Part shown: positions 1 through 64,000 of the stretch, one piece after another
Position numbering within the stretch: the stretch's first letter is position 1
Layout of the letters: each line of letters begins with the position of its first letter
NCBI GenBank assembly: GCA_020846775.1
Contig: JADLDG010000022.1
Coordinates: 1 to 64,000, forward strand
Direction of reading: 5' to 3'
From: Nitrospirota bacterium
GTDB taxonomy: Bacteria; Nitrospirota; 9FT-COMBO-42-15; HDB-SIOI813
Length of the DNA stretch: 64,000 bases
Notes under the pieces: model-generated
What the model was told of the DNA's origin: nothing
Databases searched by the model: none
Seen by the model: the letters and a program-made list of their open reading frames with translations, nothing else
Position numbers and translations under genes: made by a program

Positions 1-39
1 CAATTACCGACATTTAGGTATCTGACCTTATTTACAAAC

Positions 40-2148
40 ATGATAACAGGTCAGAGATATATAATGACAATAAAGCACCACAAACCTCTCTACAATTTCA
101 TAATCACTGCAATCTCCATTTTTGTGAGTGAAGCATTAGTCATGCTCATCCTGTCAAATCTCTTTTTTTTCCCAATCCCTTTTTCTATCATGCTCTTAGA
201 TGCGTCATTACTCACCTTATTAATAGTTCCAACCCTGTATTTCTCCTTAGTTCGTCCCCTGGAACAGAACATTGAAAAACGCATCCGTACTGAAGAGGAG
301 ATTAAACAGGCCAGAAACGAATTAGAAATGAAGGTATTAACACGAACAGTTGATCTTAACAGAACCATTGAGATACTATATCAGGAGATTGCAGAACGTA
401 CTCGTGCAGAAGCAGAGTCTTTAAAAACCGCGCTTCGGCTTGAACACCTGCTTCAGTCCGTACCTGCAATTATATATAGCTGCAGGATCGAAGGTGACCA
501 GTTAATACCTAACTATGCTAATTGCAAAACAAATGACTTCATGAAATATAATATTGATGAATGCTTAAATAATCCTGACTGGTGGAAAGATCGTATCCAT
601 CCTGATGACCGGGAACATGTGTTATCAATATTATCTAATAGATTATATATGGACAACCACATCAATTACGAATACCGTTTACGGACTCAAGACAACACCT
701 ATCGGTGGATACATGACAGTGTGAGATTGATTCGAGATCAGAACGGACAACCTCTGGAGATCGTGGGTTCATGGCTGGATATCACGGAGCGTAAGGAACA
801 GGAAAGTTTTATCAACCATATTGCCTATCACGACGACCTCACGGGCCTTCCAAACAAGAGCAGGCTTATTGCTGACTTTGATCAGATTGTCTCCATCACG
901 TCAAGACAGGGGCTGCATGCTGCCATCTTATATATTGATCTGAATCGCTTCAAGATAATAAATGATACATTGGGGCACACCGTGGGGGATGAAGTGCTGA
1001 AGGAGGTGGCATCAAGGCTCAACCGGTTTATTCGAGCCAGGGATACAATGGCCCGCCTTGGTGGAGATGAATTTATCATGATCTTTCCTGAGGTCAACAC
1101 GACAGAGGATGTATCAAAATTAGTAGACAGGGTATTTGCAGTCCTGGAGCCTCCAATAAAATTAAAAGAACATGAGTATACAGCGACAGCCTCGATAGGC
1201 GTAAGCATCTATCCGGAGGATGGCACTGACCTGGAGACCCTGATCCGCAAGGCCGATGCCGCCATGTACAAAGCTAAAGGAGAAAAGCAGAACAGCTGTC
1301 AGCTATACACAGCAAATATGCACGTAGTCAGCATTGAAAGGCTTAAGATGGAGGAGAAGCTTCGAAGGGCCTTTGGGAATAATGAGTTTTTACTCCATTA
1401 TCAACCCCAGCTGGATATCGACAAGGGGGAAATCATTGGTATAGAGGCTCTTGTTCGATGGGATGATCCGAAGCTGGGCCTTATACCACCTGGAAAGTTC
1501 ATCCCCCTGTCTGAGGAAACAGGGCTGATTATTCCATTAGGTAAATGGATAGCGGAAACGGCCTGCCGGCAGAGTAAAGCATGGCAGGATAAAGGACTGA
1601 ACCCTGCCGTGATCTCTATTAATGTTTCAAGGCTCCAATTCAAGAAAAAAGACTTTCTGAACTCTATACGTCAAAATATTAATGAGACAGGCATTGATCC
1701 AACCCTTCTTGAAATCGAGATTACTGAATCTATCATCATGGATGATGCTGAAACTACCTTCAACTTGCTCAACCAATTAAGGGAGACAGGCGTCAGGATT
1801 GCAATAGATGATTTTGGCATTGGTTATTCATCGCTTGCCTATCTTAAGAACATGCCAATAGATATACTCAAGATAGATCAGTCATTTGTAAACAACATAA
1901 CTGAAGATGAAAATTCCAGGGCAATATGTCATGCAATCATCGCTATGGCTGATAGTCTTCATGTAGATGTAATTGCGGAGGGAGTGGAGACCATGGAGCA
2001 ATTACTGATGCTGCGCGATCTGAACTGTAAAAAGGTTCAGGGATATCTGATCTCAAAACCTGTACCTGCAAACGATTTTGAACACTTTCTGAATAAAGAT
2101 TGGCAATTTAGATTAGTCAACTCCTCTACAGGGCCCTATTGTAAATAG
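40..2148 (+). CDS. Membrane PAS-GGDEF-EAL cyclic-di-GMP protein
   Basis: Probable bifunctional c-di-GMP diguanylate cyclase/phosphodiesterase, 702 aa. Two hydrophobic helices lie at about residues 18-72. They are followed by a charged coiled coil (75-130), a PAS_3-type sensor ending in a PAC motif (DITERKE) near residue 255, a GGDEF domain and an EAL domain. The GGDEF motif is intact at 341-345, with an RxxD inhibitory I-site five residues before it. EAL is intact at 469-471, followed by the DDFGIGYSS and AEGVET motifs of active phosphodiesterases. Both activities may therefore be present, with product feedback. No clear ribosome site precedes position 40, and an ATG at 64 is an equally good start. 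It stands alone, convergent with the Kelch gene. The sensed signal is unknown. Confidence 0.93.
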   Translation: MITGQRYIMTIKHHKPLYNFIITAISIFVSEALVMLILSNLFFFPIPFSIMLLDASLLTLLIVPTLYFSLVRPLEQNIEKRIRTEEEIKQARNELEMKVLTRTVDLNRTIEILYQEIAERTRAEAESLKTALRLEHLLQSVPAIIYSCRIEGDQLIPNYANCKTNDFMKYNIDECLNNPDWWKDRIHPDDREHVLSILSNRLYMDNHINYEYRLRTQDNTYRWIHDSVRLIRDQNGQPLEIVGSWLDITERKEQESFINHIAYHDDLTGLPNKSRLIADFDQIVSITSRQGLHAAILYIDLNRFKIINDTLGHTVGDEVLKEVASRLNRFIRARDTMARLGGDEFIMIFPEVNTTEDVSKLVDRVFAVLEPPIKLKEHEYTATASIGVSIYPEDGTDLETLIRKADAAMYKAKGEKQNSCQLYTANMHVVSIERLKMEEKLRRAFGNNEFLLHYQPQLDIDKGEIIGIEALVRWDDPKLGLIPPGKFIPLSEETGLIIPLGKWIAETACRQSKAWQDKGLNPAVISINVSRLQFKKKDFLNSIRQNINETGIDPTLLEIEITESIIMDDAETTFNLLNQLRETGVRIAIDDFGIGYSSLAYLKNMPIDILKIDQSFVNNITEDENSRAICHAIIAMADSLHVDVIAEGVETMEQLLMLRDLNCKKVQGYLISKPVPANDFEHFLNKDWQFRLVNSSTGPYCK

Positions 2149-2303
2149 CTGTCAATTCAAATCACTCAAGAAGAATCGTATGATGTCCTAATTTCCCTGC
2201 AAGATTCCGGCTTCCTGTTTGATGAGTAATGCAACATATGTCATATAAATGCAATTTATATAATGGTGGGTTCTATGAGACCATTGAAAGAAAGGGAAAA
2301 CTC

Positions 2304-2319
2304 AGCAATGAGCAATGAG
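2304..2319 (+). repeat. Short AGCAATG tandem repeat
   Basis: AGCAATGAGCAATGAG sits two bases past the stop of the Kelch gene. The same short sequence recurs at 15026-15055, 20685-20693 (minus) and 25021-25036 (minus), each time in a gene-end/gene-start junction. Confidence 0.6.
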
Positions 2320-2320
2320 G

Positions 2321-3238
2321 TCAAAGATCAGGAATGTGATGAGATGCAACTGTATCCATGACCGTCCTGCCATCGGATTCCCAGCCGCCTATCAGATAGA
2401 TAGTATCTTCCACTGATTCAACACCCATAGCTGCACGCGGCTTGTCTATATCAGAGGGCCTCTGCCACGATTTATTGCCCTTATCATACCATGCGACCCT
2501 TGAATGAATTCCATCCGTACTGTAGCCGCCAAAAATGTGTAATTTACCTTTGTGTATACAAATACCGTGTGCAGCGGCAGGCCATGGAAGTGAGAAGCCA
2601 TTTTCTTTCGACCATGAATTACTGGCAGGATCATATGTGTCAATCAGATCATATTCAGTAAGACTTTTCCCTGTAAATGCTACTCCGCCTGTTGCCAGTA
2701 TCTTATTTCCTGACAAGGCACCTTTTAGAGCAAATCTTGGAACTGGCAGCGGTGCAATTTCTATCCATCGCCCTTCAGAGACGTTTAATCTCTCACAGAA
2801 CGAAAAGCCAGGATCCTTTGAAGGGCCTCCCTCTGTCGCATCCGGATGATGCCCCCCCATAATATAGATATCATTACCTGACACGGCAACACCGGGATAG
2901 TCATGAGGCATAATCATATCAGGTCCCGTCTCCCAACTGTCTTCTGCGGGATCATATATCTCTACTGTGGCAAGGAATTTAAATTTGCCATCAGGTTTTT
3001 TATATCCACCGCCAATGACATAAACCTTCTCTCCAATCAGGGCTGCTGCAGCGCCTGAACGATGGGTCGGCATCGTCCTTCCCCACGACCATTCATCTCT
3101 TGCAGGATCATATATCTCTACAGTATCAAGACTAAGGAAATTAGGACCTCCTCCTCCAAACACATATATTTTACCTTGATATGATACAGTAGCAGGATGA
3201 GATCGGGCTGTGCACAAGGATTTCTTAATTTTCCACAT
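2321..3238 (-). CDS. Kelch-repeat beta-propeller protein
   Basis: A 305-residue protein made almost wholly of six Kelch repeats. Each has the G-G doublet after a hydrophobic strand (VFGGG, VIGGG, IMGGH, ATGGV, IFGGY, LIGGW) and an aromatic pair such as YDPA..W four strands on. Six blades predict a closed beta-propeller, usually a protein- or glycan-binding scaffold or a mutarotase-like enzyme. No signal peptide is visible at the start (MWKIKKSLC), so it appears cytoplasmic. It is monocistronic. Its specific ligand cannot be told from sequence. Confidence 0.85.
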   Translation of the reverse strand: MWKIKKSLCTARSHPATVSYQGKIYVFGGGGPNFLSLDTVEIYDPARDEWSWGRTMPTHRSGAAAALIGEKVYVIGGGYKKPDGKFKFLATVEIYDPAEDSWETGPDMIMPHDYPGVAVSGNDIYIMGGHHPDATEGGPSKDPGFSFCERLNVSEGRWIEIAPLPVPRFALKGALSGNKILATGGVAFTGKSLTEYDLIDTYDPASNSWSKENGFSLPWPAAAHGICIHKGKLHIFGGYSTDGIHSRVAWYDKGNKSWQRPSDIDKPRAAMGVESVEDTIYLIGGWESDGRTVMDTVASHHIPDL

Positions 3239-3320
3239 GATACGCTATATTATTAAATGTATGTTAAATGGTCAACAGATAATTTCACTGGATTCACGAA
3301 TTATTAAAAAGGGACGGCAA

Positions 3321-4508
3321 TTATTTATCAAGGAAGATCTTAAGACTCTTGTGAGTCTTAGGATGCCTGAGTTTTCTCATCGCCTTGGTCTCAATCTGGC
3401 TGACTCTCTCACGATTTATTTTTAACTTTTTTGCAATCTCTTCCATGGAATACCGTTTTGATTCACCTATTCCAAACTTCATTCTAAGTACTTTTTCCTC
3501 CTTAGGCGAAAGAACCGACAGGGCTTCATCAAGCTCATTCATGAGCTCATCACTTATAATATCATCGGCAGGCGATGCCTGTTCCTTATCCTCCACAAAA
3601 TCTGAAATTGTACTTTCCCCATCCTCACCTGCAGGCGTTTCAAGAGAGACTTCTTTGTGAATCATAGCCATTAGTCCTGTAATCTTCTCAACTGGCAGGC
3701 CCATCTTTTCTGAGAGTTCTTCCGGTGTTGGCTCTCTGCCGTTTTCCTGAATAAATCTCACGGAGGTCCGCATCATTTTGTTTATCTTAGACAAGATATG
3801 TGCCGGAATATTTAACGAGGTAGCTGACAGCAGGGCAGATTTCATAATATATTGCTTTATCCACCATGTAGCATAGGTAGAAAATCTGTAACCCTTTCTG
3901 TAATCAAACTTATCCACTGCCCTCATAAGTCCGATATTACCCTCCTGGATAAGGTCCATAAGCTGAGCATCATTCATGGAATACTTTCTTGCAATATCTG
4001 CTGCAAGCCTGAGGTTTGCCCTGATGAACCTGTCTTTAACCTCCTGCATTTTATTCTCATGATCGTCAATCAAGGACATTGTCTCTTTGAATGTTTCTTC
4101 ACCTGATTGCCTTTCACCCCTGATCCTTTCTACTGTCTTTTCAATTATCCCCGTGAGCCTGTCTGCATCAAGGATACGGTATTTAAGTGAGCCGTTGTCC
4201 CTCCCGCCTTCGATGAGATCAATAATCTCATCTGTAATTTTCAATAAATCATCTCCGGTTACTTCGTCGTCAGGCAGAGATTCTGAAACTAAATTAGTTC
4301 CTTCTTCTTTGCGTTCAGACATCTTCAGAAGATCCCGCCTCAACTTGAATATCTCCTCCGTCAGTACTCCCGAATCTAATAATTCTTGTAAGATGGCAAT
4401 GCGGTGATCTTCCATGGATCTTGCAAGCTCAATTTCCTCCTCCGCTGTCAGCAGAGGTACAGCGCGAATCTTTTCTAAATATGTTTTTACAGTATCAGAA
4501 GATTTCAT
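3321..4508 (-). CDS. Sigma-70 family (group 2-like) RNA polymerase sigma factor
   Basis: A 395-aa sigma factor. Region 1.2 is at residues 4-35, followed by an acidic non-conserved insert (about 65-155), region 2 (159-222), region 3 (about 235-310) and region 4 with its helix-turn-helix (RERVSQIETKAMRKLRHP) near 355-385. The core-binding and melting helix (RFSTYATWWIKQ, 208-219) is canonical. The segment just after it is not: where housekeeping RpoD has a conserved DQARTIRIP-like stretch, this protein reads LLSATSLNIP. The residue equivalent to the -10-reading Thr is Met222. It is therefore probably an alternative sigma rather than the housekeeping one. It is divergent from an Hsp20 gene with under 100 bp between, which suggests a stress regulon. 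A TATAAT box lies 10 nt before the ATG. Confidence 0.88.
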   Translation of the reverse strand: MKSSDTVKTYLEKIRAVPLLTAEEEIELARSMEDHRIAILQELLDSGVLTEEIFKLRRDLLKMSERKEEGTNLVSESLPDDEVTGDDLLKITDEIIDLIEGGRDNGSLKYRILDADRLTGIIEKTVERIRGERQSGEETFKETMSLIDDHENKMQEVKDRFIRANLRLAADIARKYSMNDAQLMDLIQEGNIGLMRAVDKFDYRKGYRFSTYATWWIKQYIMKSALLSATSLNIPAHILSKINKMMRTSVRFIQENGREPTPEELSEKMGLPVEKITGLMAMIHKEVSLETPAGEDGESTISDFVEDKEQASPADDIISDELMNELDEALSVLSPKEEKVLRMKFGIGESKRYSMEEIAKKLKINRERVSQIETKAMRKLRHPKTHKSLKIFLDK

Positions 4509-4603
4509 GTCACAATATATTATATCAGATTCATTATAATAGGAGGTTGTAATAGAAATTACAATGGGTTATAGTAATCTTACACATGAAAGGAGGTCTT
4601 AAG
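4509..4603. promoter_or_regulatory. Divergent promoter region, sigma factor / hsp20
   Basis: 95 bp between two divergent starts, very AT-rich. TATAAT-like boxes occur on both strands (plus 4535-4540; minus within 4519-4524). No good TTGACA partner was found for either. A strong AGGAGG (4591-4596) serves hsp20. Confidence 0.45.
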
Positions 4604-5092
4604 ATGAATAGAAAACCTGTGCCCTGGAGGGGGCCTTCAGAGATTTCGCGTATGGCAAAAGAAATGGAGCGTTTTGCAGAGGATTCCTTTGGACGTGGTT
4701 GGGGACAACGCGGCATGCCTTTTTTACGCCGCTGGCAGGCATTAAAGAGGGCAGAAGAATGGGCAGCGGCTCCTAAGGTTGATGTCTACGAAGAGGATAA
4801 TGATGTGGTAATCAAGACCGAGGTTCCCGGCATGGATAAAGATGAGATTGAGATATCACTGGAGGGAAACACTCTCACCCTGAAAGGAGAGAAGAAAAAG
4901 GAAGAAAAGATCGAGGATAAGGACTATTCTTACAGTGAGCGATATTTCGGAAGTTTCACACGAACGATTGAACTTCCTGCCGATGTGCAGGCCGACAAGG
5001 TTACAGCAGCGCTTAAGAATGGCGTACTTAATATAAGATTACCCAAGGTAGAATCTGCGAAGAAGAAAGAAGTAAAGATCAAGGTTGATTAG
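4604..5092 (+). CDS. Small heat shock protein, Hsp20/alpha-crystallin family
   Basis: A 162-aa ATP-independent chaperone that holds unfolding proteins in the cytoplasm. A charged N-terminal arm (1-50) precedes the alpha-crystallin domain. The domain starts at KVDVYEEDNDVVIKTEVPG and ends with the signature GVLNIRLPK near residue 150. The AGGAGG seven bases upstream fixes the ATG at 4604; an earlier in-frame ATG at 4586 precedes that ribosome site and is rejected. It is divergent from an alternative sigma factor, and the GcvT-like gene follows after 9 bp in the same direction. Heat or stress control is inferred, not shown: no CIRCE or ROSE element was recognised. Confidence 0.95.
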   Translation: MNRKPVPWRGPSEISRMAKEMERFAEDSFGRGWGQRGMPFLRRWQALKRAEEWAAAPKVDVYEEDNDVVIKTEVPGMDKDEIEISLEGNTLTLKGEKKKEEKIEDKDYSYSERYFGSFTRTIELPADVQADKVTAALKNGVLNIRLPKVESAKKKEVKIKVD

Positions 5093-5101
5093 TTTCTTTA
5101 T

Positions 5102-6256
5102 ATGTCTATGAAACGATCACCACTTTACGAAATACATAAATCCATCGGTGTTTCATTCACTGAATTCAATGGCTGGGAGATACCGGCACATTACGGAGAC
5201 CCTGAGACAGAACACCTTGCGGTCAGAAGCAATGCCGGCATGATGGATTTTACCCATAGGGGAAAGATCCGTATCTCAGGCAAAGACAGAACAAAGTTTC
5301 TGCAGAATATCCTTTCGCAGGACATAAACAAGTTAACACCTGGGACAGGCGGACATGCCGCCCTTTTAAACACTAAAGGACACATGCTTGCCTATATGCG
5401 GATATACAGTGATGAGAGTGCATTCCTTATTGACACAGAATCCGGCCAGTCAGATAAGATTATACAAATACTCAATCGCTATCTGTTCAGGGAAGAGGTT
5501 AAGATAGAGGATGTCACACTGAAAAATGGTCTTATAACGGTGCAAGGTCCACACTCGAGGGATATTATATCCAGGATAAGCGGAGCGGATATTAATGAAA
5601 TGGAAGAATGCAGCAACATTAACCTCACCATAAAGGACATAAACTGCAGGCTTGTTAAGGCTACATATACGGGAGAAGAAGGTTATGGCATCTATACCCC
5701 ATGGGATAGTCTTCAGAATGTCTGGGAAGCCGTACTTATGCCATCATCTTCAGGGGCCGGCGGAATAATACCGGCCGGTCATGACGCATATAACTCCCTA
5801 CGCATCGAGGCTGGAATCCCTGTATATTCTATTGATATGGATGAGGATACAATACCTATTGAGGCCAATCTTGATAATGCAATCAGCTACACAAAGGGCT
5901 GCTATATAGGTCAGGAGACGATCGCCCGAATTAATTTCAAGGGTCATGTAAACAGGAAGCTGACAGGATTTACGGTCCATCCGGGGACCGGAATAAATCA
6001 TGTTACCGAAGGCAGAATTATAGTGCACAAAGGGGACCGGATATACGCTGTTACGGAAAACACTGAAAATAGCATAGGCATAATTACAAGCGCCTGCTTT
6101 TCTCCAACTCTCAACGATGTTATAGCGATTGGTTATTTACGTATGAAATATTGTGAACCGGGCACCGAAGTTAGAATAGACAGTAGTTCTCATCAGATTT
6201 CTGCAGTAGTCACCGTCATACCATTTTACACAAATAAGCAAAACTCCCATAGTTAA
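5102..6256 (+). CDS. ygfZ: YgfZ/GcvT-family folate-binding protein
   Basis: A 384-aa tetrahydrofolate-binding protein of the GcvT/YgfZ family. The family acts in Fe-S cluster assembly or repair (YgfZ) or one-carbon transfer (GcvT). The N-terminal part is GcvT-like (SIGVSFTEFNGWEIPAHYG). The diagnostic YgfZ motif KGCYIGQE is at about residues 264-271, and its cysteine marks the Fe-S-maintenance branch. A C-terminal barrel follows (RKLTGFTVHPG). No glycine-cleavage genes (gcvH, gcvP) are nearby, which favours YgfZ over aminomethyltransferase. It starts 9 bp after hsp20 with little ribosome site; a second ATG lies at 5108. Confidence 0.82.
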   Translation: MSMKRSPLYEIHKSIGVSFTEFNGWEIPAHYGDPETEHLAVRSNAGMMDFTHRGKIRISGKDRTKFLQNILSQDINKLTPGTGGHAALLNTKGHMLAYMRIYSDESAFLIDTESGQSDKIIQILNRYLFREEVKIEDVTLKNGLITVQGPHSRDIISRISGADINEMEECSNINLTIKDINCRLVKATYTGEEGYGIYTPWDSLQNVWEAVLMPSSSGAGGIIPAGHDAYNSLRIEAGIPVYSIDMDEDTIPIEANLDNAISYTKGCYIGQETIARINFKGHVNRKLTGFTVHPGTGINHVTEGRIIVHKGDRIYAVTENTENSIGIITSACFSPTLNDVIAIGYLRMKYCEPGTEVRIDSSSHQISAVVTVIPFYTNKQNSHS

Positions 6257-6276
6257 CATCAGCTCATAAAAAAACA

Positions 6277-6305
6277 ATTGACAAAACATCTGTAAGATGT
6301 TAAAA
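6277..6305 (+). promoter_or_regulatory. Candidate promoter and operator of the ATP synthase operon
   Basis: TTGACA at 6277-6282 precedes a weak -10 (TAAAAG, 6300-6305) with 17 bp between. The spacer holds a perfect inverted repeat AACATCT-gta-AGATGTT (6284-6300), a likely operator or hairpin. It is placed between the ygfZ stop and the first ATP synthase gene. Confidence 0.35.
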
Positions 6306-6337
6306 GATTGGGTTATTTCAAGTGAGGAAAAAGTCGC

Positions 6338-6571
6338 ATGGTGGAGAACAGCGATAATGAAAAGTACCGTTATGTTCGCCAGGTAGGGCTTTATACCGGA
6401 ATCCCTGTTCTTCTTGTGGCAGGGCCCGCAATAGGCTTCTTCATAGGAAATTACTTGGATAAAAAGCTGGGTACAGACCCGTGGTTTATGATCTTCTTCA
6501 TCGTAGTTGGCTTTGTTGCCAGCATTAGACAGACCATAGAGTTCATTACGAGGGCAAGTAATAGAAAATAA
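6338..6571 (+). CDS. atpZ: AtpZ/AtpI-like F1Fo ATPase accessory membrane protein
   Basis: A 77-aa protein with two hydrophobic helices (about 20-42 and 49-68) joined by the GNYLDKKLGTDPW loop typical of the AtpZ/AtpQ family. Members occur at the head of atp operons and are thought to help with ion (Mg2+/Ca2+) supply or Fo assembly with AtpI. It is the first gene of the operon, and atpI follows after one base. An AGGAA-type site precedes the ATG at a wide spacing. Confidence 0.8.
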   Translation: MVENSDNEKYRYVRQVGLYTGIPVLLVAGPAIGFFIGNYLDKKLGTDPWFMIFFIVVGFVASIRQTIEFITRASNRK

Positions 6572-6572
6572 T

Positions 6573-6968
6573 ATGGAAAGAAACTTCTTAAAAAGATCTA
6601 TTCGGGCATCTGTAATAGTTACAGTAATACTCTTCCCTTTTACACTCTACTATTTTGGAATTCATACAGGATGGGGGTTTGTGGCAGGGTCGGCATGGAA
6701 CATCGTTAATGTATATCTGTTGTCCCAGGTGGTCATTAACCTTATTACCCCACATCCGTCTAATAAGAAACTGGGGGCGGTGGCAGGCATATTAAAGTTT
6801 CCGGTCCTTTATGGTATAGGATATGTAATCTTAAGCTATACTAACCCATCAGTCTATGGTATTATGGCCGGGTTTACTCTCATACTCGGAATTATTTTAT
6901 TGAAGGCAATAGGGATCTATTACCTGAACATTTCTTATCAGGGGAAGAAGAGTTATGGAAGCAGCTAA
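6573..6968 (+). CDS. atpI: ATP synthase protein I
   Basis: A 131-aa, four-helix membrane protein at the standard AtpI position. It is predicted to assist c-ring assembly; the family is not essential for catalysis. Hydrophobic segments lie at about residues 12-30, 34-56, 68-88 and 94-116. Its 3' end overlaps atpB by 14 bp, so translation is probably coupled. The family has poor sequence conservation; the assignment rests on topology and position. Confidence 0.75.
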   Translation: MERNFLKRSIRASVIVTVILFPFTLYYFGIHTGWGFVAGSAWNIVNVYLLSQVVINLITPHPSNKKLGAVAGILKFPVLYGIGYVILSYTNPSVYGIMAGFTLILGIILLKAIGIYYLNISYQGKKSYGSS

Positions 6969-7737
6969 CAGCGCACACGGCGGCGGAGCGCCTGAAGTAG
7001 CAAATATTATCACTTTACTTAATAGTTATTTCCATGAGTCATCCATAGTCTCTTTTCTGCACCACTGGGAAAATCCGGTTTTCTCTGTCATCATTATTAC
7101 AGGACTTGTTATTGTAGCAAGAATGGCAGCAAGAAAGAGGGCTTTGATCCCTGGCAAACTTCAGAATTTTGTTGAGTTCGCACTTGAGAGCCTTGATAAT
7201 CTCTCAAATGAAGTCATCGGTCATCATGGAAGACATTATGCTCCTTTCATAGGCACACTTTTTATCTATATATTAGTCATGAATTTGAGCGGACTTATCC
7301 CGTTTTTTAAGTCTCCATCCTCAAGTCTTAACACAACAATAGGTCTTGCAGTAATAGTATTCATCTATGTACAGTACACGGGCCTGAGAAGGCTTGGGCC
7401 CGGAGGATATATCTTTCATCTCCTTGGACAGCCAAGAGATGTTATGGGGTGGGTATTTGTGCCCTTGATGCTTCCACTGCATGTGATCGAGGAATTCATT
7501 AAGCCAATGAGCCTTTCTCTCCGACTTTTTGGAAACGTCTTTGGAGAAGATGTTCTTATTGGTGCATTTGTTACAATGGGTATTTTGGCATTGAGTTTTG
7601 TGGGAAGCCCGATTGGCATTCCACTTCAGATACCATTTATGCTCCTTGCAATAATAACAGGTACCATTCAGGCACTGGTCTTTACACTTTTGAGTACTGT
7701 TTATATATCATTGATGCTGCCGCATGAGGAGCATTAG
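6955..7737 (+). CDS. atpB: F1Fo ATP synthase subunit a
   Basis: A 260-aa membrane subunit that forms the proton half-channels next to the c-ring. The essential arginine lies in the SLRLFGN motif (about residue 188). The family signature around ISLMLPHE is at the C-terminus and NLSGLIPFF is in the middle. Five to six hydrophobic helices are apparent. The start lies inside the end of atpI. Length is normal for the family. Confidence 0.96.
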   Translation: MEAANSAHGGGAPEVANIITLLNSYFHESSIVSFLHHWENPVFSVIIITGLVIVARMAARKRALIPGKLQNFVEFALESLDNLSNEVIGHHGRHYAPFIGTLFIYILVMNLSGLIPFFKSPSSSLNTTIGLAVIVFIYVQYTGLRRLGPGGYIFHLLGQPRDVMGWVFVPLMLPLHVIEEFIKPMSLSLRLFGNVFGEDVLIGAFVTMGILALSFVGSPIGIPLQIPFMLLAIITGTIQALVFTLLSTVYISLMLPHEEH

Positions 7738-7768
7738 AACATCAACGTAAGAAAGGAGGAGTAAAACA

Positions 7769-8005
7769 ATGGATTTTCAAACAAGTTTAGGATTAGCGCT
7801 TCCAATAGGGGTAGGATTAGCGGCTATTGGTTCAGGTCTTGGTCTCGGCAGGGCTGTAGGTTCTGCCATGGAGGCTATGGGAAGACAGCCTGAGGCTGCC
7901 GGTAAGATCCAGACTGCAATGGTTATCGGTGCAGCATTCATCGAGGCATTGACCATCTATGCACTTCTGACAGTCTTTATTTTCCAGGGCAAGCTTGGCG
8001 GATAA
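7769..8005 (+). CDS. atpE: F1Fo ATP synthase subunit c
   Basis: A 78-aa proteolipid forming the rotor ring. Two helices flank the RQPEAAGK loop, and the ion-carrying Glu is in AAFIEALTIY. Compared with Na+-type rings, the helix-1 Gln is Leu (GLGLGRA) and the Ser-Thr after the Glu is Ala-Leu, so sodium ligands are missing and a proton ring is expected. A strong GAAAGGAGGAG site precedes the ATG, fitting the high c-subunit copy number needed. Confidence 0.96.
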   Translation: MDFQTSLGLALPIGVGLAAIGSGLGLGRAVGSAMEAMGRQPEAAGKIQTAMVIGAAFIEALTIYALLTVFIFQGKLGG

Positions 8006-8028
8006 ATAGAGATATAAGGGGAGATACT

Positions 8029-8514
8029 TTGAATCTTGAAATACAACAGATACTGACTCAGGCGCTTGGTTTTCTTGTACTCCTTTTTATCCTGAAGAAG
8101 ATAGCCTGGAAGCCTCTACTCTCCCTCCTCGATGAAAGGAGGGAGAAGATATTATCTGAATTCCAGTCCATTGAGCGTACGAAGTCTGAACTCTCAAGGT
8201 TGGAGCAGGAATATAAGGCCAGACTCGCAGAGATAGACGCACAGGCAAGGCAGAAGATTCAGGAGGCAATCGCTGAAGGCCATCAGATTGCAGTGGATGT
8301 ACAGGAAAAGGCACGGGAAGAGGCAAAAAATATCCTTAACAAGGCAAAGGATAACATTGATTTAGAGATCGCCAAGGCACGGGTCGAGCTGCGGAATCAG
8401 GTCGTTTCCCTTGCAATAAGTGCTGCTGAGAAAGTTATAAAAGAGGAACTCTCGGATGAACGTCATAAGCGCCTCGTAAATGAGTTTATTGATGAGGCAG
8501 GTCAGCTAAGGTGA
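8029..8514 (+). CDS. atpF: F1Fo ATP synthase subunit b
   Basis: A 161-aa peripheral-stalk subunit. An N-terminal membrane helix (about 8-25) is followed by a long charged helix that dimerises. The start codon is TTG, placed correctly after AAGGGGAG. The stop overlaps the GTG start of atpH by 4 bp. Only one b gene is present, so a b2 homodimer stalk is expected rather than the b/b' pair of phototrophs. Confidence 0.95.
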   Translation: MNLEIQQILTQALGFLVLLFILKKIAWKPLLSLLDERREKILSEFQSIERTKSELSRLEQEYKARLAEIDAQARQKIQEAIAEGHQIAVDVQEKAREEAKNILNKAKDNIDLEIAKARVELRNQVVSLAISAAEKVIKEELSDERHKRLVNEFIDEAGQLR

Positions 8515-9056
8515 GAAAAAGGATAATTTCTGAGAGATATGCCAGTGCCCTCCTGAATGTTGCCAGGAAGAGGGAGACAGCAGATCGGGTCTTTGATAAC
8601 CTGGAAAATCTCAAACAGTTGATTTCAGAAAATGTCTCATTGCGGATATTTCTTGAGAGCCCTCACATTACACAGGAAGACAAGATGGCCTTTATAAAAA
8701 AGGTCTTCAGTGAGTCTTTTGATGAAACAGCTATGAACTTTCTTTTATTACTTGTTAAGAAATACAGACTGAAATTCCTTACAGAGATCATCGAGGAGTA
8801 TGAAAGACTTTATGACATAGTAAGGTCTGTTCAGAAGACGGATGTTATATCGGCATATCCATTAGACGATGAGACCGTCGCAAGGCTGCGGACTGCAATA
8901 GAATATTCAATGAAGAAATCTGTAAAGTTGTGTTTCTATGTAGACCCTAAGATATTGGGTGGTGTTATTATTAAGACCCCTAATCTTATTATTGACGGGA
9001 GTATACGTAGAAAGCTGAATGACCTCAGCTACGCTATGACTTCGTTGAAGGTGTAG
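8511..9056 (+). CDS. atpH: F1Fo ATP synthase subunit delta
   Basis: A 181-aa OSCP/delta subunit that joins the peripheral stalk to the F1 head. It has the N-terminal six-helix domain beginning SERYASALLNVA and a C-terminal domain with the conserved GGVIIKTPNLIIDGSIRRKL motif. It starts at GTG overlapping the atpF stop (GTGA), so translation is coupled. It is followed by an unusual 158-bp gap before atpA. Confidence 0.95.
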   Translation: MRKRIISERYASALLNVARKRETADRVFDNLENLKQLISENVSLRIFLESPHITQEDKMAFIKKVFSESFDETAMNFLLLLVKKYRLKFLTEIIEEYERLYDIVRSVQKTDVISAYPLDDETVARLRTAIEYSMKKSVKLCFYVDPKILGGVIIKTPNLIIDGSIRRKLNDLSYAMTSLKV

Positions 9057-9214
9057 ATAAGAATATATATTTGATGTTTGACATGTATTCATCTCTTCCT
9101 GGATTTATTTCAGGATCTCACAAGATGCCGGAACAGGAGATTCTGAAATGAGTTCAGAATAACGGGAATGGGAATATTCCCGGATGAATCTGGAAGGATA
9201 AAGGAGAAAAAGCT
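9057..9214 (+). promoter_or_regulatory. Intercistronic hairpins between atpH and atpA
   Basis: This is the only large gap in the operon (158 bp). It holds a perfect inverted repeat ATTCTGAA-atgag-TTCAGAAT (9140-9160) and then a 12-bp palindrome GGGAATATTCCC (9170-9181), close before the atpA ribosome site AAAGGAG. There is no U-tract, so a terminator is unlikely. A processing or stability element separating Fo from F1 message is plausible. Confidence 0.5.
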
Positions 9215-10723
9215 ATGGCATTGAGACCGGAAGAAGTTAGCTCAATCATTCAGATGGAGTTAGAGAGATTCCAGACAGATCTCCATATGGAGAGTGTCGG
9301 AACCGTGCTGCAGGTTGGAGACGGTATTGCAAGGATTTATGGACTGGAAGATGCAATGGCCGGAGAACTTCTTGAATTCCCAGGCAACGTAATGGGGATG
9401 ATCTTTAACCTTGAAGAAGACAATGTCGGAGCCATCCTCTTCGGCGAGGATGCCATGATCAAGGAGGGTGACACGGTCAAAAGGACGGGCAATATAGCCC
9501 GTATACCAGTTGGCGACGCTATGATCGGCAGGGTCGTTGACGCCCTTGGAAGGCCTATAGATGACAAAGGACCTATTGTTACAGACAGGTTCCGCCCTAT
9601 TGAAGGAAAGGCCCCAAACGTCGTACAGAGACAGCCTGTGGTTGAACCTGTCCAGACAGGTATTAAGGCAGTTGACGGCATGATCCCAATCGGAAGGGGA
9701 CAGAGAGAGCTTATCATCGGAGACAGACAGACTGGAAAGACTGCTGTACTTCTTGACACAATAATTAATCAGAAGGGAACCGGTGTAATCTGCATCTATG
9801 TGGCAATAGGACAGAAGGCATCAAACGTTTCCGCCGTAGTGGAGATTCTCACCAAGCACGGCGCTATGGATTACACCATTGTAGTTTCAGCAACGGCAGA
9901 TAATGCTGCCTCCCTTCAGTACATAGCCCCGTATACTGGCTGCGCTATTGGTGAAGACTTTATGTATAACGGCAGGCATGTAGTTGTTATGTATGACGAC
10001 CTCTCAAAGCATGCCCAGGCTTACCGTCAGTTGTCGCTCCTGCTAAGACGCCCGCCGGGAAGAGAGGCATATCCCGGAGACGTATTCTACCTTCACTCCA
10101 GACTGCTTGAGAGGGCGGCAAAACTGAAAGATGAACTCGGCGGCGGATCTTTAACTGCGCTTCCGATCATAGAGACACAGGCAGGCGACGTATCTGCATA
10201 TATACCTACAAATGTTATTTCGATTACAGACGGTCAGATTTACCTTGAAGCGGATCTTTTCTATGCAGGTGTGAAGCCGGCTATTAACGTTGGTCTGTCA
10301 GTCTCCAGGGTCGGTGGAAACGCTCAGACAAAGGCAATGAAAAAGGTTGCAGGGAGCCTTCGTCTTAACCTCGCTCAATACAGGGCGCTTGCAGCGTTTG
10401 CCCAGTTCAGTTCAGACCTTGATAAGGCCACTCAGGACCAGTTGACCAGGGGTGAAAGAATGGTGGAGATACTGAAGCAGGACCAGTATGAACCACTATC
10501 TTTAGCAAAGCAGGTCATGATCATCTTTGTCGGAACCAGGGGTTTTCTCGATGACATACCGGCGCATGACGTCCGTGCATTTGAAAAAGAATTTCATGCA
10601 TATATGGAAAAAGAATATCCTGACGTGGCTCATGAAATAGAAAAGACCAAGGTCCTTTCAGACGAAACAGGAAAGAAGATAACTTCTGCTGTAGAAAAGT
10701 TAAAGGCACGGTGGGAAAAATAG
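9215..10723 (+). CDS. atpA: F1Fo ATP synthase subunit alpha
   Basis: A 502-aa non-catalytic nucleotide-binding subunit of F1. Walker A is GDRQTGKTA (about residues 169-177), and the family signature near [14 protein letters not shown] (about 360) is present. Full length, with the standard start [13 protein letters not shown] after a good AAAGGAG site. It leads the F1 section alpha-gamma-beta-epsilon. Confidence 0.98.
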
Positions 10724-10730
10724 GTTTTTT

Positions 10731-13008
<2,278 letters not shown>

Positions 13009-13018
13009 CGGGGGATAA

Positions 13019-13291
13019 GTGGCAAAGAATTTCAAACTGGTAATTGTGACACCTGAAAATATCATATTTGACGGCGAGGTATCTTCCATCGTTGCCCCTG
13101 GCGACCTGGGATACCTCGGCATCCTCGCAGACCATGCACCGATCATTACAAGTCTGACAGCAGGAAAACTTGAAATAACCGATTCAAACGGCTCAAAGAA
13201 CACCATGATGATTAATGGCGGTTTCATGGAGGTCGTGAAAAATATCGCCACAATCCTTGTTGACTCTATGCCTGAAAAAGGGCAGGCATAG
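13019..13291 (+). CDS. atpC: F1Fo ATP synthase subunit epsilon, short form
   Basis: Only 90 aa, starting at GTG. It contains the complete N-terminal beta-sandwich (VTPENIIFDGEV to GGFMEVVKNIATILVDS) and then stops. The two C-terminal helices of the usual 130-140-aa protein, which inhibit ATP hydrolysis, are missing. Short forms exist in a few phyla, so this need not be damage. Inhibition of hydrolysis by epsilon would be absent. Confidence 0.93.
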   Translation: MAKNFKLVIVTPENIIFDGEVSSIVAPGDLGYLGILADHAPIITSLTAGKLEITDSNGSKNTMMINGGFMEVVKNIATILVDSMPEKGQA

Positions 13292-13304
13292 CTGCTTCTC
13301 TTTT
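13268..13304 (+). terminator. Possible terminator of the atp operon
   Basis: Inverted repeat ATGCCTG/CAGGCAT (13268-13274 and 13283-13289) overlaps the atpC stop. It is followed by a T-rich stretch (cttctcttttt). Weak but well placed between convergent genes. Confidence 0.4.
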
Positions 13305-13313
13305 TAAATGGCT

Positions 13314-14135
13314 TTATTCTTCATGGGTAAAACTCCTGATGATATACCCGCCAGATTTCTCGTCGAACTCAAGTTCAAGAAGTTTCAGGTCCCGGGCCGC
13401 CTCCAGAAGTTTACCGAATGTCTGAAAACCATGATACGCCTCGCTAAAACCCGGGTTTCGGCGCTTAATAGCCTGTTTTACCATGGAGCCCCATACCTTT
13501 TCTTCTTCTCCACGTTCCTCAAACAGGGCCTCTACGGTCCCCATGACCAGATCCAATCCTTCCTGCCTGCGCTCATCCTTAGTCTTGGTGACGGTATTGG
13601 GCGCAGTCTTCTTCTTTGAACGCAGCAGCCTGGCCTTACGCCGCTTCTCAGTCTCGCGTACGAGGTCGTCGTAAAAAATAAACTCATCACAATTTGAGAT
13701 TAAAAGGTCCGATGTTGCCTTTTTTACACCAACTCCAATGACTATTTTATTGTTCTCACGCAGTTTACTTACCAGAGCCGAAAAATCAGAATCGCCGCTG
13801 ATAATGACAAAGGTATCAACATGGGCTTTTGTATAGCAAAGATCAAGGGCATCCACAACCATGCGAATATCAGCCGAGTTCTTCCCTGACTGGCGAACAT
13901 GTGGGATTTCGATCAGCTCAAATGCCGCCTCGTGCATGGTCTTTTTAAATTCCCTGTAACGCTCCCAGTCACAATAGGCCTTCTTAACAACAATACTCCC
14001 CTTGAGAAGGAGTCGCTCAAGCACCTTTTGTATATCAAACGCCTCATATTTGGCATCGCGCACCCCCAGTGCTACATTTTCAAGATCGCAAAACAACGCC
14101 ATATTTTCCGTTTTAGACTTAACAGTCATATCCAC
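13314..14135 (-). CDS. NYN-domain RNase-like protein with C-terminal OST-HTH
   Basis: A 273-aa LabA/DUF88-type protein. The NYN (PIN-like) nuclease fold spans about residues 10-160, with acidic metal-site motifs CDLENVA, ADIRMVVDAL and ISGDSDFSALV. A basic linker (RKARLLRSKKK) leads to an OST-HTH/LOTUS RNA-binding domain at about 195-265. Predicted to act on RNA. The reading frame opens at a GTG (14135); an ATG two codons in (14129) is also possible. It is convergent with atpC. The target RNA is unknown. Confidence 0.85.
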   Translation of the reverse strand: MDMTVKSKTENMALFCDLENVALGVRDAKYEAFDIQKVLERLLLKGSIVVKKAYCDWERYREFKKTMHEAAFELIEIPHVRQSGKNSADIRMVVDALDLCYTKAHVDTFVIISGDSDFSALVSKLRENNKIVIGVGVKKATSDLLISNCDEFIFYDDLVRETEKRRKARLLRSKKKTAPNTVTKTKDERRQEGLDLVMGTVEALFEERGEEEKVWGSMVKQAIKRRNPGFSEAYHGFQTFGKLLEAARDLKLLELEFDEKSGGYIIRSFTHEE

Positions 14136-14281
14136 CCGCTTTGATATATTAGATTGATTTTATATCATATCATGCGTCGTTATTCAAACATAAACTCGCT
14201 GCCCTGATATTTTCTTTACTTTTTTTGCATATTCAATAATAATGAGGGATTATTTTATTCATAACATTAACAGGAGATTAT

Positions 14282-15037
14282 ATGAATTCTTTATTTAAAT
14301 TATTTTTGATAATTACCATAGGGTTGTCTTTACCTTCTCTACTCCTTCCAATATCATATACATTTGCAGGATGTACGCCTGTTGTTAAAATAATTTCCTC
14401 AGTGCCGGCCGACAGATCAAAAGGGATAGACCCATCAGCGCCCATTATTATTACATGGGATAAGACTGCCGACAACCTCGCCGGAGGTACATATGACTAT
14501 AAACCCATGCTGGAGTCTTTGAACATTGCAGGCGGCAGGTATCTGCTTGGTGTGCTTCTCACTACAGAATGGGGGGCAGGTGGGAAGGTTGTCTGGGATG
14601 GTAATAAGGAAACTGTAACACCGGAAGCGCCTCTGGAACCGGGAACGCAGTATAAGATTTGGACTTATACATATACGTCAGGGGCTGAAGCATGTCCTGC
14701 CACCGGCGGAGAGCTTGTTTTTGTTACAGCAGGCGAGCCTCCTCAGGATAACAATCCGGTCAGAAAAATTGATATATCCACAATATATCATGGCAATGAA
14801 CTGGGCGCAGGCAGAATTGAAGGCGATATTACTGCTATCAATGACGAATTGAACATCGTAACAGTTAAAGAGAGCTTTATGAAAAGCATCAATGTGATCC
14901 TGTACGATGGACTGATGGCAATGAGAAACGGCAGCTTAGCCCAGCCTTCAAATCTAAAAGTTGGAGATAAGATAACAGGTGATTTCATGGGCGGCCGGTT
15001 GTATATGATTACGGCAACGGGAAGAAGCAATGAGTAG
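14282..15037 (+). CDS. Secreted protein with bacterial Ig-like (SbsA-type) domain
   Basis: 251 aa. A signal peptide (about 1-29, ending TFAGC) could be cleaved by signal peptidase I or II, since a Cys lies near the cut site. Residues about 35-150 resemble a Big_5/SbsA Ig-like domain (SSVPADRSKGIDPSAPIIITWD). The C-terminal part (about 175-245) looks like a small beta-barrel of DUF5666 type (IEGDITAIN, LKVGDKITG). Function unknown; probably cell-surface or periplasmic. Its last codons overlap the AGCAATGAG repeat, and hisS follows after 27 bp. Confidence 0.65.
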   Translation: MNSLFKLFLIITIGLSLPSLLLPISYTFAGCTPVVKIISSVPADRSKGIDPSAPIIITWDKTADNLAGGTYDYKPMLESLNIAGGRYLLGVLLTTEWGAGGKVVWDGNKETVTPEAPLEPGTQYKIWTYTYTSGAEACPATGGELVFVTAGEPPQDNNPVRKIDISTIYHGNELGAGRIEGDITAINDELNIVTVKESFMKSINVILYDGLMAMRNGSLAQPSNLKVGDKITGDFMGGRLYMITATGRSNE

Positions 15038-15055
15038 AAAGCAATGAGCAATGAG
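15026..15055 (+). repeat. AGCAATGAG short repeat, two copies
   Basis: AGCAATGAG occurs at 15026-15034, and the tandem form AGCAATGAGCAATGAG at 15040-15055. The tandem spells a mini-ORF ATG-AGC-AAT-GAG-TAG directly before hisS, the same one seen before hisC. Confidence 0.6.
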
Positions 15056-15064
15056 TAGGGTATA

Positions 15065-16330
15065 GTGAACCAGATACACAGCATTAAAGGTGTTAAAGAT
15101 GTACTGCCCGATGAATCGGTCGTCTGGCAATACATTCAGCAGAAGGCCCGTGATATATTCAATACCTTTGGTTACAGCGAGATTATTGTTCCCATCATAG
15201 AGTTCACAGAACTATTCTCAAGAAGCATCGGTGAAAACACTGACATAGTAGAAAAAGAGATGTACACCTTTGAGGACAGGGATAGCAAAAAGATTACCCT
15301 AAGGCCGGAGGGAACCGCATCGGTAGTCAGGGCTTACATTGAACATAACCTTCGCGATTCAGAGCCTTTCTCTAAACTGTACTACATGGGCCCGATGTTC
15401 CGCCGTGAAAGACCTCAGGCCGGCCGCTTCAGGCAATTCTTTCAGATCGGAGCAGAGGTCTTCGGAATTGGACACTTCATGATTGATGCAGAAATCCTCC
15501 ACATGCTGCACATGTTTTTCGGTTCACTGAATATAAAGGGTGTCGAATTACAGATAAACAGCATTGGTTGTCCGCTATGCAGACCTTCCTTCAGGAATGC
15601 GCTTAAGGCTTTCTTCACTGACAAAAGGTCTGAATTATGTGATAATTGTCAGAGAAGGTTTGAGTTCAATCCCCTCAGGATACTCGATTGTAAATCCACA
15701 CATTGTCATGCACTTTCTGAAAAAGCACCTAAGACTCTGGACTATCTGTGCAGTGACTGTCTTTCACATTTCAAGGGAGTGCAGCATTCCCTTGATGCAG
15801 CGAGTGTCCCATTTACAAATAATCCCAGGCTCGTCCGTGGGCTTGATTACTATACACAAACAACTTTTGAATTCGTAGGAGGGGCACTTGGCGCTCAAAA
15901 CGCTGTTGCAGCCGGAGGCAGATACGATAATCTTGTAACAGAACTGGGTGGCCCGTCAACTCCAGCAATAGGTTTTTCTATAGGAATGGAAAGGTTATCC
16001 TCACTTTTTGACAGAGTTAACGTCGCTAAGAAGTCTCCATTGGCCTTCCTTGTGGCTCTTGGCGATCAAGCAAGGAAGGAAGCCTTCAATATTATAAACA
16101 ACTTGCATAAAGAAGGGATCGCAACGGTCATGGATTACAGCGGGGGCAGCCTGAAAAGTCAGATGCGTAAGGCTGATAAACTGAAGTCAGCTCACGTCAT
16201 TATTATAGGTGATGATGAAATATCACGGGGTGAAGTAGTACTGCGAGATATGGTAAACAAAAGACAGATAGAATTACCCGTAACAGAAATAATTAACAGA
16301 TTAAAAAATCAGGTCACACGCGAGGGGTAA
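15065..16330 (+). CDS. hisS: Histidyl-tRNA synthetase
   Basis: A 421-aa class II synthetase charging tRNA-His. Motif 1 is in the N-terminal third, motif 2 is MFRRERPQAGRFRQFFQIGAE (around 118-138), the histidine A signature is LVRGLDYYT (about 258) and motif 3 is IGFSIGMERL. A C-terminal anticodon-binding domain spans about 325-415. The frame starts at GTG with a weak ribosome site. Ends 5 bp from the convergent IHF gene. Confidence 0.97.
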   Translation: MNQIHSIKGVKDVLPDESVVWQYIQQKARDIFNTFGYSEIIVPIIEFTELFSRSIGENTDIVEKEMYTFEDRDSKKITLRPEGTASVVRAYIEHNLRDSEPFSKLYYMGPMFRRERPQAGRFRQFFQIGAEVFGIGHFMIDAEILHMLHMFFGSLNIKGVELQINSIGCPLCRPSFRNALKAFFTDKRSELCDNCQRRFEFNPLRILDCKSTHCHALSEKAPKTLDYLCSDCLSHFKGVQHSLDAASVPFTNNPRLVRGLDYYTQTTFEFVGGALGAQNAVAAGGRYDNLVTELGGPSTPAIGFSIGMERLSSLFDRVNVAKKSPLAFLVALGDQARKEAFNIINNLHKEGIATVMDYSGGSLKSQMRKADKLKSAHVIIIGDDEISRGEVVLRDMVNKRQIELPVTEIINRLKNQVTREG

Positions 16331-16335
16331 AATTA

Positions 16336-16626
16336 CTAAGCCTCAATCCTGCCGTCCACAAGTTCCTTCAATTCCTTACCGGCTTTAAAAAATGGGACTC
16401 TCTTTTCAGGTACTGAGACGTTCTGCCCGGTCTTGGGATTACGTCCTTCCCGTGTACGTCTCTGTCTGATCCTGAAACTGCCAAATCCTCTTATCTCAAT
16501 TTTGTCTCCTCCGGCAAGGGCCTCTTTGATACTATCAAAAAGCATGTTAACAATAATTTCTGTCTGCTTCTTAGTGAGTCCATCTGTCTGAAGTGATACC
16601 TTTTCGATAAGATCGGTCTTGGTCAT
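16336..16626 (-). CDS. Integration host factor/HU-family DNA-bending protein
   Basis: 96 aa, full-length HU/IHF fold. The beta-arm with its DNA-intercalating Pro is GRNPKTGQNVSVPEKRVPFF. The GFGSFRIRQRRTREGRNP stretch and position after rpsA-sppA resemble IHF beta. A partner IHF alpha is not in the window, so a homodimeric role is possible. Last gene of the pheA-to-IHF run. Confidence 0.93.
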   Translation of the reverse strand: MTKTDLIEKVSLQTDGLTKKQTEIIVNMLFDSIKEALAGGDKIEIRGFGSFRIRQRRTREGRNPKTGQNVSVPEKRVPFFKAGKELKELVDGRIEA

Positions 16627-16635
16627 ATCTTTCTC

Positions 16636-17538
16636 CTAAAATGACAACATATACTTCATGCTGAATGTCCCATCCCCCACAGTCATCTTTTTTCCGCTGT
16701 CTATTAAACCTGTCAGAGAACTGCTTCTTAAAATACGTTCAATAATAGAAACCTTTTTCTTCTTTTCTAAAAGATCCGGTTCTCCCTTAATGCCCGCCAA
16801 ATCTGCTGTAATCTTTATCGCATCCTGCATGTTTCCAAGTTCATCAACAAGCCCAAGTTTCTTTGCCTGCCTTCCTGTAAATACCCTGCCGTCAGCGATA
16901 GGTCTAAGCTCTTCCTTGTTGATTCCGCGGCCTGCAGATACAGCCTCTACAAACTGATCATACGTATCATCAATGACACCCTGCAGCAAGTCCCTCTCTT
17001 CCGGCATCATTGTACGGAATAAAGAACCTACATCTTTGAACTTTCCGCTTTTGATGACTACACTCTCAACCCCGACCTTTTTCATAAGACCACTGACATT
17101 TGCAAGTTCAAGAATAACCCCGATGCTCCCTGTTACCGAACCTGGATTTGCCACTATTTTATCCGAGGCGCTCGCTATATAATATCCGCCAGATGCCGCA
17201 ACACTCCCCATAGATGTGACGATTTTCTTTTTACCTTCATCCCTTATTTTAAGTACTTCTGTATATATTTCCTGTGACGGTGCAACAGCCCCTCCGGGAC
17301 TGTCTATCCTTAGCAAAATGGCCTTTACCGACTTATTATCCCTGTAGTCGCGCAGCTCTTCAATAATATCTTTTGAATCGAGGATTACGCCCTCTATCTT
17401 CACAACAGCAATCTTTTCCCCTGTGGAAAGGGAAAAACTGCCTAATCCTGCGGTGATAGCATATGCAGCTATAAATATAAAAAGAGATATGGCAGATAAT
17501 GAAAGGAAAACAAAGAGTATTGGATGTTTTTTCCTCAT
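16636..17538 (-). CDS. sppA: Signal peptide peptidase SppA, short type
   Basis: A 300-aa S49-family membrane serine protease that degrades cleaved signal peptides. One N-terminal membrane helix (about 8-31) is followed by the nucleophile Ser in SVAASGGYYIA and the catalytic Lys in the SGKFKDVGS region. The single-domain length matches the Gram-positive/archaeal type rather than the double-domain E. coli enzyme. Lies between rpsA and the IHF gene, spacing about 10-15 bp on each side. Confidence 0.92.
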   Translation of the reverse strand: MRKKHPILFVFLSLSAISLFIFIAAYAITAGLGSFSLSTGEKIAVVKIEGVILDSKDIIEELRDYRDNKSVKAILLRIDSPGGAVAPSQEIYTEVLKIRDEGKKKIVTSMGSVAASGGYYIASASDKIVANPGSVTGSIGVILELANVSGLMKKVGVESVVIKSGKFKDVGSLFRTMMPEERDLLQGVIDDTYDQFVEAVSAGRGINKEELRPIADGRVFTGRQAKKLGLVDELGNMQDAIKITADLAGIKGEPDLLEKKKKVSIIERILRSSSLTGLIDSGKKMTVGDGTFSMKYMLSF

Positions 17539-17553
17539 GACCGGCTTCTCTGG

Positions 17554-19227
17554 TTAATCAGAGTTAATCTTCCGGGCAGCCTCACCTAATGTAATACCAC
17601 CCTTGTCCTGGTTTTCCATATACTCAGCAATTTCTGCCCTCTCCAGGTCCTTATGATATTCCTTTATTGATAACGCGATCTTTTTCTCTGCAGTATCAAT
17701 CTTTGTTACCACGGCCCGTACCTCATCGCCTATCTTCATAACATCCTCAGCCCTCACAGGAGGTTCCACTCCGGATTCACTTACATGGATAAGACCCTCG
17801 ACCCCCTCTGCGAGTTCAACAAATATTCCGAAGTCGGCAATTTTTATAATCCTGCAGTCAACCGTACTTCCAACGGCAAACTTATCCGGTATCTCATTTT
17901 GCCATGGGTCCCCGGCCAACTGTTTCAGACTTAATGAGATCCGCTGTTTTTCCTTATCAACTTTCACTACTACTGCCTGAACCTTCTGCCCTTTTTTGAG
18001 TACCTCAGATGGGTGTTTGATATGTTTCAGCCATGACATATCTGATATATGAATTAATCCGTCAATACCGTCCTCCAACCCTACAAAGGCCCCAAACTCC
18101 GTAAGGTTCCTCACCTTACCCTCTATTACTGTACCCGGGGTATATTTGCTCTCAACATGACTCCATGGATTTGCTTCCATCTGTTTCAACCCAAGGGATA
18201 TTTTTCTGTTCTGTTTATCAATATTAAGGACTACAGCATTGACCTCATCTCCAGGTGAAACCACTTTTGATGGATGTTTAATATCTCCAGCCCATGACAT
18301 ATCTGATACATGTACCAGACCTTCCACACCATCTTCTACCAATACAAACGCACCATAGTCCGTAAGGCTCACTATCTTGCCCTGCAGCTTAGTGCCGACA
18401 GGGTACCTCTCTTCAACTGTTAACCACGGATCCAGTGTTTTCTGTTTATAACCAAGTGAAATCCTGCCGGTATCAGGATCATATTTCAATACCTTGACCG
18501 CAACCTTATCACCAACCTTGAATACCTCGGATGGATGCCCTATCCTGCCCCATGAGATGTCGGTAATATGCAACAGCCCGTCTACTCCACCAAGATCAAC
18601 GAATACACCATAATCAGTAATATTTTTCACAAAACCATCAATAAGTTTCCCTTCTTCCATAGCCTCAAGGGTGCGCTCACGAATCTTCTCAACCTGCTCT
18701 TCTATCAATGCACGTCTCGATACAACAATATTTCCTCTCTTCTGATCAACCTTGATAATCTTGACCGGGCCTGTCTGACCAACCAGCCTGTCCAGGTCTT
18801 TTATAGGACGAACATCAATCTGCGAGCCTGGAAGGAATGCCTTTATGCCAATATCAACACTTAATCCTCCCTTTACCTTCCCAACGATCTTACCGTCTAT
18901 AGATTTACCCTCTTTGAACAGCAGATCAATTCGCTCCCAAATCTTGCGTCTGTCAGCCTTCTCTTTGGAAAGACTGATGTTCCCTTCCGAGTCTTCCCGC
19001 TCCTGAATGTAAACAGCAATACTATCACCTATCTTGAGGTTCTGAAGCTCCCTGGATGAAAACTCAGAAACAGGCAGTATACCCTCAGACTTATATCCTA
19101 CATCTACTAAAACGCATTCAGGTCTTATGGCAATAACCTCTCCGGTTATTATGCTCCCCTCCTCTATCCCCTGGAATGTCTGGTCGTACAGCTTCTGCAT
19201 TTCGTTATCAGACGTAATATTATTCAT
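17554..19227 (-). CDS. rpsA: 30S ribosomal protein S1
   Basis: 557 aa with six S1 (OB-fold) domains. The last four are strongly alike (DYGAFVLVEDGVEGLVHVSDMSW and variants). S1 binds mRNA leaders and helps initiation. Full-length, as in E. coli. Placed after cmk and plsC as in many Gram-negative genomes. Confidence 0.97.
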   Translation of the reverse strand: MNNITSDNEMQKLYDQTFQGIEEGSIITGEVIAIRPECVLVDVGYKSEGILPVSEFSSRELQNLKIGDSIAVYIQEREDSEGNISLSKEKADRRKIWERIDLLFKEGKSIDGKIVGKVKGGLSVDIGIKAFLPGSQIDVRPIKDLDRLVGQTGPVKIIKVDQKRGNIVVSRRALIEEQVEKIRERTLEAMEEGKLIDGFVKNITDYGVFVDLGGVDGLLHITDISWGRIGHPSEVFKVGDKVAVKVLKYDPDTGRISLGYKQKTLDPWLTVEERYPVGTKLQGKIVSLTDYGAFVLVEDGVEGLVHVSDMSWAGDIKHPSKVVSPGDEVNAVVLNIDKQNRKISLGLKQMEANPWSHVESKYTPGTVIEGKVRNLTEFGAFVGLEDGIDGLIHISDMSWLKHIKHPSEVLKKGQKVQAVVVKVDKEKQRISLSLKQLAGDPWQNEIPDKFAVGSTVDCRIIKIADFGIFVELAEGVEGLIHVSESGVEPPVRAEDVMKIGDEVRAVVTKIDTAEKKIALSIKEYHKDLERAEIAEYMENQDKGGITLGEAARKINSD

Positions 19228-19309
19228 TTCGTGGAAAAGCCCCTTTCAATAATTTTTGAGATACCTTAACATATTTGAACAAAATAGTAAACCTTGAATT
19301 TTATTATAT

Positions 19310-19921
19310 TTATCCAGCTTCAAGTAAAGCGGCTATTTTGTCCATAATTTCCTGAGTAATTCTGGAATCTGCACCCTGTTTTTCAACCTTAGGAAGATTT
19401 ACGCTGAAGTCGAGAGGCTTACCAAACCGTATCGTTACAGGATGCGGTCTTATTAACCAGCTTCCGGAGGGCATAGCCTTGTCAGTACCCTGAATGGCAG
19501 TGGGGACAACCTTCTTACCACTCATCCTTACTATAAACCCGACACCCGGTCTGCCAGGCTGTAATATTCCGTTAGGGCTTCTTGTACCCTCTGGATAAAT
19601 AACAATCAGATTACCGGAATCAAGCTTCTTCATTATTTCACGCAATGCAGCCCTGTCAATCTTCTCCCGGTCTATTGCTATTCCTCCGAGTAAGCGAAAC
19701 ATGGTACCGACAACAGGAATGGAAAAAAGCTGCCTCTTCCCTACAAAATTTGCATGTCGGTTTAAACTGTAACTTAGTAGTGGTATATCCAGATAACTCA
19801 GATGATTGGCCGCTATTATAACCCCGCCAGATACCGGAATATTCTCAACACCTGATATCTTTATTCTAAAAAAAAGCCTGGCAAAGATGGAAATAATAAA
19901 AACGGCAATAGAATAGAGCAT
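19310..19921 (-). CDS. plsC: 1-acyl-sn-glycerol-3-phosphate acyltransferase
   Basis: 203 aa. Makes phosphatidic acid from lysophosphatidic acid at the inner membrane. An N-terminal membrane helix (1-18) is followed by the catalytic NHLSYLD (H-x4-D, about 38-44), the substrate motif YPEGTRS (about 108-114), and VPTAIQGTD. Sits between cmk and rpsA, an order also found in other bacteria. Confidence 0.94.
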   Translation of the reverse strand: MLYSIAVFIISIFARLFFRIKISGVENIPVSGGVIIAANHLSYLDIPLLSYSLNRHANFVGKRQLFSIPVVGTMFRLLGGIAIDREKIDRAALREIMKKLDSGNLIVIYPEGTRSPNGILQPGRPGVGFIVRMSGKKVVPTAIQGTDKAMPSGSWLIRPHPVTIRFGKPLDFSVNLPKVEKQGADSRITQEIMDKIAALLEAG

Positions 19922-19970
19922 TCAGCCGACCATAATTGAAAATTAGATTGTTGGAATTTGATCTGACATA

Positions 19971-20654
19971 TTAATTCTTGACCTGCGATGATTGAATTAT
20001 CCTGCAAATATTGTCAACCACTTCGTCTAAACCAAGCCCGGTGGTATCTATCTCTGCAGCATCCTCAGCCTTTTTCAACGGGGCTAAGCTTCTCCCCTTA
20101 TCATTTGAATCTCTTTCTTCTATTTTCTGTATGGTCTCGGTCAATTCAACATCAATGCCTTTTTCTCTGAGCTCCTTCCACCTTCTCCTCCCGCGCTCCG
20201 ATATATCCGCATCTATGAAAAACTTAAATCTGGCATCAGGGAATACTATAGTCCCCATGTCTCTTCCCTCTATAACAACACCACCATATTTTTTTGCCCA
20301 TCTCGATCCAGCTTCCCTCTGCAATTTTAAAAGATATTGGCGGACAGGTCCATAGGCAGATACAATGGATGACATCCTGCTCATCTCAGGAGTCCTTATC
20401 TCTGCAGTTATGTCCATACCGTCTACAATTATCACTTGCTCGCCCTCTGAAAGAGTTACTTCAAGCGTAGTATTTTCACATAGTTTTTCCATATTTTCTT
20501 TATTGCATTCTATACCGGCAGCATTTGCCTTCCACCCTATTGCCCTGTACATTGCGCCTGTATCAAGATATGCATAACCAAGCCTTTTTGCAAGTGCCCT
20601 GGCAACCGTACTCTTACCAGCCCCCACAGGGCCGTCTATAGCAATTATATTAAT
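19971..20654 (-). CDS. cmk: Cytidylate kinase, probable AUU start
   Basis: Phosphorylates CMP and dCMP. The protein shows the P-loop GPVGAGKST, the CMP-binding DTGAMYRAIG and the RDMGTIVFPDA motif. The only ordinary start codon (GTG, 20627) lies inside the P-loop and would delete the first beta-strand. Upstream, in frame, are IIAIDGPV and then a TAA at 20667-20669, with no ATG, GTG or TTG between. The ATT at 20654 sits 8 nt after AAGGGG and gives the family-typical N-terminus (M)NIIAIDGP; ATA or ATT a few codons on are alternatives. Either a rare AUU start, as in infC, or a sequence error. Length from AUU is 227 aa, as expected. Confidence 0.9.
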   Translation of the reverse strand: MNIIAIDGPVGAGKSTVARALAKRLGYAYLDTGAMYRAIGWKANAAGIECNKENMEKLCENTTLEVTLSEGEQVIIVDGMDITAEIRTPEMSRMSSIVSAYGPVRQYLLKLQREAGSRWAKKYGGVVIEGRDMGTIVFPDARFKFFIDADISERGRRRWKELREKGIDVELTETIQKIEERDSNDKGRSLAPLKKAEDAAEIDTTGLGLDEVVDNICRIIQSSQVKN

Positions 20655-20708
20655 CCGACAATCCCCTTAACTCGTTGTTTTTAACTCATTGCTCCCTAAT
20701 AGCCAATC

Positions 20709-22001
20709 TCATTCTATACAGATCCGATGCAGCATCTCCTCAAAACGCGGAAAAGATGTCTGTATGCACTCAGTGTCTTCAATAGTAATCCCGCCTTCAG
20801 CAACAAGCCCTGCTATTGCCATAGACATTGCTATCCGGTGATCACCATGGCTGTTACAAACAGCCCCTTTCAGCCTCCTGCCCCCGGTTATCTTCATGCC
20901 ATCACCAAATGTCTCAACATCAACACCCATAGAGACAAGACACTGAGCCATGACAGCTATCCTGTCACTCTCCTTAACCCTTAGTTCTGCAGCATCCTTT
21001 ATTATTGTTTCACCCTCAGCAACAGCTGCCGCTATGCAGATTACCGGTAGTTCATCAACAAGCCTTGGTATGATCTCTCCCCTTATCTCAGTCCCTTTTA
21101 ATGGCGCCGAGACGACCCTGACATCTCCAACCGGTTCCCCTTCAGGGTCCCGGAGGTCAATGATCTCAATAGTTGCACCCATCTTCTTCAGCACATCAAT
21201 AACCCCTGTCCTTGTGGGATTCAATCCAACATCCCTCACAATCACATCAGAACCCATTAATATAGACGCGCCAACCATAAAAAAGGCAGCTGAAGATATA
21301 TCACCCGGGACATAGATATCCCGTGCAATAATTTTCTGACCGCTTTCTATTGTAATGACATTACCCTCTTTTTCCAGGATGATACCGAAATGTTTCAGCA
21401 TACGTTCAGTGTGGTCTCTTGACTGTGGGATCTCCTCAACTGATGTCTTTCCACCTGCATACAATCCTGCAAACAGAAGGGCCGATTTTACCTGAGCACT
21501 TGATACAGTCAGTTTGTGATGAATACCCAGCAGATCGCCGCCCTTAATGGCAAGAGGAAGAAGATCTCCATCCCGCCGACCCTGGATATTTGCCCCCATA
21601 TTCCTTAATGGACCCGCGACCCTCATCATAGGTCGCCGCCGAAGAGAACTGTCACCCGTCATTACAGAAAAGAAATCCTGGCCGGCCAGCAGGCCGCAAA
21701 GGAGTCTTGCACTGGTACCGGAGTTGCCCAGATACATCACATCTGCAGGTTCAGTAAGTCCGTAAAGACCCTTACCCTCTATCTTAACAGTGCTGCCGCT
21801 GTTGTCTTCGATAGAAACACCCATCGCCCTGAATGCATTCATCGTCGCCCTGCAGTCATCTGACGGAAGAAAGTTTGTTACGCTTGTGACTCCATTTGCT
21901 ATTGAACCAAGGATTATGGACCTGTGAGAGACAGACTTGTCTCCCTGGACCGTCACCTCACCAATCAGACGCCTTACCGGCTTTATTGTCATTACGCTCA
22001 T
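20709..22001 (-). CDS. aroA: 3-phosphoshikimate 1-carboxyvinyltransferase (EPSP synthase)
   Basis: A 430-aa shikimate-pathway enzyme joining PEP to shikimate-3-phosphate. Motifs GDKSVSHRSIILG (about 18-30), LGNSGTSARLL (about 92) and RVKESDRI (about 335) are intact. Two-domain inside-out barrel length is normal. Follows tyrA by 9 bp. Confidence 0.97.
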   Translation of the reverse strand: MSVMTIKPVRRLIGEVTVQGDKSVSHRSIILGSIANGVTSVTNFLPSDDCRATMNAFRAMGVSIEDNSGSTVKIEGKGLYGLTEPADVMYLGNSGTSARLLCGLLAGQDFFSVMTGDSSLRRRPMMRVAGPLRNMGANIQGRRDGDLLPLAIKGGDLLGIHHKLTVSSAQVKSALLFAGLYAGGKTSVEEIPQSRDHTERMLKHFGIILEKEGNVITIESGQKIIARDIYVPGDISSAAFFMVGASILMGSDVIVRDVGLNPTRTGVIDVLKKMGATIEIIDLRDPEGEPVGDVRVVSAPLKGTEIRGEIIPRLVDELPVICIAAAVAEGETIIKDAAELRVKESDRIAVMAQCLVSMGVDVETFGDGMKITGGRRLKGAVCNSHGDHRIAMSMAIAGLVAEGGITIEDTECIQTSFPRFEEMLHRICIE

Positions 22002-22010
22002 CTGCTGTCT

Positions 22011-22874
22011 TTAGAGCCTCTCCCGTACAAGCCTTGCCCGCTCAAACTCGTTGTACAATCCGTCTGCATTATCACTCTCGATAAACGATTTGATTCTCGC
22101 TATACTGACCTCATATCTGTCCAGCATATCAAGGATGTTTTTCTTGTTCATCAGACATATATCCCGCCACATTTCAGGATGGCTTGCTGCTATCCGGGTA
22201 AAATCCCTGAATCCGCCTGCAGAGTATGAGATGATCCCGTCTGACTCATTTTCAAGCTCAAGAAGTGTATTTACCAGTGCATACGCTATGACATGCGGCA
22301 GATGGCTGACAGCAGCAAAGACATGGTCATGGGCATCAGGGGTCATTCGCAAAACCCTGGCCCCCGCAGCCTCCCACATCTTCTGAACAGCATTTACAGC
22401 ATCAGGATTTGTCCGCGGGGTAGGTGTCAAAATACACCTTGCATCCTGAAACAGTTGGGCGAATGCAGCCTTTACACCGGACTTCTCTTTGCCTGCAATC
22501 GGGTGGCCGGCGACAAAATATGTTCCTTCAGGTAATATATCTTCTATTTCTGTGAGAGGGCCCTTGACACTACCGACATCCGTTACAATTGCCCCTGGAG
22601 CCAGATGAGGGGCTATCTCCTGCGCCAGTTTTATCAGGCTTCTGACAGGGGTAGCAAGTATGACAAGATCTGCCCCCTTAACAGCATCTTCAGCCTTAAA
22701 GCTATAACTATCTATAGCCTTCAGGGCAACGGCATCCCGCAGGTTTGCCTCACTCCGTCCGACCCCGACAACCTCTGATACAATCCCGTTGGCCCTGCAG
22801 ACCAGTGCAAGAGAGCCACCAATCAGTCCCACACCTATAATAACCATTTTCCGGAAATGGGGCAGGGGACTCAT
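22011..22874 (-). CDS. tyrA: Prephenate dehydrogenase
   Basis: A 287-aa NAD(P)-dependent enzyme that oxidatively decarboxylates prephenate toward tyrosine. The Rossmann motif is [14 protein letters not shown] (about 11-24), with the catalytic His region [11 protein letters not shown] and [12 protein letters not shown]. No fused chorismate mutase or ACT domain, so feedback control is not built in. The start overlaps the aroF stop by 4 bp (ATGA). Confidence 0.95.
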
Positions 22875-23884
22875 ATCTCTCTGCCAATCGCCTGGGCTAT
22901 AAGCCTCAGCTGCCTCATCATCTCTTTAAATACAGAGATCTTCAGGGACTGCTCACCATCCGAAAGGGCATTCTCAGGGTTCGGGTGTATCTCGACAAGT
23001 ATCCCATCAGCGCCTGCTGCCACGGCAGCCCGTGCCATTGGAGTAACGAGGTCCCACTTTCCTACTCCATGGCTCGGATCAACAATAACCGGTAAATGGG
23101 TCAACTGCTTTAATACAGGTACGGCGCTTAAGTCGAGTGTATTTCTCGTTGCTGTCTCGAAGGTACGAATACCACGCTCGCATAGTATAACCTTATGATT
23201 ACCCCTGGACATGATATACTCAGCTGACATCAGGAACTCTTTTATTGTAGCCGACAATCCCCTCTTTAATATTACAGGCTTGTCGTAATTGCCCACCTCC
23301 TGCAGTAACCTGAAGTTCTGCATATTCCTGGCGCCAATCTGAATGACATCTGTAAATTCATTTACCATCTCCAGATCCCGCGGATCCATGAGCTCCGTAA
23401 CCACTCTAAGGCCGGTCTTTTCTCTCGCCTCAGCCAGGTATTTAAGTCCTTCAAGCCCCAGACCCTGGAAGGTGTATGGGGAAGTACGTGGTTTGAACGC
23501 CCCGCCTCTTATAAACATACCCCCCTCATCCTTAATCTCTTTAGCAATCCCGATCAGCATCTCCCGGTCTTCTACTGCACAAGGCCCTGCAATCAATTGA
23601 ATCTTCTTGTCACCGATCAAAGCGCCATTAATATCAATAATAGAATTATCAGCATGGAATTCCCTGCTCGCAAGTTTATATGGCTTGAGGATGGGAACAA
23701 CCTTCTCTACACCTGGAAATGCGCCAATAGGCTGATCCACAAGCACCCGCTCATCTCCGATTGCTCCAAGGACTGTTCGCTCCTTCCCCTTTGATACATG
23801 AACTGCAAGGCCAAGCGCCTCAAGCTTTTCTTTTACATGAGAAATCTGTTCATCTGTAGCATCAGGTCTCAAAACAATTATCAT
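22871..23884 (-). CDS. aroF: 3-deoxy-7-phosphoheptulonate synthase, type I-beta
   Basis: 337 aa. Condenses PEP and erythrose-4-phosphate, the first step to aromatic compounds. A ferredoxin-like regulatory domain (1-70, starting [14 protein letters not shown]) precedes the barrel with [23 protein letters not shown] and [11 protein letters not shown]. The N-terminal domain is of the type that gives Tyr or Phe feedback in Thermotoga. Sits between hisC and tyrA. Confidence 0.96.
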
Positions 23885-23898
23885 GGAACTTCCTCCTG

Positions 23899-24981
23899 TT
23901 ATTTTCCCAACACCTTCCGAAGCAGCTCAACAAACTTCCTGTTCTCCTCCGGCAATCCAATAGTAACCCTCAGATTAGCCCCGCCCATGTGCCTGATTAT
24001 AATCCCTTCCTTCAACATGGCATTGAAGATAGCGCCCCCGTCTTTGCCGGCACGAAAGTAAATAAAATTTGCCTCCGTAGGTATAAAGTTAATCCCCATC
24101 GAGTCAAACTCTTTGTATAAATATTCCTTTCCTTCCCTGTTTATCCTGCGACTCTCTTCAACATGCGCATCATCTCCCAGAGCAGCAAGAGCCCCTGCCT
24201 GAGCAAGTGCATTAGTGTTAAAAGGCTGTCTCACCCTGTTCATCATGTCAGCCATCTCAACAGTCGTAAGCCCATATCCTATGCGCAGCCCTGCCAGTCC
24301 ATAGATCTTTGAGAAGGTGCGCAGTATAGCGACATTATGCCCCTCATTCAGATAGTTCAGGGAATCGGGATACTTATCCGAAGTCACATACTCAGCATAA
24401 GCCTCATCAAAGACGATCATGACATCCTGTGGAACTTCACTCATGAAGTCTCTTACCTCCTGAGCCGTTGACATCGTACCGGTTGGGTTGTTCGGATTGG
24501 CTATGAAGACAAGGCGTGTCCTTGAGTTTATCTTTCCCGCTATTGCCTTCAGATCAAATCGTTCTTCTTTCATCGGCACAGTGATAATATTTCCGTTTGC
24601 CGCAGTCATAATCAGCCTGTAAACAGAAAAAGTATTTTCCGATGTAACCGCATTATCGCCAGGGGAGACCAAAGTCCTGATAAGAAGTTCGATAATCTCG
24701 TTTGAACCATTACCAAGCATTACCGACTCAAAAGGCAAGCCCCATTTTTCTGCAAGCGCCCGTCTGAGATAGAACCCTCCACCATCAGGGTATATGTGTA
24801 CCTTTTTATCCAGGCATCCCTTTATAGCTTCAATCGCCTTACGCGATGCCCCGAGCGGATTCTCATTAGATGCAAGTTTGATTACCCCCTTAATCCCGAG
24901 CTCCCTCTCAAGCTCTTCAATGGGCTTGCCAGGCTGGTACGGCACAAGGTTCTTTATGTTGTCGCTGACATACTTAAGCAT
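23899..24981 (-). CDS. hisC: Histidinol-phosphate/aromatic aminotransferase
   Basis: About 360 aa, PLP fold type I. The PLP lysine is in [17 protein letters not shown], with the substrate-binding ASNENPLG near the N-terminus and NPNNPTGT mid-protein. In this aromatic operon it probably transaminates phenylpyruvate or hydroxyphenylpyruvate, possibly histidinol phosphate too. I take the ATG at 24981 (MLKYVSDN); the frame stays open to a GTG at 25017, but that stretch is made of the AGCAATGAG-type repeat. Confidence 0.92.
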
Positions 24982-25020
24982 GACGATTATTAGCTTTCTT
25001 TCTATCTCATTGTTCACTAC

Positions 25021-25036
25021 TCATTGCTCATTGCTT
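25021..25036 (-). repeat. AGCAATG tandem repeat before hisC
   Basis: On the coding strand AAGCAATGAGCAATGAG, followed by TAG, lies between the pheA stop and hisC. It is identical to the copy before hisS. A single AGCAATGAG is at 20685-20693 (minus), between aroA and cmk. Confidence 0.6.
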
Positions 25037-25039
25037 CTT

Positions 25040-26107
25040 TTACTCTCCGACCGGATAAGACCCCAGCACTTTAAGAAAGGTACACTGCTGCTCAAGCTCA
25101 TCCAATGCCTTCTTTATCTTCTCATCCTCAATATGCCCCTCAATATCAACAAAGAAGATATACTCCCACATTTTCTTTCTCGACGGACGCGACTCAATCT
25201 TTGTAAGATTTATCCCGCAATCGGTAAATATCTTAAGACAATTGTGGAGGGCCCCGACCTTATCCTTAATTGAAAACATTACTGAGGTCTTGTCCTTTCC
25301 GCTCTTCGGCTCGTGATTCTTTGCTATAACCAGAAAACGGGTAAAGTTGCTGGAATAATCCTCAATGTGGCTCCTGATTATCTTAAGGCCGTACAATTGT
25401 GCTGCCAGCTCGCTCGCAATAGCGGCCGCTGAAGAATCTTCCACACACATTTCAGCTGCACGTGCAGTACTGGATACCTCAACAACAGGGATATTAACGA
25501 GGTTTTTCTCTATCCACCCTGAACACTGCGCAATCGGCTGCGGATGAGAATATACACACTTTATGTCCGCTATGTTACCTGTCAGAGAGAGCAGATGATG
25601 ACTCACCTCCTGCAGGATCTCCGACGATATCTTGAGGTTAGAGTCTATAAACATGTCGAGGGTGTGATTCACGACGCCTTCTGTGGAATTTTCTATGGGG
25701 ACAACACCATAATCAGCAAGACCTTTCTCGACCTCTGTAAAAACCTCTTTAATGCTGTTCACAGGTATATGGTCGGAAAAGACCCCGAACTGTTTCATAC
25801 ATGCAAGATATGTGAATGTAGCCTTTGGCCCGAGATACGCCACTTTAAGAGGCTGCTCTAATGACAGAGATGCAGACATTATCTCCCTGAAAACAACTCT
25901 GATAGCCTCCTTTGGAAAGGGACCATGATTCTCTTTCTCAAGCCGCTCATATATTTCCCTCTCCCTCTGCGGAACATGAGCCACCATTTTCTCTTCCTTC
26001 TTGATCTTACCAATCTCAATAGCAGCTTTTGCCCGCTCGTTCAGCAATCTCAGGATCTCAGAGTCAATATTGTCTATACCCTGACGCAACTTATCAAGTT
26101 CTTTCAT
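25040..26107 (-). CDS. pheA: Bifunctional chorismate mutase/prephenate dehydratase (P-protein)
   Basis: 355 aa. The chorismate mutase helix bundle (1-85; LRQGIDNIDSEILRLLNERA) is followed by prephenate dehydratase with PIENSTEGVVN and the catalytic Thr in SSNFTRF, then an ACT domain (about 275-350; ESRPSRKKMWEYIFFVDIEGH) for Phe feedback. First gene of the minus-strand aromatic run. No ribosome site precedes the ATG; a promoter -10 box lies only 8 nt upstream. Confidence 0.97.
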   Translation of the reverse strand: MKELDKLRQGIDNIDSEILRLLNERAKAAIEIGKIKKEEKMVAHVPQREREIYERLEKENHGPFPKEAIRVVFREIMSASLSLEQPLKVAYLGPKATFTYLACMKQFGVFSDHIPVNSIKEVFTEVEKGLADYGVVPIENSTEGVVNHTLDMFIDSNLKISSEILQEVSHHLLSLTGNIADIKCVYSHPQPIAQCSGWIEKNLVNIPVVEVSSTARAAEMCVEDSSAAAIASELAAQLYGLKIIRSHIEDYSSNFTRFLVIAKNHEPKSGKDKTSVMFSIKDKVGALHNCLKIFTDCGINLTKIESRPSRKKMWEYIFFVDIEGHIEDEKIKKALDELEQQCTFLKVLGSYPVGE

Positions 26108-26115
26108 AGTGGGAT

Positions 26116-26144
26116 ATGATAGCGTATTCTATAGGTGTTTGCAA
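26116..26144 (-). promoter_or_regulatory. Candidate promoter of the pheA operon (leaderless)
   Basis: On the minus strand TTGCAA (26144-26139), 17 bp, TATCAT (26121-26116). The ATG starts 8 nt later with no Shine-Dalgarno, so transcription would begin at or next to the ATG. Confidence 0.45.
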
Positions 26145-26249
26145 TAAGCAAGGATGTTAATTGGATGGTTTGGCTTGCCTGAGATCATAATAAGCACTCG
26201 CAGGGCGCCCCTTCAGGAAGTTTTTCATAATCTGCATAGGTGTAAACCC

Positions 26250-27272
26250 CTATAGCAGGCTCCCCTGCTCTGTTTCTCCAGGTTTAATTATTCCAAAGTG
26301 CCTGTATGCATTCGGTGTTGCGAGACGTCCGCGCGGTGTCCGGTGCAGGAAACCCTCCTGGATCAGGAATGGTTCGTATACATCTTCTATCGTATCCTTG
26401 TCTTCGCTGATTGCGGCAGAAATGGTCTCAAGCCCGACGGGACCTCCGCCGAATTTCTCGATGATCGTCAGGAGGAGTTTTCGGTCCATAATATCAAAAC
26501 CCCGTTCATCAATCTCAAGCATGCCAAGGGCCATTTTAGCTACATCTCTCGTTATGATACTGTCTGCCTTGACTTGTGCATAATCCCTGACCCGCCTCAG
26601 CAAACGGTTTGCTATCCTGGGTGTCCCCCGTGAGCGGCGGGCAATCTCATCTGCACCGCTGTCATCAAGATGAACATCAAGTATATTTGCGGAACGCCGT
26701 AGTATCATCCGCAACTCCTCCGGTTTGTAGAAGTCGAGTCTCGTTATAATCCCGAACCTGTCCCTTAATGGTGATGTAAGAAGACCGCTCCTGGTTGTTG
26801 CGCCAATCAATGTAAATCTCGGTATATCCAGTTTAATCGTCCTTGCAGAGGGTCCCTGACCTATAATAATATCTATCTGATAATCCTCCATGGCAGGATA
26901 CAGGATCTCTTCTATAGCAGTGTTTAACCTGTGGATCTCATCAATAAAGAGCACTTCATTTTTCTGAAGATTTGTCAGTATTGCAGCAAGGTCCCCCTGT
27001 CTTTCTATGGCCGGACCTGATGTGGCCTTTATGCCGACCCCAAGCTCCCTTGAAATAATATATGCAAGCGTTGTCTTGCCAAGACCAGGAGGGCCGTAAA
27101 AAAGGACATGATCAAGTGCCTCTGAACGTCTCCTGGCGGCCTCAATAAATATATTGAGATTTTCCTTTACCTTTTCCTGGCCAATGTATTCGGACAAGGT
27201 AGGCGGGCGCAGCGTCGCCTCGTACCGTTTTTCTTCTTCTTCCAATTGCGCTGTAATTATGCGGTCCTGCAT
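26250..27272 (-). CDS. ruvB: Holliday junction branch-migration helicase RuvB
   Basis: About 340 aa, AAA+ motor of the RuvAB complex. Walker [12 protein letters not shown], Walker B FIDEIHRL, sensor [17 protein letters not shown] and the C-terminal winged helix ([15 protein letters not shown]) are all present. The ATG at 27272 is preceded by GAGAGG; an upstream TTG at 27284 overlaps that site and is rejected. Separated from ruvA by a copy of the double-hairpin repeat. Confidence 0.97.
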
Positions 27273-27280
27273 ATAACCTC

Positions 27281-27356
27281 TCAAATCCCCCCTTCCCCCC
27301 CTTTTCTAAAGGGGGGGAACCAATTTCCCCCTTTGAAAAAGGGGGATTAAGGGGGA
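27281..27356 (+). repeat. Double-hairpin C/G-tract repeat, copy 1 (ruvA-ruvB)
   Basis: Two adjacent palindromes: C-tract-TTT-tct-AAA-G-tract, then CCCCCTTT-gaa-AAAGGGGG, ending ATTAAGGGGGATT. Fills the ruvA-ruvB gap. Same orientation as copies at 36807 and 39293. Confidence 0.85.
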
Positions 27357-27359
27357 TTT

Positions 27360-27947
27360 TCATCTAATCAATGTTTTTAACGCTTCCCTGATCAGCAACT
27401 CAACCGTAATATCCCTGTTCTGACCCAGCACCTTTCTGATTACCTCATAAGCCTGCGCCCTCGGATAGCCAAGATTCACGAGTGCAGACAGGGCATCAGC
27501 CGAGATTGAATGATCCAGATGGGGCTCACCCTCTGCACTGCTCATTGCAGGTAGTTTTTCCTTAAGCTCAAGGATTATCCTGGCAGCTGTTTTCTTACCT
27601 ACTCCTGGTATCATGCTCAATCTCTTGACATCCTCACTCTCTACAATCTTCAACAGATCGGACAGTGATGAACCGGACAGTAAATTAAGACCCATCTTTG
27701 GACCAACGCCTGATATCGTAAGGAGTGTTATAAAAAAGTCTCTTTCCTCCGCGCTTAAAAAACCATAGAGGAGTATCGCATCTTCACGAACATGCGTATA
27801 AGTTTGCAGTATAATCTCTGCATTATCATGTGGCAATCTCGTGAATGTAGTCAGGGGAATAAAGACCTTATACCCGACCCCGTTTACATCTACAACTGCA
27901 TACTGTGGTGACTTAACGACAAGATGTCCGCGGAGATGTGCAATCAT
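27360..27947 (-). CDS. ruvA: Holliday junction DNA helicase subunit RuvA
   Basis: 195 aa. OB-fold N-terminus (MIAHLRGHL to VREDAILLYGF), two helix-hairpin-helix motifs (ISGVGPKMGLNLLS and IPGVGKKTAARIILEL), and a C-terminal RuvB-binding domain (about 150-195). Tetramer that binds junctions and loads RuvB. Overlaps the ruvC stop by 4 bp. Confidence 0.96.
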   Translation of the reverse strand: MIAHLRGHLVVKSPQYAVVDVNGVGYKVFIPLTTFTRLPHDNAEIILQTYTHVREDAILLYGFLSAEERDFFITLLTISGVGPKMGLNLLSGSSLSDLLKIVESEDVKRLSMIPGVGKKTAARIILELKEKLPAMSSAEGEPHLDHSISADALSALVNLGYPRAQAYEVIRKVLGQNRDITVELLIREALKTLIR

Positions 27948-28429
27948 CGCAGTTCTCTGAACTTATACGAATTTAAATAGCATATGGCAACAGCAAGCGC
28001 ATCTGAGGCATGGTGTGATTTGGGGGGGGTCTCCATCCTGAGTATCTTCCGGATCATCTGCTGCACCTGCTCCTTCTTTGCCGCACCATAACCGACGACC
28101 GATTGTTTAACTTCAAGTGGCGTGTATTCAAACAGAGGTATCCCGGCATTAACGGATGTCAGCATAATTACCCCGTTAACCTGAGATAATCTGACCAGTG
28201 TCTGCACGTTCTTTGAATAAAATCCCTTTTCAATCACTACTGCATCAGGTTTGTTAGCCTGGATAATTTTTTCAATTTCAGTATATATTTGCTGAAGCCG
28301 GCTACAAATATGAGCCTTCTGCGGGAACTGTATCGTACCGGAAGTTACATGGAATAGCTGATTGTCCTCTTCATCTACGAGGCCATAACCTGTTGCAACA
28401 GTGCCAGGATCTACCCCCAACGCACGCAT
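27944..28429 (-). CDS. ruvC: Holliday junction resolvase RuvC
   Basis: 161 aa from the ATG at 28429, which has AAGGAG six bases upstream. The frame's earlier start at 28486 lies inside a palindrome and is rejected. The RNase H-like acidic residues are seen in GVDPGTVATGYG (D7), VVIEKGFYSKN (E) and SHHASDALAVAICY (D). Makes symmetric cuts in RuvAB-bound junctions. Middle of yebC-ruvC-ruvA-ruvB. Confidence 0.96.
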   Translation of the reverse strand: MRALGVDPGTVATGYGLVDEEDNQLFHVTSGTIQFPQKAHICSRLQQIYTEIEKIIQANKPDAVVIEKGFYSKNVQTLVRLSQVNGVIMLTSVNAGIPLFEYTPLEVKQSVVGYGAAKKEQVQQMIRKILRMETPPKSHHASDALAVAICYLNSYKFRELR

Positions 28430-28438
28430 GTGAACTCC

Positions 28439-28513
28439 TTTAATGATGGGGTCAGGTCTTGAATTTTGATGTAGAAACAACATCAAAATTCAAGACCTGA
28501 CCCCATTATTAAA
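28439..28513. repeat. 34-bp-arm inverted repeat between yebC and ruvC
   Basis: Arms 28439-28472 and 28480-28513 surround a 7-nt loop and pair with one mismatch. The core reads GGGGTCAGGTCTTGAATTT and its complement. The right arm includes the yebC stop codon. It resembles a REP-type palindrome. No transposase is adjacent. Confidence 0.85.
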
Positions 28514-29252
28514 TATTTTCCAGCACTTCGTCTCTTACAATAATATTGGAATACACATTCTGCACATCATCATTGTCTTCAAGCGCCTCAATCAGCCTTA
28601 AAACCTGGGCAGCGCCCTTGTCGTCCAGTTCCATATAGTTCTGTGGAAGCATTGTGACCTCAGACAGGGCTACTGTTATTCCTCCATCTTCTATCATCTT
28701 CTTAACAGTTTCCAGATCTCCAGGGGATGTAATAACCTCGAAGTTATCCCCATCACGTCTCATATCCTCCGCACCGGCCTCTACTATTATGTTCATCAAT
28801 TTTTCTTCATCAACCTTCCCGCCTTCCACCACAATATAGCCCTTCTTATCAAACATCCATGAGACACAGCCGGCCTCACCCATATTGCCTCCGTGCTTAC
28901 CGAAGATGTGCCGTATCTCAGGTACCGTACGGTTTCTGTTATCAGTCATGATTGTCGCAATTACAGCAACACCACCAGGGCCGTATCCCTCGAAAACAGC
29001 CTCCTCATACGATACCCCAGGAAGTTCTCCGGTACCTTTTTGTATCGCCTTCTTTATATTATCTGCCGGCATATTGGCCTCTTTTGCCTTCTGAATAACA
29101 GTACGCAGCCTGGCATTTCCTTCCGGATCACCGCCGCCAATCCTTGCAGCAACAGTTATTTCCTTTATTATCTTCGTAAATATCTTTCCCCTTTTTGAGT
29201 CTATAGCCGCCTTCTTATGTTTTGTAGTAGCCCATTTTGAATGACCAGACAT
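28509..29252 (-). CDS. yebC: YebC/PmpR family regulatory/translation factor
   Basis: 247 aa. Opens with the family hallmark MSGHSKWATTKHKKAAIDSKR and has EGYGPGGVAVI and GEAGCVSWMFDKKG. The family has been described as DNA-binding regulators and, more recently, as ribosome factors for polyproline-type stalls. Conserved neighbour of ruvC. Starts one base after the MglA-like gene. Confidence 0.95.
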   Translation of the reverse strand: MSGHSKWATTKHKKAAIDSKRGKIFTKIIKEITVAARIGGGDPEGNARLRTVIQKAKEANMPADNIKKAIQKGTGELPGVSYEEAVFEGYGPGGVAVIATIMTDNRNRTVPEIRHIFGKHGGNMGEAGCVSWMFDKKGYIVVEGGKVDEEKLMNIIVEAGAEDMRRDGDNFEVITSPGDLETVKKMIEDGGITVALSEVTMLPQNYMELDDKGAAQVLRLIEALEDNDDVQNVYSNIIVRDEVLENI

Positions 29253-29253
29253 C

Positions 29254-30237
29254 TTACTCCCCTCCTTTTACCCCAATCTCCTTTGGCTCATAGTCTGAGA
29301 TTTCTATTTCTTTAATCCTGATCTTACTGCCTTCCTTAGTTGTCACTACCCTGAGTTTAACATTCAGGGCAACGTCCAGTATCCCTTCCATCAAAGTATC
29401 TGTAATCCTCGTTATCTCCGGGACAGGTTTGCCAAGCTCTATACTCTCCATAGTAACACGAGTATCAGGGCCCCCCAGGCCCTCTGTCTTTTTTCCTGAA
29501 GCATTGACAGATTTGTCAGAGTCTACCCAATTTCTTAAATCCTCTCTTCTCTCCTGCCTGATTTCCCCTGATGCTGACGAAGCAGATACCGGCGTTTCAG
29601 CCTCTGTCCCCTCCCTTGGGACAGGTACCCTCTTTCTGGGTCGTCCCGTCTCGATCATCTCCCTTAGATCTCCGAGCACCAGCTTACTGATAGCAGTCAG
29701 CGTTTCAAGAACACCGTCACCTGAAGAAGCAGCGGCGGAAAAGTATGGAAGGCCGCGGCTGTTTAATGTCTTGTCAAGCACCTCTACCGGCAATACATTT
29801 GGCAGATCTCTTTTATTGTACTGAAGCACCACAGGGAAGTCATTAATATTGATCCCATGGTCTGCAAGGTTCTTTTTTAGATTGTAGAGGCTCTCCAGAT
29901 TGGAATCCATCATCCCATCCTGTGAGTCAGCGACAAAGACGACTCCATCAGCGCCTTTTAACACAAGCTTTCTGGTTGCGTTGTAAAACACCTGTCCTGG
30001 GACAGTGTAAAGATGAAACCTCATCTTATATCCCTTGATCTCACCGGCCTCAAGGGGGAAGAAATCAAAAAAGAGTGTACGGTCTGAATAAGTAGGAAGG
30101 GTTATAAGTTTACCTTTCTTTTCGGGGACTATTTTCTCATAGATACACTTGATATTAGTCGTCTTACCAGACAGCCCCGGTCCGTAATAAACTATTTTTG
30201 CATTTATTTCCCGTGAGGTATAATTGAATAATGCCAT
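29254..30237 (-). CDS. MglA-type Ras-like GTPase with long C-terminal extension
   Basis: 327 aa. Residues about 1-195 match MglA, the polarity switch of Myxococcus: P-loop YGPGLSGKTTN, switch region LPTYSDRTLFFDFFP, TVPGQ and NKRDLP. The remaining 130 residues are extra. A charged, low-complexity linker (about 200-265) leads to a small folded segment (VALNVKLRVVTTKEGSKIRIKEIEIS). No MglB (roadblock) gene is adjacent. A role in polarity, motility or gliding is inferred from the family only. Confidence 0.88.
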   Translation of the reverse strand: MALFNYTSREINAKIVYYGPGLSGKTTNIKCIYEKIVPEKKGKLITLPTYSDRTLFFDFFPLEAGEIKGYKMRFHLYTVPGQVFYNATRKLVLKGADGVVFVADSQDGMMDSNLESLYNLKKNLADHGININDFPVVLQYNKRDLPNVLPVEVLDKTLNSRGLPYFSAAASSGDGVLETLTAISKLVLGDLREMIETGRPRKRVPVPREGTEAETPVSASSASGEIRQERREDLRNWVDSDKSVNASGKKTEGLGGPDTRVTMESIELGKPVPEITRITDTLMEGILDVALNVKLRVVTTKEGSKIRIKEIEISDYEPKEIGVKGGE

Positions 30238-30303
30238 AGAGTAACAGTAAAACTCAATATTGTTAACTAGTCAGATAGTTTTATCAGAAAACGACAAGAA
30301 GTG

Positions 30304-31224
30304 TCAACCTGCGATTTTGTGCTGTAAATTTATGGCCTTAACAAGTGATGTGACCGTACAATTGACCGGTGTTGGCACATTATGTTTTGCACCCTCCCGG
30401 CAAATATAACCATTAAAGAAATCAATCTCTGTCGGTTTACCCTTGAGAAAGTCCTCATACATGGAGGTATGATAACCACGCAGCTTCTGCGTAACGTTTA
30501 TCTGTTCGTCCATAAGGCCGGCATCAATGAAAATACCTTTTTTATCTGCAACTGCCCTGATCTCCTCAAATATCTTAAATGCCACATCCAGCGCATCCAC
30601 TGAATCAAGGATATTGTCGAGAGGGCCGTTCAGGATAACTGACACTGGATTAAATACAGCATTCCAGCAGAGTTTCTCCCATTTTGCCCTTAAGATATCC
30701 ATTGACAGCTTCGTGCGTATTCCAGCATTCTTAAACAGAGTTACAACAGTCCTGACACGTTCACTCTCAGAGCCATCCAGCTCTCCTATTGCAAGGGAAC
30801 CGGCCCCGATGTGATTAATGACTCCGGGTTCCTCAATCTTTGAAGCAAGAAAGGCAACACCTCCAATGACGTTGGCATCAGGGTAGCGGCGGAGGATGTC
30901 ATCCTCACCATCAATACCATTCTGGATCGTCAGTATTATAGTATCTTTCGTAATAACGAACCGGATGGCATCAAGCACCTTTTCCGTGTCATATCGTTTA
31001 ACTGCTATTATGATAAGGTCGCACGGACAAAGGTCCTGAGGGTCCGTTGATACCGGAGGCATGAAATTCCACACCTCTCCCCTGCTCTTCACAGTAAGCC
31101 CTTTTGCTTTCAGGATAGGAAGAGAGCGGGGAGTTACAAGAAAGGAGACCTTTGCACCTGCCCTCATCAAGACAGCGCCATAGTAACCGCCGACTCCTCC
31201 TGCACCAACCATTAGTATGTTCAT
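30304..31224 (-). CDS. panE: 2-dehydropantoate 2-reductase family (PanE/ApbA)
   Basis: About 306 aa, NADPH-dependent ketopantoate reductase fold. The nucleotide motif is MVGAGGVGGYYGAVL, the catalytic Lys is in AKWEKLCWNAVFNP, and the C-terminal motif is PTEIDFFNGYI with a preceding SMYEDFLKG. The ATG at 31224 has GAGG six bases upstream; the frame also opens at a GTG (31236). It is alone here, so pantothenate synthesis is likely but a different 2-keto acid substrate is possible. Confidence 0.88.
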   Translation of the reverse strand: MNILMVGAGGVGGYYGAVLMRAGAKVSFLVTPRSLPILKAKGLTVKSRGEVWNFMPPVSTDPQDLCPCDLIIIAVKRYDTEKVLDAIRFVITKDTIILTIQNGIDGEDDILRRYPDANVIGGVAFLASKIEEPGVINHIGAGSLAIGELDGSESERVRTVVTLFKNAGIRTKLSMDILRAKWEKLCWNAVFNPVSVILNGPLDNILDSVDALDVAFKIFEEIRAVADKKGIFIDAGLMDEQINVTQKLRGYHTSMYEDFLKGKPTEIDFFNGYICREGAKHNVPTPVNCTVTSLVKAINLQHKIAG

Positions 31225-31354
31225 TGACTGCCTCACTTTCCACCCAACTCTATTTCACGCATTGTTTTGATTAATGAAAAGCTTAATTAGCCATGAGGGA
31301 GTTCCAATCAACATGATCTGTATTAGCGGAGAACGAATATAAATACCTCATGTG

Positions 31355-32344
31355 TCAAGGGACTATTATGGTATCTCCAGGCCTTAGCATGATATTTGCC
31401 CGCATATTTGTACCGGCAACAATATCAGAATATCTAATCGAGACCCGGTTTCCCTCCGGATTCAAGGAACTTTTTCGTATAATGATTATTTTATCCTTAT
31501 TTGCCCACTGGGTAAATCCTCCTGCCAGCGAGATTGCCTGCGTTATAGTGGTATCACTTCGTAAAGGATATTTCCCCGGCTTTACAATCTCCCCGGAGAT
31601 AAAGATGGACTTGCTGTTTGATTCTTTAACGATAATAGAGACAATCGGCTCCTGCTTGAATTCTTTCAGCTTTGCTTGTATATCTTCTTTTAACTCAGTC
31701 GGCGTTCGTCCATCAGCCCGTACTTCACCTATCAGGGGTAGAGATATCATGCCGTCGGGACGGACAATTATTGAAAGTGAAAGTTCAGGCGACTTCCATA
31801 CAGAGATGTCAAGTAAATCTTCCTTTCCAATGACATAATCACCTTCTGTGTTCTTATCATAGTCTATAGATGAGATCTTGATTTTGTCATTCTCATAAAC
31901 AAATCGTATAACTGCATTTCCGCTTGAAGGCACTGCGATGCCGTTAGTTTTAGCTACGAGGGTTTTATTGTATATGGCATCAACAACCGCCGAATCTCCG
32001 GTCTTTTTTATGTCTGATATCTCGAATTCATATGCTGAAACAATATTATTTGAGATCATTTCAGCGTAGTTTGCCCGGATTTTATCAACCGGATCGCTGC
32101 CATTTTCAAGGGCTGTCTTGGTAAAGAATGACATGTATTCGTCAGCAAAACCTTTTTTATAGGCTAAAGAAAAAGACTTTATAATATCAATTAAATCACC
32201 GTCACGCATATTGTTCCTGCCAGATGAAGTCCCTGCAGACTCAGCTTTGGAAGGCAGAAAATGAAAGCTGCATAAAGATAAAACGATGAGAGTGATTATT
32301 ATTTTATGTCGCATATAAACAAGGTTATAAACGATGGAAGGCAT
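31355..32344 (-). CDS. Periplasmic/outer-membrane protein: NTF2-like region plus Poly_export and SLBB
   Basis: 329 aa. An N-terminal hydrophobic signal is followed by a region at about 50-160 (SFSLAYKKGFADEYMSFF ...) that looks like an NTF2/SnoaL-type domain. A Wza-like polysaccharide export domain begins at VIGKEDLLDISVWKSPELS (about 170), and an SLBB domain carries IFISGEIVKPGKYPL (about 250). The usual lipobox of Wza is not seen. No capsule genes are nearby. The start may be the ATG at 32344 or the one at 32314, directly before the hydrophobic segment. Confidence 0.8.
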   Translation of the reverse strand: MPSIVYNLVYMRHKIIITLIVLSLCSFHFLPSKAESAGTSSGRNNMRDGDLIDIIKSFSLAYKKGFADEYMSFFTKTALENGSDPVDKIRANYAEMISNNIVSAYEFEISDIKKTGDSAVVDAIYNKTLVAKTNGIAVPSSGNAVIRFVYENDKIKISSIDYDKNTEGDYVIGKEDLLDISVWKSPELSLSIIVRPDGMISLPLIGEVRADGRTPTELKEDIQAKLKEFKQEPIVSIIVKESNSKSIFISGEIVKPGKYPLRSDTTITQAISLAGGFTQWANKDKIIIIRKSSLNPEGNRVSIRYSDIVAGTNMRANIMLRPGDTIIVP

Positions 32345-32441
32345 GACTCCCCGTAATTTGTAGATACAAGAATAGGATATTAGCCGGAAAATGTCAACAC
32401 AAAGGAGATTATAAGTTAAACCTCGTCACGAGAATAGAGAT

Positions 32442-32471
32442 TTGCAAGACATCACACTGATAATGTAATAT
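32442..32471 (+). promoter_or_regulatory. Candidate promoter of ispH
   Basis: TTGCAA (32442-32447), 18 bp, TAATAT (32466-32471). The ATG is at 32481, giving a leader of two or three bases, and no Shine-Dalgarno is visible. Confidence 0.4.
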
Positions 32472-32480
32472 GATAGATAA

Positions 32481-33335
32481 ATGAAAGATATCATGATTGC
32501 GCGTCATTCAGGTTTTTGTTTCGGTGTTAGAGAGGCTATAAATAAGGCTACTGAGGTGGCCGCATCATCTTCCCTTCCTACTATGACATACGGTCCATTG
32601 ATCCATAATCCTCAGGAAATAGATCGTCTAAAAAAAGACTACGGTATCGAACCCATCAGTGATCTCGACAAATATAAAGAGGGCAACCTTGTAATAAGGG
32701 CTCATGGCGTACCTCCGGATGATTTTAACAGGGCACAGACTAATGATCTTAATATCGTCGATGCTACATGCAGGTTTGTAAAAGATGTTCAGGATTATGC
32801 GGTAGAGTTCTGCAGAAGGGGATATGAGTTATTTGTCGTAGGGGATGAGATGCATGCCGAGGTTCGAGGAATCGTAGGGCATGCTCATCACGAAGTAGCA
32901 GATTGTACGATTTACGTGGTTTCAGACCTGGAGCAAATTATAGAGAAAAGGCCTCTGCGCCCTGCGATAGTCTTTCAGACTACCCAGGAATTTACAAAAT
33001 TCAAAAAGATAGAACAGTACATTAAGTCAAACAACCTGAAGTGGAAGATCAGGAATACTATTTGTGGTGCGACCAGGAGTAATCAATATGCGGCAGATGA
33101 ACTGGCAAGGATGGTAGATCTGATGCTGGTCGTTGGGGGCAGGAATAGCGGAAATACAAAGAGGCTTGCCGAAATATGTTCCAGACACGTACACACTGAA
33201 CATGTAGAGACTGCAGATGAACTGAAACCTGAATGGTTTAACGGCATAGTTAAAGTTGGAATAACAGCGGGCGCCTCGACTCCCCAATGGCTTATTGATG
33301 ATGTGACAGATAAGATAGAAGAAATGGAGGAATAA
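32481..33335 (+). CDS. ispH: 4-hydroxy-3-methylbut-2-enyl diphosphate reductase
   Basis: 284 aa. Last step of the MEP isoprenoid pathway, making IPP and DMAPP with a 4Fe-4S cluster. The three cluster cysteines are in SGFCFGVREA (residue about 13), VDATCRFV (about 97) and NTICGATRS (about 195). The catalytic Glu is near TTQEF and the AGAST motif is near 262. It supplies precursors for the HpnCDE squalene route in this window. Confidence 0.96.
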   Translation: MKDIMIARHSGFCFGVREAINKATEVAASSSLPTMTYGPLIHNPQEIDRLKKDYGIEPISDLDKYKEGNLVIRAHGVPPDDFNRAQTNDLNIVDATCRFVKDVQDYAVEFCRRGYELFVVGDEMHAEVRGIVGHAHHEVADCTIYVVSDLEQIIEKRPLRPAIVFQTTQEFTKFKKIEQYIKSNNLKWKIRNTICGATRSNQYAADELARMVDLMLVVGGRNSGNTKRLAEICSRHVHTEHVETADELKPEWFNGIVKVGITAGASTPQWLIDDVTDKIEEMEE

Positions 33336-34220
33336 ATGACATTAAAGATAAATGAAGACAAGCTCATTAAGTTTGCTGTACAGGGCAGCGTGGTCTACCC
33401 CAAGTGTTTTGGCTGGGAGCTTACAAGTACCGGAGTGAGCCTTATGCTTCCGAGTGTTGGAGGAATAACCTATAATGTTAAAGTTGGCGACCCGGTATTT
33501 GGTCTGGCAGGCGACCATATTGAGCCGTGCGTCTCTCTGAGCAGTGACCCCAAAGAACCAAACAAAGACCCCAACCGTGCCTTTAACACATTTTCCTGCA
33601 TTGGTAATGAGGCTGTCGTCATTTCCGGAGATGCAAAAGGCGCTAAGGGGATTGTAACAGGGCATCACGGCGGGGTAGAACATGTAATCGCAGACTTTGA
33701 TGACGAGACACTGGAGAAACTCACTCAGGATGACAAGCTGCTGATACGTGCCTATGGTCAGGGGCTCTCCCTCACAGATTATCCGGAAATAAAGCTCTTC
33801 AGCCTCTCACCTGATGTCCTGAAAAAGTTAGGACTGGCTGCGGAAGCGGACGGCAGGATTGAAGTACCGGTGACTGCATTAGTTCCCGGCAAATTGATGG
33901 GTTCAGGTCTGGGGCATAACGATGTTTACAAGGGAGACTACGACATTCAAACGTCGGACGCTGAGGCGATAAAAAGGCTTAAACTTGATGTCTTACGGCT
34001 TGGGGACATTGTTGCAATACAGGACCATGATTCCAGTTATGGATGGACCTACAGGGAAGGAGCTGTTACTATCGGCATTGTGATACATACTGACAGTTAC
34101 CTTGCAGGTCATGGCCCCGGTGTACAGACTATAATGACTTCGGGTAAGGCCCTGATCGTCCCTAAGATTGATCCTGATGCAAACCTTGGCAAATATCTCG
34201 GCATCGGGCGCTGGCGGTAA
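33336..34220 (+). CDS. DUF4438 domain protein
   Basis: 294 aa, matching the DUF4438 family of uncharacterised beta-rich proteins. Conserved blocks include GDPVFGLAGDHIEPCVS, GAKGIVTGHHGGVEHV and the C-terminal GHGPGVQTIMTS. No signal peptide. Its ATG directly abuts the ispH stop with GGAGG upstream, so the two are co-translated. Histidine and aspartate clusters (GLAGDHIEP, QDHDSSYG) suggest a metal site. Function unknown. Confidence 0.8.
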   Translation: MTLKINEDKLIKFAVQGSVVYPKCFGWELTSTGVSLMLPSVGGITYNVKVGDPVFGLAGDHIEPCVSLSSDPKEPNKDPNRAFNTFSCIGNEAVVISGDAKGAKGIVTGHHGGVEHVIADFDDETLEKLTQDDKLLIRAYGQGLSLTDYPEIKLFSLSPDVLKKLGLAAEADGRIEVPVTALVPGKLMGSGLGHNDVYKGDYDIQTSDAEAIKRLKLDVLRLGDIVAIQDHDSSYGWTYREGAVTIGIVIHTDSYLAGHGPGVQTIMTSGKALIVPKIDPDANLGKYLGIGRWR

Positions 34221-34250
34221 GGTTAAATAGTCGCTGTCCCTATTAACCTT
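34219..34250. terminator. Hairpin between convergent genes
   Basis: AAGGTTAAATAG (34219-34230) pairs with CTATTAACCTT (34240-34250) with one bulged A. Located exactly between the convergent DUF4438 and dehydratase-like genes. The U-tract is poor. Confidence 0.4.
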
Positions 34251-34251
34251 A

Positions 34252-35706
34252 CTAATTGACCTTCCTGATTTCTGCAGCCTTCAAATTAATGAAGTTGCTG
34301 GTACTACTTGCTTCACAATGAGGAAGCCGTATCATACCTGAGAGTGGGTTGATTTTACTGTATTCCTCGACCTGTTTCATCGTCAGATTGTGCTTGTTCA
34401 GCATGTCTGCGACTTCTTTCTTTGCGCGTTCCCTGGCTTCATACAGTTTCATCTGCACCCTGCTCTTGACATTGACATCGCTGTCACCTGAAGTCTCTAT
34501 GGAAACAAAGAGGCTGTTGCCGAGGTCGGTTACCACCTTGGACTGAACTCCGTCGCTCTGGGTACTCGGCATGCAACCAAATGGTTTTACTGATACAACA
34601 AGGTGTGCCTTCTTTTCCCTGAACGACATGATATGCTTACCAATCTCCATATGTCCTTCTCCGCCGGATATTTTAGGACTGTAATAGTGTTTTGAATATT
34701 CGGCTATCTTATCCTGGGATGAAAGTGCATCGGGTCTGAATTTCAGGGCACTGCGGTAACTGGTATAATAATAATTGAATAAGAGACTTGCTGCCTTCAA
34801 ACCCAGTATTGCCTTATAAGCCCCTTTTTTTACCTTAATTCGTTCTTTAGCCCGTTCAACATGTTCCCAGAAAATAAAGCTGACCCAGTTACTTACAGGT
34901 TCTGTAACAACCTCAGCCCCTTCAGACTCAAGCCACCTCTGCAGCCTGTAATTTCCATCTCCCTCCGTAGTCATTGCCCAAAACTCACCCGTTAATTTAA
35001 CCTTGGGTTTGATGCGGGAATAATCTACTTTAATTTCCGAGAACAGCTGATTGACTTCTTTCAATATTCTCCGCAGCGGTTTATTCTCTTTAAGCGCAGA
35101 GTAAAGTATGTCACGTCCGCGCTCTATGCATCTGTCTGTTTCACCAGGGACAATTTCATATGGACGTATTTTATAACCCAGTTCATTCAGCATATCACCT
35201 GCCATAATAGTCTTGACCAGGGTAATGAAAAATTTCGGCGTAAGCTCTAAACCCCATTCCCTACCCTGATTCATGTCCCCTGACTGCTGGAAAAGCAGTA
35301 CCCTGAAATCCGGAAATCCGGCATCCCTGAGCGCCTTCCTGTATTCAGCCTCATACATCCCAAAGCGGCACGGACCGCATGAGCCGGCAGTTAGAAAGAC
35401 ATATTTATCATCTATATTTTCCGTATTGGATGCCTGAAGGTTTTGCAAATATTTTATAAGATTTCCAACCGTATAATATGTAGGATTACATTGACCTCGA
35501 TTACCATATTCTTTTCCTACTGAAAGGGATTGATTATCGGGGATTGGAAGATATTTGGCGTTATATCCCATTCCCTGCAGTGCCCCTTCAATAAGATAGT
35601 CATGATTATATGTGAGGCCGCCAAAGAGAATGGTTGTCGAATCACGCTGATCTTTTGTAAATGGTCTCTCAGCAGGTCTCTTGTAATGCAGGACGTGTGA
35701 GTTCAT
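34252..35706 (-). CDS. 2-hydroxyacyl-CoA dehydratase-like partner of the activase
   Basis: 484 aa. Resembles the HgdB-like C-terminal part of the long CoA-enzyme-activase proteins. Cysteines that could hold a 4Fe-4S cluster occur in NRGQCNPTYYT, AGSCGPCRFGM and KPFGCMPS. Its ATG lies 38 bp inside the end of the upstream activase gene, after GAGGAG, so the two are translationally coupled. In many genomes these segments form one polypeptide of about 1400 aa or more; here they are two. The substrate is unknown. Confidence 0.78.
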   Translation of the reverse strand: MNSHVLHYKRPAERPFTKDQRDSTTILFGGLTYNHDYLIEGALQGMGYNAKYLPIPDNQSLSVGKEYGNRGQCNPTYYTVGNLIKYLQNLQASNTENIDDKYVFLTAGSCGPCRFGMYEAEYRKALRDAGFPDFRVLLFQQSGDMNQGREWGLELTPKFFITLVKTIMAGDMLNELGYKIRPYEIVPGETDRCIERGRDILYSALKENKPLRRILKEVNQLFSEIKVDYSRIKPKVKLTGEFWAMTTEGDGNYRLQRWLESEGAEVVTEPVSNWVSFIFWEHVERAKERIKVKKGAYKAILGLKAASLLFNYYYTSYRSALKFRPDALSSQDKIAEYSKHYYSPKISGGEGHMEIGKHIMSFREKKAHLVVSVKPFGCMPSTQSDGVQSKVVTDLGNSLFVSIETSGDSDVNVKSRVQMKLYEARERAKKEVADMLNKHNLTMKQVEEYSKINPLSGMIRLPHCEASSTSNFINLKAAEIRKVN

Positions 35707-38700
35707 TATTTATTAACTCCTCTTCGTATCTTTGTAAAAAGTAGTGTATAGTTTCAACCCGTATCTTAATAGAACCCGAAGGCCTGTTCTCGTCAATATC
35801 ATGGAATGTAAAATAAGGTGTCTGTGTCGCAGAAAGTATCTCCTCAACGACGGCATATATGGGCGAATCATGTCCGCACCTGAAATTTGACAGGTCAACG
35901 GCAACGAGGTTCGGGTGCCTTGCCGTATATTTTGCCCCCCATAATTTCTTATTGGTATTCTCGCTGTATGAGTTCTTCCAAACATCTGTTATTACCATGG
36001 GATGACTGATATCACCACGCCTTATTTCATCACCAAATAGTCTGTCCAGAACATCATCATCCACAGGGAGTGAATCTACCGTAAATATTGGATAACCATA
36101 TTTCTGAATCTCTGATAATATTTCATGATTGAGTCCGGGGTCATTATGATATGGCCTGCCGAGGACTACCACACCCACCTTGCCTTCTGACTCTATCCTG
36201 CTGAGGACTTCCCGTCCTCTCAGTCTGAGATTATTTGCATAGTCTGCAAGGGCCTTAACTCCTGCTTTCATAGCCTCCCTGCATTCACTCTTACTGACAC
36301 CGAATACATCAGACGAGAAAAGAAACATTTGCTGTTCAAACAATTCTGGTTCGCCCATATTCAAGTGAGGTGCAAGAAGCCTTATGCCATGTTTTGCAAA
36401 AAGGTCTTCTTCTTTTGTAAAGGCCGCCTTAACCACTTCGGGGGTAGCTGCAACGGTAGGACAGGAAGAACTTGCTATAGCCTCTTTTATCTCTGAAGGG
36501 AGATCAAGCAGCATAGGGAAGAATATTGCATCCGGGCGGACCTTCTTTCCGTATATAAGGTTATGCATATGCGACAGAGCAACCTTGCTTGGAAAACATG
36601 CATCAATTGCGCCGCGTCTTGAACCCTCTTTATACATCTTTTCATCTGTGTCATCAGACAATATGATGTTTTTGTACGGGACACCAAGTTTTTCGAAATA
36701 TGCTACGAAGAACGGGGCAACTGAGTACATATTGAGTGTCCGAGGAATCCCGATCCTTATATTCCGGCCTTCGGATTTAGGCCTGCTCAATTTGGAGAAT
36801 AACCTTTCAAATCCCCCCATCCCCCCTTTTCTAAAGGGGGGAACCAGATTTCCCCCTTTGAAAAAGGGGGAGTAAGGGGGATTATTTTCATGGCCTTTTG
36901 TGACGCCCGGGCTCATTAATGGTTTTTCTGCAGCCCTGCTTTTAAATACCTCTTTTGCCGCAATCTCAGACAGGTCCGGATACATCTTCTTCAGGCTGTC
37001 AGCCTTCTTTTTTATAGCCTGAACTTCTTTGATATCTTCCACTGTCCCCTTCTCGCAGGTTGCAATTATATAACGTTTAGAGTGTTGGGCAGAAGAGGCC
37101 TCAATATCTATGAATGTCCTCTGGCAGCTGTTCTGGCAAAAATTACACCTTGTATCCTCGCTCCTCAGTGCATTGAAGCTGATACCATCTGCTGCGTCAA
37201 GACCAATAAAGCTTGTGTTTCCATCTCCAGCCACGCGTATTGCCTCGAGCGCGGCTCCTATGGCGCCGCTTTCACCGGTATATTTGTGAACATGTATTAC
37301 GGCCTCAGGCACCCTTGACTTTATAAAGTCATATTGTGACTTTACAGCAGCCAGGTTATGCTGTGTGCCGCCCTGGAGGATAAACGTCTTTCCGAGCCTG
37401 CGCAGATTAGGTTCCTGAACAACATACAGCCAGATATTCTTGGGGAGAACATTAGCGAGTCCTGCCATGATCTCTTCCCGTTCCCATCCCTGCTGTTGAA
37501 AATTTACAATGTCTGATTCAAGAAATACTGCACAACCATAATGGAATAGGGGGAGGCGTTCCGCCTTGAACGCCTTTTCTGCATACTCTGTTACATCAAA
37601 ACCAAATCTCTCTGCAGTGTTTTGAAGAAAATATCCATTTCCGGCAGAACATTGCGTATTGAGTTTAAAGTCCTTAACCTTACCGTCATTGAGAAAGATC
37701 ACCTTTATATCCTGACCACCCACATCTACAATAACATCTGCATCATCAAAATAACGGAGTGCAGATTTAGTGTGGGCAACTGTCTCGACAAGGGCTACAT
37801 CAGCTCCAAAACACTCCTTGAGCATATCCTTTGCGTAGCCTGTAGTACCTGCGCCTCCCACCTCAAGGTGTGCGCCATGTGCTTCTACCTGCTGTCTGAG
37901 ATCTTTTAATATTTCTTTGGTATCATCTATTGGATTACCTTTGGAAAGCCTGTATGCCCTGGCAATGAGATCGCCGTCTTTATTAAGCAGAACACCCTTC
38001 GTAGAGGTTGATCCGCCGTCAATGCCTATATAGCCATGCACTATCTCCCCTGATGAGAAGTCAGGGGGGGTAAATGGCATCTTTTTAAACTCTGCAAGAA
38101 ATCTCTCAAGTTCTTCTTTGTCAGCCGCAAGGCCTGTAGCAGCTGCCCGTGCATCAGATGTCTTACGGCCTCCCGATATATAATCTTCCAATTCCCTTGA
38201 ACCCTTATATCTCCCGACAGACTCGTCTTCACTTTTCCCGTAGATTACAGATCCTATGGCCGCATAGTACTGGGCATTGGAAGGGACGTATATTAGATCT
38301 TCCGGCTTATTGTCAGATGGAAGGATAATACCCCGTTCCTTCCACATCTCTGGGATATGATGTGACCATGCCTCCTGCAGCGCCGGTATAAAGGCATTGG
38401 GCCCCCCCAGGAGAAGCACATGAGGTCTTAATGTATTACCCCTCGTCAGTACGCTTAGATTCTGCTGTACGATGGCCTCGAAAAGTGAGGCCATCAGTTC
38501 TTGAGATGGTATACCCTGTTTTTGAAGTCCGTTTATGTCTGTCTCTGCAAAGACGCCGCATTTACCTGCAACAGGGTGCAGTCTTGTACCGGCATACCTA
38601 ATGGCACTTACATCTTCATGTGAAATATTAAGTTTGGCAGATATCTTGTCTATCACTGCTCCGGTACCGCCTGCGCACTTATCATTCATGCTGGAAAGCT

Positions 38701-39094
38701 TTCTCTTATTGCCATTGTGGTCTTCGGACCAGATGATAATCTTTGCATCCTGCCCGCCCAGTTCTATAACAGACCCGGCATCAGGGTGTTTTTTTTCCAC
38801 TGCAAGAGAGACGGCGTTTACCTCCTGAACAAACTTGGCGCCAATCAGAGCTGCCACGGCCCTCCCGCCACTCCCGGTTATAAAGATACGGAACCTGTCA
38901 GATTGCCCTTTGAATTCAATCTCTATTGTATGAAGAAATTCCAGGACCTTCTTAATCTGCATCGTATCGTGCCGCTGATAGTCGTACCAGAGAATGTTGT
39001 CAGTGGCGGCATCCATGACAACAGCCTTAACAGTGGTAGAGCCTACGTCAAGACCGATGAAGAGATTCTGCTGATGGGAAACTATATTGCTCAT
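35669..39094 (-). CDS. Giant BadF/BcrA-type CoA-enzyme activase (two ATPase domains plus DUF2229)
   Basis: 1141 aa. Two BadF/BadG/BcrA/BcrD ATPase domains: the first with FIGLDVGSTTVKAVV, CAGGTG and GKCGVFAETD; the second with GYIGIDGGSTSTKG, CSAGNG and YGCAVFLESD. The paired cysteines would bridge a 4Fe-4S cluster as in HgdC. A CxxCxxxC motif (CNFCQNSC) follows near residue 660. Then comes a DUF2229 domain (about 768 onward, IRIGIPRTLNMYS). Such activases couple ATP hydrolysis to injecting low-potential electrons into dehydratases or reductases. Residues about 727-765 are encoded by an in-frame copy of the double-hairpin repeat, between the cluster motif and DUF2229. Confidence 0.88.
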   Translation of the reverse strand: MSNIVSHQQNLFIGLDVGSTTVKAVVMDAATDNILWYDYQRHDTMQIKKVLEFLHTIEIEFKGQSDRFRIFITGSGGRAVAALIGAKFVQEVNAVSLAVEKKHPDAGSVIELGGQDAKIIIWSEDHNGNKRKLSSMNDKCAGGTGAVIDKISAKLNISHEDVSAIRYAGTRLHPVAGKCGVFAETDINGLQKQGIPSQELMASLFEAIVQQNLSVLTRGNTLRPHVLLLGGPNAFIPALQEAWSHHIPEMWKERGIILPSDNKPEDLIYVPSNAQYYAAIGSVIYGKSEDESVGRYKGSRELEDYISGGRKTSDARAAATGLAADKEELERFLAEFKKMPFTPPDFSSGEIVHGYIGIDGGSTSTKGVLLNKDGDLIARAYRLSKGNPIDDTKEILKDLRQQVEAHGAHLEVGGAGTTGYAKDMLKECFGADVALVETVAHTKSALRYFDDADVIVDVGGQDIKVIFLNDGKVKDFKLNTQCSAGNGYFLQNTAERFGFDVTEYAEKAFKAERLPLFHYGCAVFLESDIVNFQQQGWEREEIMAGLANVLPKNIWLYVVQEPNLRRLGKTFILQGGTQHNLAAVKSQYDFIKSRVPEAVIHVHKYTGESGAIGAALEAIRVAGDGNTSFIGLDAADGISFNALRSEDTRCNFCQNSCQRTFIDIEASSAQHSKRYIIATCEKGTVEDIKEVQAIKKKADSLKKMYPDLSEIAAKEVFKSRAAEKPLMSPGVTKGHENNPPYSPFFKGGNLVPPFRKGGMGGFERLFSKLSRPKSEGRNIRIGIPRTLNMYSVAPFFVAYFEKLGVPYKNIILSDDTDEKMYKEGSRRGAIDACFPSKVALSHMHNLIYGKKVRPDAIFFPMLLDLPSEIKEAIASSSCPTVAATPEVVKAAFTKEEDLFAKHGIRLLAPHLNMGEPELFEQQMFLFSSDVFGVSKSECREAMKAGVKALADYANNLRLRGREVLSRIESEGKVGVVVLGRPYHNDPGLNHEILSEIQKYGYPIFTVDSLPVDDDVLDRLFGDEIRRGDISHPMVITDVWKNSYSENTNKKLWGAKYTARHPNLVAVDLSNFRCGHDSPIYAVVEEILSATQTPYFTFHDIDENRPSGSIKIRVETIHYFLQRYEEELINNELTRPALQETC
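36807..36920 (+). repeat. Double-hairpin repeat, copy 2, in-frame inside the activase gene
   Basis: The core palindromes (36807-36885) are nearly identical to copies 1 and 3. Similarity to copy 3 continues to about 36920 (ATTATTTTCATG, then TTTGTGA..CCC..GGCTCAT). Translated on the minus strand it reads NPPYSPFFKGG, then PPFRKGGMGGFERLF, with no stop or frameshift. Confidence 0.9.
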
Positions 39095-39145
39095 ATATTT
39101 CTGGTCAAGCGCCTAAAATGAGGGATACAGAGAGACTATCTGCCG

Positions 39146-39196
39146 CTGACATATCAGTAGACTGACATATCAGTAGACTGACATGTCAGTCTACTG
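39146..39196. promoter_or_regulatory. Three-site tandem palindromic operator array before the activase
   Basis: CTGACATATCAG at 39146-39157 and 39162-39173, then CTGACATGTCAG at 39178-39189, spaced exactly 16 bp with TAGA linkers. The third is centred in a perfect 26-bp palindrome (39171-39196). Palindromes of this TGAC..GTCA form are typical TetR-family operators. The array lies 52-102 bp upstream of the activase ATG. Confidence 0.75.
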
Positions 39197-39248
39197 GCTG
39201 ATTCTACTAAGAACTGATTGTGTAGTCAAGATTTTTCTCATCCTACTT

Positions 39249-39423
39249 TCTTTGCGGGCCCCGGCTCATGACGGTTCACTCGAAATAGCCTTTCAAATCC
39301 CCCTGCCCCCCTTTTCTAAAGTGGGGCAACTAATTTCCCCCTTTGAAAAAGGGGGAGTAAGGGGGATTATTTTCATGTACTTTGTGAGCCCGCGGCTCAT
39401 GATGGTTCATCCGGAAATAGTGC
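39249..39423 (+). repeat. Double-hairpin repeat, copy 3, flanked by direct repeats
   Basis: The core palindromes (39293-39370) are flanked by an imperfect direct repeat of about 40 bp. The left copy is 39249-39290 and the right 39379-39423, each running TTTG..GGCTCATGA.GGTTCA..CGAAATAG. The same right-flank sequence is found in copy 2. This fills the gap between the operator array and the DUF190 gene; no gene is seen in it. Confidence 0.8.
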
Positions 39424-39460
39424 CTTCCTCTCATTGTGTCACATGTCACACTGAACCTGA

Positions 39461-39802
39461 TTAGGGAATTCCTGGAGTGTATTTTATGACTGTAGCCTTT
39501 TCCATGGTTATCATTCCGCCACTCATCATCCCGTCTATCTTCGGCATTATTCTGTCCAGCTTCTCATGCTCTTCCACCACCTCCACTACTATTGGAAGGT
39601 CCATAGAAAGCCTTAGTATCTTGTCTGTATGTTTTATGCTGTGAGCCCCAAATCCTGCAATACCCCGCAGTACCGTCGCCCCAGCGAGCCCCTCCCGTCT
39701 GAACAGTTCCACAAGGACCTCATAGAGTGGTCTATGACCGTATTTGTCGCTTTCGCCTATAAATATCCTCATCAGAATTTTCTCCCCAATGAGTTTAGTC
39801 AT
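39461..39802 (-). CDS. DUF190 (PII-like) protein
   Basis: 113 aa, small ferredoxin-like DUF190 protein, structurally similar to PII signal proteins (GATVLRGIAGFG, DLPIVVEVVE). It commonly accompanies crcB. Its ATG overlaps the crcB stop (TAATG), with AGGAGG upstream, so it is co-translated with the fluoride channel. A regulatory role for CrcB is inferred from context. Confidence 0.88.
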   Translation of the reverse strand: MTKLIGEKILMRIFIGESDKYGHRPLYEVLVELFRREGLAGATVLRGIAGFGAHSIKHTDKILRLSMDLPIVVEVVEEHEKLDRIMPKIDGMMSGGMITMEKATVIKYTPGIP

Positions 39803-40194
39803 TACAAACCTCCTTTAATATACATATAGCGTATAGAGACAATCCCAAGCCATGTAAATAATATGCAGGTCAATATGCTCGCCAGAACATTGGCCGTTGC
39901 AATCAATAACTCACCGTCTTCAAGGAGTTTGAACGTCTCGTAGCTGAATGTGGAAAATGTAGTAAGCCCGCCCAATAATCCGATGGTAAGACCTATGCGC
40001 ATATCCTGTGATATAATAGTACTTCTCAGGCTGAACTCCATTACAAGGCCGATAAAGAAGGCCCCAATTATATTCACGACAAATGTCCCGTATGGGAACC
40101 CCTTTCCCAGAAGGTTATAAACCCACCCTGAAAGAAAGTATCGAATCAAACAGCCGAGAGCGCCAAAAAAAGCTATGAATGAAACCATCGCCAT
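39802..40194 (-). CDS. crcB: Fluoride-specific ion channel CrcB (Fluc)
   Basis: 130 aa, four membrane helices. Shows the family motifs GALGCLIRYFLSGW, GTFVVNIIGAFFIG (channel Asn) and GLLGGLTTFSTFSYET (Phe-box). Exports fluoride as a dual-topology dimer. One gene is present, so a homodimer is expected. No fluoride riboswitch fits the 29-bp gap upstream; control would come from the preceding TetR gene or the operon promoter. Confidence 0.95.
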   Translation of the reverse strand: MAMVSFIAFFGALGCLIRYFLSGWVYNLLGKGFPYGTFVVNIIGAFFIGLVMEFSLRSTIISQDMRIGLTIGLLGGLTTFSTFSYETFKLLEDGELLIATANVLASILTCILFTWLGIVSIRYMYIKGGL

Positions 40195-40223
40195 TCGTAT
40201 TTAACCTCCTCATTTGTTTGAAT

Positions 40224-40832
40224 TCATAAGAGAGGCAGTTTCGGGTTTTTCAGGCCATGCAGGCCAAAGTTAATCAGCTCATCAGAAATAACGCTGATAT
40301 CCGGTTTTTCCTTCCTGTTTAAAGTGATATGCTCTATGACTTCTTTAATACAGCCAAGGATGCAGTATGAGATCAATGCTGAATTGCACTCGCGGACAAT
40401 GCCCATTTTTTTCCCCAGATTGATGGCCTCCTCAATCTTGCGTGCCCAATTCTTATAAAATTCTGTAATCTTCTGATCCAGATCTGCATCAAGTCCGGTG
40501 GCATGACGAAGCAATATCCTTGTCAGGTCCCTGTTTTCAATAAATAGAACCAAAACCCGTATCAGATTTGCCTTGAGCTGCTCTAAAGGGTTTGGAAGAC
40601 CTTGTCCAAGCTCTATCTTCTTTATGCAGTGGTCAAGTTCGATAATAAGATTATCGAGTACACTGTCGAAGATCTGCCGCTTGTTTTCAAAGTAGAGATA
40701 GAAAGTACCGCGTGCTATTCCGGCCTTTTCTATAATGTCAGAGATGCTTGTATTGTGGTAGCCCTTATGTGAGAATGCCGAGATGGCTGACTTGAGTATT
40801 TCCTCTCTGCGGTTCTTTTTGAGCAATTTCAA
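40224..40832 (-). CDS. TetR/AcrR family transcriptional regulator
   Basis: 202 aa. N-terminal TetR helix-turn-helix (EILKSAISAFSHKGYHNTSISDIIEKAGIARGTFYLYFENK, here as segments around residues 10-50) and an all-helical ligand domain. Its start overlaps the pmbA stop (ATGA), so it is in the tldD-pmbA-tetR-crcB-DUF190 unit. The tandem palindromes at 39146-39196 are candidate binding sites. The ligand is unknown. Confidence 0.92.
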   Translation of the reverse strand: MKLLKKNRREEILKSAISAFSHKGYHNTSISDIIEKAGIARGTFYLYFENKRQIFDSVLDNLIIELDHCIKKIELGQGLPNPLEQLKANLIRVLVLFIENRDLTRILLRHATGLDADLDQKITEFYKNWARKIEEAINLGKKMGIVRECNSALISYCILGCIKEVIEHITLNRKEKPDISVISDELINFGLHGLKNPKLPLL

Positions 40833-42172
40833 TGTCCTGCTATTGTCAATTTCCCTATTTTAATGGTCGGTGAGCATATCTTCTGCCTGAAGCTGAGGTC
40901 ATTACCGATCATCTCTATCTGCATGAGCATATCTTTAAGATTACCTGCAATTGTTATTTCTTCAACAGAATATGCCAGTTCACCCTTTTCTATCCATATC
41001 CCCGACGCACCCCGGGAGTAATCACCAGTCACAGGATTAAACCCAAAACCTATAAGATCGGTAACATACAGTCCTGAATCCACTGACCTTATTATCTCAT
41101 CAGGTGAATGCCTGCCGGCAGAAAGATACAGGTTTGTAGGGGCGGCAACCGGAGGGTCTCCTGCACCGCGCGAGGCATTGCCAGTAGTCGTCAAACCCAA
41201 CTTCCTTGCAGAGTATGAGTCTAAAAGATAGTTTGTCAGGATCCCTCTTTCTATGACAATCGTTTTTCTTGATGCAGTGCCTTCACCATCAAATGGTTTC
41301 GACCCTATTCCCCACGGGATAGTCCCATCGTCATATATCGTAACCTCAGGAGCAGCTATCTGCCTGTTTAACAGATTAACAAGAAACGATGTACCTTTAT
41401 AGACTGAGTAACCGGACAATGCTATGCAAAGGTTTCCAAGCAGGGTGGCTGCAGTTTCCGGATCAAATACAACAGGCGCCTGTTGTGTGTGAATCTGTCT
41501 TGCGCCGAGACGGCGGACTGTACGCATCGCAGCAGTTTCTCCAACACTCTCCGGTCTCTCAAGCTGACTGAAACGTCTTGAAGAAGAATACCAGTAATCA
41601 CGCTGCATCAGTCCATCCACTGATGCAATAGGTGTCGCTGATATGGAGAACATGGATGTCTTGTATTCTCCTGACACATTATTTGTACCTGCATAAATAA
41701 TATGCGTGAAACTCTTACTGCAACTTGACCCGTCACTGTTTGTTATCCTGTCATCATATTTGAATGCTGAGGCCTCTGCAGTCTTTGCCATCTCTATCAT
41801 CTCTTCGCTTGTTACCTGATGAACAGTCTCATCGTATACATCTGTTTCTTTGGCCCTCTGCCTGTACTTAGGCAATTGAAGACCTGCAAATTCATCATGA
41901 GCAGTTACCCTTGCAAACTCGCAAGTGTCTTCTATCAACTTCTCAAGTGACTCCTGTGTGAAATCCGAAGTTGAACTTATAGCGCTTCTCTTGCCGAAAA
42001 AAAGCCTTAACCCCAGCGTCTTGTATTGAGAATCAGTAATCTTGTCTATGGAAGAAAGGCGAACAAGAACATCGGATGACCGTCCGTCTACGACGATTAT
42101 ATCACCGTCTGAAGCCCCCTTTGTTTTAGCCCTCGCCAGAATATCCTGAGCTATTTCAATAGTAATTTCCAT
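40829..42172 (-). CDS. pmbA: TldE/PmbA metalloprotease subunit
   Basis: 447 aa. PmbA/TldE half of the TldD-TldE protease, which processes small modified peptides (microcin B17 and others) and degrades unfolded helical peptides. It lacks the HExxxH zinc motif, as TldE does. Conserved GNASRGAGDPPVAAPTNLYL and GYSRGASG-like VTGDYSRGASGIWIE are seen. Follows tldD by 30 bp. Confidence 0.92.
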   Translation of the reverse strand: MEITIEIAQDILARAKTKGASDGDIIVVDGRSSDVLVRLSSIDKITDSQYKTLGLRLFFGKRSAISSTSDFTQESLEKLIEDTCEFARVTAHDEFAGLQLPKYRQRAKETDVYDETVHQVTSEEMIEMAKTAEASAFKYDDRITNSDGSSCSKSFTHIIYAGTNNVSGEYKTSMFSISATPIASVDGLMQRDYWYSSSRRFSQLERPESVGETAAMRTVRRLGARQIHTQQAPVVFDPETAATLLGNLCIALSGYSVYKGTSFLVNLLNRQIAAPEVTIYDDGTIPWGIGSKPFDGEGTASRKTIVIERGILTNYLLDSYSARKLGLTTTGNASRGAGDPPVAAPTNLYLSAGRHSPDEIIRSVDSGLYVTDLIGFGFNPVTGDYSRGASGIWIEKGELAYSVEEITIAGNLKDMLMQIEMIGNDLSFRQKICSPTIKIGKLTIAGH

Positions 42173-42202
42173 TTTTTCAGAATCCCACGCCCTATTCAGA
42201 TT

Positions 42203-43648
42203 TTATACTGTTCCGCCCACTGTCATACCATCAATCTTAATGGTGGGCATTCCTACACCAACCGGGACAGATTGTCCATCTTTACCACAGGTTCCGATTC
42301 CACTATCAAGTTCCAGGTCGTTGCCCACCATAGAAACCTTCTTCAATACATCAGGGCCGTTGCCGATCAGCGTGGCGCCCCGTACCGGTGCAGTCACCTT
42401 CCCATCCTCTATCAGGTAAGCCTCGCTGGCGGTAAAGACAAATTTACCATTAGTTATATCAACCTGTCCGCCTCCGAAAGAAACGGCATAGAGCCCCCTG
42501 CTGACGGTCCTGATTATATCAACGGGCGTTGAGTCACCCTGCAGCATAAATGTATTGGTCATGCGCGGCATAGGAGGATGAGCATAACTCTCACGCCTCC
42601 CATTGCCGGTTAAAGGCATCTTCATTAATTTTGCATTGAGCCTGTCCTGCAGATATCCTCTGAGTATTCCATTTTCTATCAGGACGGTACGAGATGACTC
42701 TGTCCCCTCATCATCCACGTTTATTGATCCCCTTCTTCCTGGAATAGTACCATCATCTATCACAGTGCAGATCTCTGATGCAACCCTTTTACCTATCATG
42801 TCTGTAAAGGCTGATGTCCTCTTTCTGTTAAAGTCTGCCTCCAGGCCATGCCCTACTGCTTCGTGAAGCAGTATCCCCGGCCAGCCCGCGCCAAGAACAA
42901 TATCCATAGTGCCGGCAGGTGTGTCAACTGCTTCGAGATTTATTAATGCCTGTTTTGCAGCCCTTCTTGTAAAGAGGGCATAACGGTTTTCGTCAAAGAA
43001 GTGTGAAAATTCCACGCGTCCGCCCCCTCCAAAACTCCCAACCTGACGGTTTCCGGCATCCTCAGCGATACATGTGACATTAAGCCTGCATAAGGGCTGA
43101 ATATCTCCTATTATCAGCCCTTCCGAAGTAACTACGAGAATTACCTTATACTGGCTCGTAAAGGATGCGAGAACATTTCGAATCCTCGAATCATAGTCTC
43201 TTGCCATCCTGTCTATTTTCTCCAGGAGCCTGACCTTCTCCTCGACAACAACATCTGTAGGATAGACATCAAGCGGATATAGATTTAACCCGGGCTTTTT
43301 CATTTTATTCAAAGAGACAATGGAATTATCTCCGGACTCTGCCGCGATATAACCGGCCGTAGCCGCTGCCAACTGTATGTGTTGAAGAGACACATCATCA
43401 GAATATGCATAACCCGTCTTGTCACCTGCAAGCGCACGAACTCCGACGCCCTGTGATATGTTCCTTGATGTATTTTTAACAAGTCCCTCTTCAAGGCTGA
43501 GCGACTCACTTGTGACATACTCGAGATAAAGATCAGCGTAGTCTACCTTACGGCTGAGTAATCCGCTAAGGGCCTTTTCCATTGTAAGATTATCAATACC
43601 GAATTTATCGGGAATAAAGACTTCTGGTGAAATGATACCTTTTGACAT
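42203..43648 (-). CDS. tldD: TldD zinc metalloprotease subunit
   Basis: 481 aa, catalytic subunit. The zinc motif HEAVGHGLEAD (HExxxH) is at about residue 262, and the conserved GGGQVDITNGKFVF and GTCGKDGQ..PVGVG stretches near the C-terminus are intact. The ATG is at 43648 with a promoter about 35-58 bp upstream. Leads the operon with pmbA. Confidence 0.94.
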   Translation of the reverse strand: MSKGIISPEVFIPDKFGIDNLTMEKALSGLLSRKVDYADLYLEYVTSESLSLEEGLVKNTSRNISQGVGVRALAGDKTGYAYSDDVSLQHIQLAAATAGYIAAESGDNSIVSLNKMKKPGLNLYPLDVYPTDVVVEEKVRLLEKIDRMARDYDSRIRNVLASFTSQYKVILVVTSEGLIIGDIQPLCRLNVTCIAEDAGNRQVGSFGGGGRVEFSHFFDENRYALFTRRAAKQALINLEAVDTPAGTMDIVLGAGWPGILLHEAVGHGLEADFNRKRTSAFTDMIGKRVASEICTVIDDGTIPGRRGSINVDDEGTESSRTVLIENGILRGYLQDRLNAKLMKMPLTGNGRRESYAHPPMPRMTNTFMLQGDSTPVDIIRTVSRGLYAVSFGGGQVDITNGKFVFTASEAYLIEDGKVTAPVRGATLIGNGPDVLKKVSMVGNDLELDSGIGTCGKDGQSVPVGVGMPTIKIDGMTVGGTV

Positions 43649-43679
43649 TTTTTATCCGAAAGTTGTTGTATATCACAGG

Positions 43680-43740
43680 ATAATAGAACGATTGTGTCTA
43701 TGTCAACTATATTTACAAATAGTCTGCTTCAATGTAATAT
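43680..43740. promoter_or_regulatory. Back-to-back divergent promoters, tldD and HAD gene
   Basis: Minus strand: TTGACA (43706-43701), 15 bp, TATTAT (43685-43680), for tldD. Plus strand: TTTACA (43712-43717), 17 bp, TAATAT (43735-43740), for the HAD gene, whose ATG is only 11 nt after the -10. Confidence 0.5.
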
Positions 43741-43751
43741 GTAAGTTCAAG

Positions 43752-44381
43752 ATGATAAAGCTGATAATATTTGATCTCGGTAAGGTCATTTTGGACTTTT
43801 CCATTTCCTCTGTAGCAGAGGGGCTGGCGCGATCATCTAACCATATGTCATATAAAGACCCGGGGAAGATTGCTGACTATCTGCGGCTGCATTTAACTGA
43901 CATTGCCGGTAAGTATGAAAGAGGTGAAATCAGATCAGATGAGTTTTACAGTCACATAAAAGAATCTTTCTATCTGGATCTTTCTTATGATCAATTTAAA
44001 CAGATATGGAACGACATTTTTAGAGAAAATGAGGGGGTGGCAGATTTAATCCGATTATTAAAAAAGGATTTCAGGTTATGCCTTTTATCAAATACGAATG
44101 AACTCCATTTTGAGTATATAAAAAAATCCTTTCCTATTGTGTACAAGTTTGACATGTGGGTATTATCTTATGAAGTTGGTGTAATGAAGCCTGATCCTGA
44201 AATCTTTCGCATTGCACTCAAGAAGACAGGGGTTGAAGCCGGAGAGGCAATATTTATTGATGATATAAAGGGGCATGTTCTGGGGGCGCAGGGTCTGGGT
44301 ATCAACTCTGTAGAGTTTAAATCAGTGGCACAGATAACAAGATTCATAGAGGAGACAGTTAATGAACAATCAGCAAAATGA
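43752..44381 (+). CDS. HAD-superfamily hydrolase (YihX-like)
   Basis: 209 aa from the ATG at 43752; the longer reading frame to 43632 lacks family similarity. Motif I is FDLGKVILDF (the second Asp of DxD is Gly, as in YihX-type sugar-phosphate phosphatases), motif II LLSNTN, the motif III Lys in VMKPDPEIF and motif IV FIDDIKGH. Likely a small phosphate-ester phosphatase. Overlaps the MoeA-like gene by 20 bp. Confidence 0.87.
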   Translation: MIKLIIFDLGKVILDFSISSVAEGLARSSNHMSYKDPGKIADYLRLHLTDIAGKYERGEIRSDEFYSHIKESFYLDLSYDQFKQIWNDIFRENEGVADLIRLLKKDFRLCLLSNTNELHFEYIKKSFPIVYKFDMWVLSYEVGVMKPDPEIFRIALKKTGVEAGEAIFIDDIKGHVLGAQGLGINSVEFKSVAQITRFIEETVNEQSAK

Positions 44382-45360
44382 TCCGGTAGCAGAAGCGCTA
44401 AAGACTTTTTTTGATGCATTTCCATCTGGGCCTCTCGGCATTGAGGAGGTCGGGATCAGTGAGATCAACAGGAGGATAGCGGCTATTGATGTTAAGGCAA
44501 CAATAGATTCCCCCCCTTTTTCAAGGGCATTAGTAGAAGGTTATGTAGTTAATTTGCCGGACGTTGCTCATGCCGGAGAAAACAAGCCTGTGACCATTGC
44601 AGTTGCCGGGACGATAGAGCCGGGAAAGACGTATTCAGAGGGACTGCCGGCTATGACATGTATGGAGATTAGAACAGGCGGCTTTGTGCCTGAAGGAGAT
44701 TTTGCAGTAGTGAGACATATGGACATCGTTAAGACAGCCAATGGGATAATAGTAAAAAAACCTTTAAGCAGAGGAGACAATATAGAGCCTAAAGGCTGCG
44801 AGCAGAAAAAAGGTGATGTAATAATCAGTCTTGGAACAAGACTATCCCCAAAAGAGATTATGTTGCTCGCGAGTCATGGTATCTCATCTGTCACCGTATC
44901 AAGGAAGCCTATAGTAGCAATATTCAGTACAGGAAATGATATATTGAGACATGCTGAACCTCTTAAGCCGGGCTATGTCTGGGATGCAAACTCATACACA
45001 CTTGCAGCTCTTGTAGAGGAATGTGGTGGAATGCCGCTTGTAGTTGATATTATGAAAGACGATTTAACCATGTTTCAAAAGGCGCTTCGCGGCGGACTCA
45101 CCCGCGTTGATATGGCAATTATTTCAGGAGGGACAGCCGCCGGTGGCAGGGAGTTTATCGCAGAGCTTATCAATTCCATTGATGTCCCGGGTGTGGTTGT
45201 GAATGGAGTTTCAATGAAATCAGGAAAGCCTCTGATTATGGGAGTACTCTCGGACAAACCTATAGTATGCGTAGCAGGATACCCGCCAGAAGCCATGAGG
45301 GGTTTTGAATTATTCGGGAAACCGACTATCAACAGGCTATTAGGTGTTAAACAGCCATGA
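44362..45360 (+). CDS. Degenerate MoeA-like molybdopterin domain protein
   Basis: 332 aa, shorter than MoeA (about 400) and apparently lacking the C-terminal domain IV. The overall MoeA order is kept: an N-terminal region, a beta-barrel domain (VAGTIEPG to VVRHMDIV) and a MoCF-like domain (PIVAIFSTGNDI). Key motifs are changed: the MDGYA loop reads LVEGYVV, and SGG(V/T)S(V/M)G reads SGGTAAGG. It may no longer insert molybdenum and may have another nucleotide or pterin role. No other moa/moe genes are in the window. Confidence 0.72.
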   Translation: MNNQQNDPVAEALKTFFDAFPSGPLGIEEVGISEINRRIAAIDVKATIDSPPFSRALVEGYVVNLPDVAHAGENKPVTIAVAGTIEPGKTYSEGLPAMTCMEIRTGGFVPEGDFAVVRHMDIVKTANGIIVKKPLSRGDNIEPKGCEQKKGDVIISLGTRLSPKEIMLLASHGISSVTVSRKPIVAIFSTGNDILRHAEPLKPGYVWDANSYTLAALVEECGGMPLVVDIMKDDLTMFQKALRGGLTRVDMAIISGGTAAGGREFIAELINSIDVPGVVVNGVSMKSGKPLIMGVLSDKPIVCVAGYPPEAMRGFELFGKPTINRLLGVKQP

Positions 45361-45387
45361 GCCTCAGACTGGCAAGTGGTATTAATA

Positions 45388-45463
45388 TCCCCCTTAATCC
45401 CCCTTTTTCAAAGGGGGAAAACAGGTTCCCCCACTTTAGAAAAAGGGGGATGGGGGAATTTGA
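45388..45463 (-). repeat. Double-hairpin repeat, copy 4 (inverted)
   Basis: Same two-palindrome element in opposite orientation, between the MoeA-like gene and thyX. Flanking bases end GGGGGAATTTGAAA, the complement of the TTTCAAATCC edge of other copies. Confidence 0.82.
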
Positions 45464-45496
45464 AACTGGATTTTCGCATGAACGAGTACAACTGAA

Positions 45497-47116
45497 ATGA
45501 ATCGCTTCCTTTCTGCGGAACCTATCATAAAATTAGAGAAGGCCTTTTCCAATCCTTTCAGGAACCTGGTAGCCACAGCCCAGACATGTTACTCAGGCAA
45601 AGGAATAATCTACGATGACAACATAACTGAAGATTACAGAAAACTTGCAAAGAGTATTTATAAGGCGGGCCACCACACCACTCTCCAACATGCACATTTT
45701 CAGTTTGCAATATCAAATGTCTCGCGCCAGTTTGTATGGTCTTTCCTGCATAGTCATCCATTCTATAATAGCGAACAGGTAAGCCAGCGTTATGTATCTA
45801 TCAGGCCTGGAAACTTTCTTATTCCGCCTTTAAAGGGTGAGGCATTAGCCGTATACGAAAAAACCATATCTCTTCAGATGGATGCATACAGGAGACTTAT
45901 TGAAAGGCTTTATCCCATAGTTAAGGCAGAGTACCTGGGACGCTTCAGGGCATATGAGAAATATAAAAAAAACCTGAAGGGAAGTCATAGCCGGGCAAAG
46001 TTGATGCAGTTGGAACTACCTATGTATAGCTCTGTCAAAAGGCTTGAGAAGGAGGTTGTAAAGAAGGCGCAGGAGGTTGCAAGGTATGTCATTCCTGTTG
46101 CTGCGTTTACATATCTCTATCACACAGTAAACGCTCTAACCCTGTTCAGATACAACCGTCTATGCAGGATGTTTGACGTTCCTGTTGAACAGCAGCTTGT
46201 AGTGGAAAAGATGATAGCAGAGGTTCTCGCTTTTGAACCGCTTTTTAAGACTATCCTCGAAGAACCTCTTGACAGTGATGACATGCCTGAATACCAGTTC
46301 ATCCAATCCATAAAACCAAATCAATCATTAAAACTATCTAAAGAATTTTTAATGGAATTCGATACAAGCTTGGACGGCCGGACATCGCATTTGATAGATT
46401 ATAAACTGAATAATGAGGCTGTGCTTGCACAATCTGTACGTGAGGTGCTTGGACTCCCTTCATCAAAGCTCAGCGATAAAAAGGCAATCAAACTTGTATC
46501 AGACCCTTCGCAGAATCATCTTTTTGGTGAGACACTGAATCTTACTTCTATGTCCAAACTGTCCAGGACGCTGTCACACGTGTCATATACGTTCAGAAAA
46601 AAGATAAGTCATACTGCAGACTCGCAGGATCAGCGTCACAGGACTACACCAGCCTCACGTCCATGTCTTCAAAGACAAATAACAGATGTGCCGGACTATA
46701 TTACTCCTGAGCTTATAAGGCAGGACAAAAAAATTGAAAGTGAGTATCAGGAGACGATGAATCAGACATGGGGAGCCATCAACAGGCTTAAGGCGCTTGG
46801 TGTAAGTGATGAATTTGCCATGTACCTCCTGCCAAATTCGGTCGCTGTGCGTTTTACTGAAACAGGAGACCTGCTCAACCTCAGACATAAGTATGCCATG
46901 AGGCTTTGCTACAATGCCCAGGAAGAGATCTGGCGTGCCTCGCTGGATGAGGTAGAACAGATAAAAATAATAAATCCTGTAATTGGCAAATACCTTCTCC
47001 CACCGTGCACATCGAGAGATATGGCTGATGTCCGGCCCATATGCCCGGAAGGAGAACGCTTCTGCGGCGTCAAAGTCTGGAGGCTTAGATTGAGTAATTA
47101 CAGAAGGATGATCTGA
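45497..47116 (+). CDS. thyX: Two-domain ThyX-type thymidylate synthase
   Basis: 539 aa, twice the usual ThyX length (about 220-270). The N-terminal half has GHHTTLQHAHFQFAISNVSRQFVW and SQRYV (S96-Y99), but the RHR motif is replaced by LHSHPFYNS. The C-terminal half carries QRHRTTPAS (R380-R382) in a second, more divergent ThyX-like domain. The ThyX signature RHRx7S therefore seems divided between halves. FAD- and folate-dependent dUMP methylation is the family reaction; activity here is inferred. Confidence 0.82.
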   Translation: MNRFLSAEPIIKLEKAFSNPFRNLVATAQTCYSGKGIIYDDNITEDYRKLAKSIYKAGHHTTLQHAHFQFAISNVSRQFVWSFLHSHPFYNSEQVSQRYVSIRPGNFLIPPLKGEALAVYEKTISLQMDAYRRLIERLYPIVKAEYLGRFRAYEKYKKNLKGSHSRAKLMQLELPMYSSVKRLEKEVVKKAQEVARYVIPVAAFTYLYHTVNALTLFRYNRLCRMFDVPVEQQLVVEKMIAEVLAFEPLFKTILEEPLDSDDMPEYQFIQSIKPNQSLKLSKEFLMEFDTSLDGRTSHLIDYKLNNEAVLAQSVREVLGLPSSKLSDKKAIKLVSDPSQNHLFGETLNLTSMSKLSRTLSHVSYTFRKKISHTADSQDQRHRTTPASRPCLQRQITDVPDYITPELIRQDKKIESEYQETMNQTWGAINRLKALGVSDEFAMYLLPNSVAVRFTETGDLLNLRHKYAMRLCYNAQEEIWRASLDEVEQIKIINPVIGKYLLPPCTSRDMADVRPICPEGERFCGVKVWRLRLSNYRRMI

Positions 47117-47126
47117 AGAAGATTGC

Positions 47127-48482
47127 CTACCGGGACGATGATTGGATAATCATCCCTGCGCATCTGTGTCCGCTCAGGACGGCACCCTCTATTGTCGCCG
47201 GCAGACCTGTGTCTGTCCAGTCTCCTGCAAGAAAGAGGTTATTTATTGCGGTCTTTTGTGACGGTCTGAGTTTATCAATACCCGGCCGGGGAGAAAATGT
47301 AGCCTGCCGTTCTTTTATAACCTTGCTGCGTAAAAGTCTGGAAGCGCTGATAACAGGCATTACCTTTTTAAGTTCTCTTACCGCCATTTCCACCAATTTT
47401 TCTGAAGGCCAATCAATATACTCATGTGCGCCGCTGATTACTGTTGACAATAGACCCCTGTAAGCAGCGTCCCCGAATATATCTTCTTTATTGAAAACCC
47501 ATTGAACAGGTGAGTTAAGCAGGGCTGCAAAGTTGTATCCTGTCACGGGCTTATTTAATAATAGATGTATAGAGATTATCGGAGATGGTTTTAGCTCCAG
47601 ACTGCCAATGGTTTCGAGAACATAATTGAATTCAATCCCCGAAAAGACAGTCCCTGCAAACAGCCTTTGAAGAGAGTCATATGGAACTGAACTGATATAG
47701 TAGTCTCCTCTGAAGACACGTCCATCAGTTAATTTAACACCAGATACTGAATTTTTGTTAGTCAGCAGTCCTGATACTGCAAACCCTTTTTCTATAGTGC
47801 CGCCATTGTTTCTAATATAATCTTCTGATGCCTCAGGGTAAATTCTGCTTAGAGGCGCTGCTGGTAATACGATCCTGGAATAGCTGCGGTGTGAGAAAAA
47901 TGCCTTGTTCATGATATTCCTGAAGATGGATGCAGATGACTTATCAGGATGTTCATTCATGGTTGCAAGGGTAATAATATCCCACAGTGTCTCACGGGCC
48001 TTTTCCCCCTGTCCGAGCTGTTTAAGCCATTCAGTAATTGTTAAATCATGTGATGAATCAGTTGCGTTGCCGAACAACAGCCCCTTTGCCATCTTCAGCA
48101 TCTGAAACCTTTGTGCAATGCTTATGGCCTTGAATCTCAGGATTCCTGACAGGATATGAAAAGGGGCTGGCAAAGGCAGACAATCCAATCTATATGTGCT
48201 TCCGTTTGTATCCAGGAAATCAACAGAAAGATTTTTTTGAAAGAATAGATTATCTGAAGCCCCGATCTTTTCAAAGAACCTGAAGGTCTGTTCATAACAA
48301 CCCATAAGGATATGCTGACCATTATCAAGTTCGAGACCTGTATTTTTGTCAAAGAAAGAGTATGCCCTGCCGCCGAGGAATCTTCTTTGCTCTATAAGGG
48401 TTACACTGTATCCGGCAGACGAGAGTTCTGCCGCGGCAGAAAGACCGGCGAAACCGCCGCCTATGATGATTACACTTTTCAC
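47127..48482 (-). CDS. hpnE: Hydroxysqualene dehydroxylase HpnE
   Basis: 451 aa FAD-dependent amine-oxidase/desaturase-like protein. Dinucleotide motif VIIIGGGFAGLSAAAELSS at residues 4-22, followed by GGRAYSF, and a C-terminal FAD motif FLAGDWTDTGLPATIEGAV. In the HpnCDE route it reduces hydroxysqualene to squalene. Lies 152 bp after hpnD with no gene in between; convergent with thyX. Confidence 0.93.
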   Translation of the reverse strand: MKSVIIIGGGFAGLSAAAELSSAGYSVTLIEQRRFLGGRAYSFFDKNTGLELDNGQHILMGCYEQTFRFFEKIGASDNLFFQKNLSVDFLDTNGSTYRLDCLPLPAPFHILSGILRFKAISIAQRFQMLKMAKGLLFGNATDSSHDLTITEWLKQLGQGEKARETLWDIITLATMNEHPDKSSASIFRNIMNKAFFSHRSYSRIVLPAAPLSRIYPEASEDYIRNNGGTIEKGFAVSGLLTNKNSVSGVKLTDGRVFRGDYYISSVPYDSLQRLFAGTVFSGIEFNYVLETIGSLELKPSPIISIHLLLNKPVTGYNFAALLNSPVQWVFNKEDIFGDAAYRGLLSTVISGAHEYIDWPSEKLVEMAVRELKKVMPVISASRLLRSKVIKERQATFSPRPGIDKLRPSQKTAINNLFLAGDWTDTGLPATIEGAVLSGHRCAGMIIQSSSR

Positions 48483-48634
48483 TTTATAATACCCGTTTAA
48501 CCCTATCCTTAAGCACCCTGACTGGTATCCCGGACATGTTTCGGAATCTCCAGAACCTGCAACTTTTGAGAACCTGAAGTAAAATCATGATGACGGGGTG
48601 GCGGGATGAAACATTGGATTATCATGCCGCTTGA

Positions 48635-49486
48635 CTATAACCTGATATTGATCCATGTGCTGATGGCAATATAAATCTTTTGCAGCTTTGAAAGTTTCGG
48701 TGGATTGTCATAAACATTATAGTTGGAAGCCTCAATCTTATCGAGTATCCGGCTGTATATGGCGCGCATAATTTCTCCGGCAACCATCGCCTTTCTGTCC
48801 TCCCGGGGCAGTGTCTTCTCTGCCCGTATGTACAAATCCCGGGCACGTTGTGTTTCAAACTTCATCAGCTCCGCAAATGCCTTATTATATTTAGAGGAGA
48901 GGAGTTCTGTTTCAGTGTAATGAAATTTTTCAAGGTCCTCAGTCGGGAGATAAATACGTCCCCTCTCAGCGTCAGACTTAATATCCCTGAGTATATTGGT
49001 AAGCTGCATTGCTATGCCAAGGTCAACGGCATAACCCATAGTCTCTGCATTCTTATACCCAAAGACCTCCGCACAGATCAGTCCGACAATGGATGCCACC
49101 CTGTAGCAATACTTATGCAATTCCTCAAATGTATTGTATCTGTTAATTGCAAGGTCCATTTCCACCCCCTTGATGAGTTCAAGAAAATATTTTTGCGGGA
49201 TACCGTATTTGTCAATATATGTCTTAAGTTCAACAGTTACCGGGTGAGAGGGTATTCCGTTATAAAGATTGATTATCTCTGCCGTCCACCTCTTAAGAGA
49301 CTCTGATGCCTCTGGCCTGCTGCCTGAATTATCTGCAACATCATCCAGACAGCGGCACAATGCGTATATTGAGTAGAGCGCCCTTCTTTTCTCAGAAGGG
49401 AGGAAAAAGAAAGAGTAATAGAAATTCGAGTTGCTCTCTTTTGTAATCCTGTAGCCTACTCCTGATTTTATTTGATTATTTTGCAA
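48635..49486 (-). CDS. hpnD: Presqualene diphosphate synthase HpnD
   Basis: 283 aa, trans-isoprenyl synthase of the squalene/phytoene family. First Asp-rich motif CRCLDDVAD (about 45-53), second motif NILRDIKSDAERGRIYLP (about 165-182). Condenses two farnesyl-PP to presqualene-PP. Directly downstream of hpnC (3 bp gap). Confidence 0.93.
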   Translation of the reverse strand: MQNNQIKSGVGYRITKESNSNFYYSFFFLPSEKRRALYSIYALCRCLDDVADNSGSRPEASESLKRWTAEIINLYNGIPSHPVTVELKTYIDKYGIPQKYFLELIKGVEMDLAINRYNTFEELHKYCYRVASIVGLICAEVFGYKNAETMGYAVDLGIAMQLTNILRDIKSDAERGRIYLPTEDLEKFHYTETELLSSKYNKAFAELMKFETQRARDLYIRAEKTLPREDRKAMVAGEIMRAIYSRILDKIEASNYNVYDNPPKLSKLQKIYIAISTWINIRL

Positions 49487-49489
49487 AGC

Positions 49490-50341
49490 TTAGTGTCCTG
49501 TAGTCAGAGCACGTAATAATATATTTATTTTATCAAACGTTGTTATCACCGGTCTCTTTGTAAAGATGTCATATCCATTGTGCTCTATTTTCTCAAGTAT
49601 TTTCATACCGCCTGACCAGATAGACTGCAATTCGATAGAAAGACCTTTTCTGACACTGGTACAGAGAGGGCGGCCCATATTGAAAAGATCTCTTGTAAAT
49701 TCTATTTCACTGGATAAAAGAGCTCTGAATGAATCGTTTAATGTGTGAGATTTAAGCTCATTAACCGTATAGCCAAACCTCTTCATATCTTCCAATGGAA
49801 TATATACCCTGTCTTTCTTAAGATCTATCGCGATATCCTGCCAGAAATTAGTAAGCTGGAGGGCAGTGCATATGAAGTCAGACAACCTGTGCAATTCAGG
49901 ATCTCTGTATTCAAAAAGTGAGAGGATAATCCGCCCCACGGGATTAGCAGAATAGCGGCAGTAATTAAGGACATCTGACATTGACAGGTACCGCTTATTA
50001 ACGGTGTCCATCTTGAAGGCAGTAATAAGGTCTCTAAGCAAGGAGTCCGGGATATGGAATCTTTCTATAGCCTCTTTAATAGAAATAAACACGGGATGAT
50101 TAGGATTACCGGTTACGCATTCATCAAGCCTCTTTTCCCAGTCAGCCAGGAGTAATTCGCGCTCATCATCTCCGTATCCGGCTTCATCGGCAAAATCATC
50201 AGCAGTTCTGGCAAAGGCATAAATTGCGTGCACATATTTCCTTTTATTCCTTGGTATAAGCCATGAACCCACGGGAAAGTTTTCATAATGTTCTAAGGCT
50301 ACCTTACTGCAGTAATTGAATGCATTAGACGCCTCTGACAT
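49490..50341 (-). CDS. hpnC: Hydroxysqualene synthase HpnC
   Basis: 283 aa from the ATG at 50341; the reading frame runs on to 50398 but that part overlaps queE. Motifs ARTADDFADE (about 43) and TNFWQDIAIDLKKDRVYIP (about 160) mark a squalene-synthase-like enzyme. Converts presqualene-PP to hydroxysqualene. Its start lies 16 bp inside queE. Order hpnC-hpnD-hpnE; no squalene-hopene cyclase is in the window. Confidence 0.92.
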   Translation of the reverse strand: MSEASNAFNYCSKVALEHYENFPVGSWLIPRNKRKYVHAIYAFARTADDFADEAGYGDDERELLLADWEKRLDECVTGNPNHPVFISIKEAIERFHIPDSLLRDLITAFKMDTVNKRYLSMSDVLNYCRYSANPVGRIILSLFEYRDPELHRLSDFICTALQLTNFWQDIAIDLKKDRVYIPLEDMKRFGYTVNELKSHTLNDSFRALLSSEIEFTRDLFNMGRPLCTSVRKGLSIELQSIWSGGMKILEKIEHNGYDIFTKRPVITTFDKINILLRALTTGH

Positions 50342-50960
50342 CCGGCCCCCAAATATATTTGTGCAGTTGCAATTGCAGACGGACCCCCAGATTGTCATTA
50401 ATTATCCACGCTGCAAGCTGCTTAGGGTCAAGACTACTGAAGACAGGTGATATCAGTACATTGCATATATCTGTAAGACGGCATGAGTCAATAACAGATT
50501 TTGCCCAAACATAGTCATTATTATCTGCAACAATGAACTTTATCTCATCATTGGAGGAGATAAAATTCAGGTTATCCCACATAATATTGTCGGCCATGCC
50601 GCTTCCCGGACACTTAATGTCTAATATCTTTATTACATCCGGATGTAGTTGAGACACATCCATACTCCCGTTTGTCTCAACAAAGACTTTATAACCATTT
50701 TTTACGAGATTTTCTGCCAGTAGGGGCGCCTCTTCCTGCAATAGTGGTTCGCCGCCTGTGATGACAACATTTCTGCAATCATATTTGTCAAGGATTCGTA
50801 CTATCTCGTCAATAGAATAGTCTTCTCCCTCATTGTACGCATAGGTTGTGTCACACCACCTGCACCTGAGATTGCAGCCTGTAGTCCTGACAAACAAAAC
50901 CTGGATACCAGCGTATGACGTTTCGCCCTGAATACTTTTAAATATCTCACATACCTTCAT
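50325..50960 (-). CDS. queE: 7-carboxy-7-deazaguanine synthase QueE
   Basis: 211 aa radical SAM enzyme of queuosine synthesis. The cluster motif CNLRCRWC (CX3CX2C) is at about residue 30, with the Mg-site FKSIQGETSYAG upstream and ITGGEPLLQ downstream. It is slightly long with a divergent C-terminus (QLQLHKYIWG ...). Overlaps hpnC. A TTGACT-N18-TACAAA promoter lies 6 nt before the ATG. Confidence 0.92.
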   Translation of the reverse strand: MKVCEIFKSIQGETSYAGIQVLFVRTTGCNLRCRWCDTTYAYNEGEDYSIDEIVRILDKYDCRNVVITGGEPLLQEEAPLLAENLVKNGYKVFVETNGSMDVSQLHPDVIKILDIKCPGSGMADNIMWDNLNFISSNDEIKFIVADNNDYVWAKSVIDSCRLTDICNVLISPVFSSLDPKQLAAWIINDNLGVRLQLQLHKYIWGPDVRGV

Positions 50961-50966
50961 AAGGCG

Positions 50967-50996
50967 TTTGTATCAGATAATAGTATTTCAAGTCAA
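50967..50996 (-). promoter_or_regulatory. Candidate leaderless promoter of queE
   Basis: TTGACT (50996-50991), 18 bp, TACAAA (50972-50967) on the minus strand. Only six bases separate the -10 from the ATG, and no ribosome site is present. Confidence 0.42.
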
Positions 50997-51161
50997 GGTA
51001 ATAAAAATAATGAGGTGATGTAATAACGACACACCTGTAAGGTTGACATTGCAAATATAATACACCATCAGGATGTCACTTGAATACCATAACCATTTGA
51101 TTACATTGATATATCTGTGTTGGTACCAAGTGGCATAAATTTTGCTCTAATACAGTTAATC

Positions 51162-52028
51162 ATGCGTTACCAAAGGACCATCAAAAATAGTGTTGAATGT
51201 AATGGAATAGGATTGCATTCGGGTGTTAAAGTATGCATGAGATTGCATCCTGCCCCGCCTGATACAGGAATCATATTTATCAGGAGTGATAAAAATGTGC
51301 GGATTGAAGCAACGGCTGACAAGGTAGTTTCAACTGAGTCCTCATCTACCCTCGGCATAAATGGTTATAACGTAGGGACAGTAGAACACCTCCTGGCTGC
51401 TGCAGCAGGTCTTAACATTGATAATATGCTTGTAGAGTTAAATGCCCCTGAAGTTCCAATTATGGATGGGAGTTCATCCCCATTAGTAGAACTTATTCTA
51501 AATAGCGGTATAGTTCAACAGGACAAGATCAGGACCCACATCAGGATTCTTGATACTATTGAGATAATAAGTGGAAACGGGTATATAAAAATAGAACCGT
51601 CACCTTTCCCTGTCATTACGTACCTGATGGATTTTGATCACCCGTTACTCAGGAAACAGGAGTTTTTATATCATCCTTCCATAGATGGTTTTATAAGTGA
51701 AATAGCGCCAGCCCGTACCTTTGCCTTTCAAAGGGATCTCCTGACCCTTAAGAAAAAAGGGCTGGGTAAGGGAGGATCACTTGAGAACGCTATCATTCTT
51801 GGTGAGCATGACATATTAAATAAAGAGGGTTTGAGATTTAAAGATGAGTTTATACGCCACAAGATACTTGATCTTATTGGTGATTTATCCCTTCTTTCAA
51901 GGTCATTTATCGGACATGTGACCGCCTGCCGTACCGGCCATACACTAAATACACGACTTGCCGCTGCCATACTTGCCAGCAATGAGAAATGGATTGAGGT
52001 AGGACACCGGGAAGTTGACGTTAATTGA
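51162..52028 (+). CDS. lpxC: UDP-3-O-acyl-N-acetylglucosamine deacetylase
   Basis: About 288 aa. Committed step of lipid A synthesis; zinc enzyme. Zinc ligands appear in GTVEHLLAA (His, about 77) and HKILDLIGDL (His and Asp, about 240). The general acid-base His lies in the C-terminal RTGHTLNTRL region. The ATG at 51162 (MRYQRTIKN) is the family-typical start; the open frame begins at GTG 51117. It shows that the cell has an LPS-type outer membrane. Confidence 0.94.
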   Translation: MRYQRTIKNSVECNGIGLHSGVKVCMRLHPAPPDTGIIFIRSDKNVRIEATADKVVSTESSSTLGINGYNVGTVEHLLAAAAGLNIDNMLVELNAPEVPIMDGSSSPLVELILNSGIVQQDKIRTHIRILDTIEIISGNGYIKIEPSPFPVITYLMDFDHPLLRKQEFLYHPSIDGFISEIAPARTFAFQRDLLTLKKKGLGKGGSLENAIILGEHDILNKEGLRFKDEFIRHKILDLIGDLSLLSRSFIGHVTACRTGHTLNTRLAAAILASNEKWIEVGHREVDVN

Positions 52029-52073
52029 CTATATTATAATAAATCTTCATAGCAAAATAATTAGAAAAAGATG

Positions 52074-52101
52074 GGGGGCTTTAAATATGTTTAAAGCCCC
52101 C
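52074..52101. terminator. Bidirectional terminator, lpxC / H1-like peptide gene
   Basis: A perfect 12-bp stem GGGGGCTTTAAA/TTTAAAGCCCCC with loop TATG. It is followed by ATTTATT on the plus strand and ATCTTTTTCT on the minus strand, so it serves convergent transcripts. Confidence 0.85.
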
Positions 52102-52128
52102 ATTTATTGATATAATTGAACAAAAATA

Positions 52129-52248
52129 TTATTTCTTTTTGCTTGCCGTTTTCTTTGCTGCTGGTTTCTTTGCTGCTGGTTTCTTTGCTGCCGGCTTTTT
52201 TGCTGCTGCCTTCTTTTTAGCCGGAGCCTTTTTCTTTGCTGTTGCCAA
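52129..52248 (-). CDS. 39-residue histone-H1-like Lys/Ala/Pro repeat peptide
   Basis: Starts at TTG (52248) with a perfect AAAGGAGGTGAT site, and ends before the strong terminator. The product is MATAKKKAPAKKKAAAKKP, then PAAKK units, ending ASKKK: nearly half lysine, no acidic or aromatic residue. The 15-bp unit GCAGCAAAGAAACCA is repeated in tandem. Such tails resemble H1, AlgP and HU-tail sequences that bind DNA or RNA non-specifically. The ribosome site contains the TGA of the upstream HARE-HTH gene, so the two are translationally coupled. Short and easily missed by gene finders. Confidence 0.75.
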   Translation of the reverse strand: MATAKKKAPAKKKAAAKKPAAKKPAAKKPAAKKTASKKK

Positions 52249-52254
52249 TGAATA

Positions 52255-52773
52255 TCACCTCCTTTCGTGACCCTGTGTCTCTTCTCCTGAGAGGCTATAC
52301 GTGTTAGGAGAAACTCTCAGAAACCTCTTATCCCTGTTTAAAGATATTGACACAGACGTTATCGGTGTTTTACTCCTTATTTTTACCCCGCCTTCGAGTA
52401 GGCGCAGGTATATTTCCTTTGCATGAAGGGCCCTTCCTTCTTCCTTCAATAGGATATATGTGGCCTGGGGTATGCTGAGGCCAGAAAATTTGAATTGGTT
52501 TAATAACAGGTCTTTCGTCTCTTCAGACTGTTTTGATGAATTTTTTTCACTGTCTTCCGGCTGGGCCTGCTGTGATGCGCGGGACTTATTTCTTTCTACC
52601 TTATAAAGTGTTTCTGCTAATTCCAAGTATCTTTTTCCGGTTTTAATCTCATCATCCAGACGGTCACGTTTTTTCTGCAACTCTATCAGCCTGTTGCGAT
52701 ACATCATTATTCGCTGTTCGAGACCACCAAGGATATCTTCTAATTCTTCAATCAAACTTCCATCTTTAAGCAT
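52255..52773 (-). CDS. Coiled-coil protein with C-terminal HARE-HTH domain
   Basis: 172 aa. A long N-terminal coiled coil (about 5-65) is followed by a polar linker rich in Ser/Gln/Glu (66-90) and a winged helix at about 95-165 (SIPQATYILLKEEGRALHAKEIYLRL ... RDKRFLRVSPNTYSL). The winged helix matches the HARE-HTH fold found in RNA polymerase delta, ASXL proteins and some restriction enzymes. It is probably a dimeric DNA-binding protein. The ATG has no ribosome site; a TTGACA-N18-TATAGT promoter ends 8 nt before it. Confidence 0.72.
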   Translation of the reverse strand: MLKDGSLIEELEDILGGLEQRIMMYRNRLIELQKKRDRLDDEIKTGKRYLELAETLYKVERNKSRASQQAQPEDSEKNSSKQSEETKDLLLNQFKFSGLSIPQATYILLKEEGRALHAKEIYLRLLEGGVKIRSKTPITSVSISLNRDKRFLRVSPNTYSLSGEETQGHERR

Positions 52774-52781
52774 ACAATCAT

Positions 52782-52811
52782 ACTATACACGCTATAAAGA
52801 AGATTTGTCAA
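52782..52811 (-). promoter_or_regulatory. Promoter of the HARE-HTH / H1-like operon
   Basis: Minus strand: consensus TTGACA (52811-52806), 18 bp, TATAGT (52787-52782), then 8 nt to the ATG. It predicts an mRNA starting one or two bases before the ATG. Confidence 0.6.
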
Positions 52812-52966
52812 GAAATATTTAATACAAGGAATCTTGCTTGTATAGATACATAGAGATTTGTATGAATATCTGTATTGTTGAATGAATATAGCTATTGAAG
52901 TCATAGAAATATTTTCTGGATTGCATTGCATGCGGGGTAGCTTAACTATATGGAAGATAAGAAATA

Positions 52967-53227
52967 TTATACATCCTGGCAAAGAAACTCATTTACATAT
53001 GTATCAACTACTGGGAGTTTCTTTTCCGTTATAGCATTGGATATAAAATAATCCTTTCCGCATCTTCTAAGAGATATCTCGTTCCTTGAAACCATGTAGT
53101 CAATTGCAAGGAATATAAGGTTGTATGAAGTATCCAGGTTTTGTTCTAATTCAAAAAGGGTAATACTGCCGTTTTTGTCTATCAGGTTTTTGATCTGCCT
53201 TGATACATTGCTGAGAGGTTCTTTCAT
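52967..53227 (-). CDS. Small winged-helix-like protein
   Basis: 86 aa. The pattern VSRQIKNLIDKNGSITLFELEQNLDTS, then LAIDYMVSRNEISLRR, fits a winged helix-turn-helix. A good AAGGAG site lies six bases before the ATG. The 193 bp between it and the HARE-HTH gene is AT-rich with no visible gene. No partner or target is recognised. Confidence 0.6.
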   Translation of the reverse strand: MKEPLSNVSRQIKNLIDKNGSITLFELEQNLDTSYNLIFLAIDYMVSRNEISLRRCGKDYFISNAITEKKLPVVDTYVNEFLCQDV

Positions 53228-53558
53228 AATATTCTCCTTTTACTATATTAATGGGCTTGTGTTTTGGTTAAATATATATACAAACGGCATACCAGATAGA
53301 ATACTTGAGCATAATTTTTATTTCTTTATGTTATCAATTAGTTACGAGAAGTGTTTTTACGATACGATTTAAGTTTCAATAATTTATAGCCAATTTCATG
53401 ACGATAGCCGTCAACATACTCCTGCTTAATCAGCATAAGTTATGATTATAATATTTTGTAAAGACCGTCTCCTTCAAGGGAAGGGTATATATTGGTAGTG
53501 CTATTGATAAATCTCTTGACCGGTCAGACAAGTTATGTTAATAATACGGCAAAATTGA
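53228..53558. other. AT-rich spacer upstream of tRNA-Val
   Basis: 331 bp with no credible gene on either strand; only short frames lacking ribosome sites. The region probably holds the tRNA promoter (TTGACC near 53516-53521, with TATGTTAATAAT downstream). Confidence 0.4.
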
Positions 53559-53633
53559 GGGCGATTGGCTCAGTGGTAGAGCGCTTCCTTCACACGGAAG
53601 AGGTCACAGGTTCGATACCTGTATCGCCCACCA
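53559..53633 (+). tRNA. tRNA-Val (anticodon CAC)
   Basis: 75 nt cloverleaf. Acceptor GGGCGAT/ATCGCCC; D-arm GCTC-AGTGGTA-GAGC; anticodon stem CTTCC/GGAAG with loop TTCACAC (anticodon CAC, reading GUG); T-arm ACAGG-TTCGATA-CCTGT; encoded CCA at the 3' end. All stems pair perfectly. Confidence 0.97.
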
Positions 53634-53746
53634 ATGAAATCAATTGGTTACGATCCCGTTACACATCAGCATTCTTCTATATTGTGTTAATTTCTTGATA
53701 ATCGTTGTATATTCTATCTCTAACAAATTTACGCGTGAAGGGGGTC

Positions 53747-54526
53747 ATGATTAATAATCAAAAAGAATTGACGCAATATGATCTGGACAGATATAACCGG
53801 CAAATGATGATCAATGGATGGGGCGCTGAAGGACAGAAAAGGCTTAAAAACTCTAAAGTAGTAGTATTGGGGGCCGGTGGGCTGGGATGTCCTGCTTCAA
53901 TATACCTTGCTGTGGGCGGCATCGGATATCTAACAATTATTGACATGCAAAAACCGGAACTGACTAATTTGAATCGTCAGGTATTACATTGGGAGGAGGA
54001 CATAAAAGGTAACGGTAAATACAAGGCCATCTCTGCGAAAGAAAAAATAGAACAGATGAATTCAGATATACTTGTTGAGAGTGTTGTAGCCGAAATTAAC
54101 GAAGAAAATATATATGACATGATAAAAGGGGCAGACGTTGTAATTGATGCAATGGATAATTTCCGCATCAGGTACCTTATTAACAAGGCCTGTGTACATT
54201 ACCAGATTCCTTTTGTCCACGCTGGGATTTATGGACTTGCGGGACAACTGACTACGATAGCGCCTGGCAAGGGTCCCTGTTTAAAATGTATATTCCCAAC
54301 ACCTCCTGTCGAACAAAAGATATTTCCTGTACTTGGTACAACTCCGGCTATGTTTGCAACCCTTCAGGCTATGGAGGCGTTCAAACTTATTCTTGGAATA
54401 GGTACCCCATTAACCGGAGGGCTGCTGATATTCGATGGAGAAAGCATGTCTTTTGACATTATTAAGATAAATAGAAGAGAGAATTGTGACGAGTGTTCAC
54501 TCCTTTACACAACAAATGCAGGGTAA
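53747..54526 (+). CDS. ThiF/MoeB/HesA-family adenylyltransferase
   Basis: 259 aa from the ATG at 53747 (GAAGGGGG upstream). E1-like fold: RYNRQMMINGWGAEGQKRL, the ATP loop VVLGAGGLGCPAS, LNRQVLH and DAMDNFRIRYLIN. Zinc cysteines are in CLKC and CDEC. The stretch that normally carries the reactive Cys (PSCAEAGVLG in MoeB) is shortened and Cys-free (PPVEQKIFPVLGTTPA). It may adenylate a ubiquitin-like sulphur carrier (ThiS/MoaD) not found in the window. Confidence 0.88.
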   Translation: MINNQKELTQYDLDRYNRQMMINGWGAEGQKRLKNSKVVVLGAGGLGCPASIYLAVGGIGYLTIIDMQKPELTNLNRQVLHWEEDIKGNGKYKAISAKEKIEQMNSDILVESVVAEINEENIYDMIKGADVVIDAMDNFRIRYLINKACVHYQIPFVHAGIYGLAGQLTTIAPGKGPCLKCIFPTPPVEQKIFPVLGTTPAMFATLQAMEAFKLILGIGTPLTGGLLIFDGESMSFDIIKINRRENCDECSLLYTTNAG

Positions 54527-54557
54527 TCTTCTCCCAAACTCACAGGAGGACCTGACC

Positions 54558-55019
54558 ATGTCCGGCATCTCAACCAACACTGTCCGTCTTCACCGCGTGC
54601 TTGGCGCGCCGCCCGAACGTGTCTACAGGGCATTTCTCGATCCTGACGCGATGTCTAAGTGGCTTCCCCCGCATGGCTTCACCGCTAAGGTTCATCACAT
54701 GGAAGCGCGCCCCGGTGGCGGCTATCGAATGTCATTCACGAACTTCAGTACAGGCAAGAGCCAATCTTTCAGCGGCAAGTATGCCGAACTTACTCCGCAT
54801 GAGCATATCAGATACACCGACCAGTTTGATGACCCCAACATGCCCGGACTGATGCATGTCACGATATCGCTAAAGAAGGTCGCCTGCGGAACAGAGCTGA
54901 CGATAGTTCAGGAAGGGCTCCCGGCAGCAATTCCAGTCGAGTATTGCTACCTTGGATGGCAGGAATCCTTGTCGCAGCTGGCACATTTGGTGGAACCGGA
55001 AATTCCGGATGGCGCATAG
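54558..55019 (+). CDS. SRPBCC/AHSA1-type protein
   Basis: 153 aa. START-like fold of the AHSA1/polyketide-cyclase group: RVLGAPPERVYRAFLDPDAMSKWLPP, GGGYRMSF and the C-terminal GWQESLSQLAHLVE helix. AGGAGG eight bases before the ATG at 54558 fixes the start. The coding region is visibly more GC-rich than its neighbours, which may reflect recent acquisition. Ligand unknown. Confidence 0.85.
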   Translation: MSGISTNTVRLHRVLGAPPERVYRAFLDPDAMSKWLPPHGFTAKVHHMEARPGGGYRMSFTNFSTGKSQSFSGKYAELTPHEHIRYTDQFDDPNMPGLMHVTISLKKVACGTELTIVQEGLPAAIPVEYCYLGWQESLSQLAHLVEPEIPDGA

Positions 55020-55247
55020 CCGTATGCTGATTGGTCTATGTCCAATTTATCACGCTCTGCTCCACCAGGATTAATATTGAAGGACAACCCATGGACACTA
55101 TTCGCCAATGCGCAACAACAACCCCCGCATTGATTCTATGTAATCTCAAGAAACAGCGCCATCAGATGGTCCTTATTGAAACTCTTCAGAATCTCCATTT
55201 GAAGCCCGTTTTTTTGCCCCCAGTATTAAAACCGGGACAGACTTTTC

Positions 55248-55598
55248 CTAAATCGCTTTCTTGGTTCCGTCCTCGTCTACGTTGACAAATGTTATGTTCG
55301 TATCGAATACGAGCTCCTCCTCTCCAGATTCGATGTAGTCGCAGTAAACTTTGACATAGTAAGTCACTGAAGTGTTGCCTTTTCGAGTACGGTTAATATC
55401 AAATTTTAAGACCGACCCCAGGCGGATGTTCTTCCTGAATACGACTTTATCGAGTCCAATGGTCACGAACCTGTGACCGGGAAAATCCAGATTAGCTGTG
55501 ATGTAGCCGTATTCATCAACCCACTGTAACAGGTAACCGCCGAACAGGAAACCGTAGTGATTAAGGTGCTCAGGTAATACAAGCTTGTGGTTTATCAT
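55248..55598 (-). CDS. Acyl-CoA thioesterase, hotdog fold (YciA-like)
   Basis: 116 aa. The hotdog motif HLNHYGFLFGGYLLQWVDEYGYITA (about 11-35, given here as the family core) and a central strand pair around FRKNIRLGSVLKFD match YciA/acyl-CoA hydrolases. Cleaves acyl-CoA to free acid and CoA. Slightly short but complete. The 228 bp before it (55020-55247) holds no convincing gene. Confidence 0.85.
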   Translation of the reverse strand: MINHKLVLPEHLNHYGFLFGGYLLQWVDEYGYITANLDFPGHRFVTIGLDKVVFRKNIRLGSVLKFDINRTRKGNTSVTYYVKVYCDYIESGEEELVFDTNITFVNVDEDGTKKAI

Positions 55599-55743
55599 GG
55601 TTACGTACCTTTCCCCTGGCTGTGTTATTAAAGGTCTTGCCCTTTTTGTTTACTTGCCGCAGGTTTGCTATACGGCACTGCAATACCCGCATACATTTCT
55701 TATGCTGCCCCGGCAGGATATTCTATCCAATCCCATTTGTAAG

Positions 55744-55784
55744 GTCAATTCTCGATTGACACATAAATCCCTACCTGATACTCT
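55744..55784 (+). promoter_or_regulatory. Promoter and overlapping operator of the rubrerythrin-like gene
   Basis: TTGACA (55756-55761), 17 bp, TACTCT (55779-55784). An inverted repeat GTCAAT-tctcg-ATTGAC (55744-55760) overlaps the -35. It lies in a 281-bp gene-free stretch (55599-55879). Confidence 0.45.
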
Positions 55785-55879
55785 GACGCATTAAAGAGAT
55801 ATTCATGAATGACATAATTCCAGAAAATAACAAGCATTCGGATCATAACAGTAAAGCAAACTGAATAGGAGGAAATAAT

Positions 55880-56380
55880 ATGGAAGTTGAAAACGCATTA
55901 AAGAAGGCAATCATGGTTGAAAAAGAAGCAATGAAAAAATATATGGAATACGCGAGGGCGACAAATAATGTAGCTGGGAAGAACATGTTCATCATATTAG
56001 CACTAGATGAGTGGGACCATATGTCTATACTCGAGAAACAGCTGGCAAGCCTTTCGAGCCGGGGCAATTGGGATAGAGCTGAAATCTCTAAATCGGAAAT
56101 TGAATTATTAATACCTAAACTGAAGGAAACCAGAAAAAATACAAGTCGGGAATCCGGAATAGGCGACCTCGAAGCTCTATCTACGGCACTCAGCGAGGAA
56201 CAGGCGGCCAATGAATATTACCTGAAACAGGCCGGGCTGATGACAGACGCAGCGGCTAAAAAAATGTACCTTAGGCTCGCCGAAATGGAAGACGCTCATT
56301 ACAAGATACTGGAAGCTGAAATAGACGGTATCAAGGGCAGCGGCTTCTGGCTGGGTTTCCCGGAGTTCACTATGGACTGA
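55880..56380 (+). CDS. Ferritin-like/rubrerythrin-like diiron protein
   Basis: 166 aa, four-helix ferritin-like protein with two ExxH motifs (DEWDHM near 45 and EMEDAH near 138) and additional Glu in EKEAMKKY and EEQAANEYY. No rubredoxin domain. Probably a diiron peroxide-handling or iron-related protein. AGGAGG precedes the ATG. Part of a stretch of oxidative/metal genes. Confidence 0.85.
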   Translation: MEVENALKKAIMVEKEAMKKYMEYARATNNVAGKNMFIILALDEWDHMSILEKQLASLSSRGNWDRAEISKSEIELLIPKLKETRKNTSRESGIGDLEALSTALSEEQAANEYYLKQAGLMTDAAAKKMYLRLAEMEDAHYKILEAEIDGIKGSGFWLGFPEFTMD

Positions 56381-56414
56381 TACTGTCCAATAGTAGTTTG
56401 AATCTAAATATTTG

Positions 56415-56443
56415 TTGACAGCAAAATCCCGTCCTGCTACCTT
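56415..56443 (+). promoter_or_regulatory. Candidate promoter of the carbonic anhydrase gene
   Basis: TTGACA (56415-56420), 17 bp, TACCTT (56438-56443), followed by a 65-nt leader with AAAGGAG before the ATG. Confidence 0.42.
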
Positions 56444-56508
56444 ATCCGCTGAAAAGCAGATACTTAGGCGGTAAATAAACGAAGTCCAAATAGAGAAAGG
56501 AGAATTTT

Positions 56509-57279
56509 ATGAAGCGTAATCTGTTTAAGAGGTTGATAGTAACGGGTATTATGTCGGCAGTCATTGGGATCGGCGGATATGGGGCTGCCGCTGATCACGC
56601 GGCTTCTCATGCGGCTCCGCACTGGTCTTATGAAGGTGACCATGGCCCGGCCCACTGGGGAGAATTCGGCGAAGCCTGCGCTGAAGGCAAGAGGCAGTCG
56701 CCGGTAAACATCACTGGCGCAGAGACGTCAAGCCTGCCGAATATAGACATAAAATACAAGCCCTCGAAGCTCAACATACTCAATAACGGACACACCATAC
56801 AGGTCAACTACGAGGAAGGCAGCAGCATTGTCCTTGACGCCTCCGAGTATAAACTCCTCCAGTTCCACTTCCACGACCCCAGCGAGCACACGGTAGACGG
56901 CAAGTCTTACGGTATGGAACTCCACCTCGTTCACAAGAACGACAATGGCGACCTGGCAGTCATCGGGGTGTTAATAGAAGAAGGCAAGGAGAACAACGCC
57001 TTCAAACAGATATGGGCCAATATGCCAAAGAAGGCGGATGAGAAGAAAGAGGTAAAGGGGGCATCCATAGACGCTTCCACGCTCCTGCCAGAATCCCTTG
57101 CATACTATACCTATCCCGGCTCTCTTACCACACCTCCGTGTACCGAGAGTGTGACATGGCTCGTCCTGAAGGAACCTATACAGATGTCGGCGGCGCAGAT
57201 AAAGGCGTTTAAAAAGCTTATTAACGTCAACAACAGACCGATCCAGCCACTTAACGAGCGCAAGATAAATACGATGTAG
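56509..57279 (+). CDS. Periplasmic alpha-type carbonic anhydrase
   Basis: 256 aa. Signal peptide (about 1-30, ending YGAAADHA). Hydrates CO2 to bicarbonate in the periplasm. Zinc ligands are the two His of QFHFHDPSEH and the His in ELHLVH. Other signatures are HWGEFGEACAEGKRQSPVNI, YPGSLTTPPCTE (cysteine pair) and the closing NNRPIQPLN. Full-length; own promoter and strong terminator, so monocistronic. Confidence 0.96.
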   Translation: MKRNLFKRLIVTGIMSAVIGIGGYGAAADHAASHAAPHWSYEGDHGPAHWGEFGEACAEGKRQSPVNITGAETSSLPNIDIKYKPSKLNILNNGHTIQVNYEEGSSIVLDASEYKLLQFHFHDPSEHTVDGKSYGMELHLVHKNDNGDLAVIGVLIEEGKENNAFKQIWANMPKKADEKKEVKGASIDASTLLPESLAYYTYPGSLTTPPCTESVTWLVLKEPIQMSAAQIKAFKKLINVNNRPIQPLNERKINTM

Positions 57280-57311
57280 CGTCCAGTCCGGAAGAACTTT
57301 GTCAGTTTAAT

Positions 57312-57353
57312 TGCCCCCGGGGATCTTAATGACGTCCGGGGGCATTGTTTTTT
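57312..57353 (+). terminator. Rho-independent terminator after the carbonic anhydrase gene
   Basis: Perfect stem TGCCCCCGG (57312-57320) / CCGGGGGCA (57336-57344), then TTGTTTTTT. Confidence 0.92.
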
Positions 57354-57398
57354 GAAGTAAAGGAAGGAAAGGGGACAGATTTATTTTACTTTTCCTCA

Positions 57399-57809
57399 TC
57401 ATATAAATAATATCTGGTCATTTATGGCCTCAGTCATGAATGTCGTCATTCCCATGCTCATGTCAACCTCATCAATGAGTTCATCCCTTGAGATGTTAAG
57501 AAGCCCCATTGAACTTGTACATGAATAAAGCTTCACCCCCATTGCACTGGCCTCTGTGATCAGTCCTGATATCTTATGTATGTGGCCTTTTCTGATATTG
57601 TCTTCAAGAATATCTTTATGAGTCTCACCCTCACTGTCAAGATTGAATTCAACCCTATCCTTTTTTCTAAAATATTCCAGGGCCCAGTAGGTAATAAAGC
57701 ATCTTGATTCCCTGCCCAGGGCGGCCGCAGTTAATGCAAGGGAAAGACCGTGGTATAAACGGTCAAATGCTCCACTGTGAAATATTATTGCAAATCCTCT
57801 ATTGTCCAT
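57399..57809 (-). CDS. DsrE/DsrF-like sulfur-relay family protein
   Basis: About 136 aa from the ATG at 57809; the frame also has an ATG at 57839, with no ribosome site. DsrE fold: FHSGAFDRLYHGLSLALTAAALG, FITYWAL, and a mid-protein Cys (LYSCTSSMGLL) in the active-site position of DsrE2-type proteins. Ends MGMTTFMTEAI, typical of the family. Follows the hemerythrin gene. Sulfur transfer is a family inference. Confidence 0.83.
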   Translation of the reverse strand: MDNRGFAIIFHSGAFDRLYHGLSLALTAAALGRESRCFITYWALEYFRKKDRVEFNLDSEGETHKDILEDNIRKGHIHKISGLITEASAMGVKLYSCTSSMGLLNISRDELIDEVDMSMGMTTFMTEAINDQILFI

Positions 57810-57859
57810 AGAAAATACCACTACCCTTTCCCTCTCCATTAAAGAGAGGTGGATTTCAT

Positions 57860-58351
57860 CTATGCGCGTTTTGTCCTTATAGTTGCGGCCCAGTCAAGCA
57901 GGGAAACACCCTTGGTCCTTGCAGCAGCATATTTATCTCCCAAGTCATCAAGCTCGGATTTAGTCAGTCTTTCGGAAAGTATTGCAAGTCCGTCACAATT
58001 GGAGACATGAACCAGTAGGGTCCTTGCTGCATTGGCCGCATCTTTTGCCTCAGAATCTGTAAGCGTATCTTTTTGCAATAACGCCAGACAGGCGCGGGCT
58101 GTCCCAATAACACCATCGTGCTCTGACACAAGCTGGTCAACATATTCCCCTAACAAGGTACGCATGGCTGGATATAGTGTTTCCTCCTCGTATCTGAAAT
58201 GAGGTCCTATGAGAACATTCAAGTTGCCTAATATCTCACGCGCCTTTACAACATCCTTTGTTTGAAGCGCTTTAATAATATCAAGCAATCCGTCTCTTAC
58301 CTTCCTGTGGTCCTCTCTGAATTCAGTTATAGGATCTAATTTAGTAGCCAT
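57860..58351 (-). CDS. Hemerythrin-domain protein
   Basis: 163 aa, four-helix HHE-cation-binding protein. Iron ligands are seen in EDHRKV, HFRYEEE (HxxxE), SEHDGVI and HVSNCDG (HxxxxD). Binds O2, NO or iron; a role in stress sensing or delivery is typical. AAGGAGGAG precedes the ATG, and a TTGACC-N18-TATGAT promoter is 44-73 bp upstream. Confidence 0.9.
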   Translation of the reverse strand: MATKLDPITEFREDHRKVRDGLLDIIKALQTKDVVKAREILGNLNVLIGPHFRYEEETLYPAMRTLLGEYVDQLVSEHDGVIGTARACLALLQKDTLTDSEAKDAANAARTLLVHVSNCDGLAILSERLTKSELDDLGDKYAAARTKGVSLLDWAATIRTKRA

Positions 58352-58394
58352 AATTACTCTCCTCCTTGGTTAATATAGTTTTATTGATGAATTC

Positions 58395-58424
58395 ATCATA
58401 ACAGAGTATGTTTTTTTGGGTCAA
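58395..58424 (-). promoter_or_regulatory. Promoter of the hemerythrin-DsrE unit
   Basis: Minus strand TTGACC (58424-58419), 18 bp, TATGAT (58400-58395), followed by a normal leader with AAGGAGGAG. Confidence 0.5.
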
Positions 58425-58514
58425 CACTTTTATTTAAAAATGAAGCGCTGTGTATGTTATCTAACCAATTTTGGGTAACGGAAGATGCTGCATGTTCGAT
58501 CTTGCATCTCCCAT

Positions 58515-59150
58515 TCACACAAGGTTATTCCTGATGGCATAATGAATCAGCTCTGCATTGTTTTTAAGATTAATTTTATGCAGGATACGTGTGCGGTAAG
58601 TACTGATAGTGGGAAGGCTTAGTGAGAGTTGTCTTGCAATTTCACCAGTTGATTTTCCGGACGCTAACATGACCATAACCTGATACTCCCTGTCCGATAG
58701 TTTGTCGTGAGCCGGCTGCTCATCACTTTTATTAAGATCTGCTGCCAGTTTTTCCGCAAGGGCTGAACTGATATATTTTCTGCCTACTGACACCCTTCTG
58801 ATGGCCGTTAATAATTCATCAGGAATACTCCCTTTAGTCAAATAGCCGGAGGCACCCGTCTTTAATGCACGTACAGCATATAGTTCCTCAGGATGCATGC
58901 TGATAATCAATACAGGAGGACGTTTTTTTTCATTCTGCAGCATCCCCAGGACCTCAAGTCCGCTCATGTCAGGAAGTGAAATGTCCAGTATAATAATATC
59001 GTAACTATTTTCCTTAATCCTGTCTAACAACTCCCTGCCAGTACTGACCTCATCTTCAATTGCAATATCGTGAGATTCGGAGACAATTTTTTTCAATCCC
59101 TCACGGAATATCGGATGGTCGTCTACTATTATTATCCGAATCATATTCAT
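58515..59150 (-). CDS. NarL/LuxR-family response regulator
   Basis: 211 aa. Receiver domain (1-120) with acidic pocket IIVDDHP, phosphoacceptor in IIILDISLPD (about 54) and Lys in LTKGSIP. LuxR-type helix-turn-helix at about 145-205 (LSDREYQVMVMLASGKSTGEIA). Its start lies 50 bp inside the kinase gene; an ATG two codons in is also possible. Confidence 0.95.
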   Translation of the reverse strand: MNMIRIIIVDDHPIFREGLKKIVSESHDIAIEDEVSTGRELLDRIKENSYDIIILDISLPDMSGLEVLGMLQNEKKRPPVLIISMHPEELYAVRALKTGASGYLTKGSIPDELLTAIRRVSVGRKYISSALAEKLAADLNKSDEQPAHDKLSDREYQVMVMLASGKSTGEIARQLSLSLPTISTYRTRILHKINLKNNAELIHYAIRNNLV

Positions 59151-60249
59151 GTCCCTTTACTGACACAGGAATTGTTGCCAATACCTTCGTCCCTTTATCT
59201 GGTATCCCGCTTATAATTAGTTTCCCTCCTAAGTAAAGTGTCCGTTCCTGCATACCGAGGAGTCCAAAGGAAAAGGGATTATTTATTTTTTCAACATTGA
59301 TACCCTTTCCGTTATCTTCTATCTTCATTATCAAAGTGTCTTCATCTACCTTCAGTTCAACAGTAACCTTGGTAGCGCCTGAATGTCGTGCAACGTTAGT
59401 CACTGCCTCCTGCAGGATACGGAAAACAGCAGTTGCCCGATTTTTATTCATGTTAATATCTTCGCAACTTATTAAACACTTACACCTGATCTTTGCCCTT
59501 TTCTGAAATTCACTCATATACCATTTAATAGCTGAAATGAGGCCAAGATGATCCAGGATGTCAGGTCTCAGCTCTGTTGATATACGGCGTACTGTCTCTA
59601 TACCAGTATCAGCCAGCTTCACTAATGACTCCCCTGCCCTTTGAACCTTCTCAGGGTTAACACAACTATTGGATGTAATCAGGGATGATTCCATTTTTAC
59701 TGCGGTAAATAGACCACCTAATTCGTCATGAAGTTCGGCAGCAATATATTTCCTCTCTGCCTCCCTCAAATCCTGGAGATGAGCGGAAAGATTACGAAAT
59801 TTCTGATGTGATTTCTCAAGCTCTTCAATGGCATTTGACCTTTCTATCTCTATGCGCTTGCGCTCGAGGGCAAAATGTATTGTGCGGGCAAGGAGATTTC
59901 CTTCAACCTCCCCCTTGCCCAGATAGTCCTGAGCGCCTTTTTGCACCGCCATAATCCCAATATCCTTGTCATTTAGCCCGGTCAGAACAACTATCGGGGT
60001 CGAAGGTGATATTTCACGTACTCTTTCAAAAGTCTCGAATCCCCAGCTATCAGAAAGATTGAGATCCAGCAATATAACATCAAATAGCCCGTTCTTGAGA
60101 ATCTCCAAGGCGTCTGAAAGCTTTGTTACATGAGTTGGTTCAAATATGGCCCTGCTGTATTCTTTCAACATTTCCGTGATCAGCCTGACATAACCAGGGT
60201 CGTCTTCAATATATAACAGACTGATGGGTTTATTTTCTACTGGGTCCAT
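59101..60249 (-). CDS. Soluble hybrid: receiver domain plus NarX-type histidine kinase
   Basis: 382 aa, no membrane helix. N-terminal receiver (LLYIEDDPGYV, VILLDLNLSD, YLGKGEVEG), a coiled-coil linker (about 130-160), HisKA_3 with the phospho-His in AAELHDELGGL (about 171), and HATPase (ILQEAVTNVARHS, IEDNGKGI, FGLLGMQERTLYLGG). Receives phosphate from another kinase or acts as its own sensor, then drives the downstream LuxR regulator. Confidence 0.93.
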   Translation of the reverse strand: MDPVENKPISLLYIEDDPGYVRLITEMLKEYSRAIFEPTHVTKLSDALEILKNGLFDVILLDLNLSDSWGFETFERVREISPSTPIVVLTGLNDKDIGIMAVQKGAQDYLGKGEVEGNLLARTIHFALERKRIEIERSNAIEELEKSHQKFRNLSAHLQDLREAERKYIAAELHDELGGLFTAVKMESSLITSNSCVNPEKVQRAGESLVKLADTGIETVRRISTELRPDILDHLGLISAIKWYMSEFQKRAKIRCKCLISCEDINMNKNRATAVFRILQEAVTNVARHSGATKVTVELKVDEDTLIMKIEDNGKGINVEKINNPFSFGLLGMQERTLYLGGKLIISGIPDKGTKVLATIPVSVKGHEYDSDNNSRRPSDIP

Positions 60250-60408
60250 ACCTTCATATTTCCGGTGGCAAGCCGATTTTGTAAAATATACAGCAGGATA
60301 GCATATAAGTACTGCATTATCAATTGATCAGGAAGCTGATGCGGGGGCGGAAGAAAATCATGGCATTGACAAGACATATGTTTTTGAGGTAATTAAATAT
60401 GGTAGAAT

Positions 60409-61599
60409 ATGGTCACGATAAGGAATACAGTAGTTTACCCTCTATTATTAATCTCTATGTTGCTTCTCTTTGCAACAGTTGCGAGACCTGCTCATGATGA
60501 GACTCCTCAATCTGTCTTAAATAGTATTCGTTATTGGAAGGATCCGAACTATACCAGGATAGTGATTGATTTAAATAGTCCTGTAACTTTCAGGGAAAAG
60601 TATCTTCCAAATCCTGACAGGCTTTTTATTGATCTCCACAATACAATTATGGGCAATGGTATTAATCCGATTCAGATAAGCGACGGAGTTGTAACTCAGG
60701 TACGGGCAGGACAGTTTGATAAAGAAACTGCGCGCGTGGTTATTGAACTTAATGCGAGGGCCGGGTATAAGATTCTGCCTCTTTCATCACCGGACAGGCT
60801 GGTAATAGATGTTTTAAGAGACACAGCGCCACCCGCAATGGAACATAAACAAAGAATGGAAAAAGATGATAATAATAATATCATCATACCCGGCCAGACG
60901 ATCGTAATAGACGCCGGTCATGGAGGTAAAGACCCCGGCGCCATAGGCAGGAGCGGCCTTAAAGAAAAAGACATAGTGCTTGATGTAGCCCTCCGGTTAA
61001 GGAAGCTTGTAAAAGAAAAGCTCGGTGTCAATGTGATAATGACAAGGGACACGGATGTCTTTATCCCACTTGAAGAAAGGACTGCCATCGCCAATACGAG
61101 GGGGGCTGATTTCTTTGTGTCTGTTCATGCCAATTCAAGCAGGAGGGCAGGCGCTAAGGGAGTTGAGACATACCTGCTTGGCAGGGCAACTGACAGGGAT
61201 GCTATGGCCACAGCCGAGCGTGAGAACAATGCAACTGAGAAATCATTGAACACACTTCAATTGATTTTGACTGATCTTTTGAATACCGCTAAGAAAGAAG
61301 AGTCTTTGAGGCTTGCTCACTATGTTCAGGAAAATATGATCGGTCACATGGAGACACGTTACAAAGTAACGGACCTTGGTGTAAAGCAGGCGCCATTTTA
61401 TGTGCTGGTAAATGCAAGGATGCCAAGTATACTTGCCGAGATATCCTTTATCAGCAATCCTGAAGAAGAAAAGTTATTGGCTGATGCTGACCACAGGCAG
61501 GAGATTGCTGAGGCTATTCTGAAGGGTATCAGGAAATACATTCAGGCTACTCCACTTCTTGCCCAGCCGAAAGAGGCAAACTACTCTTCTTTACAGTGA
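60409..61599 (+). CDS. amiC: N-acetylmuramoyl-L-alanine amidase with AMIN domain
   Basis: 396 aa. Signal peptide (about 1-27); AMIN domain (about 38-140, YTRIVIDLNSPV) that targets the septum; Amidase_3 domain (about 163-385). Zinc and catalytic residues are in VIDAGHGGKDPGA, SGLKEKDIVLDV, VSVHANSS and ILAEISFISN. Cleaves peptide from glycan during cell separation. Transcribed toward truA and the dcw cluster. A TTGACA lies at 60366 but its -10 is weak. Confidence 0.95.
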   Translation: MVTIRNTVVYPLLLISMLLLFATVARPAHDETPQSVLNSIRYWKDPNYTRIVIDLNSPVTFREKYLPNPDRLFIDLHNTIMGNGINPIQISDGVVTQVRAGQFDKETARVVIELNARAGYKILPLSSPDRLVIDVLRDTAPPAMEHKQRMEKDDNNNIIIPGQTIVIDAGHGGKDPGAIGRSGLKEKDIVLDVALRLRKLVKEKLGVNVIMTRDTDVFIPLEERTAIANTRGADFFVSVHANSSRRAGAKGVETYLLGRATDRDAMATAERENNATEKSLNTLQLILTDLLNTAKKEESLRLAHYVQENMIGHMETRYKVTDLGVKQAPFYVLVNARMPSILAEISFISNPEEEKLLADADHRQEIAEAILKGIRKYIQATPLLAQPKEANYSSLQ

Positions 61600-61702
61600 C
61601 AATACTGCTTCAATATCGCATTCTCCTGAACCCTGCACTCACTGCACGGTTTATATCACTACTGTCCCCCGGCTGCGGGAGGGCAGAAAGTATTATTCAA
61701 CC

Positions 61703-62560
61703 ATGATATTCAACATCAGGATGATTATAGAATACGATGGGACAAACTATCATGGATGGCAAAGGCAGTCATCCCTGAACCGTGAAACGGGTGATCTACA
61801 TAAGACCATTCAGGGAACTATCGAAGACGTCCTTGCCCGCATCACAAAGCACCCTGCGAAGATTGTTGCTGCAGGCAGGACCGACGCCGGAGTCCATGCA
61901 ACAGGACAAGTTATACATTTTAAAACAGCCCTGAAAATTAATGAATCATCCTGGATTAAGGCCTTAAACTCTTTTCTTCCATCAGATATAGTCGTAAGGA
62001 ATGCAGATTATGTCAATGAAGAGTTTAATGCAAGGTATGATGCAAAGAGCAAAGTATACAGATATTTCATATGTAATTCCGGTTACCCATCCCCATTTTA
62101 CAGAAATTATGTGTGGCACAACAAATACCGTCTCAATATCCCGTTAATGAGAGAAGCATCACAATATCTGCTTGGTCATCACGATTTTTCCTCTTTCCGT
62201 GCAGCTGATTGCAGCGCTACATCACCGGTAAAAACCCTGAACAGGCTTGAAATTGATGAGGTGTCACTCGAAAATCCCGAATCAATTCACTTCTTAGCCC
62301 CCTTTTCTAAAGGGGGGATGGTGAGATCATCCTTATCATCCTCTCTGAGCCTGCAGCCAGCTAACATACTCATCCTCACCTTTGAAGCCAGATCATTTCT
62401 CCAGCACATGGTCAGGAACATCGTAGGAACACTATCTGAAGTTGGCAGGGGGAAATTTACTCCTTTTGATATAAAAAGCATCCTGGAAAAAAGAGACCGG
62501 CGTTATGCAGGCCCTATAGCCCCTCCGCAGGGTTTGTATTTGTATGAGGTGAAGTATTAG
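61703..62560 (+). CDS. truA: tRNA pseudouridine(38-40) synthase
   Basis: About 285 aa from the ATG at 61703. The upstream in-frame ATG at 61559 overlaps amiC and adds unrelated sequence. Catalytic Asp in AAGRTDAGVHATGQVIHF (about 60). HHDFSSFRAADCSA and FLQHMVRNIVGTL are typical. Residues near 198-208 (FLAPFSKGGMV) are encoded by a half copy of the dispersed hairpin repeat in a loop that varies in the family. Confidence 0.95.
   Translation: MIFNIRMIIEYDGTNYHGWQRQSSLNRETGDLHKTIQGTIEDVLARITKHPAKIVAAGRTDAGVHATGQVIHFKTALKINESSWIKALNSFLPSDIVVRNADYVNEEFNARYDAKSKVYRYFICNSGYPSPFYRNYVWHNKYRLNIPLMREASQYLLGHHDFSSFRAADCSATSPVKTLNRLEIDEVSLENPESIHFLAPFSKGGMVRSSLSSSLSLQPANILILTFEARSFLQHMVRNIVGTLSEVGRGKFTPFDIKSILEKRDRRYAGPIAPPQGLYLYEVKY
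62298..62319 (+). repeat. Half copy of the hairpin repeat inside truA
   Basis: CCCCCTTTTCTAAAGGGGGG, one of the two palindromes of the dispersed element, read in frame as PFSKGG. The second hairpin is missing. Confidence 0.75.
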
Positions 62561-62682
62561 TAAGAAAACGATTCGCTACAGAATCAACATATAGGACGCT
62601 TTTCCATCTAAACCACAATATAATGTATGATTTTCGACTTCGGTAAATTTCTTCTAACCTATTAATTTTTCTCATTTTTTTC

Positions 62683-62735
62683 TTGACAATAAATTCTCAT
62701 AGTATATACTTTCTCCATCAGTGGGACAAAGTGGG
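62683..62735 (+). promoter_or_regulatory. mraZ promoter with MraZ boxes
   Basis: TTGACA (62683-62688), 16 bp, TATACT (62705-62710). GTGGG direct repeats at 62721 and 62731, exactly 10 bp apart, and a degenerate third at 62741, match the MraZ binding pattern just downstream of the expected transcription start. Confidence 0.75.
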
Positions 62736-62784
62736 ATGTAATGGTTCAATTCGGCAAGCATTGGCAAAGGAGACCACGACCAGC

Positions 62785-63228
62785 ATGTTTCGTGGAAGAT
62801 ACCATCATACTATAGATTCAAAAGGTCGCCTGAGTATTCCCTCAAAGTTCAGGGATAAAGTCCTCCATAGTCATGGAGGTCAGCTGATCCTGATTAAAGA
62901 CCTTGTTGACAAGTGTATTTCAGCATATACCCCCGATGGATGGGAAGATCTGACCTTAAAAATCCAGAAGGCATCATCACTTGCAGATGAGGTGAAGGCT
63001 TTCCGGCGCCTTATGTTCTCAGAGGCTGAAGATTGCACTATTGACAAACAGGGAAGGATACTCATTCCGCCAAGACTCAGAGAATATGCAAGCCTGGAAA
63101 AAGATGTCCTTGTGGCAGGTGTTGAAAACAATAAGATTGAGTTCTGGAACCCGCAGATCTGGGATAATGCAATGGCTGCCTATGATCCAAGGGATATTGC
63201 CAGGAAGATGGCTGAACTGGGCATATGA
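62785..63228 (+). CDS. mraZ: Transcriptional regulator MraZ
   Basis: 147 aa from the ATG at 62785 (MFRGRYHHTIDSKGRLSIP), with AAAGGAG 12 bases upstream; the frame is open back to 62683. Two SpoVT-AbrB-like halves: DSKGRLSIPSKFR (about 10-22) and DKQGRILIPPRLREYA (about 92-107). Ring-shaped DNA-binding autorepressor at the head of the division and cell-wall cluster. Confidence 0.96.
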   Translation: MFRGRYHHTIDSKGRLSIPSKFRDKVLHSHGGQLILIKDLVDKCISAYTPDGWEDLTLKIQKASSLADEVKAFRRLMFSEAEDCTIDKQGRILIPPRLREYASLEKDVLVAGVENNKIEFWNPQIWDNAMAAYDPRDIARKMAELGI

Positions 63229-63232
63229 GTAA

Positions 63233-64000
63233 GTGAAACAACATATTCCAGTCTTGCTGGAGGAAGTTTTGAAGGAACTACGATGCGATCGTCCCGGGAT
63301 TTATATTGACTGCACCGTTGGCGCCGGTGGACACACCGCTGGTATCCTGGAATCATCTCCTGAAAATAGGGTTATAGGGATTGACTGGGATAGTACGGCC
63401 TTAGAAACTGCAAGAGAAAACCTTAAGGGATTCGGAGACAGGGTGACCTTCATCCGGGAAGACTACTCCTATATTGGCTCTATACTTGATGATATGAACA
63501 TACGTGAAGCAGATGGATTTTTATTTGATCTTGGACTCTCCTCTATGCAGATAGATTCACAGGAACGAGGATTCAGCTTCAGGCTGGATAGTCCTCTCGA
63601 TATGCGAATGGATATGAGGAAAGAAACAACTGCCGCAGATCTTGTAAACAACCTTGGTTCTGCAGAACTGGTAAAAATCCTTAAGGAGTATGGGGAGGAA
63701 AGATGGGCAAAAAAAATCGTGTCTGCAATCATAAGGGAAAGAAATATGGGTGCAATTACAACAACCGGTCGGCTGGCTGAGATTGTAGGTTCTGCAATAC
63801 CGCATTCTTACAGACCCGACCGAATCCACCCCGCTACTAAGACGTTTCAGGCGCTCAGGATTGCCGTTAATAGAGAACTGGATCATATAGATAAAGCCTT
63901 AAAGGACGCAATAATGCATCTTAAAAGAGGAAGCCGCATCTGTGTTATTTCATTTCATTCCTTAGAGGACAGAATTGTAAAGCATACGTTCCGCAGTATG
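63233..64000 (+). CDS. rsmH: 16S rRNA m4C1402 methyltransferase RsmH (truncated by window end)
   Basis: The frame is open for 256 codons to the window edge, starting at GTG (63233) with no stronger site. Begins MKQHIPVLLEEVLKEL; SAM site DCTVGAGGHTAGILE, then FLFDLGLSSMQIDSQERGFSF, HPATKTFQALRIAVN and VISFHSLEDRIVK. Methylates C1402 in the decoding centre. Standard second gene of the dcw cluster, 4 bp after mraZ. About 50 residues of the C-terminus are outside the window. Confidence 0.96.
   Translation, partial: MKQHIPVLLEEVLKELRCDRPGIYIDCTVGAGGHTAGILESSPENRVIGIDWDSTALETARENLKGFGDRVTFIREDYSYIGSILDDMNIREADGFLFDLGLSSMQIDSQERGFSFRLDSPLDMRMDMRKETTAADLVNNLGSAELVKILKEYGEERWAKKIVSAIIRERNMGAITTTGRLAEIVGSAIPHSYRPDRIHPATKTFQALRIAVNRELDHIDKALKDAIMHLKRGSRICVISFHSLEDRIVKHTFRSM

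Follow-up and report, generated by a model that had tools for sequence, protein, structure and literature searches.

The stretch of DNA analysed here (64 kb, hereafter the window) carries on its minus strand, at 35669-39094, a gene for an acyl-CoA dehydratase activase with two BcrAD_BadFG domains and a DUF2229 domain (residues 780-1009), and the intact open reading frame of 1141 amino acids holds a copy of a palindromic repeat in frame. The ORF that follows on the same strand (34252-35706), which overlaps the end of the activase gene by 38 nt and has no Pfam or NCBIfam match at 1e-3, would by its position be the separate second half of a protein that is fused in homologues of 1400 amino acids. 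The in-frame insertion occupies positions 36803-36934 of the minus strand, is 132 bp or 44 codons long and adds residues 721-764 (AAEKPLMSPGVTKGHENNPPYSPFFKGGNLVPPFRKGGMGGFER). A sequence-only reading of the window had already recognised the repeat at this place and its preservation of the frame, but alignment with the orthologue of a genome of the same genus (G001) moved the limits from the 36807-36920 and residues 727-765 first proposed, and raised the size from about 39 residues to 44. The compared stretch measures 237 bases here and 105 in G001, exactly 132 fewer, and the G001 orthologue is 82-85% identical. The same clean gap was found in the orthologues of G003 and G004, these relatives belonging to the same genus and family, and the homologues of other families have unrelated linkers without the insert peptide, so that the peptide was not met with in unrelated lineages lacking the DNA element. 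The edges of the insertion are uncertain by about 3 bp and AGG stands at either side; because the empty site of G001 GGCTATCGTCCAAATTGAA resembles the right end of the element GGCTATTTTCGAGTGAA, the exact edge is ambiguous, and this empty site may itself be the product of a past excision in G001. Within the insertion, the palindromic core shared with other copies of the genome (36807-36890, minus strand) consists of two C-run/G-run hairpins that can also pair with each other, with a fold of -50 kcal/mol.

The insert lies in the linker between the cysteine motif (C650, C653, C657 and C680) and DUF2229. Structure prediction gave residues 721-764 as disordered (pLDDT about 30), the region under pLDDT 50 extending from 724 to 775 between a confident helix and the first strand of DUF2229. 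A fold search with the model returned only the known activase/ASKHA fold. Both this model and the orthologue alignment bear out the initial proposal that the repeat sits at a domain boundary where it can be accepted as a linker. The insert would presumably be translated, and we read it as a recent insertion that is probably nearly neutral. In two further genomes (G009 and G007, loci L032 and L033) the activase linker consists of 40-50 residues that differ in sequence and may stem from other repeats, which makes it look like an insertion hot spot.

Four further copies were examined in the window. The 84-bp core of the activase copy is 94% identical over 77 nt to the copy at 27281 and 90% identical to that at 39293, and about 81% identical, in inverted orientation, to that at 45388; all three had at first been described as nearly identical to it. 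The first of these (27258-27408, minus strand) had been called intergenic and is better described as intercistronic, its right end adjoining the ruvB start (ATG at 27272) and its left end providing the ORF upstream with its TGA stop. The second (39271-39420, minus strand) is indeed a full-length intergenic copy, located 5' of the activase gene; a second left module stands directly after it, as if tandem addition of units were possible. The third (45344-45487, plus strand) is intercistronic between two plus-strand ORFs, and its site is empty in G001. The fifth copy of the window is a half copy with one hairpin (62259-62318, minus strand), antisense within truA (61559-62560, plus strand); it is a weak case and was rejected as a clean insertion, since G001 has a loop of equal length.

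The full element comprises a left module ATTTTCGAGTGAACCGTCATGAGCCGCGGGCTCACAAAGGTACATGAAAAT, a core AATCCCCCTTAATCCCCCTTTTTCAAAGGGGGAAATTAGTTACCCCACTTTAGAAAAGGGGGGCAGGGGGGATTTG and a right end AAAGGCTATTTTCGAGTGAA, and measures about 90-150 bp. Its right end reads GATTTGAANGG..ATTTTCRR-RTGAA, that is, a Shine-Dalgarno-like motif plus a start codon. Cores fold to about -43 to -51 kcal/mol (RNA folding; z about -3.5), and no shuffled sequence folded as well. Searching the 2.7-Mb genome with the hairpin pattern, allowing up to 3 mismatches, yielded 149+152 matches against 2+2 for the reversed pattern (about 75-fold, well beyond chance); since one copy can be counted for each of its hairpins and on either strand, they correspond to about a hundred or more sites. 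The element core itself gave 41 scored matches in this genome. With a profile built from 15 copies we located 88 places in 353 kb of the genome's own sequence, picked around copies, and 68 in about 771 kb of G001, all the genomes compared being fragmented assemblies. In public genomes the right-end pattern was almost confined to this phylum, 47 of 50 stretches being titled Nitrospirae or Thermodesulfovibrionia. The core was not found in viral contigs, no Rfam family matched at gathering score, and a non-exhaustive literature search found no report of the hairpin sequence or of coding palindromes in Nitrospira, and neither coding palindromes nor start-codon placement for this lineage. At several loci of G001 (for example C49:25855, C48:23469 and C28:71117) the left and right ends known from this element enclose unrelated palindromes (CTTCGACAAGCTCAGG; CGTCATTCCCGCGAAAGCGGGAATCC).

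The majority of copies are oriented and occupy intercistronic sites between co-directional genes. In 77 of 125 copies the interval from -25 to +60 around the right end contained a gene start on the same strand, compared with 3 of 125 in the mirror control (p about 1e-19), and 51 of 106 copies, compared with 8, had the same-strand stop of an upstream gene close to their left end. A simple codon score served to call the starts near copies, and ten of them were checked with NCBIfam: those of RmlD, apgM-type phosphoglycerate mutase, HemC, IspD and PPOX coincide with profile positions 1-4, those of TssA, LexA and RuvB fall within about 15 residues, and two of the ten had no family. When the right-end pattern was searched without its start codon, 24 of the 50 right ends in other public genomes led straight into an ORF that was 60 amino acids or longer (or ran off the contig), against 8% of random positions. 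RTGAA follows the right end in most of these 50 stretches and is also present where no gene starts; it therefore belongs to the repeat or to its target. In 6 of 23 copies of this genome, and in 0 of 56 elsewhere, an ORF within the element shares 4 nt (GTGA) with the gene that follows; a conserved GTGA-coupled mini-ORF was hence rejected as a general trait, being confined to a sub-family of this genome.

Insertion into protein genes, many of them housekeeping genes, recurs in related bacteria. By scanning for copies that a reading frame crosses without a stop and whose flanks look coding, and identifying the genes with Pfam, we found 21 strong in-frame copies (45 bits or more), spread over seven genomes of this Nitrospirota family. 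They lie in this genome in the genes for the activase, PolA, a P-type ATPase (C2), a GT9 protein (C1:18518), HypC/radical SAM (C67), ProRS (C17) and Mfd (antisense); in G001 in those for CopA, Rsm22, GcvT, HAD-GT9, UDG and ManC; and in five other genomes, with eight copies, in those for UvrA, MutS, MnmG, TruB, HAD-GT9, UDG, TonB and a TPR/PMT protein. Weaker fragments occur in MutS, a GT2 protein and truA of this genome and in CarA, a histidine kinase and MMPL of G001. The coding tolerance that had been suggested for the lineage from the activase alone is thus upheld by some 20 more in-frame copies, strong and weak, in this genome and G001 and by the eight strong ones elsewhere. About 10% of the strong copies in the samples of this genome and G001 are coding. 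Strong coding copies are read 12 sense to 1 antisense, against 33 to 37 for open frames in non-coding copies (p = 0.001). Alignment with relatives gave a clean gap for activase, PolA, UvrA and CopA, the PolA insert lying between the exonuclease and polymerase domains and the UvrA insert after the interaction domain. At the corresponding point the UvrA gene of this genome carries a different repeat, which has the identical ATTTTCA-GATGA junction, and the radical-SAM linker is occupied in this genome and in G001 and by a different repeat in G003. The ProRS copy stands at a contig end and its alignment is untidy. The PolA linker of this genome (G000:C82:13927-14130, L090) holds two tandem element pieces, with 64 residues compared with about 6 in G001.

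Could selection maintain the insert because it serves the activase as a functional peptide or a regulatory linker? Its site between the cysteine motif and DUF2229, and the fact that this linker differs among lineages, would fit such a role. However, the same DNA occurs in unrelated proteins and in different frames, the B-hairpin being read as KIPLNPPFSKGE and as NNPPYSPFFKGG across the coding copies, so that no peptide is conserved as such; relatives have other sequence or nothing at the site, and the insert is predicted to be disordered. We consider selection for the peptide improbable. Still less probable is that the in-frame copies are scars of operon read-through, in which an intercistronic element lost the flanking stop and start and two genes were fused. 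Most copies are intercistronic and co-oriented, and some contain a small ORF running on into the following gene, which would suit this reading, but relatives free of the element have activase, PolA, UvrA and CopA each as one chain. Moreover, coding copies read the right end as GFER.FS[DGN]E (for example GFERGFSDE), so that RTG is out of phase as a codon, in contrast to gene starts, and this excludes a simple operon fusion. Given its high stability (-50 kcal/mol), the hairpin might instead be skipped at the RNA level or bypassed by the ribosome, so that the peptide would never be made; yet coding copies are stop-free and in frame, which skipping would not need, and we give this as little credence as the fusion. 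Least credible of all is an artefact or chimera of assembly, for although these assemblies break at repeats and several copies lie near contig ends, the activase ORF is intact with an 85% identical orthologue either side, and the recurrence of strong in-frame copies, 20 comparable ones across seven genomes assembled independently, argues against error at the site.

Several of the empty sites, though not all, hold a candidate target sequence. In their empty state the UvrA, PolA and C2 ATPase sites have a native RTGA at the junction, the CopA site has it in part, the activase site has TTGA, and the GcvT and Rsm22 sites have no native RTGA. RTGAA was rejected as a target-site duplication since left and right copies disagree within elements when inspected by eye, and no clear or consistent target duplication was seen. 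No mobilising enzyme was found among the candidate loci examined, which were of Y1_Tnp type only: none of the eight contains the element. The single Y1_Tnp gene of this genome (L136), which is RAYT-like, was rejected as mobiliser, as it has the repeat GGGGTCAGGTCTTG on both sides. This inverted repeat, GGGGTCAGGTCTTG/AAGACCTGACCCC, occurs in the window at 28439-28513 and flanks the RAYT-like gene at about 985-1015 and 2098-2125 of L136; it is likely to be the REP family of the genome's own RAYT.

Taking these results together, we hold with considerable confidence that the repeat is a family-specific, MITE-like selfish palindrome whose right end would join RTGA(A)-like sites in sense and whose in-frame linker copies survive in genes. 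Such a non-autonomous element would spread through the genomes of this Nitrospirota lineage by means of a transposase, its right end ...GATTTGAANGG..ATTTTCRR presumably joining sense-strand sites of RTGA(A) type, and most surviving copies would for this reason lie between co-directional genes. There the right end would place a Shine-Dalgarno-like motif directly before the start, so that the downstream gene stays translatable and insertion beside the start codon leaves both genes usable. Within genes, only in-frame copies at surface linkers would survive, as disordered inserts rich in Pro, Gly, Lys and Phe. A bolder version, which we advance tentatively and think somewhat more likely to be wrong than right, is that of a selfish cassette carrying its own initiation site (Shine-Dalgarno motif, spacer and start codon) that joins RTGA(A) sites in sense. 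If true, its one target rule would explain the starts of next genes in operons and the in-frame protein copies alike, and the unrelated palindromes between the same ends in G001 would be the cargo of one moving frame.

Among known repeats, the selfish palindrome is best read as an element that is tolerated in coding sequence like an RPE and placed like a MIRU, and as new for this lineage; what marks it off within known kinds is that it is at once palindromic, accepted in genes and equipped with a start of its own. Protein-coding palindromes are best known from Rickettsia and Wolbachia, intracellular bacteria for which genome decay is a usual backdrop. Here such insertions reach the genes of DNA polymerase I, repair and tRNA modification in Nitrospirota of groundwater, whose genomes measure 1.5-3 Mb. 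The RPE, 105-146 bp long and present in 19 reading frames according to one account (PMC2229807), and the Wolbachia palindromic elements are like ours dispersed palindromes of about 100-150 bp, intergenic as well as in frame in conserved genes. The present host is however not of the Rickettsiales, the right end being found almost only in Nitrospirae, and the two C/G-run hairpins, the right end with its ribosome-binding site and start codon, and the strong orientation bias set the element apart from RPE, to which it is likened by features alone and not by sequence. MIRU elements, whose target was reportedly given by Supply et al. in 1997 as DTGA, are similarly intercistronic, operon-oriented and placed at start codons. 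Insertion at start codons has been described for them (PMC12548453), but the present element has a palindromic core, its coding insertions are common, and an internal ORF with 4-nt overlap is found only in the sub-family of this genome. ERIC/RU-1, RU-2 and the 107-bp Correia elements are MITE-like as well, and Delihas described their open frames and in-frame fusions within genes (PMC2229807, PMC2759123); they differ in sequence, hosts and ends, and the portions of these accounts at hand do not describe a start-codon association. REP/RAYT repeats are also palindromic, dispersed and present in many copies, but copies of our element do not flank the RAYT-like gene.

The start-codon end provides a testable rule for the low-harm spread of a selfish repeat in a gene-dense genome, and the element shows one route to new linkers and new gene starts. 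For annotation, peptides such as PPFSKGGE or GFERGFSDE should be read as the mark of a repeat and not as a domain. Two other repeats were seen in the window: AAGCAATGAGCAATGAGTAG, at 15039-15082 and 24993-25036, which elsewhere in the genome also stands beside palindromic elements, and a 115-nt direct repeat (71% identity, spacing 261) at 18008-18383, inside the ORF at 17554-19227.

Follow-up and report, generated by a model that had tools for sequence, protein, structure and literature searches.

On the minus strand of a stretch of Nitrospirota DNA, a gene for a HARE-HTH protein is followed by a very short reading frame rich in Lys, Ala and Pro, which raises the question of whether the second gene encodes a real protein and, if so, whether that protein belongs to its upstream neighbour or stands on its own. 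The initial annotation of this 64,000-nucleotide stretch, which as a whole we call the window, proposed a specifically HARE-based module, held together by translational coupling. Here we follow both genes through the Nitrospirota and ask which parts of this proposal hold.

Results

The gene pair and its putative expression signals

Both genes were confirmed where the initial annotation had placed them (Table 1). The upstream product matches PF05066 over residues 103–162 (E 3.8e-8; 34 bits against a Pfam cut-off of 25.9) and is thus a HARE-HTH protein, the only one in the window's genome, whose uncultured lineage has Nitrospirae MAGs such as RIFCSPLOW2_12_42_9 as its closest named relatives. 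Its AlphaFold model (mean pLDDT 82) predicts a single 67-residue helix, a disordered linker and a winged helix with a net charge of +6; across HARE proteins the median charge of the winged helix is +7 and the N-terminal helix is neutral. Upstream of the HARE gene, an 86-residue ORF on the minus strand (52967–53227) gives a weak Mga-HTH match.

Table 1 Features of the locus, with positions in the window
Feature	Position	Strand	Details
lpxC (UDP-3-O-acyl-GlcNAc deacetylase)	51117-52028	plus	PF03331, E 4.8e-96; convergent neighbour 3' of the microprotein gene
Terminator-like hairpin	52074-52101	minus	12 pairs and T-rich tail; can serve convergent lpxC too
Polybasic Lys/Ala/Pro microprotein	52129-52248	minus	TTG start; 39 aa; MATAKKKAPAKKKAAAKKPAAKKPAAKKPAAKKTASKKK
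Shine-Dalgarno of the microprotein, AAAGGAGGTGAT	52254-52265	minus	12/12 complement of 16S rRNA 3' end
HARE-HTH protein gene	52255-52773	minus	ATG start; 172 aa
Predicted domains of the HARE protein (AlphaFold)			N-terminal long coiled-coil-type helix, residues 3-69; disordered linker, ~70-96; C-terminal HARE winged helix, 97-162
Candidate promoter, TTGACA-18-TATAGT	52782-52811	minus	Promoter-like; 11/12 consensus bases

In the window the two genes share one frame and are separated by TGA alone. This stop codon (52257–52255) falls within AAAGGAGGTGAT (52265–52254), the Shine-Dalgarno sequence that lies 5 bases ahead of the TTG, and from so strong a ribosome site the microprotein is probably translated, and translated well. 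No ribosome site was seen before the HARE ATG (52771–52787 region, minus strand), and as the -10-like box ends ~9 bases ahead of this ATG, use of the candidate promoter would give a HARE mRNA with almost no leader. Weaker promoter-like sites, matching 9/12 bases, showed no excess (6 observed versus 5.4 in shuffles). The claim that the pair has a promoter and terminator of its own is consistent with the promoter-like site and with the hairpin, which is likewise found after the microprotein in relatives, although the hairpin is one that lpxC could share.

The reading frame is conserved with the HARE gene and selected as a peptide

Matches to the HARE protein came from 142 of 395 Nitrospirota genomes and 37 of 170 genera, counts that include two or three weak genome matches that are probably unrelated. 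We read 76 HARE-bearing genomes together with 80 stretches from a second collection, the species of which partly overlap; since one species may contribute several stretches, the counts that follow are not independent events. A Lys/Ala-rich ORF lay directly downstream of the HARE gene in all 76 genomes, so that the gene pair predicted by the initial annotation is indeed conserved, and the case that the annotation named as refuting its proposal, a HARE gene kept while the peptide frame is not, did not turn up. Three cases had been missed by the automatic ORF filter because of a contig end or a run of N inside the repeat; N runs within the microprotein repeat occur in the assemblies L052 and L056. 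The ORF was present in 153/153 downstream segments compared to 0/4,590 Markov surrogates, and the same criteria applied to 1,235 kb of surrounding sequence gave 2 matches, each a second copy of this ORF. The commonest form in Nitrospira-like genomes, MATKKAAKKKKK, is just 12 residues long and was found in 51 stretches, where it is encoded by 19 distinct DNAs whose variable sites (8/8) all fall at third codon positions. This pattern indicates that selection acts on a peptide, and judged by its sequence variation the microprotein is under selection at that level.

Several other accounts of the reading frame were considered and rejected. A low-complexity ORF arising by chance is ruled out by the background and surrogate counts given above. 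That the locus encodes a structured RNA and not a peptide finds no support in Rfam, a search of which returned a tRNA at 53559–53630 and one match far under cut-off, nothing else, and the variation follows the third codon position. A leader or attenuator peptide was ruled out because the microprotein gene is the last before the terminator. Readthrough of the HARE stop into a fused product was rejected as well: two near relatives add a TAA or TAG, and the relative frame of the two genes varies across the set, with 46, 73 and 40 occurrences of the three possibilities.

The microproteins of the HARE set range from 11 to 113 residues and keep a steady Lys and Ala content despite this variation in length, with a composition across 153 peptides of 52% Lys, 30% Ala, 8% Thr and 5% Pro. 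The one in the window consists of 17 Lys, 14 Ala, 4 Pro, 2 Thr and 1 Ser in addition to the initiator Met. Its start codon is also typical, since 141 of the 153 microproteins begin with TTG. More widely, TTG is used in nearly all HARE-bearing families and at most of the f3 and f19 loci seen, and ATG in most HARE-less families. Repeat number varies among close relatives, as it does in Chlamydia Hc2. A Lys/Ala/Pro-rich make-up with no folded domain makes the microprotein histone H1-like in a loose sense, as the initial annotation had described it, and weak matches to HC2 (PF07382) and NF038053 point the same way; at 17.1 bits against a cut-off of 40 the former falls short of Pfam membership, and the latter is far under its curated cut-off.

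The tight arrangement of the window is less widespread than the pair itself. The stop codon overlaps the Shine-Dalgarno sequence in five genomes of the window's family (G000, G001, G004, G007 and G008) and in a few other families, whereas another genome of the same family, G006, has 89 nt between the two genes and most relatives have an intergenic gap of 37 to 56 nt, with all three frames represented. Thus the gene pair is conserved and tight coupling is not. The placement of the stop codon inside the ribosome site, correct for the window, therefore does not extend to the pair in general, and a module held by coupling is not what most relatives have.

Linkage to lpxC

Wherever lpxC was within reach of a HARE stretch it was convergent with the pair (124/124), and we use it as a conserved landmark of the locus to which we assign no part in the proposed mechanism. 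In families f18, f38 and f42, lpxC is out of reach despite there being room for it, and the HARE-microprotein pair is intact. The pair thus moves together where lpxC is left behind, and the idea of a winged-helix protein with a detached H1-like tail remains a fair description of it. Tandem second copies of the microprotein occur in f18 and f11 (L247, 791/1846; L250, 676/1098; L252, 687/1068; also L264, L268, L271 and L275), and in two f18 stretches (L248 and L249) free-standing copies sit behind an unrelated gene.

The microprotein is retained without HARE, often behind a different winged-helix gene

A pattern query made of the ribosome site and the microprotein start also matched Nitrospiraceae-type genomes that had no HARE match. 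At nine such loci (G142, G148, G154, G188, G194, G249, G307, G335 and G353) the microprotein is intact and lpxC convergent, and HARE is either absent or left as out-of-frame or truncated fragments. Three of these genomes in which HARE has been lost or has decayed, G148, G188 and G249, are single contigs. Whole-genome profile searches found no HARE domain in eight of the nine; the ninth, G188, has one elsewhere, in a different frame of 300 residues. The microprotein is therefore independent of HARE and is kept after HARE loss, and the proposal of a specifically HARE module is not supported.

We also approached the question from the landmark, locating lpxC in 373 of the 395 genomes and examining its 3' side in 40 genomes that lack HARE. 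A microprotein convergent with lpxC was found in 23 of the 40, mostly 150 to 365 nt away, two of them recognised by eye after the filter had missed them; none of the 40 had one on lpxC's own strand. Examples, usually with an ATG start, are MAAKKKAAAKKKKK and MATKKAATKKKAAKKTAKKK. No microprotein was found 3' of lpxC in f6 (7 genomes), f29 (3), f8, f11, f25, one f20 genome and three f9 genomes, and the lack of such an ORF at lpxC in f6, f29, f8 and some of f9 indicates that the microprotein is not essential everywhere.

At most HARE-less loci, the gene upstream of the microprotein encodes a protein of ~181 residues in which an ArsR/MarR-type winged helix precedes an apparently degenerate nucleotidyltransferase-like (MNT) domain. 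In Foldseek its model (pLDDT 90) matched ArsR repressors as well as MntA (6m6u). The microprotein follows all 36 of the lpxC-linked winged-helix-MNT genes and is also present at four more for which lpxC is out of reach, and it follows none of eight paralogues located elsewhere. The winged-helix-MNT gene is absent from the HARE-bearing genomes listed (f1 and f9). The microprotein is thus the constant element behind either of two unrelated winged-helix genes, which replace one another upstream of it, and the module is not closed around HARE. Among related arrangements, L286–L290 carry a winged-helix-MNT gene followed by a HEPN-type gene, resembling MNT-HEPN pairs, and at the lpxC locus of f3 (L206 and L207) a HEPN-type gene sits between the winged-helix-MNT gene and the microprotein.

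Structural neighbours of the HARE winged helix

The solved structures nearest to the HARE winged helix are RNA polymerase delta, forkhead, Z-alpha, Rok and histone H1 globular domains. Delta ranked first in Foldseek (8x6g) and reached a VIA Z of 7.8 (2m4k), and the histone H1 globular domain 1ust gave a Z of 6.9. As all Z scores are below 8 and no Foldseek E value is below 0.001, we claim no fold membership beyond the winged helix, and the structural likenesses of the model may reflect only a common arrangement. The HARE alignment, compared with solved structures, returned coiled-coil matches only. Matches to the NCBIfam delta model are weak, occurring in 11 of 40 HARE members with a best E of 0.0064, and the architecture of delta was not found: the HARE winged helix follows a long helix and lies at the C-terminus, and no long acidic C-terminal tail is present.

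Discussion

We tentatively favour, at somewhat below even confidence, the view of the microprotein as an ancient polycation of the nucleoid type, whose winged-helix partners are interchangeable and which functions with them but outlives them. It would bind nucleic acid and act independently, much like a histone H1 tail set free, with the upstream gene of the operon supplying a winged-helix protein, either HARE-HTH, as in the window and related families, or, in other families, the ArsR-type winged helix with its MNT-like domain. The winged-helix protein might dimerise through its N-terminal helix, and its basic C-terminal domain could bind and perhaps bridge DNA like Rok or H-NS. With its strong ribosome site the microprotein may be made in larger amounts than its partner, and it could neutralise DNA charge, aid compaction and tune the DNA binding of the partner. 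Nucleic-acid binding is suggested by its charge and by analogy to the KPAA-type peptides of the AlgP tail, for which DNA binding in vitro is on record (PMC9239181); contact with the winged-helix protein and a nucleoid role are likewise put forward as inferences. A lone 12-residue peptide may be too weak a DNA binder for compaction, a shared promoter at a stable site could be the cause of the linkage, and that neither winged-helix partner is universal tells against taking a shared complex as established. A more far-reaching version, in which Nitrospirota chromatin is served by a split linker-histone-like module with a constant H1-type tail and an exchanged winged-helix subunit, seems to us on the doubtful side.

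The persistence of the microprotein when its partner is exchanged or lost can be read in other ways. If an old microprotein gene simply sits by lpxC and has its promoter in common with any gene that happens to precede it, without the two products ever meeting, then it is natural that microprotein and lpxC remain together and that translational coupling, where tight, is not conserved. We consider this unlikely, however, since the HARE-microprotein pair is kept away from lpxC in f18, f38 and f42, second-partner paralogues away from lpxC lack the microprotein, and each of the two partners is a winged-helix protein. Similarly, the microprotein might bind polyphosphate granules or rRNA and not DNA, its place beside winged-helix genes reflecting co-regulation. 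Short Lys/Ala chains bind any polyanion, AlgP with its KPAA-rich tail associates with polyphosphate granules, the spacing of which requires the tail (PMC9239181), and the microprotein outlives HARE and also occurs alone; but the recurrent pairing with two unrelated winged-helix proteins is left unexplained and no polyphosphate gene was seen beside the microprotein, and we regard this ligand as improbable to a like degree.

A polymerase link of the HARE protein is suggested solely by the resemblance of its modelled fold to RNA polymerase delta. On such an account the HARE domain would bind polymerase as Bacillus delta does, and the detached lysine-rich peptide would act on nucleic acid within or close to the enzyme. 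Delta is indeed the best solved-structure match and the NCBIfam delta matches, at E values of at least 0.0064, point in the same direction. However, the Z scores fall below 8, delta lacks the long N-terminal helix of the HARE protein, and HARE-less families have an ArsR-type winged helix as the partner. The disordered tail of delta has an acidic net charge of -47 (PMC7749165), opposite to that of the microprotein, which speaks against a straightforward counterpart of delta and leaves this account quite unlikely. A toxin-antitoxin pair, comprising a cationic toxic peptide and an upstream DNA-binding antitoxin or autorepressor, is brought to mind by the order of two small genes and by the second partner, whose MNT-like domain is as in MntA antitoxins. 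Such systems are mobile and patchy with a toxin gene that depends on its antitoxin; here, inheritance is at a single syntenic locus in most families, the microprotein persists after HARE loss and MNT paralogues precede a HEPN-type gene with no microprotein, and so we think this origin very improbable.

TTG-start genes of 11–20 codons with low-complexity products are easily overlooked by gene finders. Kept at one locus across the Nitrospirota, including nitrite-oxidising Nitrospira and Candidatus Manganitrophus, the microprotein would rank among the shortest bacterial proteins known to be deeply conserved, and would offer a natural test of the minimal sequence that an H1-type tail needs. The exchange and loss of its partners is a natural experiment of its own, through which the role of the tail by itself and the contribution of the winged-helix subunit can be addressed directly. 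In the open literature, searches on H1-like proteins in Nitrospirota and on lysine-rich microproteins returned nothing on this gene.

Among known systems, Chlamydia Hc2, the Burkholderia-type NF038053 proteins and the AlgP tail are, like the microprotein, Lys/Ala/Pro-rich and disordered, and change length by gain and loss of repeats; in contrast to them, the microprotein is a stand-alone product of as little as 11–12 residues that is tied to winged-helix genes and lpxC. The HARE protein shares with delta (RpoE) a HARE-type winged helix, for which delta is the best structural neighbour, whereas in delta the long N-terminal helix is missing and an acidic tail stands where a separate basic peptide is found here. 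Rok consists of an N-terminal helix, a linker and a C-terminal winged helix (PMC6936261), and the predicted layout of the HARE protein, with a coiled-coil-type N-terminal helix, a flexible linker and a C-terminal domain, resembles that of Rok and H-NS-like bridgers, although its winged helix is of the HARE family, a polybasic microprotein stands alongside and no sequence kinship is claimed. Eukaryotic linker histone H1 likewise combines a winged-helix domain with a Lys/Ala/Pro tail; here domain and tail are two bacterial proteins, for which we do not claim common descent with H1. Lys/Ala-rich H1-like proteins are familiar, and the open papers searched contained no account of one that spans a phylum, measures 11 to ~40 residues in most lineages and has exchangeable winged-helix partners.
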